In this document: positions 1 through 64,000 of the stretch, in pieces
How the letters are laid out: each line of letters starts with the position of its first letter
Position numbering within the stretch: the stretch's first letter is position 1
Source of the DNA: Halegenticoccus tardaugens
GTDB lineage: Archaea; Halobacteriota; Halobacteria; Halobacteriales; Haloferacaceae
Reading direction: 5' to 3'
DNA length: 64,000 nucleotides
NCBI RefSeq assembly: GCF_004116405.1
Contig: NZ_SDIC01000003.1
Span: forward strand, 248,001 to 312,000
Notes under the pieces: generated by a model
Seen by the model: the letters and a program-made list of their open reading frames with translations, nothing else
Database searches by the model: none
What the model was told of the DNA's origin: nothing
Position numbers and translations under genes: made by a program

Positions 1-117
1 GCGTTCGGGAGCCGCGCGGACGTGCTGCTGCCCGAGTGGGTCGACGCGGACGACGTGCACGTCGTCCGCGGACAGAAAGTGATCGCGGGCGAGACGGTGC
101 TCGCGGAGCGGCGGTAG
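1..117 (+). CDS. asd: Phosphatidylserine (archaetidylserine) decarboxylase, C-terminal end
   Basis: The window opens inside this gene; only the last 38 codons are present, ending at TAG 115-117. The tail begins FGSRADVLLP and continues to GQKVIAGETVLAE, the pattern seen at the end of phosphatidylserine decarboxylase family enzymes just after the pyruvoyl-forming serine region. Family members remove the carboxyl group from phosphatidyl- or archaetidylserine to give the ethanolamine head group at the membrane. The GS pair that would be self-cleaved appears to be the GS in the FGSR segment. The call rests on this short tail only, so the exact substrate cannot be judged. Confidence 0.7.
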   Translation, partial: AFGSRADVLLPEWVDADDVHVVRGQKVIAGETVLAERR

Positions 118-320
118 TGAGGTTCGGCACGGGTCAGCCGTCGAAGCTCAGTACCGAGTCGGTATCGTGATACTCGACCATTATGGTCGTGTTGCATAGG
201 AATGGAGTTCGAGGCGAGAGTGGCCAAAGCCGAAAATGTGAGAATTCCGAGAGAACAGAGTCTCTCGTTGAGGGCGTGTATCCACGGACGGGAAGAGTCT
301 TATCTGCGCGGGGGAGTGAA

Positions 321-650
321 TTGATCATCGTGTATCTTGTCACGTTCCGTCTCGATCCGGGGGAGTACGATGCGGAGTTTCACGAGTTGAATGACGCGAT
401 ACAAGTGGCTGCCGAGGACACTGAGGGGTATCTGGGCAAGCGGACGTGGCATGCCCCTGAGAGTGAAGAGGCTCTCGTCGTTTACTACTGGGAGTCGTTG
501 GACGCAATCGAGTCGTTTGGCGCAGATTCTGACCACAAAGAGGCGAAACAGCGGTGGACAGAGTGGTACGATGCGTACGAAGTCACGGTTACAGAAGTCG
601 TCGAGTCGTACGGGAGTGGGTTTGGTGACGACGCCGATCCACCCGTATAG
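321..650 (+). CDS. Antibiotic biosynthesis monooxygenase (ABM)-type ferredoxin-like small protein
   Basis: About 109 residues if the TTG at 321 is used; a GTG at 330 is the alternative. An upstream ATG at 183 exists, but the stretch it adds is basic and unlike the rest. The protein has the single dimeric alpha-beta barrel look of the ABM family: VTFRLDPGEYDAEFHEL, a Trp/His segment (GKRTWHAPE), then VVYYWESLDAIESFGADSDHKEAK and a conserved WYDAYEVTV end. Such proteins are small monooxygenases or haem/quinone-associated oxidases; no substrate can be deduced. A GGGGAG stretch lies just before the TTG. Base composition is less GC-rich than most of the window. Confidence 0.7.
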   Translation: MIIVYLVTFRLDPGEYDAEFHELNDAIQVAAEDTEGYLGKRTWHAPESEEALVVYYWESLDAIESFGADSDHKEAKQRWTEWYDAYEVTVTEVVESYGSGFGDDADPPV

Positions 651-722
651 CGTCCCGAGCCATCACGAAAATCCTCGGACAATAGAACGGGTCCGCCGGC
701 AGAGTACAACTCGGTGTTTCAT

Positions 723-1289
723 CTATCGGGGATTTTCTCTCACCCATTCGAGGACTTCACTCGCGTGTTCGTCCGGTGGAAAGATCGGGTAGAAGACGTG
801 CTCAATACGTCCATCAGAGACGACCAGCGTTAACCGCTTCAGGTATTCGTCCCCCTGGATAGTGAAAGCCGGCAATTCGAGTTCGCTCGCCAGCTCCCAT
901 TCGGCATCGCTGAGCATCTCGAAGGGGAGGTGCAGCCGGTCACGAGCCTCACGCTGGTACCCGGTCGTCTGCGTGGACAGGCCAAACACCTCCCCGACGC
1001 CGTTGTCGACGAGTTCGTCGTAGTGGCTGCGAAAGCCGCGTGATTCGGGAGTGCAGCCGCGGGCACCCGGCACGTCCTCCCATCCCTCCGGAATCACGTC
1101 CTTGTCGGGCCGCCCCGTCAAGGGGTAAACGTAGATCACTGTGCGAGGGGGGAGGTCTTGTAGGTTGACCGTCGTGCCGTCGGTCGCCGGGAGCGATACG
1201 TCGGGCATCTCCATTCCCTGGAGGTGGTCGGCCGCTCCGTCGTCTTCCGGTGCTGGTAGGTCGTCCGGCAGGGGGAAGTCCTCGGCCAT
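723..1289 (-). CDS. Peroxiredoxin-like thioredoxin-fold protein
   Basis: 188 residues from the ATG at 1289 (an in-frame start further out at 1313 is less likely). The core VIYVYPLTGRPDKD followed by PGARGCTPESRGFRSHYDEL is the Prx-like signature in which Cys79 is the peroxidatic cysteine; no second resolving cysteine is evident. The later part (FGLSTQTTGYQREARDRLHL) matches the helix after the active site. Members of this group reduce peroxides in the cytoplasm with a thiol donor. The gene sits alone, convergent with the ABM gene, in a lower-GC patch bounded on the far side by a transposase remnant, which suggests acquisition by transfer. Confidence 0.85.
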   Translation of the reverse strand: MAEDFPLPDDLPAPEDDGAADHLQGMEMPDVSLPATDGTTVNLQDLPPRTVIYVYPLTGRPDKDVIPEGWEDVPGARGCTPESRGFRSHYDELVDNGVGEVFGLSTQTTGYQREARDRLHLPFEMLSDAEWELASELELPAFTIQGDEYLKRLTLVVSDGRIEHVFYPIFPPDEHASEVLEWVRENPR

Positions 1290-1567
1290 CGTTCTATACA
1301 ACACACTACACATAGATAATCATTCGCCAGAATTAATATATCCAGATTAGATCCAATATTTCTGTTTCTAATTAAATTTCATCCGCTGGGGAATCGGTGG
1401 ACGATTCTAGGCAAAATGAGACGGTGTCATGGCAGTGGGTGTCGGTTCGTTTCGAGGCGTCCCACAAATGCCGGTATTTCTGATGGTGGTGCGGAGTCGA
1501 AGACGAAATCATGTGCGACAAGAGCAGGACTCGGTTGTATGATAGGCGCATCCGCTATATCTAACGT
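1290..1567. other. AT-rich intergenic stretch next to a transposase remnant
   Basis: No convincing gene. The part 1290-1380 is clearly AT-rich (runs such as AATTAATATAT) and probably carries the promoter of the leftward peroxiredoxin gene. The part 1381-1567 lies just past the end of a transposase fragment and could be the decayed end of that insertion element; I could not identify terminal inverted repeats. Confidence 0.5.
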
Positions 1568-1707
1568 TCAGAGTGCTTTGTCGATGTTGTGAGTGAGACA
1601 GTCGACAACGAGTTCACGGAGCTGCTTCCACCCGTGCCGTGAACGTACGAATGCACCATATTTCCCTTCACCCGAGTTACGCTTTCGACTATCCCACGAT
1701 TCCCGCC
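1568..1707 (-). pseudogene. C-terminal remnant of an IS transposase
   Basis: Reading leftward, an open frame ending at TGA (1568-1570) gives RESWDSRKRNSGEGKYGAFV and then RSRHGWKQLRELVVDCLTHN, finishing IDKAL. This Trp-Lys-Gln-x-Arg-Glu-Leu ... His-Asn pattern resembles the final helix of haloarchaeal insertion sequence transposases, possibly IS5 type. About 45 codons survive with no start, and the rest of the gene is replaced by the end of the tRNA methyltransferase gene at 1742. It marks an old insertion and deletion event. The IS family is not settled from this fragment. Confidence 0.6.
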
Positions 1708-1741
1708 CCGTGCTTCGAGCCGAGAGTTCGAAACGGCCACC

Positions 1742-2740
1742 TCACGCCCGTTCCAGCACGTGCACGTGCCGCACCAGCGACCGGTGCACCCGTCGCTCGA
1801 AGACCTCCTCGACGCGCCAGCCCGCGTCGACCGCCTCGGGCCGCCACGACCGATCCGCCACCACGACCGCCCGCGGGGCGACCCGGGCGGCCTCCGAGAG
1901 CGCGCCCGCGACGAGGTCGCGCAGGTCGTGGCGGGCGATCTTCGACTGGCGGCCGTACGGCGCGTCGAACGCGACGCCGTCGACCGCGTCGTCGCACAGC
2001 GGGAGCGCGGTCGCGTCGCCGCGGAGCACGTCCCACGGCGCGCGATCGGTCCGCCGCGCCGCCGCGCCGTCGAGATACTCGCCCAGGTTCCGTCGCGCCC
2101 CGCGGACCATCTTGCGCTGCGCGTCGCTCCCGACGACCCGCGCGCCGACGAGGCCCGCCTCGATGAGCACGCCGCCCGTCCCGCACATCGGGTCGAGCAC
2201 CGTCGCGCCCGGCCTCGCGCCGGCGATGTTGGCCAGCGCGCGGGCGTCGAGCGGATCCATGCTCCCGGGCTGGAAGAACGGGCGGTCGGTCGGCTTTCGA
2301 CCGCCGAAGTCCCGGACGCTCTCGACGTCGAGCCACCCGAGGAAACAGACGCCGTCCGAAAAGAGCGCGCGCAGCTCGTGGTCGGGATCGTCGAGGTCGA
2401 CCGAGAACCCGCGGTCGACGAGGACGCGGCCGAGTTCGCGCTCCGCCTCCCTCGTGCTCGCGCCGGTCGTGGCGCGGACGTCGCGCGCCCGGACCGCGAC
2501 GGTTCCCTCGCGGCCGATCTCGGCGGCGTCGAGGAGCGCGCGGGCGTTCGCGACGCTCGCGTCCGTCCGTCCGACGAGATCGCTCGCCCGCCTGACGTAC
2601 GCGAGGGTCCGAACGCGCTCGGGCTCGATCCCCCGGGCGACGGCGACCCCGGGCGCGACGACCTCGACGCCGGTCGCGGCGCTCTCCGCCTCGCGGCCCG
2701 CGAACGCGTCGTCGGTGCCGGCGAGTTCGAGACAGTACAC
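1742..2740 (-). CDS. trmG10: tRNA (guanine(10)-N2)-dimethyltransferase
   Basis: 332 residues. The N-terminal about 150 residues match the THUMP/ferredoxin-like RNA-binding part of this family (ELAGTDDAFAGREAE), and the C-terminal half is a Rossmann methyltransferase: SAM-binding motif I DPMCGTGG at 183-190, then FDAPYG at 258-263, a variant of the N6/N2-type DPPYG motif. The archaeal enzyme mono- and dimethylates G10 of tRNA. The gene is transcribed leftward and divergently from tbp, sharing a roughly 115-bp gap. A DPPY to DAPY change at the catalytic loop is seen in this family and does not imply loss of activity. Confidence 0.88.
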   Translation of the reverse strand: MYCLELAGTDDAFAGREAESAATGVEVVAPGVAVARGIEPERVRTLAYVRRASDLVGRTDASVANARALLDAAEIGREGTVAVRARDVRATTGASTREAERELGRVLVDRGFSVDLDDPDHELRALFSDGVCFLGWLDVESVRDFGGRKPTDRPFFQPGSMDPLDARALANIAGARPGATVLDPMCGTGGVLIEAGLVGARVVGSDAQRKMVRGARRNLGEYLDGAAARRTDRAPWDVLRGDATALPLCDDAVDGVAFDAPYGRQSKIARHDLRDLVAGALSEAARVAPRAVVVADRSWRPEAVDAGWRVEEVFERRVHRSLVRHVHVLERA

Positions 2741-2821
2741 GGTCGAACCTGCGGGCGTCCGGCCATGAGCGTGTCGGATCCGCCGCCGCCCGCGAACGTA
2801 TCAACGACCGGTACCAAGCTT

Positions 2822-2848
2822 TTTAAGGCTTAAATACGACACTTAAAT
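2822..2848 (+). promoter_or_regulatory. tbp promoter with palindromic TATA region
   Basis: TTTAAGGCTTAAA (2822-2834) is a perfect 6-bp inverted repeat around one central base and covers the expected TATA position about 26-30 bp before the ATG at 2855, so the transcript is probably leaderless. A second ACTTAAAT half copy follows at 2840-2847. The symmetry could allow TBP to bind in either direction or mark an operator. Confidence 0.55.
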
Positions 2849-2854
2849 CGTTGC

Positions 2855-3415
2855 ATGACCGACCCCAAGGACACCATCAATATCGAAAACGTCGTCGCTT
2901 CTACGGGAATCGGCCAGGAACTCGACCTCCAGAGCGTGGCAATGGACCTGGAGGGGGCGGACTACGACCCCGAGCAGTTCCCGGGACTCGTCTACCGAAC
3001 CCAGAACCCGAAATCTGCGGCGCTCATCTTCCGGTCCGGCAAGATCGTCTGCACCGGCGCGAAATCCACCGACGACGTCCACGAGAGCCTCGAAATCGTC
3101 TTCGACAAGCTCCGCGACCTGAACATCCAGGTCGACGAGAACCCGGAGATCACCGTCCAGAACATCGTCACCAGCGCCGACCTCGGCCGGAACCTGAACC
3201 TCAACGCCATCGCCATCGGCCTCGGCCTCGAAAACATCGAGTACGAACCCGAGCAGTTCCCGGGGCTCGTCTACCGCCTCGACGAACCCGAGGTCGTCGC
3301 CCTGCTCTTCGGGTCGGGGAAACTCGTCATCACCGGCGGCAAAAAGCCCGTGGACGCGGAACACGCGGTCGAAGAGATCACCGTTCGCCTCGAAGAGCTT
3401 GGTCTGCTCGAGTAG
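2855..3415 (+). CDS. tbp: TATA-box-binding protein
   Basis: 186 residues, the usual archaeal TBP size. Two direct repeats of the saddle fold are obvious: the phrase EQFPGLVYR occurs at 40-48 and again at 133-141, each followed by a beta-strand and SGKIV or SGKLV with a GAK or GGK turn. The protein opens with DTINIENVVAST, typical for the first strand. It binds TATA boxes and recruits TFB and RNA polymerase; a TFB-type gene lies at the far end of this window. The C-terminus is short and acidic, as in haloarchaea. It has its own promoter. Confidence 0.97.
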   Translation: MTDPKDTINIENVVASTGIGQELDLQSVAMDLEGADYDPEQFPGLVYRTQNPKSAALIFRSGKIVCTGAKSTDDVHESLEIVFDKLRDLNIQVDENPEITVQNIVTSADLGRNLNLNAIAIGLGLENIEYEPEQFPGLVYRLDEPEVVALLFGSGKLVITGGKKPVDAEHAVEEITVRLEELGLLE

Positions 3416-3509
3416 CCCTCGATCCGCCGACCGACTTCCTCCTCGTTTTCGCTTTCGCCCCCGAGCCGTCGAGCGTCAGGACCAAAGCCCCCGGGATCGA
3501 ACCGCCGGC

Positions 3510-3905
3510 ATGGTCGTCACGTCGCCCCTCGGACCGGTCGGATTGCAAACCGAAGCGGTCGGAAGCCCGCTGGCGATCGCCGGGACGTTCGGGCTGTTCG
3601 CCCTGTTTTTGACCCTCACCGCCCACATCGCCGCCCGGAACGTCCTCGGCGACGTCGAGGTGAAGAAGGCCTTCGCCGTCGGGCCGGTCCCCGCGGCCGT
3701 CGGCGTCGCGTTCACGGCGCTCGGCGTGAACTCCCTCCTGTCGATCGCCGTCGCGCTCGTCGCGGACGCGGGGATGATTCGCTACCTCTACGGCCGCTCT
3801 CTGAGTCTCACCGCCTACGTCACGTTCATCCACGCCGTCGTCACCGTCATCCTCGGAACCGTCCTCTTCGGACTCTTCTTTCTCGCCTCGACCGCGCCGA
3901 CGTAG
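3510..3905 (+). CDS. Conserved haloarchaeal multi-pass membrane protein
   Basis: 131 residues from ATG 3510. About four hydrophobic segments can be seen (around 20-40, 56-78, 80-92 and 105-126) with short polar connectors such as GDVEVKKAF. No catalytic motif is present. It lies between tbp and a CPBP protease on the same strand and could be cotranscribed with the protease gene 50 bp downstream. I recognise it only as a conserved haloarchaeal integral membrane protein of unknown role; earlier in-frame starts give an Arg-rich extension without codon support. Confidence 0.75.
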   Translation: MVVTSPLGPVGLQTEAVGSPLAIAGTFGLFALFLTLTAHIAARNVLGDVEVKKAFAVGPVPAAVGVAFTALGVNSLLSIAVALVADAGMIRYLYGRSLSLTAYVTFIHAVVTVILGTVLFGLFFLASTAPT

Positions 3906-3955
3906 CGGCGGAGAGCGCAGGACTCAAGCGGCCGCCCGTCACAGATCGGATAGCT

Positions 3956-4945
3956 ATGCGCTTTCTCCCGCTGGCGCTCGTCTGGAATCGCCGCGAACGC
4001 CGCCTCCGCGCGCTCTGGCGACTCGTCCTGACGCTCGTTTTCGTCGCCGTGCTGATCGTCGCCGCCGGGTTCGTTCTCGTGCCGGCGCTCCGGAGCGCGG
4101 AGATCGTGCTCGTCTCGACGCTGGGAAGCGCGACCGCCGACGTCGCGCTTTTGGCGCTCTCGCAGTGGGCGCTCGGCGGCGTCATCACGGCGACCGTTCT
4201 CCTCGCGGGGATCTTCCTCGATCGCCGCCGTCTCGCGGACTTCGGCTTCCGCTTCGACCGCGACTGGTGGCTCGACCTCGCCTTCGGGCTGGCGCTCGGC
4301 GCGGCGCTCATGACGCTCGTCTTCCTGTTCGAACTCGCGGTCGGCTGGGTTCGCGTCACCGGCACCTTCGAGACCGCCGGCGGCCCGTTCGCCCCGTCGT
4401 TCCTGTTCGTCCTCGCCCTCTTTCTGTTCGTCGGCGTGTACGAGGAGCTGTTCGCCCGCGGGTACCTCCTGACGAACGTCGCGGAGGGGCTCCGCGGGTT
4501 CGGCCCGCTCGGCGAGCGCGCGGCGGTCGCCGTCGCCGTCCTCGTCTCCTCGGTGGCGTTCGGCCTCCTGCACGCTGAAAACCCGAGCGCGACGACGCTG
4601 AGCACGTTCAACATCTCCCTCGCGGGGGTGTTCCTCGCGCTCGGCTACGTGCTGACGAACGAACTCAGCATCCCGATCGGCGTGCACATCACCTGGAACT
4701 TCTTTCAGGGCGCGGTGTACGGCTTCCCGGTGAGCGGACTCGGTCGCACGGCGACGGTCGTCGCGGTCGAACAGCGGGGGCCGCCGGCGGCGACCGGCGG
4801 CTCGTTCGGGCCCGAAGCGGGTCTCGTCGGCGTCGCGGCGATCCTCCTCGGCTGTCTGGCGATCGCCGGCTGGTGCGAGTACCGGTACGGTCACGTCGCG
4901 ATCCACCCCGGATTGACCCTGCCCGACCTGCGCTGGCGGGAGTGA
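3956..4945 (+). CDS. CPBP-family intramembrane glutamic protease
   Basis: 329 residues with about eight membrane segments. The three CPBP (Rce1-like) motifs are all present: YEELFAR with the Glu pair at 163-164 and Arg168; FGLLHAEN with His206; and HITWNFF with His244 and Asn248. Such proteins cleave CAAX-like or other membrane-bound substrates inside the bilayer; many in prokaryotes have unknown targets or link to immunity of peptides. A 40-residue basic N-terminus (RRERRLRALWR) precedes the first membrane segment. It ends 6 bp before the end of the convergent hisG gene. Confidence 0.9.
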   Translation: MRFLPLALVWNRRERRLRALWRLVLTLVFVAVLIVAAGFVLVPALRSAEIVLVSTLGSATADVALLALSQWALGGVITATVLLAGIFLDRRRLADFGFRFDRDWWLDLAFGLALGAALMTLVFLFELAVGWVRVTGTFETAGGPFAPSFLFVLALFLFVGVYEELFARGYLLTNVAEGLRGFGPLGERAAVAVAVLVSSVAFGLLHAENPSATTLSTFNISLAGVFLALGYVLTNELSIPIGVHITWNFFQGAVYGFPVSGLGRTATVVAVEQRGPPAATGGSFGPEAGLVGVAAILLGCLAIAGWCEYRYGHVAIHPGLTLPDLRWRE

Positions 4946-4951
4946 GCGGAG

Positions 4952-5797
4952 TCACTCGACGAGCCGTTCGATCTCGGTGACGAGGATGTCGGTCGCCCCG
5001 ACCGACCGGAGGTCGGAGATGACGCCGAACACCTCGCGCTCGTCGACGACGACGTGGACCGCGACCTTCGAGTCCCCCGCGATGTCCATCACCGTCGGGC
5101 CGCCCATGCCCGGGATGACCTCGCGGACCTCCGCCAGCCGATCCTTCGGGGCGTTCATCATCAGGTAGCGCTTGCCCTCCGCCGCCAGCACCGATTCGAG
5201 CGCCATCGCGACCTCGCGGACCTTGCCGTCGTCCGCGACGTCCGGCCGGGCGAACAGCCGAACCGAGCTTTGCAGCACCTCGGCGACGATCGAGAGGCGG
5301 TTCACGGCGAGCGTCGTCCCGGTGCTCGTGATGTCGACGATCGCGTCGGCCATCTCGACGTGCGGGGTCAGTTCCGTCGCGCCCGTCACCCGCACGATCT
5401 CCGGATCGATCCCCCGCTCCGCGAAGAAGTCGCGGGCGACCGTCGGAAACTCCGTGGCGACGGTTCGGCCCGCCACGTCTTCCACGGTCTCGATGTCGCC
5501 GTCCTCGGGGGCCGCGAGGACGAGCCTGCACCGACCGAACCCGAGGTCGAGGAGGTCGACGAGGTCGTGACCGGACTCGCGGACCTGATCGAGCCCGGTG
5601 ACTCCGACTTCGGCGGCCCCGTCGCGGACGTACTCGGGGATGTCCGCCGCGCGGACGAAGAGCACGGTCACGTCCGGGTCGACCGTCTCGGCGTACAGCT
5701 TCCGATCGGCCCCGTTCTCGATGTGCAGTCCCGCGCGCTCCAGAAGCTCCATCGTCGGTTCGTGCAAGCGCCCCTTGTTGGGCACGGCGATGCGCAT
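4952..5797 (-). CDS. hisG: ATP phosphoribosyltransferase, long form
   Basis: 281 residues from ATG 5797 (a GTG two codons earlier is possible). The start [19 protein letters not shown] is diagnostic for HisG, which joins ATP and PRPP as the first step of histidine synthesis. Length and a C-terminal ACT-like domain of about 75 residues ([20 protein letters not shown]) identify the long, HisZ-independent, histidine-feedback type. The PRPP-binding stretch [10 protein letters not shown] is visible. It stands alone, not with other his genes. The window also carries the full histidine breakdown operon 30 kb away, so control of this gene against that pathway would matter. Confidence 0.96.
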
Positions 5798-5947
5798 ACC
5801 CACCCCTCACGCCGACGGGAGAACTGTGTTTCGACCGCGACTCAGCGGTTCTCGGAGGAAACATCGACCAAGTGGTACGTTATCCTCACGCTAATTTCCC
5901 GTTTTGGAGGCTATAACAAAGGGCCCCCCGAACCACCTCCGTCTAGT

Positions 5948-6745
5948 ATGAGAGACGAATCGACGCGGCGGGCCGTGCTCGGTCTCGCGGGAACGACGAT
6001 CGCGGTCGGGCTCGCCGGCTGTTCGGGGTTGACGTCGGACGGTTCGGCCGAGACGAACGAACGCGCCGACGGCTCGGGGGAACCGGCCACGCCCGACGGG
6101 ACCGAGACGCCCGAATCGGGCGGCTCCGACCCGGGTGAACTCTCGGAACCGACCGGCGCGGTCCGATCCGCCGCGATTCCGGAGAACGCGGCCGACCGCG
6201 ACTATCCGATCGCCGGAACGGGGTCGGCCGGTGTCGAGGCCACCCTCTACGGCGGCTGGAAGTGTTCGTACACGGCCTCGTTCGTCAAAGGCGAGCTGAA
6301 CGACCTGATCGGGACGTACGTCGAGCCGGGGGACGTGGACCTGGAGTTCCGGGCCGTCCCCTACGACAACGGCGAGCCGTTTCACGGCGACGACGAGCCC
6401 GGCGTCGCCCGCGCCGGACAGGCCGTCTGGAACGAGGATCCCGAGTCCTTCTGGCCGTACTTCGCGTACCTCTTCGAGAACCAGCGGACGACGAACGACT
6501 GGTACTCGGCCGAGCGGATCCGCGCCGTCGCAGACGCCGCGGGGGTGTCGGACGCGGTGAACATCGAGGCCGCGGTCGACGGTGACGCGTACGAAGAGCG
6601 GATCGACGCGACGATGAAGCGGGTCGACGAGATCCCCGTCGCGGCCGTGCCGCGGCTCGTCGTCGCTGACGAGGTCTACGCGCCGACCGTCGACTTCAAG
6701 GAGACCCGGCGGGCGCTCGACGCGGCGGTCCGGGGCGGGGAGTGA
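5948..6745 (+). CDS. DsbA-family thioredoxin-like lipoprotein with Tat signal
   Basis: 265 residues from ATG 5948, about 30 bp behind a TATA-like CTATAAC (5911-5917). The N-terminus RRAVLGLAGTTIAVGLAGC is a twin-arginine signal with a lipobox cysteine, so the protein is exported folded by Tat and lipid-anchored outside. An acidic Ser/Thr/Glu/Pro-poor-in-hydrophobics linker follows (to about residue 75). The fold then matches DsbA-like thioredoxins: YGGWKCSYTASF at the active-site position, and a cis-Pro loop AAVPRLVV. Only one active-site cysteine is seen (C-x-x-T), so it is likely a reductase or isomerase-type variant rather than an oxidase. Confidence 0.85.
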   Translation: MRDESTRRAVLGLAGTTIAVGLAGCSGLTSDGSAETNERADGSGEPATPDGTETPESGGSDPGELSEPTGAVRSAAIPENAADRDYPIAGTGSAGVEATLYGGWKCSYTASFVKGELNDLIGTYVEPGDVDLEFRAVPYDNGEPFHGDDEPGVARAGQAVWNEDPESFWPYFAYLFENQRTTNDWYSAERIRAVADAAGVSDAVNIEAAVDGDAYEERIDATMKRVDEIPVAAVPRLVVADEVYAPTVDFKETRRALDAAVRGGE

Positions 6746-6754
6746 GTCGACGAT

Positions 6755-6844
6755 CGGCGTTAATCCGGCCTCGATCCGCGCCGATCCGCGCCGATCCGCG
6801 TCGACCCGACTTCGATCCCGGCCGAAGACGGTGGATTAACGCCG
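6755..6844. repeat. 12-bp inverted repeat flanking 10-bp tandem repeats
   Basis: CGGCGTTAATCC (6755-6766) and GGATTAACGCCG (6833-6844) are exact inverses. Between them GATCCGCGCC is repeated three times with a last-copy change (about 6772-6803). The right arm contains the GATTAAC that sits about 26 bp before the start of the following amidohydrolase gene, so one arm may overlap its TATA box; the pair could alternatively form a stem behind the preceding gene. Confidence 0.6.
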
Positions 6845-6865
6845 CGTGCCCTCGGTAGCTCGCGT

Positions 6866-8173
6866 ATGGACGCGCTGCTGATCGCCGGCGGACGGGTGTT
6901 GCTTCCGGATCTCGGGGTCGTCGAGGCCGACGTTCTGGTCGACCGCGAGGCGGGAACCGTCGCCGAGCTCGGCGACGAAGTCGGCGTCTCCCCCCGAGAG
7001 GCCGACGAGACGCTCGACGCCTCGGGGTCGCTCGTGACCCCCGGGCTCGTCAACGCGCACACCCACGCCGCGATGACGCTCCTGCGGGGCTACGCCGACG
7101 ACAAACCGCTCGACGAGTGGCTCAGGGAGGACATCTGGCCCGCGGAGGCCGAACTCTCCCCCGGGGATGTCCGGGCGGGGACGGAACTCGCCCTGCTCGA
7201 GCTGATCCGCTCCGGAGCGACCGCCTTCGCGGACATGTACTTTCACGTCCCCGAGGTCGTCGAGGCGGTCGACGCGGCCGGGGTGCGCGCGCGGGTCGGC
7301 CACGGCGCGGTCACGGTCGGGAAGGACGACGGGGACGCACAAGCCGACGTCGAAGAGAGCCTCGACGTGGCCCGCGAGTTCGACGGCGCGGCGGACGGCC
7401 GCGTCTCGACCGCCTTCATGCCCCACAGCCTCACCACGGTCGACGAGACGTTCCTCCGCGAGAGCGTCGCGCGAGCCCGCGAGGACGGGATCCCGATCCA
7501 CTTCCACGCGAACGAGACGACGAACGAGGTCGACCCGATCGTCGACGAGCGCGGCGTCCGCCCCCTCGTCTACGCTGACGACCTCGGAATGCTGACCGCG
7601 GACGACTTTCTCGCCCACGCCGTCCACGTCGACGACGAGGAGATCTCCCTCCTCGCCGAGCGCGGGACGGGCGTGATTCACTGTCCGGCCTCGAACATGA
7701 AGCTCGCGAGCGGGATGGCCCCCGTCCAGCGCATGCTCGACGCGGGCGTGACGGTCGGTCTCGGCACCGACGGCGCGGCGTCCAACAACGACCTCTCCGT
7801 CTTCGACGAGATGCGCGACGCGGCGATGGTCGGCAAGCTCGCGGCGGACGATCCGAGCGCCGTCGCGGCGGAGAGCGTCGTCAGCATGGCGACGGCGGGG
7901 AGCGCCGACGCGCTCGGACTCGACGTCGGCCGGATCGAACCCGGCGCGAAGGCCGACCTCGCCGTCGTGGACCTCGACGCGGCGCACCTGACGCCCGCGC
8001 ACGACCCGGTGAGCCACCTCGCGTACGCCGCCCGCGGCTGCGACGTGCGGCACACCGTCTGCGACGGCCGGACGCTCATGCGCGACCGCGAGGTGCTGAC
8101 GCTCGACGCCGACGCGGTCAAGCGACGGGCGCGCGATCGAACGGCGTCGCTCCTCGACCGACTCGGTCGGTGA
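6866..8173 (+). CDS. mtaD: Amidohydrolase, SAH / 5'-methylthioadenosine / 5'-deoxyadenosine deaminase type
   Basis: 435 residues, the standard length. Metal and substrate motifs of the TrzN/SsnA/MtaD branch are visible: NAHTHAAMTLLRGYADD (metal His65 and His67), a FHANET segment with the third metal histidine, and GLGTDGAASNN carrying the metal-binding Asp. These enzymes deaminate the adenine ring of S-adenosylhomocysteine, methylthioadenosine or deoxyadenosine to the inosine analogue in the cytosol. The SAH hydrolase gene lies 1.3 kb downstream, consistent with a shared role in clearing SAM by-products. Which adenosine derivative is preferred cannot be read from sequence. Confidence 0.85.
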   Translation: MDALLIAGGRVLLPDLGVVEADVLVDREAGTVAELGDEVGVSPREADETLDASGSLVTPGLVNAHTHAAMTLLRGYADDKPLDEWLREDIWPAEAELSPGDVRAGTELALLELIRSGATAFADMYFHVPEVVEAVDAAGVRARVGHGAVTVGKDDGDAQADVEESLDVAREFDGAADGRVSTAFMPHSLTTVDETFLRESVARAREDGIPIHFHANETTNEVDPIVDERGVRPLVYADDLGMLTADDFLAHAVHVDDEEISLLAERGTGVIHCPASNMKLASGMAPVQRMLDAGVTVGLGTDGAASNNDLSVFDEMRDAAMVGKLAADDPSAVAAESVVSMATAGSADALGLDVGRIEPGAKADLAVVDLDAAHLTPAHDPVSHLAYAARGCDVRHTVCDGRTLMRDREVLTLDADAVKRRARDRTASLLDRLGR

Positions 8174-8358
8174 GATGCCCCGCTCCCATCCGCGAAGGAA
8201 AAATATCTGACAGGTAAACTTTCTTGAACGGCGCTTTCGAGAGACTGTGCGGGTGTGAAGACGGACGTCGTCAGTTATTTACTGTATCGAAAAACTGAAA
8301 GAACAGTCAAAAACGAATGTCTCTATTTATGACCTGTGTCGCCGTCCGATCGAGCGCC

Positions 8359-9322
8359 ATGAGAGGGAGGCAATGGTTCGCGGCGGCGTTCGCCGCGATG
8401 CTCGTCGTCGCCGGGGCTTCGGCGTTCGCCGGAACCGCCGCGGCCGACGACGCACAGACGATCGACGTAGAACAGGAGGGCGAAGCGGGGACGGCGACCG
8501 TCTCCGCGACCGAAAACGACACCGCCGTCGAGGGCGCGACCGTCGAGGTCGAAGCCGACGGTAACTACTCGGGCGCGGGCGACTACGAGACGGACGAGAA
8601 CGGCACCGTCGAGCTCCCCGCGCCGAACGAGACGACCGACGTGAACGTGACCGTCGTCGTCGACGAGGAGACGGAGACGACGATCGAACTCGCGGGGCCC
8701 GAACTCGCGGTCGACGCCGAGAGCGCGGCTGACGGAACGGCCGTCGTCTCGGTCACGCGCTACGGTGCCGGCGTCCCGAACGCGTCGGTGTCGGTCGCCG
8801 CCGACGGCGACTACTCGGGTGCGGGTGACTACGCGACGAACGACGAGGGCACCGTCGAACTGCCCGCGCCGAACGAGACGACGGACGTCGAGATCGAGGC
8901 GTCGGAGGGCAACGAGACGGTCGAGACGACCGCCACGCTCGACGCGCGAGGAGGAGTCGATGGCGTTCGGTCAGCGCGTCTCCGGATTCGTCGCGGGACT
9001 GCTCGGTAGCGGCGACGACGACGCGGAGGGCGGCATCGGCCAGTCGGTCTCGGAGTTCGCCCGCGAGGAGAACCCGAGCAACGACGAGCGGCCCGATCAC
9101 GCCGGTCCGTCGAACGAGACGGATGCGGAGAACGCCTCGGACGAGAAACGCGGCGAGAACGCCTCGAAGTCCGGCGAAGACGCGCCGGAGAACGGCTCCG
9201 ACGCGACGCCGGACCGGGCAGCCGACGGATCGTCCGACGCCGACGAGGACGAGAGCGACGAGCGCGGGAACGGCTCCGGCGCGGACGACCGCGGCGGACC
9301 GCCCGCGCACGCGAAGGCGTAG
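8359..9322 (+). pseudogene. Secreted repeat-containing surface protein, interrupted by a frameshift
   Basis: The first frame (8359-9009) begins MRGRQWFAAAFAAMLVVAG, a Sec-type signal peptide ending near AAADD, then two related 90-residue segments sharing SGAGDY and GTVELPAPNETTDV. At 8943-8950 the continuing sequence moves to the next frame, which reads REEESMAFGQRVSGFVAGLL and then a very acidic Asn/Glu/Asp/Ser-rich tail ending HAKA at 9322. The joint lies in a GCGCGCG run; adding one CG there would give one 322-residue protein (signal, two repeats, hydrophobic helix, acidic tail). It could be a real mutation, a phase-variable tract or an assembly error. Without correction the first frame ends after 216 residues; a separate start at ATG 8960 could serve the second part. 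Confidence 0.65.
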
Positions 9323-9444
9323 CGATCGAACGATCCGGGCGCGACTCGGGCAGAGAGGCACCCGATACGCGTTTTCGACCGCCGTTTTCGCGCGCGGCTC
9401 GACGCTCCGGTAGGGTTTTGAGCGGCGTCGCCGAACCAGCGGTC

Positions 9445-10734
9445 ATGAGCACGACGGCGTACCCCCCCGTCAGCGAGCACCTCGACGACGTCGAGGCGGC
9501 GCGCGCGGAGGGTCGACGCAAGATGGACTGGGCGCTACAGCACATGCCGATCCTGCGGGCGCTGCGCGAGGAGTTCGAGGCGGCGCAACCGTTCGCCGGG
9601 CAGACGATCGGGATGGCGATGCACGTCGAGGCGAAGACGGCGAACCTCGTCGAACTGCTCGCGCTCGGCGGCGCGGAGGTCGCCATCACGGGCTGCAACC
9701 CGCTGTCGACGCACGACGACGTGAGCGCGGCGCTCGACGCGAACGAGGACGTCACCTCCTACGCCGTCCGCGGCGTCGACGAGGAGGGGTACTACGACGC
9801 CATCGAGGCCGTCATCGCCCACGAACCGACCGTGACGGTCGACGACGGGATGGACATGGTGGCGGCGATCCACGAGGACCGCCCCGACCTCATCGACTCC
9901 ATCGTCGGCGGCTGCGAGGAGACGACCACCGGCATCCACCGCCTGCGGGCGATGGCCGCGGACGGGGCGCTGCGGTACCCCGTCTTCGCCGTCAACGACA
10001 CGCCGATGAAGCGGTTGTTCGACAACGTCCACGGGACGGGCGAGTCGTCGCTCGCGACCATCGCGATGACGACGAACCTCTCGTACGCCGGGAAGACCGT
10101 CGTCGTCGCGGGCTACGGTTACTGCGGGAAGGGCGTCGCGAAGAAGGCCGCCGGCCAGAACGCGAACGTCGTCGTCACCGAGGTCGAACCGCGCCGCGCG
10201 CTGGAGGCGCACATGGAGGGCTACGACGTGATGCCCATGGCTGACGCGGCCGAGGTCGGCGACGTGTTCGTCACGACGACGGGCAACCGCGACGTGATCA
10301 CCCGCGAGCACTTCGAGCGGATGAAAGACGGCGTCCTCCTCGCCAACGCCGGCCACTTCGACATCGAGATCGACCTCGACGCGCTCTCGGACCTCGCGGC
10401 CGACCGCTACGAGGCGCGCGACGGCGTCGAGGCGTACGAACTGGCCGACGGCCGCCGGCTGAACGTCCTCGCGGAGGGCCGCCTCGTCAACCTCGCGAGC
10501 CCCATCGCCCTCGGCCACCCGGTCGAGGTGATGGACCAGAGCTTCGGCGTGCAGGCGGTCTGCGTCCGCGAGATGATCGAGAACGGCGAGGCGTACGGCC
10601 CGGGCGTCCACGAGGTGCCGGACGAACTCGACCGCGAGGTCGCTGAGGTCAAACTCGCCGCCGAGGGCGTCGAGATCGACGGCCTCTCCGCGGCGCAGGA
10701 GGAGTACATGGGGAGCTGGCAGCACGGCACCTAG
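9445..10734 (+). CDS. ahcY: Adenosylhomocysteinase
   Basis: 429 residues from ATG 9445. The enzyme reversibly splits S-adenosylhomocysteine into adenosine and homocysteine using bound NAD. Visible family features are HVEAKTANLVELLALGGAEV, the NGCNP-like stretch TGCNPLSTHDDV, VGGCEETTTG, the lysine-bearing PVFAVNDTPMKRLFDNVHGT, and the NAD-binding GYGYCGKGVAKKAAG. It lacks the roughly 40-residue insert and the C-terminal KPDHYRY end of eukaryotic and many bacterial forms, as expected for the archaeal type. The adjacent amidohydrolase may act on the same substrate. Confidence 0.96.
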   Translation: MSTTAYPPVSEHLDDVEAARAEGRRKMDWALQHMPILRALREEFEAAQPFAGQTIGMAMHVEAKTANLVELLALGGAEVAITGCNPLSTHDDVSAALDANEDVTSYAVRGVDEEGYYDAIEAVIAHEPTVTVDDGMDMVAAIHEDRPDLIDSIVGGCEETTTGIHRLRAMAADGALRYPVFAVNDTPMKRLFDNVHGTGESSLATIAMTTNLSYAGKTVVVAGYGYCGKGVAKKAAGQNANVVVTEVEPRRALEAHMEGYDVMPMADAAEVGDVFVTTTGNRDVITREHFERMKDGVLLANAGHFDIEIDLDALSDLAADRYEARDGVEAYELADGRRLNVLAEGRLVNLASPIALGHPVEVMDQSFGVQAVCVREMIENGEAYGPGVHEVPDELDREVAEVKLAAEGVEIDGLSAAQEEYMGSWQHGT

Positions 10735-10878
10735 CGTCGGGCGCGGCCGTCGAAGGCGACGATCGGGACGACTCCCAGTGACGACTCCCGGCGACGACCG
10801 GCGACGAATCGATCCCCGAAACCGCGGGACTCGGTCGCAGTCGACTTCTTTATGCCGGCGGACGTAAGAGTTCCCGCG

Positions 10879-11364
10879 ATGTCGAACGCGAAAGGCGACC
10901 GCCGCGAGCGAGAACTCGTCAATCTGCTCGACGAGGCCGGATTCGCCGTCATGCGCGCCCCCGCCAGCGGGAGCGCGACGACCCGCGAACTCCCCGACGT
11001 CCTCGCCGGCGACGGCGAGGTCTTCTACGCCATCGAGGCGAAATCGAGCGCCGGCAACCCGATCTACCTCACCGGCGAGGAGATCGAGGCGCTGGTCTAC
11101 TTCAGCGAGAACTTCGGCGCGAAGCCGAAGGTGGCGGTCCGGTTCGACCGCGAGGACTGGTACTTCTTCCATCCGGCGGACCTCTACCGGACCGACGGCG
11201 GCAACTACCGCGTCAAAAAGGAGGCCGCGCTCGCCGACGGCGCGACCCTCGCCGATCTGACGAGCGCCGGCGGCGCGACCGACGGCCACGGCGTTCTCGA
11301 CGTGCTCCTCGCGGTCGAACAGGGGCTCCTCTCGCCGGACGAGGCCGCGACGATGTTGGAGTGA
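10879..11364 (+). CDS. hjc: Holliday junction resolvase
   Basis: 161 residues from ATG 10879; a start at 10852 adds only 9 residues. The archaeal Hjc nuclease core is clear: [15 protein letters not shown] (catalytic Glu), [19 protein letters not shown] with the metal-binding Asp, and FYAIEAKSS carrying the E-x-K pair. Hjc cuts four-way junctions made in recombination. A C-terminal extension of about 30 residues ([20 protein letters not shown]) is typical of haloarchaeal members. A TATA-like TTCTTTATG lies just upstream (about 10846-10854). Other replication and repair genes (priL, pcn, rpa3, mcm) share this window. Confidence 0.95.
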
Positions 11365-11509
11365 CGCGACCCGGTCCCGTTCTCGACGGCTTTCCGACAC
11401 GACCGCGGGACGGACGCGCGGTAACCGTTCAGTAATCGATCATAGTTACTAAGGGGTTGTCTTAACTATATATGGGAAAGGAATATTCGGTGTAGACAGG
11501 AGCGAAACC

Positions 11510-11722
11510 ATGAGCACGACCCCGAACCCGCCGGCCAGAACGACCGACATCGAGACGGAGTGGCCGCGTTTCGAACTCGAATTCACCTTCAACCCGAAGC
11601 TCGCGGGGAGGGAGTTCGACCCGGACGAGGTCGTCGTCTACGACCGGCGCGTCGGCGTCAGCGCGACGCGGTGGATCGCGGCGGAGCGCGGCTCGTACGT
11701 CGCGGTCGACGAGGTCCGCTGA
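11510..11722 (+). CDS. Small conserved haloarchaeal protein
   Basis: 70 residues with no recognised motif beyond a pattern seen in many short haloarchaeal proteins: FELEFTFNPKLAGREFDPDEVVVYDRR then TRWIAAERGSYVAVDEVR, a small all-beta look. A TATA-like ACTATATATGGG (11466-11477) and a purine-rich CAGGAGCG ribosome site precede the ATG, so it has its own promoter and a leadered mRNA. It ends 5 bp before the next small membrane protein gene and is probably cotranscribed with it. No function is assigned. Confidence 0.7.
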   Translation: MSTTPNPPARTTDIETEWPRFELEFTFNPKLAGREFDPDEVVVYDRRVGVSATRWIAAERGSYVAVDEVR

Positions 11723-11727
11723 GCGCG

Positions 11728-11973
11728 ATGTCGAACGCTCCGTCGTCCGTCGAGGACCGTTCGTCACGGCTCATCGTCGACGCGCGCGCCGCGCTACTGC
11801 GGGTCGCTCGGCCGCTCGTCCTCCCGCTGCGCGTTTTCGCCTTCTGGACGGCCGTCGTCGTCCCGGCGTTTTATTTTCACGCCCTCTATCACGGCTTTTG
11901 GCCCCGGTTCGTGCTCCTCGTTTGCGTTCACGCGGTCGCGCTGCTCCTCGGTCGCAACCACAACCGGGGGTGA
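11728..11973 (+). CDS. Small two-segment membrane protein
   Basis: 81 residues. After a 30-residue polar lead with Arg-rich ends, two hydrophobic stretches follow (LVLPLRVFAFWTAVVVPAFY, then FVLLVCVHAVALLLG) separated by an aromatic HALYHGFWPR turn; the tail is RNHNRG. It lies 5 bp behind the preceding small gene, suggesting an operon. Not recognised as a known family. An in-frame upstream start at 11560 overlaps the neighbour and is unlikely. Confidence 0.65.
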   Translation: MSNAPSSVEDRSSRLIVDARAALLRVARPLVLPLRVFAFWTAVVVPAFYFHALYHGFWPRFVLLVCVHAVALLLGRNHNRG

Positions 11974-12094
11974 CCGCGGCGGTTCGGTTCCGCGCGAGAG
12001 CCGTCGCTCGTCGCACGCTTCGGTCTCGTTACGGTCACCGATCGTCGTCGACCGCAGGCGGCTCTTCGTCGGCCTCAGGCGGTCGCCATCGCGC

Positions 12095-12781
12095 TCAGGC
12101 GCTCGCGAACGCGTCCAGTTGCGCCTGCGACTCGGGCGACCGATCGGGCCCGACGCGGCGAAGCCGCGAGGCCGGGAAGCTGTACCGCTTCAGTTCGGTC
12201 GCGTCGAGCGAGTCGCCGGCGCGCACGGAGTCGAGGTACACCGCTTCGACGACCGGTTCGTGACCGCCGTAGTCGGCGTTCGTCTCGTACTCGGAGACGG
12301 CGATGCCGTCCTCGGTCGTCGTCTCGTCGGCGCGGTCGGCCGTCACCCGGGTGACGACCAGCCTGCGGCCGGTCTCGCGGTCGCGGACGAGGTCGCCGAC
12401 CGCGATCTCGTGGCGGTCGCACAGCCGCGGGCCGACGTCGGTCGTCGGCACGAACAGCCGGCGGCCGCAGACGGCGCAGGCGGCGGCGCGCTTGCCCGGC
12501 GGCGGGACGCGACCCTCGTTGACCTCGATCGCGACCCGGCGGAGGTGTTTACACCGCGATCCGCGGATCGCGTGGTCGGGGCAGGTGCAGGTCCGCCCGT
12601 CGAGGTCGACCACGTAGGTGCCGTGATCGGTCTCGACGACGTAGCGGTCGTCGCGGAGCGGGCGAACGAGCATCGGCTCGGTCCGCGCCCGGCGGGACCG
12701 GCCGGTGTACCCGCCGCCCGGGAGGGTGGTTTTCGTGCGGACGGGGATCGGTGACGCTGGTGGATTTCTGGTTTGCGTCAT
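12095..12781 (-). CDS. SWIM zinc-finger protein
   Basis: 228 residues from ATG 12781. A SWIM domain (C-x-C-xn-C-x-H) is formed by C65, C67, C77 and H79 in RTCTCPDHAIRGSRCKHL. A second metal site follows: CAVCGRRLF and, after about 12 residues, LCDRHEIA. The rest is beta-rich (GDLVRDRETGRRLVVTRV) with an acidic character. SWIM fingers bind nucleic acid or proteins and occur in haloarchaeal proteins often called after this domain. The gene stands alone; its start lies about 250 bp from a region of tandem repeats and a divergent small membrane gene. Confidence 0.8.
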   Translation of the reverse strand: MTQTRNPPASPIPVRTKTTLPGGGYTGRSRRARTEPMLVRPLRDDRYVVETDHGTYVVDLDGRTCTCPDHAIRGSRCKHLRRVAIEVNEGRVPPPGKRAAACAVCGRRLFVPTTDVGPRLCDRHEIAVGDLVRDRETGRRLVVTRVTADRADETTTEDGIAVSEYETNADYGGHEPVVEAVYLDSVRAGDSLDATELKRYSFPASRLRRVGPDRSPESQAQLDAFASA

Positions 12782-12910
12782 GGTTCTGTACGTCGGGGCG
12801 AGCCGCCGCCCCGGAGCAACCAATATAGGTTCCGGAGCCACCTAAACCTTCGGCTCAGCCCCGAAAACCTTCGAATTCGTCTTTTCCGACCGATTCTGCG
12901 GACTCCCGCG

Positions 12911-13020
12911 CCGACCGCCTAAGGCCGTCACACCGACCACCGCAGTCCCCCACGCCGACCACCGAAGTAAGCCCCACCGATCGCCGAAGTCCGCCGTACC
13001 GACTATCGAAGTCCTTTTGA
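12911..13020. repeat. Five 22-bp degenerate tandem repeats
   Basis: Units start at 12911, 12933, 12955, 12977 and 12999, exactly 22 bp apart, each opening CCGAC or CCGAT and most carrying CGAAGT or CGCAGT about nine bases later. The last unit runs into a TATA-like TTTTGATA (13015-13022). Spacing of two helical turns would place repeats on one face of the DNA upstream of the gene at 13044. Confidence 0.7.
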
Positions 13021-13023
13021 TAC

Positions 13024-13043
13024 GCCCGGCGGAAACGCCGGGC
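13024..13043 (+). promoter_or_regulatory. 8-bp GC hairpin with GAAA loop abutting a start codon
   Basis: GCCCGGCG, GAAA, CGCCGGGC: a perfect stem and GNRA-type tetraloop that ends on the base before ATG 13044. With TATA near 13018 the transcript might begin at the ATG, in which case the symmetry acts at the DNA level; if transcription starts earlier it would shield the start codon. Confidence 0.6.
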
Positions 13044-13238
13044 ATGGATCTCGAAGAGGGGGCGCTCCAGCAGATCGTCGTCTCCGTCGTCGCGGTCGGG
13101 TTTTTCATCGCGCTCATTCTCGCCATCGGGATGACGTTCGGCACCAGCCTGGGGCAGTCCGGCGGGCTCGCGCTCGTCGGGAGCATCGTGCTCTTCATCG
13201 TCGTGATGGCGCTCGTCGGCTTCTTCCTCTCGCGGTGA
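13044..13238 (+). CDS. Small membrane protein, two transmembrane segments
   Basis: 64 residues, MDLEEGALQQ then two long hydrophobic stretches (IVVSVVAVGFFIALILAIGM and LALVGSIVLFIVVMALVGFF) joined by a short GTSLGQSGG loop. The family is conserved in haloarchaea but without known function. The unusual feature is its upstream region: a 22-bp tandem repeat array and a hairpin that touches the ATG. It ends 10 bp before the convergent priL gene. Confidence 0.75.
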   Translation: MDLEEGALQQIVVSVVAVGFFIALILAIGMTFGTSLGQSGGLALVGSIVLFIVVMALVGFFLSR

Positions 13239-13248
13239 GCGCCGGCGG

Positions 13249-14355
13249 CTACGATTCGACCTCGCTTTCGCGGTCGCGCCAGTCGGTGACCTCCCCGGCG
13301 TCGGAGAGCGCCGCCTCGTAGTAGCCCATCGGGTGCGAGATCGTCTCGCACCGGGCGTCGGGGTTCACGCAGTCGTCGTACGCCCGCATCGTCGCGCAGG
13401 AGGGCGGCGGGTACTGTGCGCCAGCCTCGTCACGGAGGTACTCGGTCTGATAGCGGATCGCCTCCTCGTCGAGCGGGGTGTCCCGGTAGAGGTCGATGAT
13501 CTCGTCCGTGTCCATGCCGATCCCGGTAAGAAAGGCGGTGAGCGAGAACGCCGAGTGCGGTTCGAGATCCGCCTCGCGGCGGGCCCGTTCGAGGAGGCGT
13601 TTCATGCAGGGCGGAAACAGCTCCGGCGCGACCGTGTCGATCCGCCACGCGCCCTGTCGGTCGGCGAGCAGTTCCCGAAGCGCCTCGACCTCCGGCTCCA
13701 GCGCGTCGGCGATGCGCTCGCCCTCCGCGCTCGCGCGGACGTCGAACGGGAGTCCCTCGGCGACGCGTCGGCGGACCGCCTTTCGGAGCAGCCGGTACAG
13801 CTCTTCCCGTCGGACGCGGACCGCTCCCGCGGCGACTTCGCGGTTGACCAGCCGCCACTCGTCGCCCCACCCGGGGTCCGAAAGGCGGAGGTACGCCCCG
13901 AGAGCGATCCTGAAGGCGTCCGGCTCCCGCCCGTGCTCCGGCGGCTCCGTCCGTACGTCGGCCGCCAGGTCGAACTCGCGGAGGCAGTCGTCGATCGACG
14001 CCGTCCGTCGATCGGTGCTTCGGAGGCCGTCGTCGCCGGCCTCGAAGTCGGCGACGAACCGCTCGTGGGCGGTCGCCGCCTCCGCGGCGGCGTACTTGCG
14101 GACCGCCGCGCGCGAGTCGACGAGCGAGACGAGGATGCGCGCGACGGGGTACGACAGCAGCTCGTCGCGCAGGCTCCACTCGCCGGGGTCGTCGGGGGCC
14201 GTCGTTCCCGAGAGGAGCGCGCGCTCGACCCGCTCGCGCCCGCGGGCGACCGCCGGCGCGTCCTCCGCGACGAGCGCCGACAGCGCGACTCCCGAGGCCT
14301 CGACCGCCTCCCGGGCCGCCTCGAAGAAGGGGTACCGGGCGTGGAGCGGGCTCAT
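13249..14355 (-). CDS. priL: DNA primase large subunit
   Basis: 368 residues, a typical haloarchaeal length. The protein opens LHARYPFFEAAREAVE and has the four cysteines that hold the iron-sulfur cluster in the C-terminal domain: C250 (FPPCMKRLLE), C320 (PPPSCATMRAYDDC), C329 and C336. The flanking HSAFSLTAFLTGIGMDTDEI and YYEAAL stretches are also diagnostic. PriL pairs with PriS to make RNA primers at replication forks. PriS is not in this window. It is transcribed leftward with its promoter in the 150-bp gap to the next gene. Confidence 0.95.
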   Translation of the reverse strand: MSPLHARYPFFEAAREAVEASGVALSALVAEDAPAVARGRERVERALLSGTTAPDDPGEWSLRDELLSYPVARILVSLVDSRAAVRKYAAAEAATAHERFVADFEAGDDGLRSTDRRTASIDDCLREFDLAADVRTEPPEHGREPDAFRIALGAYLRLSDPGWGDEWRLVNREVAAGAVRVRREELYRLLRKAVRRRVAEGLPFDVRASAEGERIADALEPEVEALRELLADRQGAWRIDTVAPELFPPCMKRLLERARREADLEPHSAFSLTAFLTGIGMDTDEIIDLYRDTPLDEEAIRYQTEYLRDEAGAQYPPPSCATMRAYDDCVNPDARCETISHPMGYYEAALSDAGEVTDWRDRESEVES

Positions 14356-14506
14356 GCCTCTCCGTATTCCGTCGGGCGAGGATAAACTCGACGATCGACG
14401 CGACCGTCGAGAGAAACGGAACGTGTCCCCCGGGAAACGTCACGTTTCCGGCGACTCACTCGCAGACCGCACAATCTATATTCGTGACCGCTCAACCGAC
14501 GGGACA

Positions 14507-15094
14507 GTGCCGCACTTCGCGTACCCGTGCCCGGGCTGTCGAACGACGAACGACCTCCACGGCGCGGACTGCCGCTTCGAGGGGACGCCCTGGCCGGAGA
14601 TCGAGAAGGCGTACACCGATGTCGTCGCGCTCCTCTCCGCCGGGCCGCGGAGCGAGCGCGACCTCCGGCGCGGCGTCCACGGCGAGTGGGGGGCGCTTCA
14701 CGCCGCGGCGCTCGATCGGCTCAGGACGGAACAGCGGGTCACGGAGGAGGACGGCTCGCTCCGGCTTCTCACCGCGGCCGAGTACAAAGAACACGTCTCG
14801 GAGCCGACGCGGGAGCCGATGCGGACGATCTACCTGAAGGGGAGCGTGCCCGGCTGTCACGACAACGCCGTCTTCGCGATGATCGCGTGGTACGAGATGG
14901 TCGGTCTCTCGTGGGCCGAGACGAAGGAGAACGTCGTTTCGTGGCTCGAAGAGAGCGGCTCGTGGGCCCGCGGCGGCTTCGAGGAGGCCTCGCCCGAACA
15001 GCTCGTCGAGTCCAAGCGCCACGTCTACGAGGCCGGCTACGGGTGGAAGGAGAAGGCGCAGGCCGCAAAGAGCCTCATCGACCGGCGCGCGTGA
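14507..15094 (+). CDS. Conserved haloarchaeal protein with N-terminal zinc finger
   Basis: 195 residues from GTG 14507; a TATA-like CTATATT (14476-14482) lies about 28 bp upstream, supporting a leaderless start here. A C-x-x-C pair (YPCPGCRTTND) and a third cysteine at GADC form a short metal-binding knuckle. The middle has winged-helix features (SERDLRRGVHGEWGALHAAA and RLRTEQRVTEEDGSLRLL), and a C-terminal helical part contains a conserved GCHDNAVFAMIAWYEMVGLS. I recognise the family as conserved in halophilic archaea but with no assigned function; a nucleic-acid-linked role is plausible only from the zinc and wing features. Confidence 0.75.
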   Translation: MPHFAYPCPGCRTTNDLHGADCRFEGTPWPEIEKAYTDVVALLSAGPRSERDLRRGVHGEWGALHAAALDRLRTEQRVTEEDGSLRLLTAAEYKEHVSEPTREPMRTIYLKGSVPGCHDNAVFAMIAWYEMVGLSWAETKENVVSWLEESGSWARGGFEEASPEQLVESKRHVYEAGYGWKEKAQAAKSLIDRRA

Positions 15095-15147
15095 TGCGGG
15101 CAACCGTCCGACACAAACGTTAGGCTCGCCGCGACCCTTCGGTCGGC

Positions 15148-16494
15148 ATGAGCGTTCCCGAGGCGGCGACCGCAACGGCCGGGATTCGGAACCCGCGCCG
15201 GGCGCTCGCGGTCGTCGTCGCGGTCGTCTTCGTCGACCTACTCGGCTTCGGCGTCGTCATCCCGATCCTCCCCTTCTACGTCCGCAGTTTCGGCGTGAGC
15301 GACGTGTTTATCGGCCTGCTCGCGGCGTCGTACTCGTTCATGCAGTTTCTCTTCGCCCCCTTCCTCGGCCGGCTCTCCGATGAGCGCGGCCGCCGCCCCG
15401 TGCTGATGCTTTCGCTCTTGGGGAGCGCGATCGCGTGGGTCGTCTTCGGCCTTGCCGGCGAGGCCTCCTCGTTCGTCGGCGTCACGGCTGGGGTCGCCAC
15501 GCTCTTTCTCTCCCGGATGGTCGCCGGCGCGATGGGCGGCAACCTCGCCGCGGCGCAGGCGTACGTGGCAGACATCACGCCGCCGGAGCGTCGCGCGGGT
15601 GCGCTGGGACTCATCGGCGCGTCGTTCGGCCTCGGATTCATCTTCGGACCGGCGATCGGCGGGTTGCTCGCCAGCGATCCCGTCGTCGCGGCCGCGGATC
15701 GCTCGCTCCCGGCGATCGTTCCCGCCACCCCGTTTTCGCTCCCCAGCTTCGCCGCGGCGCTCCTCAGCCTCCTGAGCCTCTGTCTCGCCGCGTTGTTCCT
15801 GTCGGAGCCCGATCGAACGCGCGGTCCGGCGGGGCGCGGGACGCTCGTCGGGCAGTTCGCGTCGGCCCTCCGCGACGCCGACCTCCGCGGGCTCGTCGTC
15901 GCCTTCTTCCTCGCCTCGGTCGCCTTCTCGGGCGTTCAGGTGATGTTCATCCCCTACGCGGCGGACGTGTACGGCTACGACGCGACGCAGACGGCCTTCC
16001 TCCTGACGTACGTCGGCGTCCTCGGCGTCGTCAACCAGGGCGTGCTAGTCGGTCAGCTTTCGAAGCGGTACGACGCCGCGCGCATCGCCGTCGTCGGCGC
16101 GGTCGCTCTGCTCGTCTCCCTCGCCGTGCTCCCCTTCTCGCCCGCTCTCGGTCGGCTCCTTCCGGCGCTCCCCGACGCGCTCGCCGCGACCCTCTCCCGG
16201 GAACTGCTGGCGCTGCTCGTCGCGCTCGGTCTCCTCTCGTTCGGCAACGGACTGCTGAACGTCGCGCTCTCGACGCTCGTCTCGACGGCCGCGAGCGCGG
16301 AGACGCAGGGGAGCGCCTTCGGCGTCACGCAGGGGGCGGGGAGCCTCGGTCGGACGATCGGTCCGCCGGTCATGGCGGCGCTGTACGTCCTCGTCTACTG
16401 GTCACCGTTCGTCTCCGGCGCGCTGCTCATCGCGCCCATCGTCGCCCTCCTCGTCGGCCTCGCGGGACGACGGCGCGCTCCGACGGTCGGGTGA
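15148..16494 (+). CDS. MFS transporter, TetA-like DHA1 drug/H+ antiporter
   Basis: 448 residues with 12 predicted membrane segments. The first segment LGFGVVIPILPFYVRSFG and the loop GRLSDERGRRPVLMLSLLGS (motif A) are typical of tetracycline-exporter-like DHA1 transporters; AQAYVADITPPERRAGALGL is the motif between helices 4 and 5. These proteins expel drugs or metabolites in exchange for protons; here the substrate is unknown. It begins 54 bp after the zinc-finger gene on the same strand and may be read with it. Confidence 0.9.
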   Translation: MSVPEAATATAGIRNPRRALAVVVAVVFVDLLGFGVVIPILPFYVRSFGVSDVFIGLLAASYSFMQFLFAPFLGRLSDERGRRPVLMLSLLGSAIAWVVFGLAGEASSFVGVTAGVATLFLSRMVAGAMGGNLAAAQAYVADITPPERRAGALGLIGASFGLGFIFGPAIGGLLASDPVVAAADRSLPAIVPATPFSLPSFAAALLSLLSLCLAALFLSEPDRTRGPAGRGTLVGQFASALRDADLRGLVVAFFLASVAFSGVQVMFIPYAADVYGYDATQTAFLLTYVGVLGVVNQGVLVGQLSKRYDAARIAVVGAVALLVSLAVLPFSPALGRLLPALPDALAATLSRELLALLVALGLLSFGNGLLNVALSTLVSTAASAETQGSAFGVTQGAGSLGRTIGPPVMAALYVLVYWSPFVSGALLIAPIVALLVGLAGRRRAPTVG

Positions 16495-16574
16495 CTGTCC
16501 GCGGTCTCCCCTCTCCGATGGAGCGGAGCCGAAAAATATCGATCGCGGGTTCCGACGGCGATGCGGCCGGTCGC

Positions 16575-16814
16575 TCAGAACCGCGACAGCCGGATCTCGT
16601 CGTCGGCGACCTCGCCGACGGCGTTCTCCTGCAGCGGGTAGCTATCCTCGTCGGCGTCGCTCCAGCCGAGTTTCGACATGATGGCGTCCGTCAGCCCCGG
16701 GTCGGGGTCGACGTAGGCGGTACCGTGGCTCACTTCGACGACTCGTCCGATCTCGTCGCCCTCCGCGTCTACCACGCGCTTGCCCTCGTCGTCCTCGGTG
16801 AAGTTGTGTGCCAT
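16575..16814 (-). CDS. PRC-barrel-like small protein
   Basis: 79 residues. The order KRVVDAEGDEIGRVVEVSHGTAYVDPDPG and a late EIRLSRF is the small beta-barrel pattern used by haloarchaeal PRC-barrel proteins (a strand, a Gly-rich turn, then Asp/Pro turn). Very acidic, no cysteine. Such proteins are thought to assist RNA processing or protein interaction, but no role is known for this one. Its leftward promoter lies in the 225-bp gap after pcn, which otherwise holds nothing I recognise. Confidence 0.75.
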   Translation of the reverse strand: MAHNFTEDDEGKRVVDAEGDEIGRVVEVSHGTAYVDPDPGLTDAIMSKLGWSDADEDSYPLQENAVGEVADDEIRLSRF

Positions 16815-17039
16815 GCACCCGAACGTACTCGCGCCGGGTTTATATCCATTTTAGCCACCTCAAACGAATGTGATAGGTTCCCTCTCGGAGCCGGCGCTTC
16901 GGCGAGCGGCGCGGTAAGTGGTGGCTGATAGTGGTTCGTGAAGGTACGATGCGGTAGAGAACGGTACCGTACGGCGCGATTCGGACGAGCCGGAAGACGG
17001 GGCGGTGAGAGGCGCGACGAGCGGGCGGCCGGACGGCCG

Positions 17040-17783
17040 CTAATCGCTCTGGATGCGCGGTGCGAGCATGTACGTGACGTTCCCCATCCCCTCCGCGAGC
17101 TCGTAGTGGAGCTTCACCGGGAACTCCTCGCCGAGTTCGACGGTCACCTCCGCGTCGGAGGGGATCGCCTTGTTCATGTCCTTCAGGTAGTCGAGCGAGA
17201 AGAGGGAGTCGGCGGGACCGGCGGCGAGGTCGATGAGGTCGTCGCGGCCGAGTTCGAGGTCGACGTCGTCGGTGTCGCCCTCGGCTTCGATGAAGAACGC
17301 CTCCTCCTCTTCGTCGACGCGGAGGCCGATGTGGTCGGACACCATGTCGGCGGCCTTGATCCCGCGGTCGAGCTGGTTCCCTTCGAGGACGATGGTCGCC
17401 GGCAGGTCGAGATCCGGGATGTCCGGCTCCTGGCGGATCGAATCGGGATCGATGAGCGCGAGGGTGTACGAGAGGCCGTCGATTCGGATGTGGAGCTTGC
17501 GCGTCTCCTCATCGAGTTCGAGGTGGACGAGGTCGCCGGCGTTGGCCATGCCCGCGATGTCTTCGAGCCGCGAGAGGTTGACGCCGATGACGCCGCCGTC
17601 GGCCTCGTAGGACTCGAAGGCGGCGGCGTCGAGCGAGAGGTCGACCATCCCGACGTTCGCGGGATCGACGGCCCGGATGGCGAGTTCGTCCTCGTTGAGT
17701 CGGATCTTGCACTCGTCGACCAACACGCTCACGGAGTCGAGCGCGTCTCGCAGGGTCGACGCGCTCACGATCGCCTTGAACAT
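17040..17783 (-). CDS. pcn: DNA polymerase sliding clamp PCNA
   Basis: 247 residues, the size of archaeal PCNA. It starts [24 protein letters not shown] and shows the two-domain repeat with [16 protein letters not shown], an interdomain connector near [14 protein letters not shown], and the C-terminal [12 protein letters not shown]. Haloarchaeal features are the many acidic surface residues. Three copies form a ring that tethers polymerases, ligase and nucleases. A purine-rich stretch and AT-rich TTTTTAACGCC on the opposite strand (about 17800-17812) provide its promoter. Confidence 0.97.
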
Positions 17784-17978
17784 ATGTGCGCTCGTACGAC
17801 AGGGGCGTTAAAAAGCCCGATGATTCGTAAGTGTCTCGCGTGCGCACACGGCGCGCGTGCGGCCCGTCGCGGTCCCTGCCGGGCGTTCCGTTCTCGGTCG
17901 TGCCGTCCGTCTCCGGCCACGCCTTCTCTCGTCTCGGCCGCACCTTCTATCGTCGTCCTCGTCGTATCGGACGAACCC

Positions 17979-18512
17979 ATGTCGACGCTAGACGCCACCC
18001 GAGAGCTGACGCGAGCGGAGGTCGCAGCGTACCTGCGGGCGTTCGCGGACCGACTCGACGGCACCGACGGCGGACCGCACGGCACCGGCGTCCCCCGCGC
18101 GACGCCGAGCGATGCGGGCGGACCGGAATCGACCGCCGAACCGCCCGACGAGTCGGGCGACGGCGCACCTCCTGTTTCCGACGCCGCCGACGATGCGGGC
18201 GCCTCGAACGCGGCCGACGAAACGGCGATCGCCGTCCCCGAGGAGACCTCCATCGCCGTCGCCGGCGAGGAGGAGCGGCCGCACGCGGCGGCGTCGAACG
18301 ACGACCGTCCCGTCTCCGCGTCCACCGGGAAGGTGACGCTGCTCTCGGGCACCGACGGCGCGACGATCAACCCCCCGGAGGCGGTGACGTTCGAGGTGGC
18401 GGTCGACGCCACGTCGTCGCTGCTGCGGGCGAGCACCCGCCGCCGGGTGACGTTCTCGCTGTCGTGGGACGCGGCCGACGAACCCGAGGACGACGAACTC
18501 CGGGTTCAGTGA
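17979..18512 (+). CDS. Amphi-Trp domain-containing protein
   Basis: 177 residues. The N-terminal helix LTRAEVAAYLRAFADRLD, a long acidic Ala/Asp/Ser/Glu linker (roughly 30-115) and a C-terminal beta unit (GKVTLLSGTDGATINPPEA, FEVAVDATSSLL, RRVTFSLSWD) match proteins annotated with an amphi-Trp domain in haloarchaea: the final VTFSLSW strand is characteristic. Function unknown; the architecture suggests a scaffold with a flexible spacer. It lies divergent to pcn. An earlier start is possible but the ATG fits the helix start. Confidence 0.65.
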   Translation: MSTLDATRELTRAEVAAYLRAFADRLDGTDGGPHGTGVPRATPSDAGGPESTAEPPDESGDGAPPVSDAADDAGASNAADETAIAVPEETSIAVAGEEERPHAAASNDDRPVSASTGKVTLLSGTDGATINPPEAVTFEVAVDATSSLLRASTRRRVTFSLSWDAADEPEDDELRVQ

Positions 18513-18528
18513 GCGTCCGGACGGCGCG

Positions 18529-18606
18529 GTCGTCCTGCAGGATATCGGTCGCCCCGTCCGCCGTCGAGTCACCTTCTTTCGTACACCTGAGCAACAGCGT
18601 CGTTAC
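18529..18606 (-). pseudogene. Decayed C-terminal fragment of the neighbouring PIN toxin
   Basis: Leftward translation gives VTTLLLRCTKEGDSTADGAT then DILQDD, the counterpart of VTTLLLRCTKAGDVTSDDAT then EILYDL in the intact PIN gene just upstream. At the DNA level 28 bases are identical between 18576-18603 and 18788-18815, an offset of 212 bp. There is no start or full domain, so this is the tail of a former second copy, most likely lost by deletion after a tandem duplication. Confidence 0.75.
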
Positions 18607-18665
18607 TCTCGAATTTGCTCGACCTACTAATTGAATGCGCCCCGTAGCCGGCCGAATACCGAAAA

Positions 18666-19154
18666 TCAATCCCCCAGTTCTTGGAGCTTCTTTTGCACGT
18701 GCGCGTAGACCTTTGGGTGGAGATTCATTCCTTCATCCACGAGGTCGTAGAGGATTTCGGTTGCATCATCCGACGTTACATCCCCCGCTTTCGTACACCT
18801 GAGCAACAGCGTCGTCACCCACCAGCACTCGACGCCGTGACTCCGGGCGACCTCGATCAGCCCCTTGTCGTTAGCGAGAAGGATCTCCTCGTTAGCCTCT
18901 GCCAGCAGGATCACTGACGCGTCGGCCACCGCAATTCCCTCCATCGACGCCACTTCGTCGGCTGCGTCCGGCGTTCCGTGAACAGCTACGTCGGCCAGAA
19001 ACTCGTCGAGCATCGCGGTACCGCGCTTACCCGCAGTGAGGACTTCCTCCCGAACAGCTTCTGTCGTGCGAATATCGTCAAAGGCGGTCGAGACGAGGGT
19101 GAGTCGCCCGACCCACGCGAGCGGAATCAGCGCGGAGGAATCGACGACGACCAT
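18666..19154 (-). CDS. PIN-domain toxin of a UPF0175 toxin-antitoxin module
   Basis: 162 residues, larger than ordinary VapC. The first strand VVVDSSALIPLAWVGRLTLV carries the first catalytic Asp; REEVLTAG provides the next acidic site and ASVILLAEANEEILLANDKG the last ones, matching the PIN ribonuclease fold of the DUF3368-like group that partners UPF0175 proteins. It starts on the last base of the antitoxin gene (TAATG overlap), so both are translated together. A duplicated toxin tail follows at 18529-18606. Toxin action (RNA cleavage) is family knowledge, not shown here. Confidence 0.85.
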   Translation of the reverse strand: MVVVDSSALIPLAWVGRLTLVSTAFDDIRTTEAVREEVLTAGKRGTAMLDEFLADVAVHGTPDAADEVASMEGIAVADASVILLAEANEEILLANDKGLIEVARSHGVECWWVTTLLLRCTKAGDVTSDDATEILYDLVDEGMNLHPKVYAHVQKKLQELGD

Positions 19155-19447
19155 TAGATGCGACCGAGATCGCGTTCGAGGTCGTCCGTCGTGTACCCGA
19201 CGTCGATCCCTTCTTTCGCGGCGAGAGTCAACATCTCGACGTATGACACGTCCGCGAACTCCGCCGCCTTTCGCAGCGTAATACTGTGGTCACGGAGCTG
19301 GTCGAGTGCCCGCTCCTTGCGCCAATCGGAGAGGCCCTGTCGGATCAGGCGGCGAAGTACCTCCGACCGATCCGCGCTCAACTCTGTCTCGAGTTCGGCG
19401 AGCGCCTCCTCGTCGTCCTCCGGGATGCGCGTGGTGACTGCTTTCAT
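19154..19447 (-). CDS. UPF0175-family antitoxin with ribbon-helix-helix N-terminus
   Basis: 97 residues. An N-terminal RHH-like part (AVTTRIPEDDEEALAELETE, SADRSEVLRRLIRQGLSDWR) precedes the UPF0175 core (SITLRKAAEFADVSYVEMLT, KEGIDVGYTTDDLERDL). Such proteins neutralise the adjacent PIN toxin and bind their own promoter. Just upstream, CGTTACGAT is present twice (19448-19456 and 19463-19471) with an inverted GTAACG at 19483-19488, which may be the operator. The region is lower in GC than the neighbours. Confidence 0.85.
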   Translation of the reverse strand: MKAVTTRIPEDDEEALAELETELSADRSEVLRRLIRQGLSDWRKERALDQLRDHSITLRKAAEFADVSYVEMLTLAAKEGIDVGYTTDDLERDLGRI

Positions 19448-19488
19448 CGTTACGATCTACTACGTTACGATACGCAATAGATGTAACG
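19448..19488 (-). promoter_or_regulatory. Candidate operator of the UPF0175/PIN module
   Basis: Two exact copies of CGTTACGAT start 15 bp apart right in front of the antitoxin ATG, and an inverted copy GTAACG lies 12 bp further. RHH antitoxins commonly bind such repeats to repress their own operon. Confidence 0.45.
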
Positions 19489-19736
19489 GAGGTCGTCCCC
19501 GCTTCGAGTGATCTATCGGTGCACCGGGCGGGCACATCGTCCGAAATTTGCTGGCGGTAAGAGGCGAGTTCGCAGGATCGTTGCTCTCACTCGGCGAGGA
19601 GACGCCTCTTGCAGAGCCCGACGAGTGACCGATGCTTCGATGTGCCTTTCCGGGTCGACCGTCTCACGACGAGTATGAACGCGAATTCGTCGGCGACTCG
19701 CGGGTCGGCCGTATCACGCCACTCGGTGATGTACCC

Positions 19737-20537
19737 ATGACGCGCAAGGATCACTACTACAACAAGGCGAAACAGGAGGGCTACCGCTCCCGCGCGGCCT
19801 ACAAGCTCAAGCAGCTGGACGAGGAGGCCGGATTGATGAACCGCGGCGACACCGTGGTCGACCTCGGTGCGGCCCCGGGCGGGTGGCTCCAGGTCGCCGC
19901 CGAAGCCGTCGGCTCCGAGGGGACGGTCGTCGGCGTCGACCTCCAGCGGATCAAATCGATCGACGCGGACAACGTCGAGACGATCCGCGGGGACATGACC
20001 GCAGAAGAGACGAAGGAGGAACTCCGCGAGCGGCTCGGCGGGGGGGCGACGGACCCGGACGACGTGGCGTCCCGCCCCGTGGACCTCGTCGTCTCCGACA
20101 TGGCCCCGAACATGACCGGCGAGTACTCGCTGGACCACGCCCGGTCGGTCCACCTCGCCCGGCAGGCGTTCGAGGTCGCGACCGACCTCCTCGCGCCCGG
20201 CGGCGACCTCGTCGTCAAGGTGTTCGACGGCCCCGACCTCGCCGCGTTCCGCGAGGAGGTGGAGCGGGCGTTCCAGTACGTCCGCGCGATCCACCCCGAC
20301 GCCTCGCGGGCGTCGTCCTCGGAGGTGTACCTCGTCGGGAAGGGTCGGACGATCGCGCCCGTCTCGTCGGGCGACGAGCTCCCGGTCGAGATCACCGAGA
20401 CGGGCCGCGAGGGCGACGGCATCGCCGTGGTGGAGGGCTTTACGGTGTTCGTCGCGGGGGCGGAGGAGGGCGACTCGGTCACCGTCCGCGTCACGGACGT
20501 GAAGCCGCGGTTCGCGTTCGCGGAGGTCGTCGAGTAG
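19737..20537 (+). CDS. rlmE: 23S rRNA 2'-O-uridine methyltransferase (RlmE/FtsJ) with TRAM domain
   Basis: 266 residues from ATG 19737. The N-terminal domain is a classic RrmJ/FtsJ: RKDHYYNKAKQEGYRSRAAY, the SAM site VVDLGAAPGGWLQVAAE, VSDMAPNMTGEYSLDHAR and the catalytic lysine in LVVKVFDG, giving the K-D-K-E tetrad. The C-terminal 60 residues (PVEITETGREGDGIAVVEGF) are a TRAM RNA-binding domain, standard for the haloarchaeal version. It methylates the ribose of a uridine in the peptidyl-transferase region of 23S rRNA. The 290 bp before it hold no other gene. Confidence 0.95.
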   Translation: MTRKDHYYNKAKQEGYRSRAAYKLKQLDEEAGLMNRGDTVVDLGAAPGGWLQVAAEAVGSEGTVVGVDLQRIKSIDADNVETIRGDMTAEETKEELRERLGGGATDPDDVASRPVDLVVSDMAPNMTGEYSLDHARSVHLARQAFEVATDLLAPGGDLVVKVFDGPDLAAFREEVERAFQYVRAIHPDASRASSSEVYLVGKGRTIAPVSSGDELPVEITETGREGDGIAVVEGFTVFVAGAEEGDSVTVRVTDVKPRFAFAEVVE

Positions 20538-20543
20538 CGACGT

Positions 20544-20732
20544 TCACTCGGCCCCGACGACCAGGTCCAGCGCCAGCCGCGCGTCGCACGGGCCGCCGCG
20601 CCACGCCCCCCGCCCGCACCCCCCCGCGGCGATGATGTCCCCGAAGGAGGTGTAGCTCCCGCACTTCGGGCACCGTACCCCGCCCTCCATCCCGTCTCGC
20701 TCCGTGATGCGTATGCGTCGCTGCCCGACCAT
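20544..20732 (-). CDS. Small four-cysteine zinc-ribbon protein
   Basis: 62 residues. Four cysteines in C-P-K-C ... GGC ... GGPC spacing give one compact metal-binding site, with GSYTSFGDIIAAGGCGRG between the pairs. A basic lead MVGQRRIRITERDG precedes. Short zinc-finger proteins like this are common in haloarchaea and mostly uncharacterised. It is convergent with rlmE, ending 6 bp from that gene, and separated from the transporter gene by about 80 bp. Confidence 0.7.
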   Translation of the reverse strand: MVGQRRIRITERDGMEGGVRCPKCGSYTSFGDIIAAGGCGRGAWRGGPCDARLALDLVVGAE

Positions 20733-20812
20733 GCGTGCCGTTCGGTAGCAAGAGTCATAAAATAGGACGCTCTGGACCGCGATCCCTCCTTCTTCCCCCT
20801 TCCGCGCCGCGA

Positions 20813-21523
20813 TCAGTCGACCGACGGCGATCCCGCGCTTTCGCCGCGCTCCCGCGCCCGAAGCCACCCCACGGCCGCGTACACGAGCGGGGTATCGAGC
20901 ACCGCGATGGAGAGTTTCGCGACGTACTGGCCGACGACGAGCCCGACGATGACCTCCGCTCCCAGACCCGCTCCGATGTCGAGGAGGGCGGGTGCGAGCG
21001 CGAACGCGACGACGGTGAAGATGACCGTGTCGATGAGCTGGCTCGTGGCGGTCGATCCGACGTTTCGGAGCCAGAGCGCCTCGCCGTCGGTCCACTCGCG
21101 GATGCGGTGGAAGGCGATCACGTCCCAGTTCTGACTCACGAGGTAGGCGCAGAGCGACCCGAGGACGATGTTCGTCCCGGCCCCGAGGACGGTCGCGAAC
21201 GTCCCGGGATCGATCGACCCCGCGGCGGCGGGCGACCGGATCGTCAGCCACACCAGCCCGAGCATCACGAGGTTCATCGCGAAGCCGACGTTGACGACGC
21301 GCCGTGCGAACCGACGACCGTACAGCTCGGATATACAGTCCGACGCGAAGTACGTCGCGGCGTACGCGAGCGTCCCGCCCGGCATCGAGAGCGCGACGCC
21401 GACGAGCGGCAGCGTGATCGAGATGAGCTTCGCGGAGACGAGTTGTGCGGTGACGAGGGCGGTGACGAACAGCCCGACGAGGGCGATCGGGGCGACGGAC
21501 GGCGGGTCCCTCGCCTCACTCAT
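20813..21523 (-). CDS. Queuosine/archaeosine-precursor transporter, YhhQ (VUT) family
   Basis: 236 residues with six membrane segments. The pattern AQLVSAKLISITLP, GGTLAYAATYFASDCISELYG, and NVGSTATSQLIDTVIFTVVA is that of the VUT family (YhhQ), energy-independent uptake proteins for 7-deazaguanine precursors. In archaea the precursor would feed archaeosine in tRNA. The start overlaps the end of a small RHH gene by 8 bp (21516-21523), so the two are translated together and the RHH protein may control it. Confidence 0.88.
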   Translation of the reverse strand: MSEARDPPSVAPIALVGLFVTALVTAQLVSAKLISITLPLVGVALSMPGGTLAYAATYFASDCISELYGRRFARRVVNVGFAMNLVMLGLVWLTIRSPAAAGSIDPGTFATVLGAGTNIVLGSLCAYLVSQNWDVIAFHRIREWTDGEALWLRNVGSTATSQLIDTVIFTVVAFALAPALLDIGAGLGAEVIVGLVVGQYVAKLSIAVLDTPLVYAAVGWLRARERGESAGSPSVD

Positions 21524-21689
21524 CCCCTCGTCTCCCGTGGCGGGCGTCGATCTCGTCGAGGACGTCGAGGGTCTTCCTGATCGACGCCCTGATCGCGTCG
21601 CTCCGGTTGACGAACTTCCCGTCGTCGCCGACGTGTTCGTCCAGGTCCGCTAGCAGCTCGTCCGGGATCTCGACGCTTATCTTGGCCAT
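21516..21689 (-). CDS. Ribbon-helix-helix (CopG-like) DNA-binding protein
   Basis: 57 residues, too short to be picked up by usual cut-offs. MAKISVEIPDELLADLDEHV then KFVNRSDAIRASIRKTLDVL is a clean RHH monomer: a beta strand with polar alternate residues and two helices with the NRSDAI turn. It is the first gene of a pair with the YhhQ-type transporter (8-bp overlap), suggesting that it acts as an autoregulator or regulator of uptake. An AT-rich stretch (AGTATTCCCTCCAG strand) lies at its promoter about 21700-21715. Confidence 0.8.
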   Translation of the reverse strand: MAKISVEIPDELLADLDEHVGDDGKFVNRSDAIRASIRKTLDVLDEIDARHGRRGDE

Positions 21690-21804
21690 ATCCGGGTATT
21701 CTGGAGGGAATACTTACCCATTAGGGTTTCCTCCTCTCTCGCCCGATGACTCGGGGGAATGGGCGCATCTCGCCGGGCGAAGTCGGTCCCCTGACGATGT
21801 CGCT

Positions 21805-24621
21805 TCACACCTCGGCTCCGCGGGAGGGCGCGAGGTCGCGCCGGCCGCCGAGCGTGAGCACGAACAGGACCGCGAGGCCGACGCCGTAGGCGACCATGAG
21901 CGGGATCGTCACGAGGAACATCGTGATGATGCCGGCGGGGGTGAACACCGCGGCGAACGTCAGGATGGCGACGGTCACCTCGCGCCAGCGGTCGCGCATC
22001 GCGCGGTACGGCACGCCGGCGGTGTTGAAGAGCACCATGAGAACCGGCACGTCCGCGAGAAGGCCGATCCCGGCGGTGGTGTAGAAGATGAGCCAGAAGA
22101 ACTTGGTGATGCGGTAGCTGATGACCATGTCCGCGCGGGCGGCGTCGGCGACGAGGTAGGAGATGACCGCCGGCGCGACGTACGCGTAGCCGAGGGCGAA
22201 TCCGCCGAAGAGGCCGAGTCCGAGCGCGGCGACCCACCCGAAGATGACCCGCTGGTGCCCGCGGACGAAGCCGCGCTCGCGGAGCGCCGGCCACGCGTAG
22301 TACCCGACGATGGGGAGCGTGACGAGCACCGCGACGAGCGTCGAGAACTTCACCTCGAAGATGAGCGCCTCGACAGGGTGGAGCGCGACGACCCGGAGCG
22401 ATTCGGGCCGGACGTCCGCCGGCAACCGGCTGAGGAAGTTCGCGAACACGGCCCCGAGTCCGCCGGCGTACAGCCACGTGAACGTGCCGCCGAGTACGAG
22501 CATGAAGACCGCGATCAGGCGGAACGTCCGCGAGGTGATGCTGTCGAGGATGAAGGTGATGTCCTTGTAGTAGCCGCCGATGTCGTCCTCGTCCGTCTCG
22601 CCGTCGGTCAGTTCGTCGAGGAACGTCCCCCCCGCCCGCGAGGCGCGGTCGCCGACGCTGCCCGGCTCCGGTTCCGCGCGCGCCTCCATCGCCGCCTGCA
22701 CCTCGTCGTAGCGGTCGAGGATCGCCTGCGCCTTCTCCTCGTTGCCGGCCCGCAGCTCGCGGTCGGCGTGTCCGAGCGCCTCGCTCTCGCTCGTCTCGGC
22801 GAACAGGCGGGGCGGCGCGCCGCGTACCTCCGCCGTCGTCAGCGCGCGCACGTCGCGCGCCGCCGGGTCGCGGCCGGCCTGCCACGCCGCGGACAGCGCG
22901 AGCACCGCGGCGAAGAGCGCGACGACCGCGAGCGCGAGGCCGACGGCGACGAGGGCCGCCGATTCGTCGCCGAGGCCGCCTTGCAGATCCGCGAGCGCCG
23001 CGACCGCGCGCCCCCGGTACGCCGCCGGAACGTACGGGACGGCCTCGTTCCCGTACTGCTGGACGTACCGGGCGTAAGGCGTCGAGAGGACGTAGTACGC
23101 GCCGACGCCGACCAGCGCGCCGACCCCGGCGAGCACGTTCCACGTCGCGCGGAAGCGGTCGCGCCAGCTCACCCAGCCGAAGCCGCGGCGTACCGAGTCG
23201 AGGACGCCGGTCGGCTCGCGCATCCCGGCCGACGCGGCGGTTCCGGCGCTCGTCGTCGCCGACGCGCCGGCGGCAGCCGCGGGCGATCCCGCTCCCTCGC
23301 CTTCGGCGGCCGCGTCGCCTTCGTGTGCCTCGCCCTCGTGCGCCCCGTCGTAGCGGTCGAGAATCGCCTGCGCCTTCGCGTGATCGCCCTCGTCGATGGC
23401 GGCGCTCGCGAGGCGGAGCGCCTCCTCCTCCGTCATCGCTGCGAACGGCTCCGACGGGGCCGCTCGGACCCCGTCGGCGTCGAGGCCGCCGACGTCGATC
23501 GCGGTCGGATCGCCCACGCGCCCGCCGTCGTCACCGCCGCTCGCCGCCCCATCCTCACCCAGCTCGACGGCGACGAAGTACAGCAGGGCGACGACGGCGA
23601 CGAGGAGGCCGGCCACCCCGCAGAGGAGGGCGAGCGTCGCGTCGGACGGCAGCGGGAGGACGGCCTCGACCGGCAGGACGCGGTAGTCGCCGAACCGGGC
23701 GAGGAGTCCGTTCGCGGCCTCGACGCCGCCGCGCTCGTAGAAGAGGTAGACGGCGGCCGCGCCGACGCCGACGCCGCCCGCGAGGACGTTCCAGCGTCGG
23801 CGGGCGGTCCGGGCGAGGCTCACCCGCTCGCTCCCCCGCTTGGCCGTCACGACGACCTTCGCGAGATAGAGGCTGAACCCGTAGAGCACGAGCAGCGGAA
23901 CCGCCCACATGATCTGCGTGAACGGATCCGGCGGGGAGAACACCGCCCCGAAGACGAAGATGGCGAGGACCGCGTGCCGCCACTTGTCCCGGAACGTCTC
24001 GTACCGGACGACGCCGCTGTAGGACAGCCCCGTGATGGCGAGCGGCATCTGCGCGGCCAGCCCGAACGAGAGGGTGAGAAAGAAGATGAACTCCGCCCAC
24101 ATCACGATGGAGTACGAGGCCTCGAAGCCCGCCGAGAGCGCGTTCTGCGCGAGGAACTCGAACATGAGCGGAAAGAAGAGGTAGTAGCCGTAGAACAGCC
24201 CGCCGACGAAGAGCACGAGAGAGAGCGATCCGACGAGAAAGACCTTCCAGAGCTTGATCGGGGCGTCCGGCCACCTGCCGCGGTCCTTCAGCGCGTCGCG
24301 GGCGAAGTAGACGAACGCGGGGAGCGCGACGATGATCCCGACGGCGAGGCTGATCTTCGCCTGCAGGAGGATGACGTCGAACGGCGTCTGCGCGATGATG
24401 TTCACGCCGTCCCGCACCGCGGGTTCCATCCGGGCCATCGTCACGCGCTTGAGAAAGTCCCAGACGTAGAGCTGAAGCGCGTAGAACGCGCCGAAGAAGC
24501 CGAGCAGGAAGACGATGAACACCTTCTGGAGGTCCTTCTGCGCGGCTCGCAACATCGCGCCGGCGGTCTGCCGGCCCTCGTCGAGTGCGCGGCGCGTATC
24601 CTCGTCGAGCGCGCTAGACAT
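21805..24621 (-). CDS. tatC2: Twin-arginine translocase TatCt, fused double TatC
   Basis: 938 residues from ATG 24621. Two complete TatC units are joined: one near the N-terminus (MEPAVRDGVNIIAQTPFDVI, AKISLAVGIIVALPAFVYF) and one in the C-terminal half (RTFRLIAVFMLVLGG ... VEALIFEVKFSTLVAVLVTL), separated by two extra membrane pairs and acidic linkers containing an internally repeated SEALGHADRELRAGNEEKAQ-like segment. TatC recognises twin-arginine signals and builds the translocase in the plasma membrane. Halophilic archaea use this fused form because they export most proteins folded. The second TatC gene (TatCo) lies divergently 100 bp away; Tat substrates are also present in this window. 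Confidence 0.93.
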   Translation of the reverse strand: MSSALDEDTRRALDEGRQTAGAMLRAAQKDLQKVFIVFLLGFFGAFYALQLYVWDFLKRVTMARMEPAVRDGVNIIAQTPFDVILLQAKISLAVGIIVALPAFVYFARDALKDRGRWPDAPIKLWKVFLVGSLSLVLFVGGLFYGYYLFFPLMFEFLAQNALSAGFEASYSIVMWAEFIFFLTLSFGLAAQMPLAITGLSYSGVVRYETFRDKWRHAVLAIFVFGAVFSPPDPFTQIMWAVPLLVLYGFSLYLAKVVVTAKRGSERVSLARTARRRWNVLAGGVGVGAAAVYLFYERGGVEAANGLLARFGDYRVLPVEAVLPLPSDATLALLCGVAGLLVAVVALLYFVAVELGEDGAASGGDDGGRVGDPTAIDVGGLDADGVRAAPSEPFAAMTEEEALRLASAAIDEGDHAKAQAILDRYDGAHEGEAHEGDAAAEGEGAGSPAAAAGASATTSAGTAASAGMREPTGVLDSVRRGFGWVSWRDRFRATWNVLAGVGALVGVGAYYVLSTPYARYVQQYGNEAVPYVPAAYRGRAVAALADLQGGLGDESAALVAVGLALAVVALFAAVLALSAAWQAGRDPAARDVRALTTAEVRGAPPRLFAETSESEALGHADRELRAGNEEKAQAILDRYDEVQAAMEARAEPEPGSVGDRASRAGGTFLDELTDGETDEDDIGGYYKDITFILDSITSRTFRLIAVFMLVLGGTFTWLYAGGLGAVFANFLSRLPADVRPESLRVVALHPVEALIFEVKFSTLVAVLVTLPIVGYYAWPALRERGFVRGHQRVIFGWVAALGLGLFGGFALGYAYVAPAVISYLVADAARADMVISYRITKFFWLIFYTTAGIGLLADVPVLMVLFNTAGVPYRAMRDRWREVTVAILTFAAVFTPAGIITMFLVTIPLMVAYGVGLAVLFVLTLGGRRDLAPSRGAEV

Positions 24622-24721
24622 AGTGATCGAAAACCGTCTCGCGGTTATCAATCTTTTCGACCGGATCGCCCGCCGGCCATGGAAAAAGGCCTATAACGAA
24701 CCGGCGGCGTAGGGAAACTGA

Positions 24722-26275
24722 ATGGGCGACGAATCGGAGTCGGGCGCGCGTTCGGGCGTTACTGAGCTTTCCGACGCGGAGGAAGACGAGTCCGCGGAGT
24801 CCGTCGACGCGGGGGAACGCGACGGGTCGGCGTCGGAGGGGGACAGCGACGCGTCCGACTCGGCGGATTCGACCGGCGACTCGGCGGATTCGACCGGCGA
24901 CTCGGCGGACTCGCCCGACGACTCGGCGGACGCCAGCCCGTCCGACGCCGACGAATCCGGCGGCGAAGTGGACGCCGGGACCGAAACCGGAGGCGAACGC
25001 GCCGACGACCCGGGCGCAGAATCCGCCCACGGTGACGACGCCGGCGCGAGCGACCTGCCGCCGCCCGAGGAGTTCGACTCCGAGGAGGAGTACCTCGAAG
25101 CGGAACGGGAGTACCTCGACCGGCGGGAGGAGGAGCTGATCGCCGCCGACCCCCTCCTCGACGACGGGCCTCCCGACGAGCGCGACGAGACGGACGAGGT
25201 CGACGGGGACGCGGCGGACGCGACCGTCGTCGACGAGGCGGGCGCTCGCGCGGACGTCGACGCCGACGAACTCGACGGATCCGGCGAACTCGAAGGGAGT
25301 GACCTCGACGGCGCCGAGATGGCCGACGTGAAGGGGACGACGGCGGACGCGGACGCGGGTTCGGAGGAGGCGGACGCGGCGCTCGACTCACAGCTCGAAC
25401 CCGTCGAGCCGCCGGTCGCGGAGTCGGAGGACGGCTTCGACGCCGAGGACGAACCCGAAATCGAGGCGGACGCGGCCGCCGTCGACGCAGACGAGGACGA
25501 AGGCGACGAGGACGACGAGTTCCTCGACCGGGGGATCGTCGGCGACGGGCCGGAGTACGACGAGGAGATGCCGCTCGCGGACCACATCGAGGAGATGGTC
25601 AAGCGGCTCGGCGTCGTCTTCGTCATCGGCGCGATCGTGACGCTCGTGGCCTTTCCCACCGCTGATCGGCTCATCAACTACATGTGGAACACCCACATTC
25701 CCGGCGCGGTCACGAACGCGGCGCTTCGTCCCCGGCTCTACAGCCCGCTGGAGTTCATCCTCACCAAGCTGAAGGTCGCCGGCCTCGCCGGGCTCGTCAT
25801 CGGCCTCCCGGCGTTCGTCTACGAGACGTACCTCTTCATGCGCCCGGGGCTGTACCCGAAAGAGCGGCGCTACTACCTCGCGGCGGTGCCCACGAGCCTC
25901 ATCCTCGCGCTCGTCGGCATCGCCTTCGCGCACTTTATCGTCCTGCCGGCCATTTTCTCGTACTTCACCGTCTACACGGAGCGCGCGGCCGACATCGCGT
26001 TCGGGCTCGCGGAGACGTTCAACCTCATCCTCCTGCTCATGGGGTACATGGCGATCGTCTTCCAGATCCCGCTCTTCGTCATGCTCGCGATCATGATGAA
26101 CCTCGTCACCCGCCGGTGGCTGGAGGACAAGCGCCTCATCTTCTGGGGGTCGTTCTTCGGCCTCTCGTTCCTCGTCAGCCCCGACCCGACCGGCATGGCC
26201 CCGATCATCGTCGCCGCGACGATGATCGTGCTGTTCGAGGGGACGCTCGCGCTCCTGCGCTGGACCGGAAACTGA
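24722..26275 (+). CDS. tatC1: Twin-arginine translocase TatCo with acidic N-terminal extension
   Basis: 517 residues. The last 240 form one TatC unit with six membrane segments: EMPLADHIEEMVKRLGVVFV, PLEFILTKLKVAGLAGLVIG, RPGLYPKERRYYLAAVPTSL and SPDPTGMAPIIVAATM. The first about 275 residues are an unusually acidic, low-complexity extension with a 7-residue tandem repeat (DSADSTG, three copies) and no membrane segment; it probably lies in the cytoplasm. It is divergent from tatCt, with a shared 100-bp promoter region. Both proteins are needed for export of the haloarchaeal Tat proteome. Confidence 0.93.
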   Translation: MGDESESGARSGVTELSDAEEDESAESVDAGERDGSASEGDSDASDSADSTGDSADSTGDSADSPDDSADASPSDADESGGEVDAGTETGGERADDPGAESAHGDDAGASDLPPPEEFDSEEEYLEAEREYLDRREEELIAADPLLDDGPPDERDETDEVDGDAADATVVDEAGARADVDADELDGSGELEGSDLDGAEMADVKGTTADADAGSEEADAALDSQLEPVEPPVAESEDGFDAEDEPEIEADAAAVDADEDEGDEDDEFLDRGIVGDGPEYDEEMPLADHIEEMVKRLGVVFVIGAIVTLVAFPTADRLINYMWNTHIPGAVTNAALRPRLYSPLEFILTKLKVAGLAGLVIGLPAFVYETYLFMRPGLYPKERRYYLAAVPTSLILALVGIAFAHFIVLPAIFSYFTVYTERAADIAFGLAETFNLILLLMGYMAIVFQIPLFVMLAIMMNLVTRRWLEDKRLIFWGSFFGLSFLVSPDPTGMAPIIVAATMIVLFEGTLALLRWTGN

Positions 26276-26302
26276 GTGCGGGCGGCTCGACCGTCCGTCC
26301 CG

Positions 26303-27175
26303 TCACTCCCCGATCGGGTACTCCGCCGCGAACACGTCCTCGACGAGCGGTTCCGCGTCGTCCTCCCCGGCGGGGCTCACGCTCCCGGTCCGGTAGCCGT
26401 GGAGGTCGAGAGTCACGTGGTCGAACCCGACGTCGGCGAGGTGTTCGCGCGCGGCGCGGACGAAGTCCACGTCGAGCGCCGCCGCCATCTCCTCGGGTGC
26501 GACCTCGATCCGCGCGAGGCCGTCGTGGTCGCGCACCCGGAACTGCGAGAAGCCCCACGTCCGGAGCAGGCGCTCCGCCTTCTCGACGCGAGAGAGGCGC
26601 TCCTCCGTGACTTCGAGACCGGTCGGGATGCGCGAGGAGAGACAGGCCATCGAGGGCTTGTCGGCGACGGAGAGGTCGTACCGCGCGGCGATCTCACGGA
26701 CCTCCTCCTTCGACACGTCGTGGGCGAGGAGCGGCGAGAACACCTCCAGCTCCTCGACGGCGCGCAGACCGGGGCGGTGGCCCTCGCCCGGGTCCGAGGC
26801 GTTCGTCCCGTCGCAGACCGTCCCGATCCCGAGTTCGCGCGCCCGCTCGTACATCTTCCCGAGGCGCATCGTCCGGCAGTGATAGCAGCGCTCGCCGTCG
26901 TTTCGGACGAAGTCGGGGTTGTCCAGCTCCGAGAACTCGACGACCTCGTGGCGGACGCCGATCTCGTCGGCGACGCGCTTCGCGTCCGCCAGCTCCTCCT
27001 CGGGGAGGGTCTCGCTCTTGGCGGTGCAGGCGACCGCGCGCTCGCCGAGCGCGTCCCGCGCGATCGCGGCGACGACGCTCGAATCGACGCCGCCCGAGAA
27101 CGCGATCAGCGCGCCGTCGCGCGTCGCGAGGTCGTCGCGGACGGCCGAGAGCTTCTCCTCGACGCTCGTGGTCAT
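26303..27175 (-). CDS. larE: ATP-dependent sacrificial sulfur transferase LarE
   Basis: 290 residues. The PP-loop ATPase motif AFSGGVDSSVVAA (25-37) and the cysteine-bearing CYHCRTMRLGKMY and ACLSSRIPTGLEV identify LarE. In the nickel-pincer pathway of lactate racemase this enzyme adds sulfur to the pyridinium dicarboxylate cofactor, donating its own cysteine or using a cluster held by three cysteines; here all three positions (C-x-x-C and C in ACLSS) are retained, so the cluster-type mechanism is plausible. LarB and LarC are not in the window. It is convergent with tatCo and the next gene to the right is divergent. Confidence 0.88.
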   Translation of the reverse strand: MTTSVEEKLSAVRDDLATRDGALIAFSGGVDSSVVAAIARDALGERAVACTAKSETLPEEELADAKRVADEIGVRHEVVEFSELDNPDFVRNDGERCYHCRTMRLGKMYERARELGIGTVCDGTNASDPGEGHRPGLRAVEELEVFSPLLAHDVSKEEVREIAARYDLSVADKPSMACLSSRIPTGLEVTEERLSRVEKAERLLRTWGFSQFRVRDHDGLARIEVAPEEMAAALDVDFVRAAREHLADVGFDHVTLDLHGYRTGSVSPAGEDDAEPLVEDVFAAEYPIGE

Positions 27176-27311
27176 GGTCGCGGTTTCTCGTCGGCGCTAA
27201 AAAGCCCGTTGCACCCGGCAGCCGCGTCCGATCCCCGGACTCGTCGCCGGATGGCCCCCACGACGCGACGACCCGCAACGTTTTGTGTCAGCCGGGGATA
27301 CCCCGGGGTGA

Positions 27312-29360
27312 ATGGAGTTCGAGGCCATCCCGGGCGTCGGGGAGAAGACGGCGTCGGCGCTCGCCGAACTCGACGGGGCGGAGGCGGCGCTCCGCGGGGG
27401 CGACGTCGCCGCGTTGGCCCGCGCGCCGGGGATCTCCGAGGGGCGCGCGGCGGCCATCGCCCGGGCCGCCATCAAGCAGGAACACGGCGAATCCGGCGAT
27501 TTTCTGGCGACCGACCGCGCGCGGGAGGTGTACCGCGACGTCCTCGCGCTGCTCCAGCGGCGGACGGTGACGGACTACGCCGAAAAGCGGCTGGAGACGC
27601 TGTTTCCCACCGCGTCGCGCTCGCGGATCGACGAGGTGCGCGCGTTCGCGGCGCGGGCGACGGAGCGCGACCCCGACCCCGCCGTGCTCGACGCGCTCTC
27701 GGGGGTCGAACCGCTTCGCTCGCCGCCGCCGCGGCGCGTGCGCGACCGCTGTCTCGCGACCGCCGACGCCGAGCGCTACGCCGAGGCCGACGAGGCCCTC
27801 CCGGAGCTGTCCGTCGAGATCGTCGAGGACGGCCGCGGCGTGGCCGAACTCGCGCGGTCCTACGCGACGGTGATCGTCCTCGACGAGGAGTTCGCCGGCA
27901 TCGACGTCGCGGGCGACGTGCGCGTCCTCCCCGACGCGCTCTCCCGACCCGAGGAGACCGTCCCCGAGCGGCTTCTCGAATTTTTCGCGGAGAACCGCTC
28001 GCGGCTGGAGGCGGCCCTCGCGGTCCACGAGGCGGCCGAGATGGACCCGGCCTGTTCGCCCGCGGCGCTCCGCGACGCGCTCTCGCGGCTCGACGACGAC
28101 GGGACGATCGTCGGCGACGGGGAGCTGGACCGGCTCGTCGTCGCCGTGGACGACCTCGACGCGGCCGTCTCGACCGCCGAGTCCGTCGCGAACGACCGCC
28201 TGCGCGACGCCATCCGCGAGCAGGACGTGACCATCGAGGGGACGGACTTCCTCTCCCTCGTCGAGCAGGGCGCGCGAGTCGACTCGCTCCTCTCTCGCGA
28301 ACTCGCGGACCAGTACGACGAGGCGACGGCGCGCGCCCGCGAGCACCTCGTCGACAGCCTCGACCTGCGCCCCGAGGAGGCGAGCCTCATCGATCGGCTG
28401 TTCGACGACGAACCGACGTTCCCGGTCGAGCGCAACGGCGAGGTCGTCGCCCGCCTCCGGACGGAGCTTTCGGCCGCCCGCGACCGACGCGCGTCGCGGC
28501 TGAAGGCCGACCTCGCGTCGGACCTCGCCGCCCTGCGCGAACCGGTCGAGGAACTCGTCCGCGACGCGCTCGAACTCGACGTCGAACTCGCCGTCTCGCG
28601 GTTCGCCCGCGACTTCGACTGCGTCGTGCCGACCTTCGTCGGCGGCGAGGAGGGCGACGACGGAGACCGGGGGGACGAGGAGGGCGACGACGCCGACAGT
28701 GACGTCCTCACCGGGCGCGCACCCGGCTTCTCGATCGAGGGCGGCCGCTCGCCGCTCCTCGACGTGGACTTCGAGGCGGTCGAGCCGGTCGACTACGCCG
28801 TCTCGGGGGCGACGTTGCTCTCGGGGGTCAACAGCGGCGGGAAAACCTCGACGCTCGACCTCGTGGCGACGCTCGTCGTCCTCGCGCAGATGGGGCTGCC
28901 CGTCCCGGCCGAGCGGTTCGAACTGGGCGTCTTCGAGGAGTTACACTACTACGCGAAGAGTCAGGGGACGCTCGACGCCGGGGCGTTCGAGAGCACCCTC
29001 CGCGACTTCGCCGACCTGACGGCGGGCGGCGAGCGACGGCTCGTGCTCGTCGACGAACTCGAGAGCATCACGGAACCCGGCGCGAGCGCGAAGATCATCG
29101 CCGGTATCCTGGAGGAACTCGACGGAAAGGGATCGACGGCGGTGTTCGTCTCCCACCTCGCGGGCGAGATCAGGGAGACGGCGGGGTTCGACGTCGCCGT
29201 CGACGGGATCGAGGCGGTCGGCCTCGTCGACGGCGAACTCGCGGTGAACCGCTCGCCGGTCAAGGGGACGCTCGCGCGATCGACGCCCGAACTCATCGTC
29301 GAGAAGCTGGCGGGCGAGAGCGACCTCGGGTTCTACGACCGATTGCTGGAGAAGTTCTGA
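27312..29360 (+). CDS. MutS-family DNA-binding ATPase with N-terminal helix-hairpin-helix
   Basis: 682 residues. The first 55 residues hold two helix-hairpin-helix turns (IPGVGEKTASALAELDGAEA), an addition to ordinary MutS. The middle is the long coiled-coil lever of MutS. The C-terminal ATPase has Walker A LLSGVNSGGKTSTLDL near 505-520, Walker B RLVLVDELESITEPGASA and a conserved late His (VFVSHLAGEI). No N-terminal mismatch-recognition domain is seen, so it belongs to the MutS2/MutS5-like branch, which binds branched or recombining DNA rather than mismatches. An Asp/Glu-rich insert lies at about 440-465. It stands alone. Confidence 0.85.
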   Translation: MEFEAIPGVGEKTASALAELDGAEAALRGGDVAALARAPGISEGRAAAIARAAIKQEHGESGDFLATDRAREVYRDVLALLQRRTVTDYAEKRLETLFPTASRSRIDEVRAFAARATERDPDPAVLDALSGVEPLRSPPPRRVRDRCLATADAERYAEADEALPELSVEIVEDGRGVAELARSYATVIVLDEEFAGIDVAGDVRVLPDALSRPEETVPERLLEFFAENRSRLEAALAVHEAAEMDPACSPAALRDALSRLDDDGTIVGDGELDRLVVAVDDLDAAVSTAESVANDRLRDAIREQDVTIEGTDFLSLVEQGARVDSLLSRELADQYDEATARAREHLVDSLDLRPEEASLIDRLFDDEPTFPVERNGEVVARLRTELSAARDRRASRLKADLASDLAALREPVEELVRDALELDVELAVSRFARDFDCVVPTFVGGEEGDDGDRGDEEGDDADSDVLTGRAPGFSIEGGRSPLLDVDFEAVEPVDYAVSGATLLSGVNSGGKTSTLDLVATLVVLAQMGLPVPAERFELGVFEELHYYAKSQGTLDAGAFESTLRDFADLTAGGERRLVLVDELESITEPGASAKIIAGILEELDGKGSTAVFVSHLAGEIRETAGFDVAVDGIEAVGLVDGELAVNRSPVKGTLARSTPELIVEKLAGESDLGFYDRLLEKF

Positions 29361-29527
29361 GCCGGCGCACGGTGGCTCGGACCGCCGATGGCCGCCGTCA
29401 CCGGCTCCGATCTCCAACGGCCGCCACTTTCTCCGCTTCCGACTCACACGACGGACGCCGCGTCAGCCCCGCTGTCGACGCTCGCCAAGGCGCAAGCGTT
29501 TAGACGCCGCCCGAATTACTCGCGGGT

Positions 29528-30010
29528 ATGCCCGACTGTCCACTGGCCGATGAATGCCCGAGCTTCTCCGAGCGGATCTCGGGGATGGGGTGTCGCCACT
29601 ACGGCGACCGCGGCGGCGCGGAGTGGTGTAACCACTACAACATGCCCATCCGCGAGCTGAAACAGCAGCCCGTCACCCCCGGCGAGGAAGTGACCGTGGA
29701 GGTGACCGACATCCACGAGAGCGGTGCCGGCGTCGGCCGCACGGAGGACGGGTTCATCGTGATGGTCGACGGAATCCTTCCGGACGCGCGAGCGCGCGTG
29801 AAGATCACCCAGGTGATGTCGAACCACGCCCGCGCCGAGGAGGTCGAGCGCCTGCCGATGGACGAAGCGGAGGCCGAATCCGCCGACGAAGGCGACGAAA
29901 ACGACGCCGACGGCGACGGAGCCGAGAGCGGCGAGCGCGCCGAAGACGACAGAGCCGGACCCAAGCGTCGCACGGCGCTCGGCAGCCGCGACAACTTCTG
30001 GGGTTCCTGA
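29528..30010 (+). CDS. TRAM-domain protein with cysteine-rich N-terminus
   Basis: 160 residues. The first 35 residues contain four cysteines (CPLADEC, GCRHYGDRGGAEWCNHYN), possibly a metal site. The middle is a TRAM RNA-binding barrel (EEVTVEVTDIHESGAGVGRT, FIVMVDGILPDARARVKITQ). The C-terminus is a 50-residue Glu/Asp tail ending in RRTALGSRDNFWGS. TRAM proteins of archaea bind tRNA or rRNA as modifiers' partners; no enzyme domain is present here. A TATA-like TTTAGACG lies about 25 bp before the ATG. Confidence 0.85.
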   Translation: MPDCPLADECPSFSERISGMGCRHYGDRGGAEWCNHYNMPIRELKQQPVTPGEEVTVEVTDIHESGAGVGRTEDGFIVMVDGILPDARARVKITQVMSNHARAEEVERLPMDEAEAESADEGDENDADGDGAESGERAEDDRAGPKRRTALGSRDNFWGS

Positions 30011-30089
30011 GCCGCGCGACGCCCGTTCCGGAACCGGCCGTGGACAGTGGTTTCTGTAGTTTTTTGCGAACGGGGACGTTACACCGCGT

Positions 30090-30560
30090 ATGGACGACGC
30101 TCCGGACGTGGACGTGGAGGCGCTGCTCGAAGGTGCGGGGTTCGATCCCGAGCGGAGCGTCTTGACCCGCCGACAGGCGGAGGTGCTGGCGCTTCGCGAG
30201 CGCGGGGTCAGACAGGCCGTCATCGCGGACCTCCTCGGCACGTCCCGCGCGAACGTCTCCAGCGTCGAGGCCAGCGCGCGCTCGAACGTCGAGAAGGCGC
30301 GCGAGACGATCGCCTTCGCCGAGGCGCTTTCCGCACCCGTCCGCGTCGAGATAGCGGCCGGAACCGACCTCTACGACGTGCCGAAACTCGTCTACGACGC
30401 CTGCGACGCGGCCGGCGTGAAGGTCAGCCACACCGCCCCCGATCTGATGAAGCTCGTGAGCGACGCCGCGGGCGGCGCGGTTCAGGGACGGGAGGTCCGC
30501 CAGCCGCTCTTCATCGGCGTCACGAGCGAGGGGCGGATGCGGGTTCGACGGTCGGGCTAG
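30090..30560 (+). CDS. tfx: Tfx-family DNA-binding regulator
   Basis: 156 residues. The N-terminal half is the helix-turn-helix of Tfx: LTRRQAEVLALRERGVRQAV followed by IADLLGTSRANVSSVEASAR, then a linker helix (EKARETIAFAEAL). The C-terminal half (GTDLYDVPKLVYDACDAAGV, QPLFIGVTSEGRMR) is the Tfx effector domain, whose ligand was linked to molybdate in methanogens; the ligand here is unknown. It acts as a transcription factor near DNA promoters. It is followed 78 bp later by an SDR gene on the same strand. Confidence 0.88.
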   Translation: MDDAPDVDVEALLEGAGFDPERSVLTRRQAEVLALRERGVRQAVIADLLGTSRANVSSVEASARSNVEKARETIAFAEALSAPVRVEIAAGTDLYDVPKLVYDACDAAGVKVSHTAPDLMKLVSDAAGGAVQGREVRQPLFIGVTSEGRMRVRRSG

Positions 30561-30637
30561 CGCCCGCACTCGCCGCGGGAACCGGCCATTCCGAACGCGA
30601 GGAACACCTTTTTCGATCGTCCCGCAGAGCGTCGGGT

Positions 30638-31420
30638 ATGGATCTCGGAATCGACGGCGACGTGGCGCTGGTGACGGCGAGTTCGGCGGGTCTCGGCCGC
30701 GCGAGCGCGGAGTCGCTGGCCGCGGAGGGCGCGAACGTGGTGATCTGCGGGCGGAGCGAAGAGCGCCTGTCGGCGGCGGAGGCGGCGATCGAACCTCTCG
30801 CCGGCGACGCGCTCGCGGTCGAGGCGGACATCACGGAGGCCGACGACGTCGAGGCGCTCGTCGAGGCGACGGTCGAGGAGTTCGGCGGCCTCGACCACCT
30901 CGTCACCTCAGCCGGGGGCGTCCCGCCGGGCGGATTCGTCGACATGACCGACGAGGACTGGTACGCCGCCTACGACACGCTCGTGATGAGCGCCGTCCGG
31001 ACGATCAGGGCGGCCCGTCCGCACCTCGAAGCGAGCGACGCCGGGACGATCACCTGCATCACCTCGACGAGCGTGCGGGAGGTGATCGACGACCTGCTCC
31101 TGTCGAACGCGGTGCGACGGGGCGTCATCGGACTCGTGAAGTCGCTCTCGCGGGAGTTCGCCCCAGACGTGCGGGTGAACGCGGTGCTCCCCGGCGCGCA
31201 CGAGACCTCCCGAGTCGAGGAACTGATCGAGGCCGCGCTCGACCGCGGCGAGTTCGACACCTACGACGAGGGGCTCGCGAGCTGGTCCGACGGCATTCCG
31301 CTCGACCGCATCGGCGACCCGCGCGAACTCGGCGACGCCGTGGCGTTCCTCGCCAGCGACCGCGCGAGCTTCGTCACCGGCGTCTCGCTGCCGGTCGACG
31401 GGGGCCGGCTGCGGAGTTAA
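30638..31420 (+). CDS. Short-chain dehydrogenase/reductase
   Basis: 260 residues. The Rossmann cofactor motif is TASSAGLGRASAESLAAEGA (T-A-x-x-x-G-L-G), and NADP-type preference is suggested by the basic CGRSEERL after beta 2. Ser at TSTS is the proton-relay Ser, but the canonical Y-x-x-x-K is shifted: the pattern here is SNAVRRGVIGLVKSLSREFA, lacking a clear Tyr three residues before Arg or Lys. This is a divergent or atypical SDR of the 3-oxoacyl-reductase-like type; substrate unknown. The final PVDGGRLRS is typical. TATA-like CACCTTTTTCG sits 30 bp upstream. Confidence 0.85.
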   Translation: MDLGIDGDVALVTASSAGLGRASAESLAAEGANVVICGRSEERLSAAEAAIEPLAGDALAVEADITEADDVEALVEATVEEFGGLDHLVTSAGGVPPGGFVDMTDEDWYAAYDTLVMSAVRTIRAARPHLEASDAGTITCITSTSVREVIDDLLLSNAVRRGVIGLVKSLSREFAPDVRVNAVLPGAHETSRVEELIEAALDRGEFDTYDEGLASWSDGIPLDRIGDPRELGDAVAFLASDRASFVTGVSLPVDGGRLRS

Positions 31421-31485
31421 GACGCCCCTTTCGAGACGCGAACGAGCCGTTTCAGGTTTATTAGCGCGGGAATTGATGCGTATCT

Positions 31486-31941
31486 ATGCAGCTCGACGCG
31501 GTAACCGACCTCTCCGACGGCCAGATCGAGGACTACTGTTCCCTCTACCAGTCGTACCTGTGGTGGCAAGATCGAACCCTCGAGGACGTCCGCACGGCGA
31601 TCGCGAACACCGACGTCGTGGTCGGTCTCGCCGACGAGGATTCGGGCGAACTCGTCGCCGCCGGACGCGCGTTCACCGACTCCGTCTACTACGGCAAGAT
31701 ATACGACGTCATCGTCGAGGAGTCGCTTCGAGGGCGGGGAATCGGACGCGACCTGATGCGCGAACTCGTCCGTCACCCCGCCCTCGAATCGCTCGACGTG
31801 CTGACTCTGGATTGCCGTGAAGGATTGATCCCCTTCTACGAGCGGTGCGGTTTCAGACGACACGAGCTGACCGCGCGGCTGGAAGACCGCGAGGAGGATC
31901 TCGTACCGATGAAGTACGATTACGGGAGCGGCGGCGCGTAG
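31486..31941 (+). CDS. GNAT-family N-acetyltransferase
   Basis: 151 residues. The acetyl-CoA-binding signature V-x-x-x-x-R-G-x-G-I-G is present in IVEESLRGRGIGRDLMRELV, preceded by VVVGLADEDSGELVAAGRAF strands and followed by CREGLIPFYERCGFRR, the standard GNAT end. Substrate (amine or protein N-terminus) is unknown. It starts after a TATA-like GGTTTATTA at 31454-31462 and ends 10 bp before the convergent nucleotidyltransferase gene. Confidence 0.87.
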   Translation: MQLDAVTDLSDGQIEDYCSLYQSYLWWQDRTLEDVRTAIANTDVVVGLADEDSGELVAAGRAFTDSVYYGKIYDVIVEESLRGRGIGRDLMRELVRHPALESLDVLTLDCREGLIPFYERCGFRRHELTARLEDREEDLVPMKYDYGSGGA

Positions 31942-31951
31942 TACGCCGTCA

Positions 31952-32959
31952 TCAGAACCGCCCCTCCTCCTTCAACGCCGCGACGACTTCCCGCACCCGC
32001 TGGGCCTCCGCCTTCGGCGCGACGAGCACGCGGTCGTCCCACGCGACCACGGCGAGGTCGTCCACGCCGACGAGCGAGACGTGCTTGCCGTCGCTCGCGA
32101 CCACGTTGCCGGCGGCGTCGACGGAGAGCGCCTCCCCGAGCGCGACGTTGTCCGCCGCGTCGGCGTCGAGCACCCGCTCCAGCGCGTCCCACGACCCCAG
32201 GTCGTCCCACTCGAAGGCGGCCGGAACGACGGCCGCGTCCTCCGCGCGCTCCATGACGGCGTAGTCGACGCTGACCGCCTCGACCGCTTCGAATCCCGTC
32301 TCCGGGTCGCCCGCGTCGAGCGCCTCGACGAGCGGGGCGAGGGGGGAGCCGAGGGCGGCGCGGCGGAGCGCGTCGGGCGTCCACGCGAAGATGCCGGCGT
32401 TCCAGAGGCAGCCGGACTCGATGTACCGGGCGGCGGTTTCGGCGTCCGGCTTCTCGCGGAACGCGGCGAGATCGAAGTGGTCGCCGCGGTCGGCCCCCGG
32501 CTCGACGTAGCCGTATCCCGTGTCCGGTCGCGTCGGCTCGACGCCGAAGGCGACGAGCGAACCGGTCTCGGCCGCGACGCGCGCGCCGGTTCGCATCGTC
32601 GCCTCGAACGCGCCGCCGTCGCCGACGTGGTGGTCGCTCGGCAGCGCGAGCACGACGCAGTCGCCGACGACCTCCCCGATCCGGTGGGTCGCGTAGACGA
32701 GCGCCGGTCCCGTGTCCTTCCCGTCGGGTTCGACGATCACGGTCGCCTCGGGCGCGTGGTCCGGAATTTCGGACGCGAACGCCTCGCGCGTGCAGACGAA
32801 CACTTCGTCGGCGAACGACGCGCGCGCTACGGTCCGCGAGAGCAGGGACCGATCGCCGACCAGCGGCAGGAACTGCTTCGGTCGATCGCTTCGACTTGCC
32901 GGGTAGAGTCGGGTGCCGGTGCCGCCGGCGAGCACGAGCGCGACGAGGGGTCGGTCCAT
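31952..32959 (-). CDS. Mannose-1-phosphate guanylyltransferase (GDP-sugar pyrophosphorylase)
   Basis: 335 residues from ATG 32959. The nucleotide-binding motif is LVLAGGTGTRLYPASRSDRP, followed by KQFLPLVGDRSLLSRT; FREKPDAETAARYIESG and LWNAGIFAW are also standard for the ManC/GMP family. It makes GDP-mannose from GTP and mannose-1-phosphate, a donor for glycosylation or cell-surface glycan synthesis. It lacks the C-terminal isomerase half of the bifunctional bacterial form. It is the only sugar-nucleotide gene here. Confidence 0.88.
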   Translation of the reverse strand: MDRPLVALVLAGGTGTRLYPASRSDRPKQFLPLVGDRSLLSRTVARASFADEVFVCTREAFASEIPDHAPEATVIVEPDGKDTGPALVYATHRIGEVVGDCVVLALPSDHHVGDGGAFEATMRTGARVAAETGSLVAFGVEPTRPDTGYGYVEPGADRGDHFDLAAFREKPDAETAARYIESGCLWNAGIFAWTPDALRRAALGSPLAPLVEALDAGDPETGFEAVEAVSVDYAVMERAEDAAVVPAAFEWDDLGSWDALERVLDADAADNVALGEALSVDAAGNVVASDGKHVSLVGVDDLAVVAWDDRVLVAPKAEAQRVREVVAALKEEGRF

Positions 32960-33035
32960 GGCGGGTCTTCCCGGCCGACCCTCAAAAAAGGCGCTCTCGC
33001 CCGCCCTCGCGCCTCGAACGCTCCTCTTTCCCTCC

Positions 33036-33335
33036 CTACCACGTCTCGACGACGCCCTCGCGCACGTCCTCCGCGCAGCCCCGGCAGTCGGCGTGATCCG
33101 GGTCGAAGCACGACGGTCGCCCGTCGCCGTCGACCGTGACCGCGCGCTGTTCGGCGTAGCGACGACACACGAGGCGCGCCCGCCCCTCCTCGTCGCGCGG
33201 CAGATCGAACCGGTTCGCCCCCTCCCCGCCGTCCGTCTCGCCCCGACCCTCGCGGTACGCCTTTCGCGCCTCGGCGTACCGCCGGCCCGCGCCGCGAAAC
33301 GTGGTTCGAATGAAGCGATCGATCCGGTCGTCCAT
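33036..33335 (-). CDS. Conserved small haloarchaeal protein with four-cysteine cluster
   Basis: 99 residues from ATG 33335. The N-terminus is basic and helical (RIDRFIRTTFRGAGRRYAEA), the C-terminus carries RLVCRRYAEQRAVTVDG, then SCFDPDHADCRGCAED: the C-x8-C-x-x-C grouping with the earlier cysteine looks like a metal site. The family (DUF7091-like, by memory) occurs only in haloarchaea. No function can be assigned. It is transcribed away from rpa3, whose promoter is 180 bp to the right. Confidence 0.75.
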   Translation of the reverse strand: MDDRIDRFIRTTFRGAGRRYAEARKAYREGRGETDGGEGANRFDLPRDEEGRARLVCRRYAEQRAVTVDGDGRPSCFDPDHADCRGCAEDVREGVVETW

Positions 33336-33509
33336 ACCGACCGTTCTCGATCCGCGGACAAAGGCCCGTCGCCTCCCGCACCGTCCGCCGACCCTCGGCG
33401 GCCTCGTCCGCTGGCGGCTCCAGCGCCGCGAAATCCAGCGGCTCCAAACGTCCGCGAACGTGTGAGTGGGGGCTCGTAGCCACCGATTACACTTTCTCCG
33501 CACGGGTAA

Positions 33510-33519
33510 CCTTTTATAC
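33510..33519 (+). promoter_or_regulatory. TATA box of the rpa3 operon
   Basis: CTTTTATACC (33511-33520) is a strong haloarchaeal TATA box. Its centre lies about 25 bp before the ATG at 33540, so transcription probably starts at that ATG rather than at rpa3. Confidence 0.65.
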
Positions 33520-33539
33520 CATCAGGCCCCAACCGACGC

Positions 33540-33584
33540 ATGCCTCTCGTAGAAAAACGAAGCGGAGGCAGTGAGACCACATGA
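33540..33584 (+). CDS. Upstream ORF of 14 codons overlapping the rpa3 start
   Basis: ATG 33540 opens MPLVEKRSGGSETT and stops at TGA 33582-33584, sharing ATGA with the rpa3 start at 33581. The ATG coincides with the transcription start expected from the TATA box, so this ORF would be read from a leaderless mRNA. A GGAGG (33564-33568) inside it lies 12 bases before the rpa3 ATG and can serve as its ribosome site. It looks like a translational coupling device; it may be only fortuitous. Confidence 0.5.
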   Translation: MPLVEKRSGGSETT

Positions 33585-34510
33585 CAGCGTTGCGAACCCA
33601 CGCAGAGGAGATTGCGGAACAGTTCTCGGACCACCTGAACGTCGACGCCGACGAGGTCGAAGAGCGGCTGGACAACCTCGTCAACGAGTACAAGGTCCCC
33701 GCCGAGGAGGCGCGCCGGAGCGTCGTCAACAGCTACCTCGACGAGGCCGGGCTGGAGCGAGACGCCATCCGGAGCGGTGGCGGCCAGGCCGCGAAGGTGA
33801 GCGACATCGACGAGGACGAACAGTGGGTCGACCTGACGGCGAAGGTCGTCGACCTCTGGGAGCCCCGGAGCGACTCCATCTCGCAGGTCGGTCTGCTCGG
33901 CGACGAGTCGGGCACCATCAAGTTCGTCTCGTTCAAGACCTCGGAACTCCCCGAACTGGACGAGGGGGCGGTGTACCGCCTCGAGAACGTCGTCACCGAC
34001 GAGTACCAGGGTCGGTACTCGGTGAAGCTCAACCGGACGACGACGATCACCGAACTCGACGAGGACATCGAGGTCGGCGACGACAGCGTCACCGTCGAGG
34101 GCGCGCTCGTCGACATCCAGAGCGGCAGCGGGTTGATCAAGCGCTGCCCCGAGGAGGGCTGTACGCGCGTCCTCCAGAACGGCCGGTGCTCCGAGCACGG
34201 CAGCGTCGAGGGCGAGTTCGACCTGCGGATCAAGGGCGTCCTCGACGACGGCACCGAGATCCAGGAGGTCATCTTCAACCGCGAGATGACGGAGGAACTG
34301 ACCGGCGTCACGCTGGAGGAGGCCAAACAGCGGGCGATGGACGCGCTCGACACCACGGTCGTCGCCGACGAGATGCGCGAGACCACCCTCGGTCGCTACT
34401 ACGGCGTCACCGGCCCGACCCTCGGGCGGTACGTCCTCGCGAACGAGTTCGAACAGCTGACCGGGCCGACGGACGCGGAGGACGTCCTCATCAAAGCGAG
34501 GTCGATGTAA
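33581..34510 (+). CDS. rpa3: Single-stranded DNA-binding replication protein A
   Basis: 309 residues, matching the haloarchaeal Rpa3 type. An N-terminal helical part (EEIAEQFSDHLNVDADEVEE) is followed by an OB fold (DEQWVDLTAKVVDLWEPRSD to YSVKLNRTTTITELDEDIEV), then a zinc finger at about 189-206 (CPEEGCTRVLQNGRCSEHGS) inside a second OB fold (EFDLRIKGVLDDGTEIQEVI). It binds single-stranded DNA in replication and repair. The partner gene rpap3 begins on the next base after the stop codon, so the two are translated as one operon. A 14-codon ORF precedes and overlaps the start. Confidence 0.92.
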   Translation: MTALRTHAEEIAEQFSDHLNVDADEVEERLDNLVNEYKVPAEEARRSVVNSYLDEAGLERDAIRSGGGQAAKVSDIDEDEQWVDLTAKVVDLWEPRSDSISQVGLLGDESGTIKFVSFKTSELPELDEGAVYRLENVVTDEYQGRYSVKLNRTTTITELDEDIEVGDDSVTVEGALVDIQSGSGLIKRCPEEGCTRVLQNGRCSEHGSVEGEFDLRIKGVLDDGTEIQEVIFNREMTEELTGVTLEEAKQRAMDALDTTVVADEMRETTLGRYYGVTGPTLGRYVLANEFEQLTGPTDAEDVLIKARSM

Positions 34511-35110
34511 ATGAGCCAGAGCAACGCGGTTCCCACCCGAGAGGTCGCCCGGCGCGTCTTCGCACAGGAGTTCAACGACGCCGGTTACACGTTCAAAGAG
34601 TCCGACGACGAGCGCGCGCCCGTCTACCTGCTCCTCCCGTCGGGGGAGCGGGCGAACCGGGTGTTCCTCGTCGGAACCCTCACCGAGAAGGAGGACGTCG
34701 GCGAGGACAGCGAGTACTGGCGCGGCCGGATCGTCGATCCGACGGGGACGTTCTTCGTCTACGCCGGCCAGTACCAGCCCGAGGCCGCGAGCGCCCTGCG
34801 GGACCTCGAACCCCCGGCCTACGTCGCCATCGTCGGCAAGCCGCGCACCTTCGAGACGGACGAGGGCGGGATCAACGTCTCCGTCCGACCCGAGTCGATC
34901 ACGACGGTCGACGCCGCGACGCGCGACCGCTGGGTCGTCGAAACCGCCCGTCGAACGCTCGAACGCGTCGAGGCGTTCGAGGACGAGGGCAACGAGTACG
35001 CGCGGATGGCCCGCGAGCAGTACGACCTCCCGGTCGACGAGTACAAGCGCGCGGCCGCCGCGGCGCTCGAAAGCCTCGAAGAGACGGACGAACTCGCGGC
35101 GAACGCCTGA
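34511..35110 (+). CDS. rpap3: RPA-associated protein RPAP3
   Basis: 199 residues, beginning on the base after the rpa3 stop. The COG3390-type pattern is present: VPTREVARRVFAQEFNDAGYTF and VYLLLPSGERANRVFLVGTL, then an OB-like core (RGRIVDPTGTFFVYAGQYQP) and AYVAIVGKPRTFETDEGGIN. RPAP proteins stabilise the cognate RPA and are needed for its function in vivo in haloarchaea; that is family knowledge. The C-terminal helix (YDLPVDEYKRAAAAALESL) may mediate pairing. No promoter is seen between the two genes. Confidence 0.92.
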   Translation: MSQSNAVPTREVARRVFAQEFNDAGYTFKESDDERAPVYLLLPSGERANRVFLVGTLTEKEDVGEDSEYWRGRIVDPTGTFFVYAGQYQPEAASALRDLEPPAYVAIVGKPRTFETDEGGINVSVRPESITTVDAATRDRWVVETARRTLERVEAFEDEGNEYARMAREQYDLPVDEYKRAAAAALESLEETDELAANA

Positions 35111-35229
35111 GGCGGGCGATCGACGCGCGCCACCGTTTTTCGCGTGGCGCACGGCCGAAGACGGAGTCGTTCCGACGCCGATAGCGACGGCTGACGCGTA
35201 GAGAACGGCGAACAGCCCACAGACCGCCG

Positions 35230-35283
35230 GCCCGCGTCGCGGGCGCGCGATCGAAAGCGCGCCCGGGTGTCACCAGCACCCGG
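35230..35283. promoter_or_regulatory. Cluster of three overlapping perfect hairpins
   Basis: Three exact stems overlap: GCCCGCG/CGCGGGC (35230-35244, one-base centre), GGGCGCGC/GCGCGCCC (35241-35264, loop GATCGAAA) and CCGGGTG/CACCCGG (35263-35283, loop TCACCAG). The first two share bases 35241-35244 and the last two share 35263-35264, so alternative pairings are possible. The element lies in the 205-bp gap between rpap3 and the zinc-ribbon gene and could be a terminator, a switch leader or a small RNA. Confidence 0.5.
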
Positions 35284-35315
35284 ACGTCGGGCATACCTGA
35301 ACCACAAGCAGCCCA

Positions 35316-35711
35316 GTGAACGTTGATTACGCTCTCGGACAAGAACGTACCGAAAAGACGAACGACGCGATCGCCCGCCGAAACGGAAACGTAGCCGACC
35401 GCTCCGACGAGAACGCGCCGGACGCGGCCGCCGATCCCCGTCGGAGCGCGACCGCCGTCACCGGTCCCCACGACGGCCGCGACGGCGACGGTCGCCTCGA
35501 CCACCGCTACTGGCGGTGCGAGCGTTGCGGGTTCGAAAGCGCCGACCCTCGGCTGCGCGACGGCTGTTTTCGGTGCGATTCCCCGCCGGCTCCGGCCGGG
35601 AGTCGGGCCGACTCCACCCGCCCCGCCGACGCCGCAGACGTCGGCGACGCTGACGACACCGACGACACCGACGATGCCGACGACGTCGACGACATCGACG
35701 ATGCCAGGTGA
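35316..35711 (+). CDS. Zinc-ribbon protein with long acidic tail
   Basis: 131 residues from GTG 35316; the start is uncertain. A zinc ribbon is formed by CERCGFESADPRLRDGCFRC, with two CxxC knuckles, the arrangement of RPO-like or single zinc-ribbon proteins. The N-terminal half is basic and Ser/Asn-rich, and the C-terminal 30 residues are an unusual near-pure Asp/Ala/Val stretch (GDADDTDDTDDADDVDD). No family name is certain. Its stop codon overlaps the next small gene by 11 bp. Upstream lie hairpins at 35230-35283. Confidence 0.6.
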   Translation: MNVDYALGQERTEKTNDAIARRNGNVADRSDENAPDAAADPRRSATAVTGPHDGRDGDGRLDHRYWRCERCGFESADPRLRDGCFRCDSPPAPAGSRADSTRPADAADVGDADDTDDTDDADDVDDIDDAR

Positions 35712-35925
35712 CCGAGCCTCCCCGAGCGGCGACTGGCGCGAGGTCGCCGAGGCGATGGGCGTCGAGCCGGAGGCCTGGTTCGAAGAAGACGCGGAGGACG
35801 CCGACGAAGCGGACGAAGGGGGGGAGGCGAGCGAAGCGGACGAAACGGACCGGACGTCGGAGGATCGGCTCGGCTCGCGTCGCCGCGATCTCGTCGGCCG
35901 ACCCGACGGGAACCCCGCCGACTGA
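35701..35925 (+). CDS. Small acidic haloarchaeal protein
   Basis: 74 residues, starting 11 bp inside the previous gene. Conserved-looking opening (SGDWREVAEAMGVEPEAWFE) precedes a Glu/Asp/Ala-rich tail ending in RRRDLVGRPDGNPAD. No motif is recognised. The overlap with its neighbour suggests translational coupling, and both have typical haloarchaeal codon use, but evidence that this is expressed is limited to the reading frame and the WREVAEAMG segment. Confidence 0.5.
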   Translation: MPGDRASPSGDWREVAEAMGVEPEAWFEEDAEDADEADEGGEASEADETDRTSEDRLGSRRRDLVGRPDGNPAD

Positions 35926-35941
35926 GTCCTCACCACCTCCG

Positions 35942-37606
35942 TCACTCCAGCGCTTCGCCGATCGCCTCCGTCACTCGCCGGTCGAGCGCGTCGGAGGCGA
36001 CGAGCGCCGCGACCGCCTCGATCTCACCGTGGCTCGATCGGTCCTCGTCGAGGGGCGGAACGATCTCGCGGACGGCCTCGTAGGTCGCCCCCGTGCCGGC
36101 GGCGTGCGAGAGCGCGGGGTCGACGAACTCCGCGGCCTGCGCGGCGCAGAGCAGTTCGACGGCGACGACGGTTCGGACGCGCTCGACCACGCGACGGACG
36201 GTGAACGCCGAGGTCGCGCTCATGCTGACGTGGTCCTCCTGCCCGCCGCTGACGGGCGCGTTGTCCGTCGACGGTCGCCCCTCCGACCGGCACTCGTTGA
36301 GCAGCGCCGCGGCAGTGTACTGCGGGATCATGTAGCCCGACCGGAGGCCGCTTTCGGCCGTCAAAAACGGCGGGAGGTGCGGCTCCTGGAGGTTCGGGTT
36401 GAGCATCCGGTCGACCCGCCGTTCGGCGATGGCCGCGAGGTCGGTGAGCGCGCCCGCGACGTAATCGAGCCGGAGCGCGAGCGGTTCGCCGTGGAAGTTG
36501 CCGCCCGAGAGAACCGCCGCCGACGCCGTCCCGCTCGCACGGTCGGAAACGGCGTCGCGCGGAAACACGAGCGGATTGTCGGTCGCGCTGTTCAACTCGA
36601 CCTCGACCGCGCCGCGGAGGTGCGCCACGGCGTCGCGCACCGCGCCGTGGACCTGCGGCAGACACCTGATGGAGTAGGCGTCCTGCACGCGGTCGCAGTT
36701 CCTGTGCGACTCGACGATCTCCGAGCCCTCGGTCAGCCGCTTCACGTTCCGGGCGCTCGCGGCCTGCCCGGGGTGGGGGCGGACCGCCTGGATCGCCGGG
36801 TCGCACGAGGCGGTCGTCCCCATCGTCACCTCGGTCGTGAGCGCGCCGGCGGCGTCGGCCGCGCGGAGCGCGCGCTCCGCGTCGTGGACCGCGAGCGCCG
36901 CCAGCCCCACGGTGAGCTGCGTCCCGTTGATGAGCGCGAGCCCCTCCTTGGCGGCGAGCGAGAGGGGTTCGAGCCCCGCCGTCGCAAGCGCCTCGTCGCC
37001 CGGAAGGCGGTCGTGCCCATCGTCGCCGCCGTCGCGTTCTCGGCACCGAGGCCCATCGTCGGTGGTGCTCTTCGCCCCTTCCCCCTTTTCCACGCGGGCT
37101 TCGCCCTCGCCGATCAGGACGAGCGACAGGTGCGCGAGCGGGGCGAGGTCGCCGCTCGCGCCGAGGCTCCCGCGGGACCTGACGACGGGGTGGATCCCCT
37201 CGTTGAGCATCGCCACGAGGTGGTCGACGACGACCTCGCGGACGCCCGAATAGCCCTTCGCGAGCGCGTTGATCCGAGTGAGCACGAGCGCGCGAACCTC
37301 CTCGGTCGAGAGCTCGCGCCCCGCGCCGGCGGCGTGGCTCCGCAGCAGGTTCTCCTGCAGGTCGTTGATTCGCTCCCGCGGGATGCGAACGTCGACGAGT
37401 TCGCCGAAGCCCGTGTTGACGCCGTACACCGCCTCGTCGCTCCCGACGATCTCCTCGATCCGCGCCCGCGACTCGCGGATCGCCCCGCGCGTCCCCTCGT
37501 CGATCTCGACGGGCGCGCCCTCGCGGGCGACGGCGACGACCTCCTCGACGGTCAGCGACTCGCCGTCGAGGACGACCCTGTCGGCGTCCGAATCGGCTTC
37601 ACTCAT
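35942..37606 (-). CDS. hutH: Histidine ammonia-lyase
   Basis: 554 residues. The MIO cofactor-forming Ala-Ser-Gly is in GSLGASGDLAPLAHLS (150-152), with YGVNTGFGEL and the catalytic Tyr region upstream and QDAYSIRCLPQVHGAV, the FHGEPLALRLDY and YTAAALLNE segments downstream. The enzyme converts histidine to urocanate and ammonia. About 28 residues longer than usual because of an acidic insert (about 173-200, ends GGDDGHDRLPGDEALATAG). It is the last gene of the hut operon; its start overlaps the hutI stop by 8 bp. Confidence 0.95.
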   Translation of the reverse strand: MSEADSDADRVVLDGESLTVEEVVAVAREGAPVEIDEGTRGAIRESRARIEEIVGSDEAVYGVNTGFGELVDVRIPRERINDLQENLLRSHAAGAGRELSTEEVRALVLTRINALAKGYSGVREVVVDHLVAMLNEGIHPVVRSRGSLGASGDLAPLAHLSLVLIGEGEARVEKGEGAKSTTDDGPRCRERDGGDDGHDRLPGDEALATAGLEPLSLAAKEGLALINGTQLTVGLAALAVHDAERALRAADAAGALTTEVTMGTTASCDPAIQAVRPHPGQAASARNVKRLTEGSEIVESHRNCDRVQDAYSIRCLPQVHGAVRDAVAHLRGAVEVELNSATDNPLVFPRDAVSDRASGTASAAVLSGGNFHGEPLALRLDYVAGALTDLAAIAERRVDRMLNPNLQEPHLPPFLTAESGLRSGYMIPQYTAAALLNECRSEGRPSTDNAPVSGGQEDHVSMSATSAFTVRRVVERVRTVVAVELLCAAQAAEFVDPALSHAAGTGATYEAVREIVPPLDEDRSSHGEIEAVAALVASDALDRRVTEAIGEALE

Positions 37607-38870
37607 GCGCCGCCCCCGACCCGTTTCTCGCGTGGGCGACCTCGCCGCCCTTGAGCACGGTTTCGACCGCGTTGACCGCGAAGTTGTAGGGAAGGTGGAC
37701 GTGCGACGGCGCGTCGAGGACCACGAGGTCCGCCGGCGCGCCCTCTCGGAGGGTTCCCAGCCCGTCCGTCCTGTCGAGCGCCAGCGCGCCGTTTCGCGTC
37801 ACCGAGACGAGCGCCTGCGCGGGCGTCATCCGCATGCCGACGCAGGCGAGCGACGCCGCGAACCCGAGGCTCTGCGAGTAGCAGTTCGGGTTGAAGTCGG
37901 TCGCGACGGCGACGGGCGCGCCGCGGTCGAGGAACGCGCCCGCGTCCGCGTACCCCGCGCCGAGCGCGAACGCCGTCCCGGGGAGGAGCACCGGGACGAC
38001 GCCGGCCTCGACGAGCGCCTCGACGTCCTCGTCGGTCGAGCGCAGCAGGTGATCGGCGCTCGTAGCCCCGAGATCCGCCGCCAGCCTCGATCCGCCGAGG
38101 GTGGCGAACTCGTCGGCGTGGATCTTCGGGGCGAGCCCCGCCTCCCTCCCGGCTTCGAGGACGCGCCGCGACGCTTCGACCGTGAACGCCCCCTCGTCGC
38201 AGAAGACGTCGCAGAACTCCGCGATCCCCTGCGCTTCGACCGCGGGGAGCTGTTCGGAGACGACCTCGTCGACGTAGTCGTCCGCGTCGACCCCGGGCGG
38301 GACCGCGTGCGCGCCCATGAACGTCGGCACCACGTCGATCGGGTGCCGCTCGTCGGCGCGCGCGACGACCTCCAGCATCCGGAGTTCCGTCTCGACGTCG
38401 AGCCCGTATCCGGACTTCACCTCGGCGGTCGTCGTCCCGTGGGCGAGCATCGTGTCGAGGTGCGACAGCAGGATCTCGAGCAGGTCGTCGTCGCTCGCCG
38501 CGCGCGTGGCTCCGACGGTCCGGAGGATGCCGCCGCCCTCGGCCATGATCTCCTGATAGGTCTTTCCCCGAAGTTTCGCCTCGAACTCGTCGGAGCGGTC
38601 GCCAGCGAAGAGGGCGTGCGTGTGCGCGTCGACGAACCCGGGAATCACGCTCTTTCCCGCCGCGTCGACGGCGACCGCGGCGTTCTCCGGGGGATGCTCG
38701 CGCGTCACCTCGTCGGAGGGGCCGACGGCGGCGACGCGCCCGTCGACGACCGCGACGGCGGCGTCCTCGCGGCGGACGAGCGGCGCGCTCGCGTCGTCCC
38801 CCCTCTCGGCCTCCTCGGGTCCGACCACGACCTCGGCGGCGTCGCGGACGACGGCGGTGAGTTCAGCCAT
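37599..38870 (-). CDS. hutI: Imidazolonepropionase
   Basis: 423 residues from ATG 38870 (a 9-residue longer start at 38897 exists). Amidohydrolase features: [20 protein letters not shown] (metal His pair), [33 protein letters not shown], and VALATDFNP-like [11 protein letters not shown]. It opens the imidazolone ring to N-formimino-glutamate, the third step of histidine breakdown. Its first codons overlap the end of hutG by 8 bp and its end overlaps hutH, indicating one tightly coupled transcript. Confidence 0.95.
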
Positions 38871-39822
38871 GGCGTTCCCCCTTCGCGCCGTAGCCACTTA
38901 GAAAGTGAGCGACGGCCCGCGCGCCCGCCGCGGCGGTGCGTCCGTCCCGATCCAGCCGCGGGGCGCACTCGACGACCTCGAAGCCGGCGACGCGCTCGTC
39001 GTCGGCGACCCGACGGAGCACCGCGAACAGCTCCCGCGTCGACAGGCCGCCGGGCGTCGGCGCGCTCACCCCCGGCGCGGCGGTCGCGTCGAGCGCGTCG
39101 AGGTCGACGCTGACGTAGATCGCGTCGACCCCGGTCATCGCGGCCAGCGCCCATTCGGCCGCCCCGATCGGATCGCTCCCCGCCGCGTCGGCGGTGACGA
39201 TCTCCCCGTCCCTCTCGCGGACGTACTCGGCGTAGGCCGTCGAGGTCTCGAAGTGGCGCGCGCCGACGCAGGCGTACGCGTCGAGGCCCGATTCGAACAG
39301 CTGTCTGTACGGCGTGCCGCTGGTCGCGTCGTCTCGGACCTCGCGCACGTCGAGGTGGGCGTCGACGTTGACGACGCCGAGCGAGCGGTCGAGAAGCGGC
39401 GCGGCGTTCGGGTACGTGAGCGAGTTGTCGCCGCCGAGGAACACGGGGAGGGCGTCAGTCGCGTGGATCCGGCGGGCGACGTCGCCCACCGCCTCCTGCA
39501 CCGCGCGGACGCTCCCGTCCGGGATCTCCACGTCGCCGAGGTCGCAGAGGGCCCCGATCGGACCCCCGTCGAAGTGGTGCGTCTTGACCGACGCGAGCGC
39601 CTCGCGGAGCGCGGCCGGTCCTTCCCGGGCTCCCGTCCGTCCGATGACCCCGCCGTCGTAGGGTTCGCCGACGAGCACCGCGTCGGACGACCCCTCGCCG
39701 ACGGCGTCATCTGACCCCGTCAGACGTGCCATCGAGCACGGCTCGACCACGTCTCCGAACTGCTCGTCGTTCGGGTCTCCGGACGGTCCCGACCACGCCG
39801 GCGGATCGCGGAGGCGCGTCAT
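38863..39822 (-). CDS. hutG: Formimidoylglutamase
   Basis: 319 residues. It belongs to the arginase/agmatinase family: metal-binding motifs [34 protein letters not shown] and [16 protein letters not shown]. HutG converts formimino-glutamate to glutamate and formamide, the last step of this route. The N-terminus (about 40 residues, [19 protein letters not shown]) is acidic. It overlaps hutU by 4 bp and hutI by 8 bp. Confidence 0.93.
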
Positions 39823-41636
39823 CGTCGATCACGCATCGGGATCGGGACGTTCGACGCCGACGCCTCGTCCAGCGCCTCGTCGTACCCGGCGTCGGCGTGG
39901 CGGATCACGCCCGTGCCGGGATCGGTGGTGAACACCCGGCGCGCCTTCTCGGCGGCGAGATCCGACCCGTCGAGGACGACGTGGTTGTTCGAGTGGAGCG
40001 CGTTGCCGATGCCGACGCCGCCGCCGTCGTGGACGGAGACGATGTCCGCGCCGGCCGCGCAGTTTATGAGCGCGTTGAGGATCGGCCAGTCAGCCACGGC
40101 GTCGGTGCCGTCCTTCATGGCCTCCGTCTCGCGGTGGGGGCTGGCGACGCTCCCCGCGTCGAGGTGGTCGCGGGTGACGACGATCGGCGCGGAGATCTCC
40201 CCCTCGCGGACGAGGTCGTTGACGCGGAGCGCGAACGCCGCGCGCTCCGTGAGCCCGTCGTCGCCCGCGGCGCACCCCAGCCAGCACACCCGCGCGGGCA
40301 AGCCCTGAAAGGACACGTGTTCCCGCGCGAGATCGATCCACCGCCGGAGGTGCGATTTGTCGGGAAACAGCTCCGTCACCGCCTCGTCCGTCCGGCGGAT
40401 GTCCTCGGGATCGCCGGAGAGCGCGACCCAGCGGAAGGGCCCCTTTCCGCGGCAAAAGAGCGGCCGGACGTACGCCGGGACGAAGCCGGGGAAGTCGAAC
40501 GCCTCCTCCATCCCCCGGTGCTCCCGCACCTGTCCGCGGATGTTGTTGCCGTACTCGAAGGCGATCGCGCCGCGTTCTTGCAGCCCCAGAATGGCGTCGA
40601 CGTGTCGCGCCATCGTGTCGAGGCTCTCTTCGACGTACCGCTCGGGGTCCGACCCGCGCAGTTCGTCGGCCTCCTCGACGGCGTAGCCGCTCGGGACGTA
40701 CCCCGACAGCTCGTCGTGGGCGCTCGTCTGATCCGTGACCACGTCCGGGACGAAGTCGCGTTCGAGCATCGCCTCCAGCACGTCCGCGGCGTTGGCGTGG
40801 ACGCCGACGCTGTACGGTTGGCCCGCCTCGGCGGCTTCCTCGGCCTTCCGGATCGCCTCGTCGAGATCGGCCGTCTTCTCCACGCAGTAGCCGGTCTCGA
40901 TGCGGCGGTCGATCCGCGATTCGTCCACCTCGGCGGCGATGCAGACGCCGCGGTTCATCGTCACCGCGAGGGGCTGCGCGCCGCCCATTCCGCCGAGGCC
41001 GCCGGTGACGACGATCCGACCGCGGAGGTCGGCCGTCGCGTCCGCGTCACCCGCCGCGTCCACGTTCCCCGTCGCGTCCGTCGCGTCCGCCCCGACCGTC
41101 TCGCCCGCCGCGTCGGAGAAGTGCCGCCGCGCCAGTTCCGCGAGCGTCTCGTACGTCCCCTGCACGATGCCCTGCGTGCCGATGTACGCCCACGACCCGG
41201 CGGTCATCTGGCCGTACATGATCTTCCCCTCGGCCTCCAGCTCGTGAAAGTGCTCCCACCCGTCCCACTTGCCGACGAGGTTGGAGTTGGCGATGAGCAC
41301 CCGGGGGGCCGTTTCGTGGGTCCGGAACCTGCCGACGGGCTTTCCCGACTGGACGAGGAGCGTCTCGTCGTTCTCCAGTTCCCTGAGCTCGGCCAGGATC
41401 GCGTCGTACGCGTCCCAGCTCCGGGCGGCGCGGCCGGTGCCGCCGTAGACGACGAGCCGCTCCGGAGCCTCGCCGACCTCGGGGTCGAGGTTGTTGTTCA
41501 ACAGCCGGAGGGCTGCCTCCTGCCGCCATCCCTTGCACTCGATGTCGGTGCCGGTCGGCGAGCCGCGGTACCGCCGCCACTCGTCGCTCGGGGCTCCGAT
41601 CCGATCCGCCGTCTCCGCGGGCGTCCGTTCGCTCAT
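39819..41636 (-). CDS. hutU: Urocanate hydratase
   Basis: 605 residues, first gene of the operon. Typical features are [54 protein letters not shown] and the NAD site [19 protein letters not shown], with the catalytic [16 protein letters not shown] stretch. It hydrates urocanate to imidazolone propionate with tightly bound NAD. A Glu/Asp/Ala-rich insert ([20 protein letters not shown]) is a halophile addition. The four enzymes, in order U-G-I-H, complete histidine to glutamate. The divergent regulator at 41725 shares its promoter region. Confidence 0.96.
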
Positions 41637-41653
41637 CTCGTCCTATCCGTTGT

Positions 41654-41665
41654 CGACGAGCGTCG
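41654..41665. promoter_or_regulatory. Candidate operator between hutU and the regulator
   Basis: CGACGAGCGTCG is a 5-bp inverted repeat around AG inside the 88-bp gap that contains both promoters. It lies about 20-30 bp in front of the hutU start and close to the TATA box of the divergent regulator gene, so a bound factor could affect both directions. Confidence 0.4.
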
Positions 41666-41689
41666 AATACCTTCGACCCTCCTTACGGA

Positions 41690-41700
41690 GCTATATTTAT
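41690..41700 (+). promoter_or_regulatory. TATA box of the HTH regulator gene
   Basis: CTATATTTATA (41691-41701) lies about 28 bp before the ATG at 41725, favouring that leaderless start over the ATG at 41701. Confidence 0.6.
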
Positions 41701-41724
41701 ATGGGGGTGCGGTCGACTGCGGAT

Positions 41725-42372
41725 ATGTACGAGGCGACGTTCCGGATCGACGACGGCGGGCCGTACGCGACGGCGACGGCGGGAACTGACGCGCGAATCG
41801 AACTGTGGTGCAACGACCACTGCGACCTCTTGCACGTCACCGACGGGGCGGCCGAGGAGGTGATCGAACACGTCGAGGCGTCGGTGGGCGTCCGGGACCG
41901 GCTGGCGAACGAGAACGAACTCGTCGTCGTCACCGCCGCGTGTCTGAAAGACCGCACGGCGGACCACGTCGAGCGGTACCTCCGCGCGCACGGCTGTCTG
42001 CTCCTGCCGCCGCTGCGGTACGCCGAGGGCGCGAAGTTCTGTCGGCTGCTCGCGCTCGATCCGTCGGCGCTGACCGCGTGCTACCGCGACCTCGTCGCCG
42101 ACGGGTACGCGGTGGGCGTCGAGACGAAGCGGGAGGTGAGCGCCGTGGCTCAGGACGGCCCGCTGCTCACGCTCGACGACGTGCTGCCGGCGCTCACCTC
42201 GCGCCAGCGCGAGGTCTTCGCGGTCGCCTACGAGCGGGGGTACTACCGGATTCCGCGGGAGGTTTCGACCGCGTCCATCGCCGACGCCGTCGGCGTCGAG
42301 CGCCGAACCGCGGAGGAGCACCTCCGGCGCGCCGAGAACAAGCTGGTCGGGGCGTTGGTTCCGTACCTCTGA
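41725..42372 (+). CDS. Bat-type HTH-10 transcriptional regulator, probable hut regulator
   Basis: 215 residues from ATG 41725. The N-terminal 150 residues form a ligand- or effector-type domain (YEATFRIDDGGPYATAT, CNDHCDLLHVTD, VVVTAACLKDRTADHVERYL) without a PAS or GAF signature I can name. The C-terminal HTH_10 pattern is clear: LTSRQREVFAVAYERGYYRI, then PREVSTASIADAVGVERRTA and EEHLRRAENKLVGALV. Proteins with this C-terminus are bacterio-opsin activator-type regulators in haloarchaea. Divergent position from the hut operon makes it the natural candidate for control of histidine use, though it might be an activator or a repressor. Confidence 0.85.
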   Translation: MYEATFRIDDGGPYATATAGTDARIELWCNDHCDLLHVTDGAAEEVIEHVEASVGVRDRLANENELVVVTAACLKDRTADHVERYLRAHGCLLLPPLRYAEGAKFCRLLALDPSALTACYRDLVADGYAVGVETKREVSAVAQDGPLLTLDDVLPALTSRQREVFAVAYERGYYRIPREVSTASIADAVGVERRTAEEHLRRAENKLVGALVPYL

Positions 42373-42379
42373 TCGCGAC

Positions 42380-43816
42380 TCAGAGCAACCCCAGCGCGGC
42401 AACGAGGTGCGTCATCGCGGCGACGAGCGGCACGAGGATCGCCGTGCGCATGACGAACAGCGCGACGAGGTCGCGAAACCGGATCGGCACGTCGGAGAAC
42501 ATGTCCATCATCATCGGCCCGACGCTGGAGAAGAAGATGAGCTGGGACACCGCGAGCACCGCGACGAAAAAGCGGGCCATCGGCTCCGCCTCGGCGACGA
42601 GGAGGACGGGGACGTACATCTCGGTGACGCCGACGATCGTCGCGGGCGCGACGGTCTCGGCGTTCGGGATTCCGAGCAACTCGATCAGGGGGACGAGCGG
42701 CGCGCCGAGGATTCGGAAGGTCGGCGTGTACGCGGAAAGCAGCACGGCCGCGAGGCCGACCGCGAGGATGGTTCCGAGGACGAGGCTCGTCAGCTTCAGA
42801 CCGTCCACGAACCCCCGCCGGGCGGCTTCGAGGAACGTTTCTCCCTCCTCCGCCTTGCCGACCGCCTCGCTCAGCGCGAACCGGAGGTAGTCGCGGACGG
42901 AGCCGTCGAACGGCACCTCGGGGTCGGGTTCGGCGACGTACTCCTCGGGGACGGTGCTGATCGGCGGGAGCCGGACGAGCACGACCGCGCAGACGACGAC
43001 GCAGACGAAGTACGCGAGGAAGATGAGCGGAAAGAGCGCGAGCATGTCGACGGTCGCGGCGACGACGCCGACGAAGCCGATGCTCACCGTCGAAAAGCAG
43101 GTCGCGATGGTGAACACGTCGCGCTTGTCGTACCCCCCGCGCTCGAAGACGTTCCGGGTCACGTACAGCCCGACGCTGTAGGAGCCGACCCACGAGGCGA
43201 CGCTGTCGAGGGCGGCCCGACCGGGCAGGCGGAACAGCGGCCGCATCACCGGCCGCGCGAGCGTGCCGACGAACTCCAGTCCGCCGAGTTCGACGAAGAT
43301 CGTGATGAACACCGCCCCCACGGGGATGATCACGCCCACGCTGTAGATCAGCGTCTCCCACATGAACCCGCCCGTCTCGGGCGCGTGCAGCCACCCCGGG
43401 CCGAGTTCGAAGAACATCACCGGCGCGAGGAGCGCGCCCGCGACGCGAAAGAGCCAGAAGACGGTCGAACTCTCGAAGTACGAGAGGTCGAGCGGTGTCT
43501 CGACCGAGGCGATTCCGCGACGGTCGAACTCCGCGGCGGTCGTCAGCAGGCCCCCCGCGACGACGATGGCGAGGCAGTACGCCCCGACGGCGGTCGGGAA
43601 CGATTCGGTGATCCAGCTCACGGCGACGTCGAACGGGACGGTGAGTTCGCCCTCCCACGGCACCGGAACGAGAAAGAAGGCGGCCCCGAGGAGAAACGCG
43701 ACGACGAACTTCGCGACCGGCCGGGCGTCGTACCCGTTGAGGCGCACGTCGTCGATGCTTCGCGCGGCCGGTTCCGCTTCGATCGTCCACACCTCATCGT
43801 GCGGTTCGGTAGCCAT
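42380..43816 (-). CDS. YjiH-family (nucleoside-recognition gate domain) membrane protein
   Basis: 478 residues with about ten membrane segments and no signal peptide. The Gate-type features (SVGVIIPVGAVFITIFVELG, SYSVGLYVTRNVFERGGYDK, TIATCFSTVSIGFVGVVAAT, then IVGVTEMYVPVLLVAEAEPM) match YjiH-type proteins. Their substrate is not established. Standing beside the hut operon and its regulator, uptake of histidine or a related compound is a reasonable inference. It ends 8 bp from the regulator gene and is transcribed opposite. Confidence 0.8.
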   Translation of the reverse strand: MATEPHDEVWTIEAEPAARSIDDVRLNGYDARPVAKFVVAFLLGAAFFLVPVPWEGELTVPFDVAVSWITESFPTAVGAYCLAIVVAGGLLTTAAEFDRRGIASVETPLDLSYFESSTVFWLFRVAGALLAPVMFFELGPGWLHAPETGGFMWETLIYSVGVIIPVGAVFITIFVELGGLEFVGTLARPVMRPLFRLPGRAALDSVASWVGSYSVGLYVTRNVFERGGYDKRDVFTIATCFSTVSIGFVGVVAATVDMLALFPLIFLAYFVCVVVCAVVLVRLPPISTVPEEYVAEPDPEVPFDGSVRDYLRFALSEAVGKAEEGETFLEAARRGFVDGLKLTSLVLGTILAVGLAAVLLSAYTPTFRILGAPLVPLIELLGIPNAETVAPATIVGVTEMYVPVLLVAEAEPMARFFVAVLAVSQLIFFSSVGPMMMDMFSDVPIRFRDLVALFVMRTAILVPLVAAMTHLVAALGLL

Positions 43817-43927
43817 GTTCGTGATACGGTCGGCGGCGTCGATGTACCCTCACCCGCCGCACGCGGTGGGGTTTATGTCCGTGCGCCCGGGCAGACCGCG
43901 GTTTCGGATGACAAACGGCTCGTTGTG

Positions 43928-43963
43928 TCGTCTGACGAACGAGTGGGATCGTCTGACGAACGA
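43928..43963. promoter_or_regulatory. Twin palindromic operators before an RHH regulator
   Basis: TCGTCTGACGAACGA occurs exactly twice, at 43928-43942 and 43949-43963, 21 bp apart (two helix turns). Each copy contains TCGTC-T-GACGA, a perfect 5-bp inverted repeat. A diverged copy may lie at about 43904-43918. The pair sits 32-68 bp before the RHH gene ATG, as expected for an autoregulated RHH dimer pair. Confidence 0.65.
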
Positions 43964-43995
43964 TTAAGTGGGGTGCGCCGCGTAGTGCAACCGAG

Positions 43996-44400
43996 ATGGG
44001 CAACAAGAACAAGACGATCTCGTTCCGCGTCAACGAGGACGCGTTCGAGACCCTCCGGGAGATCGCCGAGGAGCGCGACATCTCCCTGTCGGCCGTGTTC
44101 CGGGATTACGTGGACACCCTCGTTGCCCACGACGGTCAGGTCCGCGTCGTCCCCGAGCACGAACTGGAGATAAAGCGGGGCGACGAGAGCTTCCCGCCGA
44201 AGGTCGAGGTGCCGAAGAGCTTCATCCGCGAGCACGAGCGCCTGGAACTCGAAGCCGACCACCTCCGCGAGCAGTTGGAGGAGTACAAACAGTACGTGAC
44301 GCACCTCCGCGAGCAGCTCGACGAGTCGGACGAGGAGGAGGTCATCCACCTGGAAGATCTCGACGCCGACGCGGACGAACAGCCGTTCCGGCTGGGCTAA
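43996..44400 (+). CDS. Ribbon-helix-helix regulator with C-terminal coiled coil
   Basis: 134 residues. The RHH is TISFRVNEDAFETLREIAEE followed by RDISLSAVFRDYVDTLVAHD, close to CopG-type repressors. A central basic/acidic stretch (VPEHELEIKRGDESFPPKVE) leads to a coiled coil with heptad Leu (HERLELEADHLREQLEEYKQ) and an acidic tail. It probably binds as tetramers to the two palindromes in front of it. Target beyond its own gene unknown; the divergent membrane protein gene lies within the same region. Confidence 0.88.
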   Translation: MGNKNKTISFRVNEDAFETLREIAEERDISLSAVFRDYVDTLVAHDGQVRVVPEHELEIKRGDESFPPKVEVPKSFIREHERLELEADHLREQLEEYKQYVTHLREQLDESDEEEVIHLEDLDADADEQPFRLG

Positions 44401-44430
44401 CGCTTCCGACCCGCTCCCCGACCGGACTTC

Positions 44431-44886
44431 CTACCCGGAGAGTTCCCTCGCGGCCCGCGCCGCACGTCGTTTCGTCTCCTCGTCGCCCTCGACGCCGGCG
44501 AGCGCCTCGACCGCCTCCAGCGTCCGCACGGACTGGTCGAGAAACGAGAGGACGTCGCCGGGGTAGGCGTACAGCATGTACTCGTCGGACATCACGTCGA
44601 CGATGGCGTCGGGGCCGAGCCCCTGCGCCCGGAGTTCGAGCAGGTAGCGGACGAACTTCCGCTCCGGGTGGCCGCAGTAGGGGTTGTTCTTGCAGCCGCA
44701 GTCGAGAAAGTCCTCGGCGAAGTCGAGCGCGCGCTCCCTCGTCGCCTCGTCGAGTTTCGACAGCCCCTCCCCGGTGAAGAGGACGTCCAGCGTCGCCCCC
44801 GCGAACGCCCGCTTCGGGACGTTCACGTCGAGCTGCGAGACGATCTGCCGGTGGTTTTTGACGTATATCTTGTCCGTGATAGCCAC
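44431..44886 (-). CDS. Conserved haloarchaeal protein with four-cysteine motif
   Basis: 151 residues from GTG 44886. Distinctive strings are KIYVKNHRQIVSQLDVNVPK, SKLDEATRERALDFAEDFLD, then CGCKNNPYCGHPERKFVRYL, a C-x-C-x5-C cluster, and AYPGDVLSFLDQSVRTLEAV. I recognise it as a conserved haloarchaeal family (perhaps DUF5814-related, not certain) of unknown role; the cysteine and histidine set looks metal-binding. It is transcribed toward the RHH gene, ending 30 bp from it. Confidence 0.7.
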   Translation of the reverse strand: MAITDKIYVKNHRQIVSQLDVNVPKRAFAGATLDVLFTGEGLSKLDEATRERALDFAEDFLDCGCKNNPYCGHPERKFVRYLLELRAQGLGPDAIVDVMSDEYMLYAYPGDVLSFLDQSVRTLEAVEALAGVEGDEETKRRAARAARELSG

Positions 44887-45034
44887 TGTTGGACCCGCGT
44901 AGGGGCGCGAGCGGCAAAAGGCTCCCGGAAGGACCGCCGCCGCCGCTCGACGGTCGACGGACCTCGGGTGTTCGACCGTCGTCGGTCGTCGAACGCCGTT
45001 CCTCGCCGATCGGAGGCGACGGCCGCCGATCGGC

Positions 45035-45307
45035 TCAGGATTCGATCTTCTCGACGATCTGCTTCGCCTGCTCTCTCGCCTCGTCCTCGTCCGCGTTCTC
45101 CTTTCGGATGAGGACGCTCTCGACCTGCCACTCGTCTCCGTCTTCCTTCTTGCCCGTCCGGACCTCGCTCCCTTCCGACACCGAGTTCGCGACGTTCGCG
45201 GCCCAGTCGGGCGTCCGGATCGTGTCGAACCGGTCGGGGTCACGGAACCGGACGTGGATGTACTCGTCCTCCTCGTCCACCATCTGCACGTCGGGGATGT
45301 CGGCCAT
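45035..45307 (-). CDS. Small conserved acidic haloarchaeal protein
   Basis: 90 residues. Opening MADIPDVQMVDEEDEYIHVR and FRDPDRFDTIRTPDWAANVA, then EVRTGKKEDGDEWQVESVLI and a helical end (DEDEAREQAKQIVEKIES). No domain name is known to me. Its promoter lies in the 160 bp before tRNA-His on the opposite strand. Confidence 0.75.
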   Translation of the reverse strand: MADIPDVQMVDEEDEYIHVRFRDPDRFDTIRTPDWAANVANSVSEGSEVRTGKKEDGDEWQVESVLIRKENADEDEAREQAKQIVEKIES

Positions 45308-45469
45308 GGTCTGACGTTCCACGTCCAGCGGCGTAAGTGACCGGCCGGGATATGTCGGCGAACGCCGAGGGCCGCGCGCCCGGTTTTCGGCGGAATCGCG
45401 GCACGCGGCGTCCGTACCACCGCAGAAAGTCGTAACGTATTTCCGTCGGACCGCTGTATGCCGACGTGT

Positions 45470-45542
45470 GTCCGGGTTGGGGTAGTGGTTATCCTTCAGC
45501 CTTGTGGAGGCTGAGACGCGGGTTCGATTCTCGCACCCGGAC
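45470..45542 (+). tRNA. tRNA-His (GTG)
   Basis: Full cloverleaf: G at -1 (45470), acceptor TCCGGGT/ACCCGGA with C73, D-arm GGGT/ATCC, anticodon stem CAGCC/GGCTG around loop TTGTGGA (anticodon GTG), T-arm GCGGG/CTCGC with TTCGATT. The extra G(-1) opposite C73, the identity element of tRNA-His, is encoded here. CCA is not encoded. A T-run follows (45543-45547) as terminator. A partial copy of the 3' half lies 108 bp downstream. Confidence 0.95.
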
Positions 45543-45597
45543 TTTTTCACGACGACCGAAGGGAGGAGTGGAAAAGCCGGAAGGCGAGATCGAATCA

Positions 45598-45624
45598 CGC
45601 GAGACGAGCGGGGCGAGTCTCGCG
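45598..45624. terminator. 8-bp perfect stem-loop after tRNA-His
   Basis: CGCGAGAC and GTCTCGCG pair over an 11-base loop (GAGCGGGGCGA). It lies between the tRNA and its partial 3' copy and precedes no gene directly; it could be a terminator or a remnant of a structured RNA. Confidence 0.4.
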
Positions 45625-45626
45625 GT

Positions 45627-45648
45627 CGGGATCGATTCTCGCGCCCGG
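45627..45648 (+). repeat. Diverged copy of the tRNA-His T-arm and 3' acceptor
   Basis: The 22 bases here match 20 of 22 of the tRNA-His segment 45519-45540 (T-loop TCGATTCTCGC and CCCGG kept). This is the usual appearance of an attachment-site duplication left by an integrative element, or a decayed tRNA copy. Confidence 0.5.
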
Positions 45649-45771
45649 TTCACCTCGACCACTCGACGTGGTCGCTCGCGTCCGTACTTCTAAATAGTCC
45701 AACTCTGTTGAATATTAAACATCTAAGAAACTTTTAACATCTTCAGATAAAGTCGAATAGATGAATCCACA

Positions 45772-47235
45772 ATGACGAACCCCACGCAGCGACCCCTTCG
45801 ACGACGCTCCGTCCTTCGCGCGGCGGCCGCGACGGCGGCGCTCGGCGCGGCTTCCGGTCTTTCGGCGGCCGGGTCGTCTTCGGACGACGAGCGAACGAAG
45901 ACGATCACCGGGCGCATCGAGGACGACGCGCCGGACTGGGTGTACGTTCCGTTCGAGGTGCCGGCGGGCGTGACGGAACTGCACGTCGAGTACGAGTACA
46001 ACGAGAGCGAGGAGAACGTCCTCGACATCGGCGTTTTCGATCCCGACGGCTACGATCTCGGCAACGTCGACGGCTTCCGCGGCTGGTCCGGCGGCGCGCG
46101 GTCGGAGTTTTCCATCTCGCGAGCGGCGGCGACGCCCGGCTACGTCCCGGGACCGATCGAGAGCGGGACGTGGCACGTCATCCTCGGGCCGTACAAAGTC
46201 TCGTCGACCGGCATCGACTACGAGCTCACGATCACGATGCGCTCCGTCGATCCGGGCCCGGCGTTCGAACCGGACCCCGCGCCGACGGCGCTGAACGACG
46301 AGGCGGGTTGGTACCGGGGGGACATCCACCTCCACACGGTCCACTCGGACGGCCAGTACACCCCGTCGGAGGTCGTCTCCCGCGCGGCCGACGCCGACCT
46401 CGATTTCGTCGTCCCGACCGATCACAACACCCCCACGGCGAACCTCGTCTGGGGGGAACACGCCCGGTCGGACCTCCTCGTGATCAACGGCGAAGAACCC
46501 ACCACGCGCGCCGGTCACTACAGCGCGATCGGCCTCGAACCCGGTCAGTGGATCGACTGGCGATACCTCCCCGAGGACGATCAGCTTCCCCGATTCGTCG
46601 AGGAGGTTCGCGACGTCGGCGGCTTCACCGTCGCGCAGCACCCGTTCTGTCCGTACAAGGGGTGCGACTGGCGGTTCGGCTACGAGCACGTCGACACGAT
46701 CGAGGTGTGGAACGGCCCGTGGACCGCGGACGACGATCGATCCGTCGAACTGTGGGACGAACTGCTCCGTGACGGGCTGGCGATCCCGGCGGTCGGCGGG
46801 AGCGACTCGCACGGCCCCGATCGCGACCTCGGCCACCCGCAGATGGTCGTTCGCGCGCCGCGGTTGGCCGTCGACGCGATCCTGCCGGAGCTGAAGGCCG
46901 GCCGATCCTACGTCGCCGCGTCGACCGACGTCGCCCTGCGCATGTCGGTCCGAGCGGGCCGCGACCGGGCCGAGATCGGAGAGACCGTCGAAGCCGCGCC
47001 GGATGCTCGCCTCGTGACTCGCCTTCGAGTCGTCGGCGCTGCGTCCGCCGTCGCGACGCTCCACACCCAGGAGGGAACCGTGAAGACGAAGCCACTCTCC
47101 GAAGACCGCGAGACGGTGACGGTTTCGACACGGGCGGACGAAGTGGACTACGTCAGGGCCGAGGTCCGCGATTCCGAGGGAGCGATGGTCGCGCTGACCA
47201 ATCCCGTTTTCGTCCGTCGTTCGACGCCAGCGTAA
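45772..47235 (+). CDS. Tat-exported PHP-domain (CehA/McbA-like) metallohydrolase
   Basis: 487 residues. The N-terminus RRRSVLRAAAATAALGAASG is a twin-arginine signal. Residues about 40-165 form a beta-sandwich-like exterior domain (VYVPFEVPAGVTELHVEYEY, ENVLDIGVFDPDG). The PHP metal motifs follow: GDIHLHTVHSDGQY, VVPTDHNTPTANLV, FTVAQHPFCPYKG and VGGSDSHGPDRDLG. CehA-type PHP enzymes cleave phosphoesters or carbamates; substrate unknown. An AT-rich TTTTAACATCTTC stretch lies before it. It is followed by a convergent small gene. Confidence 0.88.
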   Translation: MTNPTQRPLRRRSVLRAAAATAALGAASGLSAAGSSSDDERTKTITGRIEDDAPDWVYVPFEVPAGVTELHVEYEYNESEENVLDIGVFDPDGYDLGNVDGFRGWSGGARSEFSISRAAATPGYVPGPIESGTWHVILGPYKVSSTGIDYELTITMRSVDPGPAFEPDPAPTALNDEAGWYRGDIHLHTVHSDGQYTPSEVVSRAADADLDFVVPTDHNTPTANLVWGEHARSDLLVINGEEPTTRAGHYSAIGLEPGQWIDWRYLPEDDQLPRFVEEVRDVGGFTVAQHPFCPYKGCDWRFGYEHVDTIEVWNGPWTADDDRSVELWDELLRDGLAIPAVGGSDSHGPDRDLGHPQMVVRAPRLAVDAILPELKAGRSYVAASTDVALRMSVRAGRDRAEIGETVEAAPDARLVTRLRVVGAASAVATLHTQEGTVKTKPLSEDRETVTVSTRADEVDYVRAEVRDSEGAMVALTNPVFVRRSTPA

Positions 47236-47264
47236 TCGGCCCGAGACGCGGATTTTTCCCTCGA

Positions 47265-47681
47265 TCACCGGCTTCCGTCGACGCTCTCTCGCACCGCCTC
47301 GACGACGGGTCGCACCGGTTCGGCCGGATCCAGCGTCATGAACAGCCCCTCGCGGTCGGCGACGTACACGCGAACGAGGGTGAACGCGTCCATCCCGGTG
47401 ACCATGTACTCGACGCGCTCCGCGACCGGGAAGAAGTCGGCGAACAGCTCCATCTCCGAGAAATCGAGGTAGACGTACGAGTGGATCCGTTCGAAGTGCG
47501 CCGACATCTGCGCTTCGTCGTCGTACAGCGCGAGGGCCGCGTCGTCGACGTACAGGGGGTTGAACGACTCGGCGTCGTACTCGACGAGCGCCCAGAGCGA
47601 TCCGTCGACCGTTTCCGCTATCGCCGCGAGCGCCGCCTCCGCGTCGAACGAGACGACCGTTGACGGGTTCGAGAGCGCCAT
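47265..47681 (-). CDS. Conserved haloarchaeal protein (DUF7522-like)
   Basis: 138 residues from ATG 47681 (in-frame start at 47723 is longer). Features: GSLWALVEYDAESFNPLYVD, LYDDEAQMSAHFERIHSYVY and MDAFTLVRVYVADREGLFMT. I recall this layout in haloarchaeal proteins carrying DUF7522; function unknown. It is convergent with the PHP gene and ends 30 bp from it. Surface is acidic with a Trp/Phe core. Confidence 0.7.
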   Translation of the reverse strand: MALSNPSTVVSFDAEAALAAIAETVDGSLWALVEYDAESFNPLYVDDAALALYDDEAQMSAHFERIHSYVYLDFSEMELFADFFPVAERVEYMVTGMDAFTLVRVYVADREGLFMTLDPAEPVRPVVEAVRESVDGSR

Positions 47682-47751
47682 CGGTACGACGACGGCCGGG
47701 CGGCGGCTTAAACGCTCTGTCACACCCGACGGTCGGACGGACGCGAGCGGC

Positions 47752-48924
47752 TCACCGCGGTTCGAGGGTCGGCTCGCGCCCGCGGCGTCGGATCGCCTCG
47801 GAGCCGCTCGTCTGGATGATGTTGAACGCCGTCATCAGATCCGACCGCGAGACGATCCCCGCCACCTCGCCGTCGACGTCGATGACCGGGAGCCGACCGA
47901 CGTTGTTCTCCTGCATGACTTCGAGCGCGTCCATCGCGCCGGCGTCGGGCGTGACGCTGGCGATGTCTCGGGACATCACGTCCTCGACCCGGTAGGCGTC
48001 GCGCTCTATCTCGTTGACCGTCCGCGCGTCGTTCAGCGTGACCATCCCGACGAGCTGGCCGTCGCGCATGACGGGGTAGCCGGTGTGGCGCTCGCGGAAC
48101 ATCCGGTCCATCAGCTCCGCGATGCTCGTGTTCTCCTCGACGGTGTGCAGGTCCTCGCGGGTGGTCATGATGTCGCGGACGGTCACGTCCTGGAAGGCGG
48201 CTTTCATGACCGTCTGCTGGGCCTCGCTCGACGCGCCGATGTAGATGAAAAAGGCGAGCGCGACGAGAAACAGGTTCTGAAACAGCCCGAAGATCCCGAG
48301 CAGGAACGCGAACACCTTCCCGACCTCCGCGGCGATCTGCGTCGCCCTCGCGTGCGGTCGGTTTCGGGCGAGGAGCGCACGGAGGACGCGACCGCCGTCC
48401 ATCGGGAAGCCCGGAAGCATGTTGAACACGGCGAGCAGGACGTTCGTCAGCGCGAGGTAGCCGAGGACGAACTTCGCGGCGGCCTGACTGTCCGGAAACG
48501 CGAGAAATCCGAGGTAGGAGACGACGCCGAGGAGCACGCTCACGATCGGCCCGGCGACGGCGATGGCGAACTCCTGCTTCCAGTCCTCCGGCATCTCCGT
48601 GAACCGCGCGACGCCGCCGAACAGCCAGAGCGTGATCGAGTCGATCTCGTAGCCGAACCGCATCGCGACGAGCGAGTGGCCGAACTCGTGGAGGAGGACG
48701 CAGAGGAAGAGACCGACCGCGGCCGCCGCGCCGAGGATCCACGGCATGGACCCGCCGGTGAGCGGCCCGACCGCGATGTTCGAGCCGAAGAGGCCGTTGA
48801 TGGCGTTCGTGAGGTTCCCCACGTCCGCCCCGATGAGCCACGCGAAGAGCGGCAGGACGAGCAGGAAGGTGAAATCCAGCCTGACGGGGATCCCGAACGC
48901 GCTCCCGATCCGAATACCACGCAT
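47752..48924 (-). CDS. Site-2 protease (M50) with two CBS domains
   Basis: 390 residues. Membrane zinc-protease motifs are HEFGH (79-83, in CVLLHEFGHSLVAMRFGYE) and FNMLPGFPMDGGR with Asp176, giving the H-E-x-x-H plus D ligands in a six-segment membrane fold. The C-terminal 145 residues hold two CBS domains (TVRDIMTTREDLHTVEENTS and VEDVMSRDIASVTPDAGAMD), likely nucleotide sensors. Such enzymes cut membrane-bound transcription factors or short peptides inside the bilayer. It stands alone with a promoter close to the start. Confidence 0.92.
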   Translation of the reverse strand: MRGIRIGSAFGIPVRLDFTFLLVLPLFAWLIGADVGNLTNAINGLFGSNIAVGPLTGGSMPWILGAAAAVGLFLCVLLHEFGHSLVAMRFGYEIDSITLWLFGGVARFTEMPEDWKQEFAIAVAGPIVSVLLGVVSYLGFLAFPDSQAAAKFVLGYLALTNVLLAVFNMLPGFPMDGGRVLRALLARNRPHARATQIAAEVGKVFAFLLGIFGLFQNLFLVALAFFIYIGASSEAQQTVMKAAFQDVTVRDIMTTREDLHTVEENTSIAELMDRMFRERHTGYPVMRDGQLVGMVTLNDARTVNEIERDAYRVEDVMSRDIASVTPDAGAMDALEVMQENNVGRLPVIDVDGEVAGIVSRSDLMTAFNIIQTSGSEAIRRRGREPTLEPR

Positions 48925-49105
48925 ACCGGTACCTAGTCGCGGAGGGGTCTTAAACTCGGGCCCGAGCGCCGGGGGCGGCCGTCCCGTCCGCGACGCGCCG
49001 CCGTCTCGCGAGACGAACGCGTTCTGGAGAGACGAGCACGTTCTGGAGGCTCCACGCGCGCGCGCCGACGCTCAACTTAACGAGGAGGGGGTCGTATCCG
49101 CGCCC

Positions 49106-49489
49106 ATGAGCGAGCAGACCACACCCGTGGTGAAGCGCGCGGCAGAGATCGAATACGCGTCCGTCGACGCCGCGGAGGGGCTTCGAAAGGGCGTTCTCGT
49201 CGACGAGACCGACGGCGCACCCCACTTTGCGATCCGGCGGTTCACGCTCGCCCCCGGCGCGTCGGTGCCGAAGCACACGAACGAGGTCGAACACGAACAG
49301 TACGTGCTGGAGGGGGAGTACGTCGTCGGACTGGGCGACGAAGAGCGCGTGGTCTCCGCGGGGGACTCGCTTTTCATCCCGGCCGGGGTCGTCCACTGGT
49401 ACCGAAACGGGGGCGACGAGGAGGGGGCGTTCCTCTGCGCCGTGCCGAACGGGGACGACGCGATCGAACTGGTCGACGCGGACGATTGA
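49106..49489 (+). CDS. Cupin-domain protein
   Basis: 127 residues from ATG 49106. Cupin motifs: HFAIRRFTLAPGASVPKHTN followed by EVEHEQYVLEGEYVVGLGDE and later GDSLFIPAGVVHWYRNGGDE; the His and Glu positions of the first motif and the second-motif His are kept, so a metal can be bound. The role is unknown; it is widespread in haloarchaea. It has a purine-rich region before the ATG. The 187 bp after its stop hold nothing obvious. Confidence 0.88.
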   Translation: MSEQTTPVVKRAAEIEYASVDAAEGLRKGVLVDETDGAPHFAIRRFTLAPGASVPKHTNEVEHEQYVLEGEYVVGLGDEERVVSAGDSLFIPAGVVHWYRNGGDEEGAFLCAVPNGDDAIELVDADD

Positions 49490-49675
49490 CGGAACCGCCC
49501 GCCACCGGAGGCGGTCAGGAACGCCGTCCGAACGCCGCTTCGCGACCGCCGTCGGCGACGAGACGACCCGATCGCGGATCGCCCGCGAGCGGCCGGCGCG
49601 CGATTCGCGTTCCCGCAGTCGGGACACGCGTACGCGAGTCGCCCCGTGCGTGTCCGTCACGGACGTGACGCTACC

Positions 49676-51766
49676 GTGCCGCTGAAATACCCGGTCCTCG
49701 TACCCAGCAACGTGTCACAGCAGGTCGCGCAGGTCGACACGCTGTTCCTCCACGAGGCGAACGGGAACTACCTGGTCGTCGTCACCCGCGACGGCGACCG
49801 GGTGCTCCGGGGCGTGCTCGAACTGACGGAGACGAGCGCCGGTCCGCGGCCCGGGAAGTTCCGGGTCAAGCGCGGGTCGAGCGAGGAGCCGCGCAGCCCC
49901 GACCAGTTCGTCGAACTGGCCCGCAGAGCGAAGCGGATCCGGATCTCCGAGCAGACGTCGAGGGAGGGCCGACGCGAGGTCCGGGAGATGCTCGACGGCT
50001 ACCAGCTCGAAGCCCTCGTCGTCCGAACCTGTCGGTACTGCGCCTCGACCGGCCGGTACTCGCCCATCACCGAGGACACTGCCGTCCGGACCAACGGCGA
50101 GTTCATCTGCCCCGACTGCGCGATCCGCGAACTCGAACGCGAACTCTCGTTCGCGGGCGGGCTCACGGGTGCGGCGCAGGAACGGCTCGAAGAACTGCTC
50201 TTCGACGTGCAGGACCTCGACCGCATCACCAACCTCCTGCAGGGCGAACTCGACCCCGACCTCACGAAGTTCGACGAGATCGGCGCGACCGTCGACGACG
50301 TGGATCCCGTCCCCGTCTCCGACCTCGACCTCCACCCGAAACTGCGAGCGTTGACCGAAGACCGGTTCGACGAACTCCTCCCGGTCCAGAGCCTCTCCGT
50401 CCGCAACGGCCTCTTCGAGGGGCGGGATCAGCTCGTCGTGAGCGCGACGGCGACCGGCAAGACGCTCGTCGGCGAACTCGCCGGCCTCGACCGCGCGCTG
50501 CAGGGCGAGGGAAAGCTGCTCTTTCTGGTCCCGCTCGTCGCGCTGGCGAACCAGAAGTACGACGACTTCCGCGACCGGTACGGCCACCTCGTGGACGTGA
50601 CGATCCGCGTCGGCGCGAGCCGCATCAACGACGACGGCGAGCGGTTCGACCCGGGTGCGGACGTGATCGTCGGCACCTACGAGGGCGTCGACCACGCGCT
50701 CCGGACCGGCCGGGACCTCGGCGACGTCGGCACGGTCGTCATCGACGAGGTCCACACGCTGAAGGAGGACGAACGCGGCCACCGCCTCGACGGGATGATC
50801 TCTCGGCTGAAGCACTACTGCGAGGTGCGGGCGCGGGGGCGGAGCGAGTACGACGGCGCACAGTGGATCTACCTCTCCGCGACCGTCGGCAACCCGGAGT
50901 GGCTCGCGGCGCGCCTGAATGCGACGCTGATCGAGTTCGAGGAGCGACCCGTCCCGATCGAACGGCACGTCACCTTCGCCGACGGTCGAGAGAAGCCGCG
51001 GATCATAAATCGCCTCGTCAGGCGCGAGTTCGACCGGAAGTCCTCGAAGGGGTATCGGGGGCAGACCATCGTCTTCACGAACTCCCGGAGACGGTGTCAC
51101 GAGATCAGCAGGAAGCTGGACTACGACGCCGCGCCGTACCACGCCGGGCTCGACTACCGCCGCCGGAAGAAGGTCGAACGGCTGTTCGGCGACCAGGAGC
51201 TCGCGGCGGTCGTGACCACGGCGGCGCTGGCGGCGGGCGTCGACTTCCCGGCTTCGCAGGTCGTCTTCGACTCGCTCGCGATGGGCATCGAGTGGCTCTC
51301 GGTGCAGGAGTTCAGCCAGATGCTCGGGCGCGCGGGGCGGCCGGACTACCACGACCGCGGCGTCGTCTACATGCTGGTCGAACCCGACTGCTCCTACCAC
51401 AACTCGATGGAGATGACCGAGGACGAGGTGGCGTTCAAGCTCCTCAAAGGCGAGATGGAGGACGTCTCGACCGTCTACGACGAATCGGCGGCGGCCGAGG
51501 AGACGCTCGCGAACGTCGTCGTTGCCGGCAAGAAGGCGAAGCGGTTGAACGACCGGATGCTCGGGGAGATCCCGACGACGCACGCCGTCGGGAAGCTCCT
51601 GGAGTGGCGGTTCATCGACGGCTTCGAGCCGACCCCGCTCGGTCGGGCCGTGACGCGGCACTTCCTCGCGCCGGACGACGCCTTCCGCATCCTCGACGGG
51701 ATCAGAAACGGGCTGGACCCGTACGACATCGTCGCCGAGATGGAACTGGCCGAGGACGACCTGTAA
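49676..51766 (+). CDS. DUF5814 DEAD/DEAH-box superfamily 2 helicase
   Basis: 696 residues from GTG 49676. The N-terminal about 200 residues are the haloarchaeal DUF5814 part with a zinc finger (VRTCRYCASTGRYSPITEDT and FICPDCAIRE). The helicase core has motif I VSATATGKTLVGELAG, motif II VVIDEVHTLKEDE (DEVH), motif III LSATVGNPEW, and C-terminal motifs TIVFTNSRRRCHEISR and QMLGRAGRPDYHDRG, close to Hel308/Ski2-like enzymes. It probably unwinds RNA or DNA with ATP; in Haloarchaea its target is unknown. It is followed 96 bp later by a permease gene on the same strand. Confidence 0.9.
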   Translation: MPLKYPVLVPSNVSQQVAQVDTLFLHEANGNYLVVVTRDGDRVLRGVLELTETSAGPRPGKFRVKRGSSEEPRSPDQFVELARRAKRIRISEQTSREGRREVREMLDGYQLEALVVRTCRYCASTGRYSPITEDTAVRTNGEFICPDCAIRELERELSFAGGLTGAAQERLEELLFDVQDLDRITNLLQGELDPDLTKFDEIGATVDDVDPVPVSDLDLHPKLRALTEDRFDELLPVQSLSVRNGLFEGRDQLVVSATATGKTLVGELAGLDRALQGEGKLLFLVPLVALANQKYDDFRDRYGHLVDVTIRVGASRINDDGERFDPGADVIVGTYEGVDHALRTGRDLGDVGTVVIDEVHTLKEDERGHRLDGMISRLKHYCEVRARGRSEYDGAQWIYLSATVGNPEWLAARLNATLIEFEERPVPIERHVTFADGREKPRIINRLVRREFDRKSSKGYRGQTIVFTNSRRRCHEISRKLDYDAAPYHAGLDYRRRKKVERLFGDQELAAVVTTAALAAGVDFPASQVVFDSLAMGIEWLSVQEFSQMLGRAGRPDYHDRGVVYMLVEPDCSYHNSMEMTEDEVAFKLLKGEMEDVSTVYDESAAAEETLANVVVAGKKAKRLNDRMLGEIPTTHAVGKLLEWRFIDGFEPTPLGRAVTRHFLAPDDAFRILDGIRNGLDPYDIVAEMELAEDDL

Positions 51767-51862
51767 CGTGGTCGAATCGGCGCGCGACCGTGGTCGCACG
51801 GCCGCTCTCCGTGACTGTTCGAATCCCCTACGCTTTTGCCTCGCGGCGACGTCCTCGATTCC

Positions 51863-53713
51863 GTGGTCGCGATCACGCCGGGCATCGCCGTCGTCTTCGC
51901 CGTCGTCCTCGCCGCGCTCGTCCTCTTCGTCACCGAGCCCGTGCCGGTCGACATCACCGCGATCGGCGTGATGGTGACGCTGATGCTCGTCGCGCCCGCC
52001 TCCGAGGCGCTCGTCGCAGTCGGGCTGCTCGACGCGCCGATCGAGCTGATCTCCTACGACGAGGGGCTTTCCGGCTTCGCCAACGCCGCGACGATCACGG
52101 TCCTCGCGATGTTCGTCCTCAGCGAGGGCGTCCAGCGGACGGGCGTCATCCAGCTCCTCGGGGCGAAGATCGCGGCGGTGACGAGAGAGAGCGAGACGCG
52201 CCAGCTCGGCGCGACGATCGGCGTCGTGGCCCCCATCTCGGGGTTCATCAACAACACCGCGGCGGTGGCCATCCTGCTCCCGATGGTGACGGATCTCGCG
52301 GAGCGGGGGCGGACGTCCCCGTCGAAGCTCCTCTTACCCCTCTCGTACGCGTCGATGTTCGGCGGCACCCTGACGCTCATCGGCACCTCGACGAACATCC
52401 TCGCGAGCGACCTCTACGCGCGCCTCACGGGTCAGCCGCCGTTCGGGATGTTCGAGTTCACCGCCCTCGGGGCCGTCGTCGCCGTCGTCGGGACGGCGTA
52501 CCTCCTGACGGTCGGTCGGACGCTTACCCCGGCGCGGATCAAGCCCCGGACCGATCTGACGGAGGAGTTCCAGATGGCCGAGTACCTGACGGAGGTTTTC
52601 GTCCGGCAGGACTCCCCGCTCGTCGGCGAACGGGTGGCGGACGCGCTCGCGGAGTCGCGGTTCGACGTGGACCTCCTGCAGCTCATCCGCGACGGCGAGG
52701 TGTTCCTCGAACCGCTCGGTCCGAAGCAGATCCGTGCGGGGGACGTGTTCACCGTCCGGACCGACCGGGCGACGCTCGTCGACCTCCTCGACGCCGAGGG
52801 GCTCGACATCGTCCCGGCGAGGGTCACGGAGGAGGAGCTGGAGGCGGGCGGCCGCGGGCAGAACCTCGTCGAGGTCGTCGTCGCGCCCGGCTCGTCGCTG
52901 GTCGACGAGTCGCTCGCGTCCGCGAGCTTCCGACAGCGGTACGACGCGACGGTGCTCGCGCTGCGCCGCGGCGGCGAGCTCATCAGGCGGCGGATGGACA
53001 ACGTTCCCCTTCGCGTCGGCGACACCCTGCTCGTGCAGGCGACGACCGACAGCGTCGAGCGCCTCGACACCAACCGCGACTTCATCGTCGCACAGGAGAT
53101 CGAGCGCCACGATTACCGCGAGTCGAAGATCCCGATCGCCATCGGAATCGTCGCGCTGGTGGTCGCGGTCGCGGCGGTCGACGTCGTCCCGATCGTCGTG
53201 TCGGCGCTCGCGGGGGCGCTCGCGATGGTGCTGACCGGCTGTCTCAGGCCCGGCGAGGTGTACGACTCGGTCCAGTGGGACGTCATCTTCCTGCTCGCGG
53301 GCGTCATCCCGCTCGGGATCGCGCTGGAGCGAACGGGCGCGGCGGAGCTGATCGCCGACTTCGTCGTGCTGACCGCGGACGTCTTCCCGATGCTGGGCGT
53401 CCTCGCGGTGTTCTACCTCCTGACCGCTCTCCTGACGAACGTCATCAGCAACAACGCCAGCGTGGTGCTCATGGTGCCGGTCGCCATCGAGGCCGCGGGT
53501 GCCCTCGGCGCGAACCCCTTTTCGTTCGTGATCGCGGTGACGTTCGCGGCGAGTACGGCCTTCATGACCCCCGTCGGCTACCAGACGAACCTCTTCGTCT
53601 ACGGGCCGGGGGGCTACCGGTTCACCGACTACGTTCGCGTCGGCGCGCCGCTGCAACTGCTCTTCGCGCTGGTGACGACGCTCGGCATCGCGGTGTTCTT
53701 CCCGCTTTCGTAA
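51863..53713 (+). CDS. SLC13-family permease with paired TrkA-C domains
   Basis: 616 residues from GTG 51863 (TTG 51836 adds nine). About eleven membrane segments; DASS/ArsB-like motifs occur in TVLAMFVLSEGVQRTGVIQL, FINNTAAVAILLPMVTDLAE and GTLTLIGTSTNILASDLYAR, and again in the second half (VISNNASVVLMVPVAIEAAG, STAFMTPVGYQTNLFVYGPG). Between the halves sit two TrkA-C-like domains (about 230-410) that usually bind nucleotides or ions. Members carry dicarboxylates, sulfate or silicate-like anions; substrate unknown. It is followed by tRNA-Pro. Confidence 0.9.
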   Translation: MVAITPGIAVVFAVVLAALVLFVTEPVPVDITAIGVMVTLMLVAPASEALVAVGLLDAPIELISYDEGLSGFANAATITVLAMFVLSEGVQRTGVIQLLGAKIAAVTRESETRQLGATIGVVAPISGFINNTAAVAILLPMVTDLAERGRTSPSKLLLPLSYASMFGGTLTLIGTSTNILASDLYARLTGQPPFGMFEFTALGAVVAVVGTAYLLTVGRTLTPARIKPRTDLTEEFQMAEYLTEVFVRQDSPLVGERVADALAESRFDVDLLQLIRDGEVFLEPLGPKQIRAGDVFTVRTDRATLVDLLDAEGLDIVPARVTEEELEAGGRGQNLVEVVVAPGSSLVDESLASASFRQRYDATVLALRRGGELIRRRMDNVPLRVGDTLLVQATTDSVERLDTNRDFIVAQEIERHDYRESKIPIAIGIVALVVAVAAVDVVPIVVSALAGALAMVLTGCLRPGEVYDSVQWDVIFLLAGVIPLGIALERTGAAELIADFVVLTADVFPMLGVLAVFYLLTALLTNVISNNASVVLMVPVAIEAAGALGANPFSFVIAVTFAASTAFMTPVGYQTNLFVYGPGGYRFTDYVRVGAPLQLLFALVTTLGIAVFFPLS

Positions 53714-53757
53714 GGAACGAAACGCTTTACACGCGGTGCCGCGCTACCTGTAGGTGC

Positions 53758-53830
53758 GGGACCGTGGGTTAGCCTGGTATACTTCGAGCCTTGGGTGCTC
53801 GTGACCCCGGTTCGAATCCGGGCGGTCCCA
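53758..53830 (+). tRNA. tRNA-Pro (TGG)
   Basis: Acceptor GGGACCG/CGGTCCC with discriminator A, D-arm region AGCCTGGTA, anticodon stem CGAGC/GCTCG with loop CTTGGGT (anticodon TGG), T-arm CCCGG/CCGGG with TTCGAAT. No intron is visible and CCA is not encoded. A TATA-like CTTTACA lies about 30 bp upstream (53724-53730). A 14-base copy of the T-arm is found 79 bp downstream. Confidence 0.95.
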
Positions 53831-53887
53831 TCTTTTGGGGAGCAAAAGTGGGAGCACGAGGACGAGCGGAGCGAGTGGAACGACTGA

Positions 53888-53901
53888 GGTTCGAATCCGG
53901 G
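53888..53901 (+). repeat. Exact 14-base copy of the tRNA-Pro T-arm
   Basis: GGTTCGAATCCGGG repeats the tRNA-Pro bases 53809-53822, but the next bases (AGGGGCA) no longer match the acceptor. T-arm sequences are generic, so this is weaker evidence of an attachment site than the tRNA-His copy. Confidence 0.4.
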
Positions 53902-53975
53902 AGGGGCAAACGATGCGAGAGCACGTCACTGGTGTCCTTGACGCCGGTCCGCGCGGGGTAGGCGTCGGCATCGCG

Positions 53976-53993
53976 GCTTCAACCCCACAAGGG
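53976..53993 (-). CRISPR. Orphan half CRISPR repeat (haloarchaeal type I-B style)
   Basis: On the minus strand the 18 bases read CCCTTGTGGGGTTGAAGC, the 3' half (with the 8-base GTTGAAGC handle) of the repeat found in many haloarchaeal I-B arrays. The 5' half of the repeat is not recognisable beyond 53993. No second copy or spacer-sized spacing was found, so this is a lone degenerate element, placed between tRNA-Pro and vapBC. Sequence to its left (about 53938-53975) would be its spacer-like part if transcribed. Confidence 0.6.
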
Positions 53994-54020
53994 CCGATCA
54001 CGACGCAACCGAAGATACAG

Positions 54021-54034
54021 GTACGTCGACGTAC
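54021..54034. promoter_or_regulatory. 14-bp palindrome before vapB
   Basis: GTACGTCGACGTAC is a perfect palindrome ending 14 bp in front of ATG 54049, at the position expected for a VapBC operator. A TATA-like GATACAG (54014-54020) touches it. Confidence 0.55.
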
Positions 54035-54048
54035 AACGTCAACGTGTG

Positions 54049-54297
54049 ATGGGCGCTGCAGATGAACAGATCCGCGTCAGCGAAGCCGTGAAGCGCGAGA
54101 TCAAACGGCGCCGGCGCGAGGGCGAAAGTTACAACGACGTCCTCGAGCGGCTATTCGGCACCGACCGTGACCGGGGACGTGACCTTCTGGCCGGAGCGGG
54201 TTTCTGGTCGTCCGAGAAGGCCGACCGGGTCCGCGAGACCCGCCGGAAGTACAAAGAGAAGTCGAAGGAACGGATCGAGCAGCGGGGCGGGCGCTGA
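54049..54297 (+). CDS. vapB: VapB-type antitoxin
   Basis: 82 residues from ATG 54049 (a GTG one codon earlier is in frame). An N-terminal RHH-like DNA-binding part (EQIRVSEAVKREIKRRRREG, ESYNDVLERLFGTDR) and a C-terminal helical, basic end (KADRVRETRRKYKEKSKERI) that would wrap the toxin. This is the first gene of a two-gene module; it ends 3 bp before vapC. A perfect 14-bp palindrome lies just before the start. An orphan CRISPR half-repeat lies 56 bp upstream. Confidence 0.85.
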   Translation: MGAADEQIRVSEAVKREIKRRRREGESYNDVLERLFGTDRDRGRDLLAGAGFWSSEKADRVRETRRKYKEKSKERIEQRGGR

Positions 54298-54300
54298 CGG

Positions 54301-54708
54301 ATGAAGGTCCTGGACGCGACGTTCTTGGCTGACTACCTCGAGGACGTCGACGCCGCAACCCGGTACCTCCAGGAGCACTCGACCGAGCGGTTCGTCGTCC
54401 CGGCGCCGGCGTTCGCGGAGGTCCTCGTCGGAGAGGGAAACGGCCCGGGCGAGAGTGACATCGAGGGCGCTCGCGACGCCCTGTCGTGGGCCGAGGTGTA
54501 TCCCGTTGACGGGCGGACGGCCATCACCGCAGCGGAGATCGCCGACGAGGTCGGCCCGCAGGGCCCGTACCTCACCGGGATGGACGGCGTGATCGCGGCG
54601 GTCGGTCGTGAGCTCGACGCGGCGGTCGTAAGCGCCGACCGGGATCTCACGCACCCGGAGACCGCGGCCGTGATCGACGTCGAGGACTACGCGGACACGG
54701 GCCGATGA
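54301..54708 (+). CDS. vapC: VapC-type PIN ribonuclease toxin
   Basis: 135 residues. The PIN domain begins MKVLDATFLADYLEDVDAAT with the first catalytic Asp5; FVVPAPAFAEVLVGEG has the acidic Glu of the fold; DGVIAAVGRELDAAVVSADR and DLTHPE carry the later Asp pair. VapC toxins cut tRNA or rRNA when freed from VapB. It overlaps the next broken ORF by ATGA. No frame disruption in either TA gene. Confidence 0.88.
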   Translation: MKVLDATFLADYLEDVDAATRYLQEHSTERFVVPAPAFAEVLVGEGNGPGESDIEGARDALSWAEVYPVDGRTAITAAEIADEVGPQGPYLTGMDGVIAAVGRELDAAVVSADRDLTHPETAAVIDVEDYADTGR

Positions 54709-54874
54709 GCGTGACCCCCTACCGGCTGACGGACGACGGGTATGAGCCGATCGACCGGGTAGCTGACGACGTGTCGTCGAAGCTCGGCCAGAATCGAAGC
54801 GAAGCTGTGAACGCCTCGAACACATGCAGGACTTCGTCGAGAAAAGAAGTGGCTGTGACTTCCTAACGGTTTGA
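54705..54874 (+). pseudogene. Truncated and frameshifted ORF after vapC
   Basis: ATG 54705 overlaps the vapC stop. It reads SVTPYRLTDDGYEPIDRVAD then DVSSKLGQNRSEAVN; around 54814 the sensible reading moves to another frame giving LEHMQDFVEKRSGCDFLTV and stops at 54874. The frame as it stands stops at 54866. It has no recognised domain, and looks like the damaged start of a gene that was once part of this module. Low confidence. Confidence 0.4.
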
Positions 54875-54909
54875 TCTGACAGGTCCGTGTCTGGGTGACG
54901 ATCGACGGA

Positions 54910-55560
54910 TCACCGAGATTCGCCCTCGACGGCGTTCCCGACCACCCGCGAACAGCCCCGACGGAGTCGCTCGGAGAACGCCTGTTCGGAGATACCGAGT
55001 TCGGACGCCAGGTCGGCGAGCGCGACCCCGCGCGGGATGTCGAAGTAGCCGCGCTGGTACGCGAGCACGAGCGCCTCGCGCTGCGCCGGCGTGAGATCGT
55101 AGGTCAGCGGCGTCTCCGCCCGGCGAACCGACCCGACGCTTTCGACTCGAAACCCGATCTTGCGCTCGGCGAACCACTCCCAGAGGTCGCGAAGCGCGCG
55201 CCGCTCGGGAATATGGACCTCGACCACCCAGCCGCGTTTCGTACCCACCGCGCTCACGAACGTCGCGTCGACGGCGACGAGTTCGTCGTACGCGGATCGG
55301 ACGAATCCCGACGCCCCGTTGTCCGCTCGGTAGAGTCGGTACTCTTCCTCGTCGACGAGCGGCGCGACGTTCGAGACGGTCGGATCCTCGTCGAGGGCCG
55401 CCTCGAAGGCGTCGCGGTCGCCGCACGTCGCCCAGAACAGGAGACGGAGCGCGCCCGCGGTCGTCACGAACGCGGCGTCGAGTTCGACGCTCACGTCCGA
55501 CGTTCGGTGTAACGCCTCTCGAAGAAGGGGCGCGTCGGTGGTGAACCTGGCTCGTATCAT
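54910..55560 (-). CDS. Bat-type HTH-10 transcriptional regulator
   Basis: 216 residues. The C-terminus carries the HTH_10 domain: LTPAQREALVLAYQRGYFDI, PRGVALADLASELGISEQAF and SERLRRGCSRVVGNAV. The N-terminal 150 residues (FTTDAPLLREALHRTSDVSV, WATCGDRDAFEAALDEDPTV, VAPLVDEEEYRLYRADNGA) form the beta-rich bacterioopsin-activator-associated sensory domain. Target unknown. It is convergent to the vapBC side and divergent from mcm, with a 275-bp gap holding no gene. Confidence 0.87.
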   Translation of the reverse strand: MIRARFTTDAPLLREALHRTSDVSVELDAAFVTTAGALRLLFWATCGDRDAFEAALDEDPTVSNVAPLVDEEEYRLYRADNGASGFVRSAYDELVAVDATFVSAVGTKRGWVVEVHIPERRALRDLWEWFAERKIGFRVESVGSVRRAETPLTYDLTPAQREALVLAYQRGYFDIPRGVALADLASELGISEQAFSERLRRGCSRVVGNAVEGESR

Positions 55561-55835
55561 TCGTCTGCCCGCTGAGCGTGCGCGACGTCGGTCGGGGCCG
55601 GCCGCCGCCGGTACCGCGCTACGAAGTCGATCGCGCTCACGACGAATAAAACATGTATGCGGAACCCTGGGGTTTGAATATGGACACGACGACTGCGATT
55701 CGGCGTCCTAGTAGGCGATCGTCCGGAACGTCCCGGTCGGACGACCGTCGCGGACGCGGTCGGATCGCCGCGAGCGCCGATCACTTTCGGTCCGAGGCGA
55801 CAGTTCTTACACGATGAGGTCCTAACACCCCGTCA

Positions 55836-58800
55836 ATGGCTCAGGCGCAGAACCAGGAGCTGACCGAGCGGTTCATTCAGTTCTACCGCAACTACTACCG
55901 GGAGGCCATCGGTCAGCTCGCGCAGAAGTATCCGAACGAACAGCGTTCGCTGTACGTCGATTACGACGACCTCTACACCTTCGATCCGGATCTCGCCGAA
56001 GACTACCTCAGCCAGCCCGAACAGCTCCAAGAGTACGCGGAGGAGGCCCTCCGGCTCTACGACCTCCCCGCGGACGTGAGCCTCGGACAGGCGCACGTCA
56101 GGCTCCAGAACATCCCCGAGAGCATCGACATCCGCGGTATCCGGGTGCACGACAATCACGTCGGAAAACTCGTGAGCGTGCAGGGGATCGTCCGCAAGGC
56201 GACCGACGTGCGGCCGAAGATCACCGAAGCCGCCTTCGAGTGCCAACGCTGCGGGACGATGACGTACATCCCGCAGGCCGAAGGCGGATTTCAGGAGCCG
56301 CACGAGTGTCAGGGCTGCGAGCGACAGGGCCCGTTCCGGGTCAACTTCGATCAATCCGAGTTCATCGACTCGCAGAAGCTCCGCATCCAGGAGAGCCCCG
56401 AGGGCCTTCGCGGCGGCGAGACGCCCCAGAGCATCGACGTCAACATCGAAGACGACATCACCGGTCGGGTGACCGCGGGCGACCACGTCTCCGTCACGGG
56501 CGTCCTCCACATCGAGCAGATGCAGAACGGCCAGGAGAAGTCGGCCATCTTCGACCTCTACATGGACGGCATCTCGATCGTCATCGAGGACGAGGAGTTC
56601 GAGGACATGGACATCACCGACGAGGACAAACGCGAGATCGTCGAACTCTCGAACGACCCCGACATCTACGAGGAGATGGTCGCCTCGGTCGCGCCCTCCA
56701 TCTACGGCTACGACGAGCAGAAGCTGGCGATGATCCTGCAACTTTTCTCCGGCGTCACCAAACACCTCCCCGACGGCTCCCGGATCCGCGGCGACCTCCA
56801 CATGCTCCTGATCGGCGATCCCGGTACGGGTAAGAGCCAGCTCCTATCATATATCCAAAACATCGCCCCGCGGTCGGTCTACACGTCCGGCAAGGGGTCG
56901 TCCTCGGCCGGGTTGACGGCGGCGGCCGTCCGCGACGACTTCGGCGACGGCCAGCAGTGGTCGCTCGAGGCCGGCGCGCTCGTCCTCGCGGACAAGGGGA
57001 TCGCGGCCGTCGACGAACTCGATAAGATGCGCTGCGTGACGGGCGACACGCTCGTCCACCTCGGAGACGGTCGCGTGACGCGTATCGCCGAGCTCGCGCA
57101 CGAAGCCGGCGAAGACGGCGAGATCGAGACCCTATCGAACGGACGTACCATAAGAGACGTCGGCGTCGACGCGTGGACGATGACGGACGACGACCGACTC
57201 GTCACCCGACCGATCGCCGCGATTCACGAGTACGACGCGCCGGACGAACTGACGCGGGTGACGTTGGAGTCCGGCGAGAAGCTAACCGCGGTCGACGACC
57301 ACCCGTTTTTCGTCCTCGACGACGGCGAGCGCGTGGAGAAACCCGCCGAGGCGCTCGACCCCGACGACTGGGTGTACGTGCCCCGGCACCTCCCACGGCC
57401 GACGGGAGACGGCGGCGTCACCGCCGCCGAGCAGCCGACGGCTCCGTCGGCGGACGACGGTTCGAGAACGGAGGACGGTTCGGGGCCGGACGACCCTCCG
57501 CCGGCGTTCGGCGCGGTGCTCGGATACCTCTCCGGCGACGGGAACGTCTACTACGACCGCGACGAGGGCGTCTACGGGATCCGGTTCACCAACACGGAGG
57601 AAGAGCTTCTCTCGGATTTCGAAGACGCCTGTCGAGCCGCCTTCGGAACCACCCCCATTCGCCACCCGAGCGAACGGCGGGACGACGGCGTCGAGACCGT
57701 CCGACTTTCGGGCCGCGAGTACGCGGAGTCGGTGCTGGATGCCGGCATGTGCCTCGGCGCGTACGACGAGAGGGCGTTCCCGACGGCGGTGTCGGACGCA
57801 TCGCCGTCGACGAAGGCCGCCTTCGTCCGCGCGGTAGCCGACAGCGAAGGGTGCGTGGACGCCGCCACCGGGAACGTCAAAATCAGTTCGTCGAGCTACG
57901 AACTGCTGCTCGGCGTCAAGAGCCTCCTGCTCGAATTCGGGGTGACGTGTCAGATACGACACCGTGAGCACCCGGAGAAGCGCGATCTGTACGCGCTCGC
58001 GATCACCGCCGCCGACTCGCTCCGACGGTTCAATCGGCACGTCGGCTTTACCCTCGCCCGCAAGCAGTCGCTCCTCGACGAGGTTTGCGCGTCCGCCTCC
58101 GGCGACGGGACGATCCTCGACGTCATTCCCAACTGTGGCGAGCGGCTACGATCGCTCCGCGATTCGCTTCGGCTCTACGTTTCGGAGTGCGGTCTCGTCG
58201 ACGCAACCTACTGCAATTTCGAGAACGGAGACGCGAACGCGTCGATTTCCCGCGCCCGAACGATCCTCGACGCGTTCGAAGCGCGCAAGGCCGCCGCACG
58301 CGAGGACGCGGCGACGCTTTCCGATTCGTGTGACTGGCGCACCCTGACTCGACTCAAGGAACGCTACCACGTCTCCCAGTCCGAACTCGCGGACGGAACT
58401 GCCTTCAGCCAGCAGCAGATTTCGAACGACTGGGGCGAGGACGACGACCTTCAGGCGGTCGTGACGGGACGTCTCGGGGAGATCGTCGAGTCCGTCGCCG
58501 AAACCGACCTCAGCACGTTCCGCGAACTGGTTCGCGGCGACGTGATGTGGCGACGGGTGAAGACGGTCGAAACCGTCGCTGCGGATCGGGTCGACGACCG
58601 GATTCGGTTGCTGCGGAACGAACTGGCCGACGTCGTCGGTGGCGACGCGACGAACTGCGCCGAGCGGGCCCGAGCGCTGTTGGCCGCGGAACCGACCGTG
58701 GACGATTGGTCGGAGCTCCGACGGGAACTCGACCGGTACGGCGTCTCGTTCGCCGACGTCGCGACCGACCTCGGGGTCGACGGGTCGACCGTTTCGCGCT

Positions 58801-59897
58801 GGTTCGACGGCGTCGTTCGGACGGATCGGTTCGACGAGGTGGTCGACGTCGCGCTCGCCCGCATCGCGGACGTCCGCGAGGAGATTCGACGGCTTCTCGA
58901 CGCGATCGAGTCGCGCTCGGAGCCGAAGGTGTACGATATGACCGTCGAGGGGACGCACAACTTCGTCGCCAACGGCATGGTCGTTCACAACTCCGAAGAC
59001 CGCTCGGCCATGCACGAGGGGCTCGAACAACAGCAGATCAGCATCAGCAAGGCGGGCATCAACGCGACGCTCAAATCGCGGTGTTCGCTGCTCGGGGCGG
59101 CGAACCCGAAGTACGGCCGGTTCGACCAGTACGAATCGATCGGCGAGCAGATCGACCTCGAACCCGCGCTCATCTCGCGGTTCGATCTGATCTTCACCGT
59201 CACCGACCAGCCCGACCCCGAGCACGACAGCCGGCTGGCCGAGCACATCCTCCGGACGAACTACGCGGGCGAGTTACACACGCAGCGGACGCGGATGCCG
59301 CGGTCGAACTTCACCGCAGAGGAAGTCGAGGAGGTGACGGAGACGGTCGCGCCGTCCATCGATCCGGATCTCCTCCGGAAGTACATCGCCTACGCGAAGC
59401 GGAACGTCTTCCCGACGATGACCCCCGAGGCTCGCGAGGCGATCCGCGACTTCTACGTGAACCTCCGGTCGAAGGGTGCGGACGAGGACGCGCCCGTGCC
59501 CGTCACGGCCAGAAAGCTCGAAGCGCTCGTCCGCCTCTCCGAAGCGAGCGCCCGCGTCAGGCTCTCCGACACGGTCGAACCGGAGGACGCGGACCGCGTC
59601 ATCGAGATCGTGCGCTCCTGTCTGCAGGACATCGGGGTCGACCCCGAGACCGGTCAGTTCGACGCCGACGTGGTCGAGACGGGGCGGTCGAAGACCCAGC
59701 GCGATCGCATCAAGAACCTCAAACAGCTCATCGCCGACATCGAGGGCGAGTACGAGGAGGGCGCGCCGGTCGAGGAGGTGCTCGAACGCGCCGGCGAGAT
59801 CGGGCTCGACCGGTCCAAGGCCGAGGGGGAGATCGAAAAGCTCCGCCGGAAGGGCGAGGTGTACGAACCCCGCCAGAACCACCTCAGGACGACGTAG
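55836..59897 (+). CDS. mcm: Replicative DNA helicase MCM with an intein
   Basis: 1353 residues, of which 653 are intein (residues 400-1052). The exteins sum to 700 residues, the normal archaeal MCM length. Zinc ribbon: CQRCGTMTYIPQAEGGFQEP then HECQGCER. Walker A is LLIGDPGTGKSQLLSYIQNI; Walker B VLADKGIAAVDELDKM sits immediately before the intein; the Arg finger region SRFDLIFTVTDQPDPEHDSR follows. The intein splits DKMR from SEDRSAMHEG. Self-splicing is required for a working hexameric helicase. The C-terminal winged helix (RKYIAYAKRN to VYEPRQNHLRTT) is present. It opens a same-strand run of genes to 63703. Confidence 0.97.
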   Translation: MAQAQNQELTERFIQFYRNYYREAIGQLAQKYPNEQRSLYVDYDDLYTFDPDLAEDYLSQPEQLQEYAEEALRLYDLPADVSLGQAHVRLQNIPESIDIRGIRVHDNHVGKLVSVQGIVRKATDVRPKITEAAFECQRCGTMTYIPQAEGGFQEPHECQGCERQGPFRVNFDQSEFIDSQKLRIQESPEGLRGGETPQSIDVNIEDDITGRVTAGDHVSVTGVLHIEQMQNGQEKSAIFDLYMDGISIVIEDEEFEDMDITDEDKREIVELSNDPDIYEEMVASVAPSIYGYDEQKLAMILQLFSGVTKHLPDGSRIRGDLHMLLIGDPGTGKSQLLSYIQNIAPRSVYTSGKGSSSAGLTAAAVRDDFGDGQQWSLEAGALVLADKGIAAVDELDKMRCVTGDTLVHLGDGRVTRIAELAHEAGEDGEIETLSNGRTIRDVGVDAWTMTDDDRLVTRPIAAIHEYDAPDELTRVTLESGEKLTAVDDHPFFVLDDGERVEKPAEALDPDDWVYVPRHLPRPTGDGGVTAAEQPTAPSADDGSRTEDGSGPDDPPPAFGAVLGYLSGDGNVYYDRDEGVYGIRFTNTEEELLSDFEDACRAAFGTTPIRHPSERRDDGVETVRLSGREYAESVLDAGMCLGAYDERAFPTAVSDASPSTKAAFVRAVADSEGCVDAATGNVKISSSSYELLLGVKSLLLEFGVTCQIRHREHPEKRDLYALAITAADSLRRFNRHVGFTLARKQSLLDEVCASASGDGTILDVIPNCGERLRSLRDSLRLYVSECGLVDATYCNFENGDANASISRARTILDAFEARKAAAREDAATLSDSCDWRTLTRLKERYHVSQSELADGTAFSQQQISNDWGEDDDLQAVVTGRLGEIVESVAETDLSTFRELVRGDVMWRRVKTVETVAADRVDDRIRLLRNELADVVGGDATNCAERARALLAAEPTVDDWSELRRELDRYGVSFADVATDLGVDGSTVSRWFDGVVRTDRFDEVVDVALARIADVREEIRRLLDAIESRSEPKVYDMTVEGTHNFVANGMVVHNSEDRSAMHEGLEQQQISISKAGINATLKSRCSLLGAANPKYGRFDQYESIGEQIDLEPALISRFDLIFTVTDQPDPEHDSRLAEHILRTNYAGELHTQRTRMPRSNFTAEEVEEVTETVAPSIDPDLLRKYIAYAKRNVFPTMTPEAREAIRDFYVNLRSKGADEDAPVPVTARKLEALVRLSEASARVRLSDTVEPEDADRVIEIVRSCLQDIGVDPETGQFDADVVETGRSKTQRDRIKNLKQLIADIEGEYEEGAPVEEVLERAGEIGLDRSKAEGEIEKLRRKGEVYEPRQNHLRTT
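57033..58991 (+). mobile_element. MCM intein with LAGLIDADG endonuclease and two HTH motifs
   Basis: The splicing ends are intact: Cys400 (CVTGDTLVHLGDGRVT), block B TAVDDHPF with the TxxH histidine, and block G GTHNFVANGMVVHN ending His-Asn before extein Ser. A homing endonuclease of LAGLIDADG type is seen in VLGYLSGDGNVYYD (about 563) and FVRAVADSEGCVD (about 663). Unusually, two more HTH-like units follow (YHVSQSELADGTAFSQQQIS near 844, and YGVSFADVATDLGVDGSTVS near 968). Insertion is at the Walker B-proximal site in the MCM core. Confidence 0.9.
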
Positions 59898-60179
59898 ATG
59901 GACCGAATCTCCGCGCTCCGGAACGTCGAGGAGGCGTTGCGCGCGTTCGAGTCGGGCGAGGCTGACCTCGCGGCCACGGAGCGCCGGGTCGCGGCCGTGC
60001 TTCGAACGTACGCCACCGAGTTCGACGCCGACGGCCTCGCCGCGTACCGAGCGACCGGCGAAGATCGCGTCGACGGACTCGTCGTCGTCGCCGACTCCAG
60101 GGCGGAGGCCGAACGGCGCGTTCGCGACCTCCTCGACGCGGACGCTCCGCTGAAACTCGACGTCGAACGGCTCGACTAG
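59898..60179 (+). CDS. Conserved haloarchaeal protein downstream of mcm
   Basis: 93 residues, beginning directly after the mcm stop. MDRISALRNVEEALRAFESG and LAATERRVAAVLRTYATEF give a helical start; RVDGLVVVADSRAEAERRVR forms a strand-helix end. No known domain. The immediate junction with mcm suggests one transcript. The family is found at this position in haloarchaea by memory, but its work is unknown. Confidence 0.75.
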   Translation: MDRISALRNVEEALRAFESGEADLAATERRVAAVLRTYATEFDADGLAAYRATGEDRVDGLVVVADSRAEAERRVRDLLDADAPLKLDVERLD

Positions 60180-60215
60180 CTGTTGGATGAAATATATGTA
60201 AACACTTTAGTCAAC

Positions 60216-60250
60216 TACCCGCATAGTCGGGTACACTTACCCGTTCGGGT
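60216..60250. promoter_or_regulatory. Two inverted repeats before the RecA-like gene
   Basis: TACCCG-CATAGT-CGGGTA (60216-60233) and ACCCG-TT-CGGGT (60239-60250) lie one after the other, centres 20 bp apart, downstream of a TATA-like AAATATATGTA (60190-60200). They could be operator sites or an attenuating leader for the gene starting at 60254. Confidence 0.5.
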
Positions 60251-60253
60251 GAG

Positions 60254-60889
60254 GTGGGTGTGACAGTGGTACGTACTCATTCGGGGGTCGAAGAGCGCCT
60301 CGTCGACGCGTCGAGCGTCCTGCTTCTCGCCCCGTCCCTTTCGGAGACCGAATGCGACGTTTGCACCGACCTCCTCCGCCCGCACGACGCCGCGAACGAG
60401 AACGTCCTCTGGGTGTCGTACACGCGCTCGCCGGACGCCCAACTCCGTCGGTGGCGAACGCACGCGGACGCGCGACCGGCCGCGATCGGCATCGTCAGCG
60501 TCGGCGAGTCGATGCGGGCCGTCGGCGCGGTCGGAAGCGACGCGGGAGCGGTCGGCTCCGCCGCCGGGCCGATCGAGACCGTCGCGAACCCGAACGACCT
60601 CACCGGACTCGGCATCGCGATAAACGAGTACCTCCTCCGCTGGGAGGGGAACGGAAACCGGACGATCGCCTGTTTCGACTCGCTGACCGCGCTCTTGCAG
60701 TACGTCGAACTGGAAACCGCCTACGAGTTCCTCCACGTGCTCACCGGACACCTGTACGCCGCCGACGCGGTCGCACACTTTCACATGGATCCCAACGCCC
60801 ACGAATCCCGCGCGGTCGAAAGCGTCGCGTCGCTCTGCGACGCCGTCGTCGACCTCCGTGGAGCCGAGCCCTCGGTCCGGAGTCGGTGA
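60254..60889 (+). CDS. RecA/KaiC-fold signal-transduction-like protein (DUF7504-like)
   Basis: 211 residues from GTG 60254 (GTG 60260 is an alternative). The fold resembles the haloarchaeal DUF7504 group: VLLLAPSLSETECDVCTDLL, VLWVSYTRSPDAQLRRWR, and a Walker-B-like TIACFDSLTALLQYVELETA. A Walker A is not apparent, so it may not hydrolyse ATP. The late ADAVAHFHMDPNAHESRAVE matches the same group. It starts behind two inverted repeats and ends at the start of an 18-bp inverted repeat. Function unknown. Confidence 0.75.
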   Translation: MGVTVVRTHSGVEERLVDASSVLLLAPSLSETECDVCTDLLRPHDAANENVLWVSYTRSPDAQLRRWRTHADARPAAIGIVSVGESMRAVGAVGSDAGAVGSAAGPIETVANPNDLTGLGIAINEYLLRWEGNGNRTIACFDSLTALLQYVELETAYEFLHVLTGHLYAADAVAHFHMDPNAHESRAVESVASLCDAVVDLRGAEPSVRSR

Positions 60890-60955
60890 TTTTCGACACG
60901 GGATGTCGGCGATTCCCGATCCGATGTCTATACCCGTCATCCCGTGTCGAAAATC
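60888..60955. repeat. 18-bp perfect inverted repeat with 32-bp loop
   Basis: GATTTTCGACACGGGATG (60888-60905) and CATCCCGTGTCGAAAATC (60938-60955) are exact inverses. The left arm includes the last base pairs of the preceding gene's stop codon, and a TATA-like GATATCTTTA (60957-60966) follows the right arm, about 27 bp before GTG 60993. It could be a terminator/attenuator, an operator, or a small mobile-repeat scar. Confidence 0.8.
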
Positions 60956-60992
60956 CGATATCTTTACCCCGATTCGTTTCGCAGCGGAACCC

Positions 60993-61331
60993 GTGTTGCT
61001 GGTCGTCACGTACTCTCGGGCGGCGCGGGGTTCGCTGCGCAACGTCTGCCGGACGCACGACGCGTGCGTCGTCCGGCGGTTCGGACGCGCGGCCCTGTTC
61101 GAAGAGACCGAACTCGGCGCGTTTCTCGCGCTCCGCCTCCGCGAAAAACACGGCTCCGACGTACAACTCGAACGGACCGAGCCGCTGAACGAGTTCGAAA
61201 CCGTCCCGGAGCGGGTCCGAAACGCGGCCGTCGCGTACGAAGCGCGCGAACACGCAAGCACGCCGTACGCGAAGTTCGCGGCCGGCACCGATCACCCGGA
61301 TCCGGAACGGCTTCGGCGACGCGAGCTGTGA
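60993..61331 (+). CDS. Conserved haloarchaeal protein of the mcm-minD cluster
   Basis: 112 residues from GTG 60993. LLVVTYSRAARGSLRNVCRT and HDACVVRRFGRAALFEETEL open the protein; LGAFLALRLREKHGSDVQLE continues as a helix and the C-terminal AVAYEAREHASTPYAKFAAG finishes the fold. No known domain; appears conserved (DUF7855-like by memory). The stop codon overlaps the next start (GTGA). Upstream there is a strong inverted repeat. Confidence 0.7.
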   Translation: MLLVVTYSRAARGSLRNVCRTHDACVVRRFGRAALFEETELGAFLALRLREKHGSDVQLERTEPLNEFETVPERVRNAAVAYEAREHASTPYAKFAAGTDHPDPERLRRREL

Positions 61332-62179
61332 GGCTCGTCGCGGACGGAACCGTCTACCGGGGACGCGCGATCGACCTTCGATCGGTGACGGTCGACGGCG
61401 AACCCCTCGACGGGGCGACGATCCTCGAGGCGATCCGCGCGCCGGAAGCGTCGTCCGGTCCCGTGCGCGTCGACTGCCCCGACCCGACCCGGGCCCACGA
61501 CCGACTCGGCCACGTCGACGGCGCGGCGGATCGATCGCTGCGCGCGCTGCTCGCCGCGGCGGCCCGGTCGCGCGGTCGCCGCGCGCCGCAGCGATCGGAG
61601 CTGTGCGAGGCGAGGGCCGAACTCGCCGATCGCCGCGTTCCCGACTTCGACCTGACCGATCTGCGGCGACGAGCCGCGTCCGCGGGTCGGGATGCGGCGG
61701 CGCTCCGCGAGCGCGTCGCCGAGTTGCGCGGTCGGCTCCGTGCGTTCGAGGAAATCGACGCGGAGACCGCGCCGGTCGAACGCGACCTCCGAACGACGGT
61801 CGGGCGGCTCTCGGAAGTCGAAACCGAGCGGATCGCCGCGGTGCAGGCGCTCTCGGCGGCAGAACGTCGCGCCCGTGAGGCCCGCACGAAGCGGGAGCGA
61901 CGGCTCGAACTCGAAGACCGCGTCGCCAACCTCGAACGCGCGGCCCGGGCGCACCTCGCGGCGGCCGTGTACGGCGACTTCGCGGCCGCGGCGCGCGAGC
62001 TTCCGGGCGAGGTCGATCCCGGCGGCGATCCGGGCGCGTTCGACGGCGACGCGGTGACCGCCCACCTGGCCGCCGTCAGGATCGCCGACCTCGCCGCGCC
62101 GGTCGTGCTCTCGGTCGATCGATTCGACGACGCTGACGAGGCGGCCGCGCGGCTCGACGCCGCCGTCGTCCTCCTGTGA
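61328..62179 (+). CDS. Coiled-coil protein of the mcm-minD cluster
   Basis: 283 residues from GTG 61328 (overlap GTGA with the previous gene). The first 75 residues are a mixed alpha-beta region (LVADGTVYRGRAIDLRSVTV, GATILEAIRAPEASSGPVRV); the centre is a long Arg/Glu/Ala coiled coil (ALRERVAELRGRLRAFEEID, RRLELEDRVANLERAARAHL); the end returns to a beta-rich part (IADLAAPVVLSVDRFDDADE). No known domain (DUF7856-like by memory). It may act as a scaffold next to the MinD-like ATPase. Confidence 0.7.
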   Translation: MRLVADGTVYRGRAIDLRSVTVDGEPLDGATILEAIRAPEASSGPVRVDCPDPTRAHDRLGHVDGAADRSLRALLAAAARSRGRRAPQRSELCEARAELADRRVPDFDLTDLRRRAASAGRDAAALRERVAELRGRLRAFEEIDAETAPVERDLRTTVGRLSEVETERIAAVQALSAAERRAREARTKRERRLELEDRVANLERAARAHLAAAVYGDFAAAARELPGEVDPGGDPGAFDGDAVTAHLAAVRIADLAAPVVLSVDRFDDADEAAARLDAAVVLL

Positions 62180-62210
62180 GTTTAAATCCGGTGACGGAAC
62201 CACGGTGCCC

Positions 62211-63044
62211 ATGGACTCCGACAGCGACGAGGACGACGCCGGCGTCGGCGTCGTCGCGCTGGATTGGACGGTCGATTCGGCGGACCGCGTCTCGCTCGTT
62301 TCCGTGCGCCTGCGCAATCCGACGCCCGTCGACCGCCTCGTACGGCTCCGTAACCGGCTCGACGGGCCGGTCCTCCCGCCGCGGACGGAGGGCGTTCCGG
62401 AGGAGGGCTGGGACGACGCGGGATTCGAGACGGTCGTTCCCGCAGGCGGGTTCGTCGTCGCGGGGTACGCCTGTCCAGCCCCCGCGCGCGGCCCCCCGGT
62501 CGAAGTCGTCCGCGACGATCGGACCGAGGGCGACTCCTCGCCGACCGTCGCCGACGCGGTTCGCCGCCTCGGTCGCCCCGAACCGCCGCGGGAGGCCGTT
62601 TCTCCACCTCCGCCGACGGTCCCCGAGCCGCCGACCGGGACGGACGTGCCTCTCCGCCGGGCGACCTCCTCCGATCGCGCCGAATCGGCGGGCGGATCGA
62701 ATCGCGCCGACGGAACCCCGGACGGCGTCGAGGGCGAGTACGGCGTCGAGAACTCGAACGATTTCGAAGGCGTGGACGGAGCGACGCTCCCCGGGGCGGT
62801 CGAGACGTGGCTCGCGGACGCGACCTCGCGGATCGAGCGCGCGGAGCGGCTCACGAACCCGTCGGTGTCGGCGGCGACGAGGGAGGTCGCGGCGGTCGGC
62901 GGCCTCGACGGCGTCGACCGGCTCGAGGCGCGGGTTTCGGCGGACGCAGCCCGTCTGCGGACGCTGGCCGATCGCGCGACGGCGCTCGCGGAGCGCGCGG
63001 AGGCGACGGACGTCCCCGTCGCGGCGCTCAGGAGGCTCGCGTGA
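62211..63044 (+). CDS. Conserved haloarchaeal protein of the mcm-minD cluster
   Basis: 277 residues from ATG 62211; GTG 62205 gives two more. The N-terminal 100 residues are beta-rich (VGVVALDWTVDSADRVSLVS, LVRLRNRLDGPVLPPRTEGV); a low-complexity Ser/Asp/Pro linker (about 110-185) follows; the C-terminus is helical (AVETWLADATSRIERAERLT, LRTLADRATALAERAEATDV). Its last codons overlap the GTG start of the MinD-like gene. No function known. Confidence 0.7.
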   Translation: MDSDSDEDDAGVGVVALDWTVDSADRVSLVSVRLRNPTPVDRLVRLRNRLDGPVLPPRTEGVPEEGWDDAGFETVVPAGGFVVAGYACPAPARGPPVEVVRDDRTEGDSSPTVADAVRRLGRPEPPREAVSPPPPTVPEPPTGTDVPLRRATSSDRAESAGGSNRADGTPDGVEGEYGVENSNDFEGVDGATLPGAVETWLADATSRIERAERLTNPSVSAATREVAAVGGLDGVDRLEARVSADAARLRTLADRATALAERAEATDVPVAALRRLA

Positions 63045-63703
63045 TCCTCGCGGTCGTCGGCGGCAAGGGCGGCGTCGGCAAGTCGACGGTGGCGTACAAC
63101 CTCGGCGCTCGCATCGACGCGGTCGTCGTCGACGCCGATCTGGGGATGGCCGACCTCCCGCGGGGGCGGGGCCCGGACCTGCACGACGTGCTCGCCGGTC
63201 GCGCGGATCCGATCGAAGCGGTTCGCGGGTCGCCGGTCGCGCTGCTCCCGTGCGGCCGCTCGCTCGCCGGCGCGCGGGCCGCGGACGTGACCGCGCTCGC
63301 GGACGCGCTTCGGACCGTCGAGCGCGAGCGCGGCGACGTGATCGTCGACTGCCCGGCGGGCATGCGCGCGGACGTGGGCGTCCCCCTCGCCGTCGCGGAC
63401 CGCTGCGTCGTCGTCGCTTCGCCGCGCCCGTTCGCGCTCGCCGACGCGGTCCGGACGCGGGCGCTCGCGCGAGAACTCGACGCGGGACTCGTCGGCGTCG
63501 CCCTGAACAGAATCGTCGACGATCCGCCGACGCGGACGATCGAACGGGCCCTCGGCGCGCCCGCCGTCGCGATCCCCGCCGACCCGCGCGTTGCGGCGTC
63601 CGTCGCCGACCGCGCGCCGGTCGTGACCGCCGCCCCCGACAGCCGCGCGGCGCGCGCGATCGACGCGCTGGCGGCGGCGGTTCGGCGCTGCGCGTCCGCA
63701 TAG
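63041..63703 (+). CDS. minD1: MinD/ParA-like P-loop ATPase
   Basis: 220 residues from GTG 63041. Deviant Walker A VGGKGGVGKSTVAYNLGARI identifies the MinD/ParA group; VVVDADLGMADLPRGRGPDL has the switch I and Walker-A-prime Asp, DVIVDCPAGMRADVGVPLAV gives switch II. The C-terminus (ARAIDALAAAVRRC) could form a short amphipathic helix. In Haloferax four MinD paralogues exist; this one, next to mcm, corresponds by place to MinD1. Its task is not known. It is the last gene of the cluster and convergent to the TFB gene. Confidence 0.85.
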   Translation: MILAVVGGKGGVGKSTVAYNLGARIDAVVVDADLGMADLPRGRGPDLHDVLAGRADPIEAVRGSPVALLPCGRSLAGARAADVTALADALRTVERERGDVIVDCPAGMRADVGVPLAVADRCVVVASPRPFALADAVRTRALARELDAGLVGVALNRIVDDPPTRTIERALGAPAVAIPADPRVAASVADRAPVVTAAPDSRAARAIDALAAAVRRCASA

Positions 63704-63729
63704 CGGATTCGATCGGAAAACGGCGTCCG

Positions 63730-64000
63730 TCAGTCCCGCAGGTTCGCGTACGTGCTCCTGAGCGTGACGGGGGTCACGCCTGCGACCGACGCCGCTTCCC
63801 GCTGCGTCACCGGCCGGTCTAGCTGTCGTGCGGCGGCGTAGAGACACGCCGCGGCCACGCCGCTCGGATTACGCCCCGTCGCGAGGCCCGACTCGTGCGC
63901 CTCGCAGGCGAGTTCGCGCGCCCGCCGCTCCACCGTCGCGTCGAGATCGAGTTTGCTCGCGAACCGGGGGAGGTACTCCACGGGGTCGATCGGACCGACC
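63730..64000 (-). CDS. tfb: Transcription initiation factor IIB-type protein, C-terminal part
   Basis: The gene runs off the right edge of the window; the last about 90 codons are visible. They read PRFASKLDLDATVERRAREL, ACEAHESGLATGRNPSGVAA and ACLYAAARQLDRPVTQREAA, then SVAGVTPVTLRSTYANL: the second cyclin-like repeat of TFB/TFIIB. The protein binds TBP and BRE and positions RNA polymerase. Haloarchaea carry several TFBs; the paralogue is undetermined. An in-frame GTG at 63981 is not the real start because the upstream codons (VGPIDP) continue the fold. Confidence 0.88.
   Translation of the reverse strand, partial: VGPIDPVEYLPRFASKLDLDATVERRARELACEAHESGLATGRNPSGVAAACLYAAARQLDRPVTQREAASVAGVTPVTLRSTYANLRD

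Follow-up and report, generated by a model that had tools for sequence, protein, structure and literature searches.

A conserved hairpin at the predicted 5′ end of rpa3 mRNA in haloarchaea and some methanogens, a candidate RPA operator

INTRODUCTION

In phage T4, the single-stranded DNA-binding protein (SSB) gp32 acts on the structured leader of its own mRNA to repress it, and single-stranded DNA (ssDNA) is believed to draw the protein away (PMC535899). The leader of the archaeal replication protein A (RPA) gene rpa3 described in this work resembles that of gene 32 in T4 and RB69 in that an SSB gene is preceded by a structured 5′ leader element, with A-rich sequence and the site of ribosome entry close by (PMC535899), and in that supply of the protein would track the demand set by ssDNA. 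It is unlike T4, which has a pseudoknot, UUAAA/UAAA repeats and proven repression, in being a plain 6-bp hairpin (folded by pseudoknot-free programs) with an A-rich loop, found in cellular archaea and known from sequence.

In Halobacterium, the motif TTTCACTTTCA stands above UV-B-induced genes (radA1, top6B, vng280 and vng17) and also above radA of other species, and rfa3 is not named among the motif-bearing genes in the accessible text of that study (PMC2556686). The rpa3 locus likewise has a matching box 5′ of its TATA box; the Halobacterium motif is promoter DNA, whereas the hairpin is distinct from it and is transcribed. Overlapping gene pairs of Haloferax and E. coli were found to be coupled in 13 of 14 tested cases (PMC6728339), and the locus is like the ATGA pairs that use termination-reinitiation in having an ATGA overlap and a GGAGG within the upstream frame, and unlike them in that its upstream frame is not conserved. 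As with the structured leader RNAs collected in Rfam, we find a covarying, conserved 5′-leader hairpin that occurs about once per genome before one gene family, whereas no Rfam 15 family matches the RPA leaders searched. A literature search on RPA3 operons, HVO_0292 (rpa3 of H. volcanii), haloarchaeal leader structures, Methanosarcina RPA leaders and archaeal autogenous control, in which subscription journals were thinly covered, returned no description of this hairpin.

MATERIALS AND METHODS

The window is the whole analysed stretch of 64,000 nt from Halegenticoccus tardaugens (contig NZ_SDIC01000003.1). Its rpa3 leader and those of 80 named rpa3 loci (the best 80 of 114) make up the 81-leader set. 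For a larger set, 297 loci were collected, 17 were dropped and the 280 left gave 238 distinct leaders, many species being present in both databases. The loci dropped were L116 and L124, which are without the hairpin; L122, L177 and L187, which were cut or gave no match; L183, whose hairpin is present with a loop that starts with A, so that the pattern failed; and L130, L133, L143-L146, L150, L159, L163, L328 and L331, in which the RPA match was split. The search pattern for this set allowed no change at pairs 3 and 4, required five or more of the six pairs to form and accepted C or T first in the loop, and because the final 100 loci were drawn from the strongest matches of the order-wide model, the 238 leaders lean to perfect stems.

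RESULTS

The rpa3 locus and its promoter

The features of the locus are as follows.

33487..33497, + strand: TTACACTTTCT, identical at 9/11 positions to the haloarchaeal UV-response box TTTCACTTTCA known from the literature, 5′ of the TATA box
33512..33518, + strand: rpa3 promoter TATA box, TTTTATA
33540..33540, + strand: predicted transcript start, an A two bases 5′ of the stem, placed by TATA spacing
33540..33584, + strand: 14-codon ORF MPLVEKRSGGSETT, without conservation, from ATG 33540 to stop TGA 33582-33584
33542..33547, + strand: hairpin 5′ arm GCCTCT, pairing with 33564-33569
33548..33563, + strand: A-rich loop CGTAGAAAAACGAAGC
33564..33569, + strand: hairpin 3′ arm GGAGGC, which holds the GGAGG of the preliminary description
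33581..34510, + strand: rpa3, replication protein A, 309 aa, NF005553 'replication factor A'
34511..35110, + strand: 199-aa ORF immediately 3′ of rpa3, called rpap3 (RPA-associated protein) by position alone

The rpa3 product matched NF005553 with 494 bits (cut-off 353; E 1.4e-148), and the nearest named relative within the best 80 of 114 named loci was Halegenticoccus soli, with a 95% identical RPA3. The 199-aa ORF had no match in NCBIfam or Pfam, its name being taken from the Haloferax operon (PMC7776575). Calling rpa3 a core replication gene, as had been done in the preliminary description, is too strong, for Haloferax volcanii can do without RPA3, whose role there is in DNA repair (PMC7776575).

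In all 81 haloarchaeal leaders the hexamer most like TTTATA starts 29–31 bases 5′ of the stem (ties resolved towards 30), and an A/T-rich hexamer occupies the TATA region in 235 of 237 leaders. The second base before the stem is a purine in 80 of the 81 (A in 66, G in 14) and the third a pyrimidine in 73; for H. volcanii, Kramer et al. described a TATA box between −29 and −25, with position −1 occupied by a pyrimidine (PMC3986360). By this spacing and the purine/pyrimidine step, the rpa3 transcript is predicted to start two bases 5′ of the hairpin, and the start near 33540 proposed earlier thus agrees, as a prediction, with the TATA spacing in 81/81 leaders. A CCAA is also seen at 33529-33532 (stem−13 to stem−10), about 10 bases 5′ of the predicted start, and is near-invariant (C 75, C 71, A 77 and A 76 of 81 leaders); for H. 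volcanii promoters generally, only a WW motif is described at this place (PMC3986360).

Further upstream, base counts over the 81 leaders revealed a box of the TTTCACTTTCA kind at about stem−56 to stem−47, and on this sequence match rpa3 may join the list of UV-box genes; the rfa3 operon was mildly UV-induced, 1.5-fold at 70 J/m2 (PMC1224876). Because the box also stands above hairpin-free RPA genes (families f20 and f27; by eye), box and hairpin are separable.

The short upstream ORF is not conserved

The sequence features on which the preliminary description had built were all present, namely the TATA box, ATG 33540, the 14 codons, the ATGA overlap with rpa3 ATG 33581 and the GGAGG at 33564-33568. 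From them it had proposed a leaderless upstream ORF (uORF) controlling rpa3 translation, and the conservation check that it suggested for this ORF ran against it: the AUG is patchy and the frame variable. At the position of ATG 33540, the 81 leaders (the window included) have ATG in 37, ACG in 29, GTG in 9, GCG in 5 and TTG in 1, with ACG already in the nearest relative (L001, RPA3 95% identity); among the 238 distinct leaders ATG is present in 95 and missing in 143, and a tree of 237 RPA3 proteins requires a minimum of 29 changes of the AUG state. The frame from this position relative to rpa3 is 0, 1 or 2 in 14, 38 and 29 of the 81 leaders, respectively. A conserved peptide was rejected on the AUG counts (37/81 and 95/238). 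The predicted start site, and the idea that something unusual sits where rpa3 begins, therefore hold up, but a conserved leaderless uORF does not, since it is a hairpin that is kept there.

The ATG arises where a start-site A and a T precede the first G of the stem, the base between the start-site purine and the stem G being T in 47 and C in 34 of the 81 leaders; being a by-product of these three bases is the best explanation of the uORF. At the other end, 66 of the 81 rpa3 genes begin with ATGA.

It remains to weigh whether the leaderless frame at 33540 is translated and its ribosomes are passed to rpa3 by termination-reinitiation at the ATGA, which we regard as very unlikely. In the window the AUG does stand at the predicted 5′ end, coupling is frequent among the overlapping pairs mentioned above, and, with only ATG taken as the rpa3 start, the frame of 58 of 95 AUG leaders versus 52 of 143 others (Fisher p 0.0002) stops no more than 8 nt beyond the start of rpa3, and that of 10/95 versus 40/143 (p 0.001) runs far on out of frame. 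However, on the tree both biases pointed in the same direction without significance (median sign-test p 0.375 and 0.5), the many AUG changes and the variable frame weigh on the same side, and leaderless initiation is described as strictly AUG-dependent (PMC3986360), so that leaders with GTG or ACG would be unable to use the uORF, the nearest relative being among the 143 that have no AUG. In AUG-bearing species, judging by these frame positions, the uORF may still be locally used or translated.

A paired stem is kept in haloarchaeal leaders

The hairpin at 33542-33569 has 6 bp, of which the innermost is a U-G wobble in the window, and begins two bases past the predicted transcript start. Its stem ends 11 nt before the rpa3 ATG, a distance of 5–14 nt in the 238 leaders and of 8–12 nt in 227 of them. 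The inverted repeat is present in 81/81 leaders with 14–16 bases between the arms, including all 11 that Haloferax species supply (H. volcanii lies outside the set). Loops are 13–19 nt long in Halobacteriales and 11–20 nt in other families; 210 of the 238 contain GAAA, and the first loop base is C in 234 (the search pattern having required C or T).

In alignment A1, composed of 62 leaders (61 distinct), 100% of the cells at the six paired positions form standard pairs, while the slid controls were only 43–53% paired. Both sides had changed in 28 cells versus 9.8 in shuffles, with 0 of 500 shuffles reaching 28, these shuffles ignoring relatedness. The arms covary between GCCUCC/GGAGGC and GUCUCC/GGAGAC, with C-G, U-G or U-A as the inner pair and GCCUCU/AGAGGC among the other covarying states. 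On extension to distant families (A2, 69 leaders), 99.8% of cells were paired and three pairs had both-side changes, an AUCUCC/GGAGAU variant being found in small genomes of family f2. When pair changes were counted independently on the tree, pair 2 had four pairs on starred branches, of which 2.9 went the same way and 0 the other way (median p 0.25), the number of such independent pairs being too small for significance.

The six pairs had a median stability of −8.3 kcal/mol over the 81 leaders and a median stem pairing probability of 1.00. Compared with shuffles, the window leader plus 15 nt of coding sequence gave a folding z of −0.48 and the hairpin with short flanks one of −3.2; two hairpins from outside the order gave −0.5 and +0.5. 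Of these, only the window hairpin with short flanks folded better than its shuffles. In Rfam 15, searched at E 1 for the window region and at E 0.1 for eleven further RPA-leader loci, nothing matched the window, and the sole match at the other loci was the RNase P RNA beside L242. The comparison of leader sequences makes it near certain that the hairpin has been preserved as a base-paired structure where rpa3 mRNA is predicted to begin.

The haloarchaeal 3′ arm spells a ribosome-readable GGAGG or GGAGA. Masking of a Shine-Dalgarno (SD) sequence was rejected as the sole general function: the stem of L118, GTCTCT/AGAGAC, has no GGAGG, and in most leaders of families f18, f19, f25 and f31 an SD-like GAGG lies 3′ of the stem, with exceptions that include L228, L241, L244 and L247. 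SD motifs in 5′ leaders of Haloferax (H. volcanii) are unused (PMC3986360), so masking the GGAGG may lack a direct effect. It seems that the stem-loop itself, rather than the SD, is the selected object.

The hairpin occurs about once per genome in Halobacteriales

With covariance model R1, rpa3 of the window genome was found at E 3.3e-8 and the next match at E 8. Matches at E 1 were obtained in 283 of 293 Halobacteriales genomes, mostly once each, the training genomes being included and the E-values rough. Of the ten genomes that gave no match, three belong to genus g33 in family f12, two to f13 and two to f15, the others being G048, G133 and G176, each of these last three <80% complete; under laxer filters one f13 genome (G028) does match before rpa3. 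The hairpin is missing from the rpa3 leaders of f12 genus g33 (L116) and f15 (L124), two possible independent losses. Genome G069 had 11 R1 matches, i.e. the main one, nine before further rpa3 copies or start fragments, and a weak one (E 0.04). At three of its loci on different contigs (L201, L202 and L206), the rpa3 leader is doubled about 90 bases apart beside an N, probably through assembly joins.

On plasmids, 156 records matched RPA3; among the ten read, two keep the hairpin (L295, L296), three have it eroded or partial (L297, L298, L299) and five have none. In the Haloarcula plasmid leaders L297 and L298 the standard stem is lost, and CCGTCTC/GAGACGG could pair in a shifted register around an 11-nt loop (by eye). 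In the viral contig collection, 12 stretches matched a search pattern and none of these encodes an RPA3 relative. A methanogen-like hairpin, GCCTCT-CAATGAAAACAGTA-AGAGGC, was also seen in the haloarchaeal genome G105 (L214:1026-1067) before a 287-aa frame unlike RPA (E 0.04), possibly by chance.

Similar hairpins precede RPA genes in five families outside the order

When R1 was run over the phylum, only four matches, all weak, came from beyond the order; those in G440 and G411 lie directly before RPA genes and the other two elsewhere. When RPA leaders outside the order were read, chosen among the matches listed, 30 of 60 had a hairpin of 5–6 pairs, 24 being recognized by the automatic pattern and six by eye (L222, L230, L239, L243, L272 and L274). 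It is present in families f19 (16/16), f18 (4/4), f25 (4/4), f31 (4/4) and f33 (2/2), and was not found in f21 (0/16), f28 (0/5), f27 (0/3), f20 (0/2), f30 (0/2), f23 (0/1) and f35 (0/1). We take f19 to be Methanosarcinaceae, f25 Methanocellaceae and f33 Methanothrix; f21 is presumably Archaeoglobaceae, and f20, f27 and f35 presumably belong to Methanomicrobiales.

Alignment A3, of 67 leaders across the phylum (65 distinct), had 98.7% of its cells paired and both-side changes at four of the six pairs, with 50 both-side-change cells versus 16.8 in shuffles. It adds the arm states GCCUUU/AAAGGC and ACCUCU/AGAGGU; the exceptions are an outer A-C pair in 4/67 (L126, L230, L272 and L274) and a lost inner pair in 1/67 (L239). 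A second model, R2, had its best match before RPA in 35/35 genomes of f18, f19, f25, f31 and f33, of which only eight (G401, G420, G450, G469, G477, G481, G485 and G489) gave no training sequence, some of them with leaders near the training ones. In the f18 genome G419, the gene for archaeal RNase P RNA (Rfam RF00373; L242:1-289) is closely followed by that for RPA.

Seven side matches of R2 were read, about 30 further weak ones staying outside the count, and two of them look genuine. The first, L281:970-1675 (G455), is a BglII-type restriction endonuclease gene (PF09195, E 1.9e-42) whose leader carries the whole RPA-type set of box, TATA, GCCTCT..AGAGGC hairpin and TTGAGG. The second, L283:900-1755 (G399), encodes a NucS_N/HRDC protein behind box, TATA and a GTCTCC/GGAGAC hairpin; a homologue of this protein, L290, has the box and no clear hairpin (by eye). 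As these methanogen non-RPA genes carry box and hairpin, the element is not strictly autogenous. By eye, a frame beside the L281 endonuclease holds a DPPY methylase motif, and the N-terminus of the L283 protein resembles that of RPA. A genome-wide hairpin regulon was looked for and not found, the matches in G441, G508, G477, G415 and G449 being weak and not beside RPA (by eye); those at L211, L212 and L215 are likewise weak and away from RPA (by eye).

RNA hairpin, DNA operator or stability element

An inverted repeat just 3′ of a transcript start could also act as a double-stranded DNA operator bound by a repressor or damage regulator, the RNA form being irrelevant. A palindromic operator would be expected to covary as observed, since covariation preserves the symmetry of the repeat; the repeat accompanies the transcriptional UV box at L281 and L283, and with the commonest loop of 15 nt the arm centres are 21 bp apart, i.e. 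two helical turns. Yet loops of 11–20 nt put the arms on differing faces of the helix, so a fixed half-site spacing fails, and the sequence between the arms is an A-rich loop. It would be unusual for a transcription factor to have no more than about one site in each genome, and the UV box stays, by eye, in the hairpin-free RPA promoters of f20 and f27. Moreover, the one-sided states at pairs 2–6 in the 238 leaders, few as these events are, were all U-G (T-G in DNA; 8 leaders, at least five tree changes) and never C-A, the search pattern being tolerant of one C-A at pairs 2, 5 or 6. Six of these leaders have the U-G at pair 2 (four tree changes) and two at pair 6 (one change), and the sole A-C among the 238 is the outer pair of L126. 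The U-G-only states, the loop length of 11–20 nt and the A-rich loop favour RNA over DNA without proving it, and we consider the DNA operator quite unlikely.

An RNA hairpin that starts only some two bases into the predicted transcript might instead serve as a 5′-terminal stability element, for example a block to a 5′-to-3′ RNase, giving a long-lived rpa message without any regulation. This would suit rfa3 as the top-expressed RPA operon of Halobacterium (PMC5924565); but the loop sequence is conserved too, which simple blocking would not need, and a general stabilizer would be expected on many abundant mRNAs, whereas the match is near-unique in each genome. We rate it as unlikely.

DISCUSSION

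The reading that we prefer is that the hairpin is a 5′-terminal operator in RPA mRNA, most likely post-transcriptional and autogenous; on the comparative evidence this is plausible, if a little short of an even prospect. The hairpin and its unpaired, A-rich loop would be recognized by RPA or a partner, which when free of ssDNA would thereby block ribosome entry at the neighbouring start. Upon DNA damage, the exposed ssDNA would draw RPA off the mRNA and RPA synthesis would rise, the UV box upstream providing a second, separate, transcriptional layer. Action at the RNA level, recognition by RPA and relief by ssDNA are the parts that we infer.

About one dedicated site per genome before an SSB gene is what autogenous control would be expected to leave as its trace in the sequences. 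Confinement to the own message is close, with about one match per genome, yet two non-RPA methanogen genes carry the element. The affinity of an archaeal OB-fold SSB for RNA has been reported to equal that for ssDNA (PMC5346138). Since no other RPA operon of Halobacterium is expressed as highly as rfa3 (PMC5924565), any such repression would need to be partial.

More tentatively, and as a possibility that we still hold to be doubtful, the hairpin might be an ancient RPA-mRNA operator, older than the split between haloarchaea and the Methanosarcina/Methanocella-type methanogens, through which RPA would gauge free ssDNA and adjust how much RPA is made. Cells would then have an equivalent of the gp32 system of phage T4, placed under a transcriptional DNA-damage box.

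A 2004 paper on gp32 described it as not known whether specific mRNAs are regulated by cellular SSBs too (PMC535899). The hairpin offers a concrete candidate for such control, being deeply conserved, about 28 nt long and present in a genetically tractable group. Most haloarchaeal transcripts are leaderless (PMC3986360), and the hairpin, if the proposal is true, would be a conserved structured mRNA leader in organisms that mostly have none. It may also bear on radiation resistance, as the rfa3 operon is over-expressed in resistant Halobacterium mutants (PMC5924565).

Follow-up and report, generated by a model that had tools for sequence, protein, structure and literature searches.

What is half of a CRISPR repeat doing, on its own, between a tRNA gene and a toxin-antitoxin operon? 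The question is raised by an 18-nt sequence in the window analyzed here, a 64-kb stretch of DNA (G000:C8:248001-312000) from a haloarchaeal genome of 4.89 Mb in 14 contigs. An earlier note on this DNA, in which the sequence was taken for the 3' half and handle of a type I-B repeat, offered two readings, namely a scar of a dead array and a solo regulator of vapBC.

A half repeat between tRNA-Pro and vapBC

The features of the locus, in the order of their coordinates in the window, are as follows.

53758-53830, plus strand: tRNA-Pro (TGG)
53889-53910, plus strand: partial copy of a tRNA 3' end, with 18 of 22 nt like the 3' end of tRNA-Pro; probable attachment-site scar
53940-53975, minus strand: 36-nt position corresponding to a spacer (the spacer-like part)
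53976-53993, minus strand: the 18-mer, CCCTTGTGGGGTTGAAGC, an exact match to the 3' 18 nt of the repeat of the genome's own mini-arrays on contigs C6 and C14
53994-54005, minus strand: site of the missing 5' 12 nt of the repeat, occupied by unrelated sequence
54012-54045, plus strand: vapBC promoter/operator block with the TATA-like GATACA, the palindromic GTACGTCGACGTAC and AACGTCAACGT, from 17 aligned upstream regions
54046-54297, plus strand: VapB-type antitoxin (PF02697, E 3e-14)
54301-54708, plus strand: PIN-domain VapC-type toxin (PF01850, E 1.5e-8)

The 18-mer, which consists of the stem-loop and the 8-nt handle of the repeat, is found where the earlier note had placed it, with tRNA-Pro on one side and the toxin-antitoxin operon on the other, and is single in the window even when 3 mismatches are allowed (shuffling expects 0). 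Because the adjoining 12 nt are unrelated to the 5' part of the repeat (3/12 identical), the repeat is counted as truncated. The respective 30-mer is the best match to the genome's own repeat, with 21/30 identical positions (all 18 in the 3' half), and every other 30-mer of the whole 64-kb window stays below 19/30, so that the assertion that there is no array here holds: as against the two or more full-length repeats at a spacing of 30-40 nt that make a CRISPR array, the window contains one partial repeat. The handle, GTTGAAGC, is seen once at the locus, a second repeat-like unit is absent, and no leader was detected. An Rfam search at this site yields a sub-threshold match to CRISPR-DR24 (20.8 bits, with the cut-off at 35).

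The tRNA-Pro side of the locus appears to be variable. In the congener G001, tRNA-Pro is followed by a tRNA 3'-end duplicate, a PadR-type regulator and the same bat/HTH_10 gene, and this genome lacks vapBC, a close repeat and Cas7. Together with the partial tRNA end in the window, this difference indicates a variable patch in which pieces of other DNA are to be expected. No integrase or virus genes are present among the ORFs flanking the 18-mer in the stretch examined. A second partial tRNA-Pro 3' end, about 60-190 bp downstream, was observed in the window and in 12 of the 29 relatives' loci scanned (L069, L070, L072, L078, L079, L081, L084-L087, L089 and L097), with four copies each in L085 and L087; these look like serial attachment-site scars at tRNA-Pro. 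Congener G001, which lacks Cas7, carries elsewhere a lone degenerate repeat-like sequence, GTTTCACATGTACCCTCTTATGGGGTTGACGC (L104, G001:C3:241328-241345, minus strand), an apparent CRISPR relic. On the far side of vapBC, the MCM helicase gene (55836-59897) is a single frame of 1353 aa with an apparent intein (CVTGDTLV ... VVHN in the translation).

Repeat class and chance expectation

The genome encodes one complete type I-B locus, on contig C7, with cas1, cas4, cas6, cas8, cas7, cas5 and cas3 as read from gene order and sequences (Cas7 is confirmed by PF05107, E 1e-45), so that I-B Cas proteins are present. The large arrays adjoining these genes have the repeats GTTCCAGACGCACCCACGTGGGATTGAAAG (and a variant) and GTTTCAGCCGAACCCTTGAGGGGTTGCAGT, which differ from the repeat shared by C6 and C14. 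The orphan mini-array on C6 consists of 4 repeats of 30 nt, GTTACAGACGAACCCTTGTGGGGTTGAAGC, three of which contain the exact 18-mer, whereas the fourth and last has one mismatch in the 18-nt half; in the mini-array on C14, both of the two repeats are mutated, and one contains the exact 18-mer. Both mini-arrays are located far from the cas genes, on contigs other than that carrying them, and have a leader-like upstream sequence in common. Given the exact match to C6/C14 and the other repeats of the large C7 arrays, the half repeat is, judged by its sequence, of the class of the orphan mini-arrays and not of the cas-adjacent arrays.

Two side observations concern these elements. Upstream of the mini-arrays on C6 (L009 8690-8912) and C14 (L010, about 9035-9126), there is an inverted repeat, TTCCGTCGACC...GGTCGACGGAA, with the leader end GGCCATG. 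A degenerate two-repeat mini-array on C1 (L011, G000:C1; GTTTCAGAAAAACCCTTGTGGGGTTGCAGC, a 34-nt spacer and GTTTCAAAAGAATCTAGCGGGGTTGAATCC) contains a copy of the 18-mer with one mismatch (C1:171430-171447, minus strand) and is flanked by a rhodanese-like and an HTH-type gene in a CreA-like layout; a TTC-flanked seed target for it was not found within 19 kb.

Could the 18-mer have arisen independently in intergenic DNA, without any relationship to CRISPR? Under Markov models of zero to third order trained on the window, the expected number of copies per genome is from 1.7e-4 (order 0) down to 5e-6 (order 3), so that the match exceeds what chance would readily give; in 1.37 Gb, roughly the size of 392 genomes, the expectation is 0.05 to 0.0014. 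Moreover, the matched repeat is carried by the same genome, and the 18-mer is intergenic, inside an accessory patch. Against these low expectations stand the look-elsewhere factor, i.e., the first-stage scan covered many windows, which raises the odds of coincidence, and the reversed-pattern controls, which gave 6 matches at up to 3 mismatches in the genome itself. Furthermore, three more exact matches were detected in bacteria among 84,980 species genomes; none of them has a further repeat within 1.5 kb, and they look like coincidences. Independent origin is thus unlikely, but we allow it an appreciable share, in view of the many windows that the reader had scanned.

The distribution of the half repeat is compatible with coincidence as well. 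The 392 genomes of the order were searched for the exact 18-mer not preceded by A (array repeats carry A at this position, hence its exclusion from the pattern), after which the flanks were read. Eight genomes matched, the present one included. In six of the others (G127, G173, G207, G259, G323 and G420, with at least one locus read in each), the loci read are array repeats with a changed or inserted base, and in G287, which was not closely read, two matches 68 bp apart show array spacing, so that the window contains the only non-array instance by this pattern, one that misses halves cut elsewhere or mutated and hence does not demonstrate a general rarity of relics. Matches in relatives to the 18-mer extended by the first 4-12 spacer bases were rejected as well, given that the loci read fully, L053, L055, L065, L066, L067 and L100-L102 among them, are ordinary CRISPR arrays whose spacers begin alike by chance.

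The vapBC promoter and the search for a target

Both proteins of the operon score above the cut-offs of their Pfam families and a conserved palindromic operator lies upstream, as in VapBC type II toxin-antitoxin systems. The palindrome reported in the earlier note is perfect and 14 bp long (54021-54034). The 17 homologous vapB upstream regions share a TATA-like element and the GTCAACG...CAACGTCAACGT operator within about 36 nt of the start codon and are conserved only from about 54012 onward. The 18-mer lies 53-70 bp upstream of vapB, outside this conserved TATA/operator block, and is present in none of the 17 aligned promoters. Control of vapBC is most simply ascribed to its own VapB operator.

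No solo repeat was found in the homologous vapBC loci and their flanks (scanned over as much as 30 kb in seven cases). Repeats occur near a homologous vapBC in a single locus, that of G069, where vapBC directly adjoins an array at its terminal repeat (L109 9294-9323; vapC end at 9326); this array lies downstream of vapC, in the orientation opposite to that in the window. This arrangement indicates that the vapBC family and CRISPR arrays can end up as neighbors; shared ancestry with the arrangement in the window would not follow from adjacency. In the same locus (L109 8380-9960), the array end alternates with two toxin-antitoxin modules, such that a PIN-type toxin and its partner are encoded between the array and the last repeat, which is directly followed by the vapBC homolog.

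These observations bear on the second of the two readings, in which a solo crRNA-like regulatory RNA (CreA/CreR-like), transcribed from the minus strand, would steer Cascade to repress vapBC or, in a wider version than the note's, another gene. No dedicated minus-strand promoter is visible for the element. Upstream on this strand, the sole TATA-like stretch (TGTATC, 54019-54014) is the vapB TATA-like element read in reverse complement and, at the usual TATA-to-start spacing of haloarchaeal promoters, would start transcription within the 18-mer. Neither a T-run nor a T-rich end follows the 36-nt spacer position. Folding of a 42-nt segment gives an extended hairpin with a z of -2.6, which would favor an RNA, but the segment was picked after the 66-nt fold (z only -0.96) had been seen and, being chosen post hoc, is given no weight.

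The intact stem-loop and 8-nt handle, together with the complete I-B cascade encoded on C7, which supplies the type I Cas effector that CreTA requires, are compatible with such an RNA. The CreA of H. hispanica likewise has a single repeat-like unit (PMC8501985), and degeneracy is the rule among ectopic repeats (PMC9458426). CreA recognizes a site flanked by TTC in the promoter of the toxin, with which its spacer-like part pairs at positions 1-5 and 7-11 (PMC8501985). In the vapB promoter, there is no TTC-PAM target with these seed positions, and the best 12-nt match is 7/12. Genome-wide, matches to PAM and seed are numerous but look like codon-biased coding sequence, and the seed and PAM search of the window and of other loci of this genome yielded no convincing target beyond such matches. 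One candidate, a match of 11 nt beside a CAC PAM at 53692, within the transporter gene lying upstream, was discarded, as this 11-mer recurs elsewhere in the window. Of the first 12 spacer-like nucleotides, nine agree with the C14 mini-array's first spacer, an overlap with a chance of, by rough estimate, a few per thousand, which would speak for this RNA. Altogether, given also that the motif is nowhere conserved with vapBC and has no second repeat, a solo crRNA-like regulator is improbable, and of the two readings in the earlier note, it is the scar of a dead array that is better supported, by the I-B Cas proteins, the presence of the 18-mer in the genome's own orphan arrays, and the truncated and solitary state of the piece.

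A highly improbable variant is a minimal guide RNA, consisting of the stem-loop and handle only and divergent from vapB, that would load the I-B effector and tie the protein toxin-antitoxin operon to CRISPR activity by way of a target that is distant or non-canonical.

The origin of the spacer-like part was sought as well. No phage match was found, and plasmids give short stretches only; in viral contigs, there is one exact 20-mer match, which ends at 20 nt, in a contig of 42% GC. A match to the 3' end of thiC from G289 (79% over 53 nt, in the thiC reading frame) is probably due to chance, given that thiC of this genome and of 13 relatives show no match, and the spacer-like part was rejected as a thiC 3' fragment. 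The similarity of the 5' flank to the region upstream of vapBC in Natrinema, which would place a junction exactly at the repeat edge, is alignment-dependent (p about 0.016) and is not claimed.

A probable array relic and its relation to known systems

The 18-mer is probably a non-functional, truncated remnant of a type I-B repeat that comes from an array of the C6/C14 class and lies in an accessory patch. The 3' part of the repeat, cut inside the repeat, would have remained between tRNA-Pro and vapBC; the donor would have been an array sharing its repeat class with the decaying orphan mini-arrays on C6 and C14, and the rest of it may have been lost through recombination or deletion within the patch, the vapBC operon probably having been acquired separately. 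The identity, the truncation, the lack of further repeats in the window and the lack of the motif upstream of homologous vapBC operons are observed directly, whereas the origin through recombination or deletion and the loss of function are inferences. That all 18 nt agree with repeats found in this genome, at a very low chance expectation, argues for this origin, and so do the unrelated 5' half, the solitary state of the piece in the window and the variability of the patch compared to G001. At a distance from its cas genes, on C6 and C14, the genome has further repeat stretches that are short or degenerate; the homologous promoters begin to be conserved only downstream of the 18-mer, and in G069, vapBC lies beside an array. 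On the other side, the 18 nt are perfect, without the scattered mutations expected of a relic, and coincide with the functional stem-loop and 5' handle; neither a leader nor a second decayed repeat marks an old array. In addition, given that no other solitary half was identified in the 392 genomes (exact 18-mer, A-preceded copies excluded), such a piece would not be a common decay product.

As a relic, the 18-mer would illustrate on a small scale how a CRISPR array decays and is shuffled with toxin-antitoxin genes at a variable locus next to a tRNA gene, and the proximity of such an 18-mer to a toxin operon does not by itself make a CreA-like regulator. Only with a Cas6-processed RNA would the locus be of greater importance, as a link of a protein toxin-antitoxin pair to CRISPR.

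Solitary repeat units and the RNA anti-CRISPRs (Racr) among them resemble the window element in being single repeat-like units without an array, but are near-full-length, located behind a promoter and encoded on mobile elements, including archaeal ones (PMC10651486). The position next to a tRNA gene whose end is duplicated would suit a Racr-like unit, whereas the piece in the window retains 18 of the 30 nt, the only TATA-like stretch is that of vapB, integrase and virus genes are missing next to the site in the stretch examined, and viral contigs contain neither a relative of vapC nor a copy of the element with its spacer start; an anti-CRISPR role is thus extremely improbable. CreA of the CreTA systems (H. 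hispanica, H. hubeiense; PMC8501985, PMC9458426) is comparable in that it, too, resembles a repeat, lies outside any array and neighbors a toxin gene, and its host encodes I-B Cas. However, the toxin that CreA represses is a small RNA, whose promoter contains the partial match flanked by a PAM, and the cas genes are adjacent to CreA, whereas the neighbor of the window element is a protein toxin-antitoxin pair, no target was found, and the cas genes lie on a different contig. The orphan type I-B mini-arrays on C6 and C14 comprise 2-4 repeats of full length together with spacers and have a leader-like upstream sequence in common, compared to one half repeat without a leader in the window, and the 3' 18 nt of their repeat are identical to the window 18-mer.
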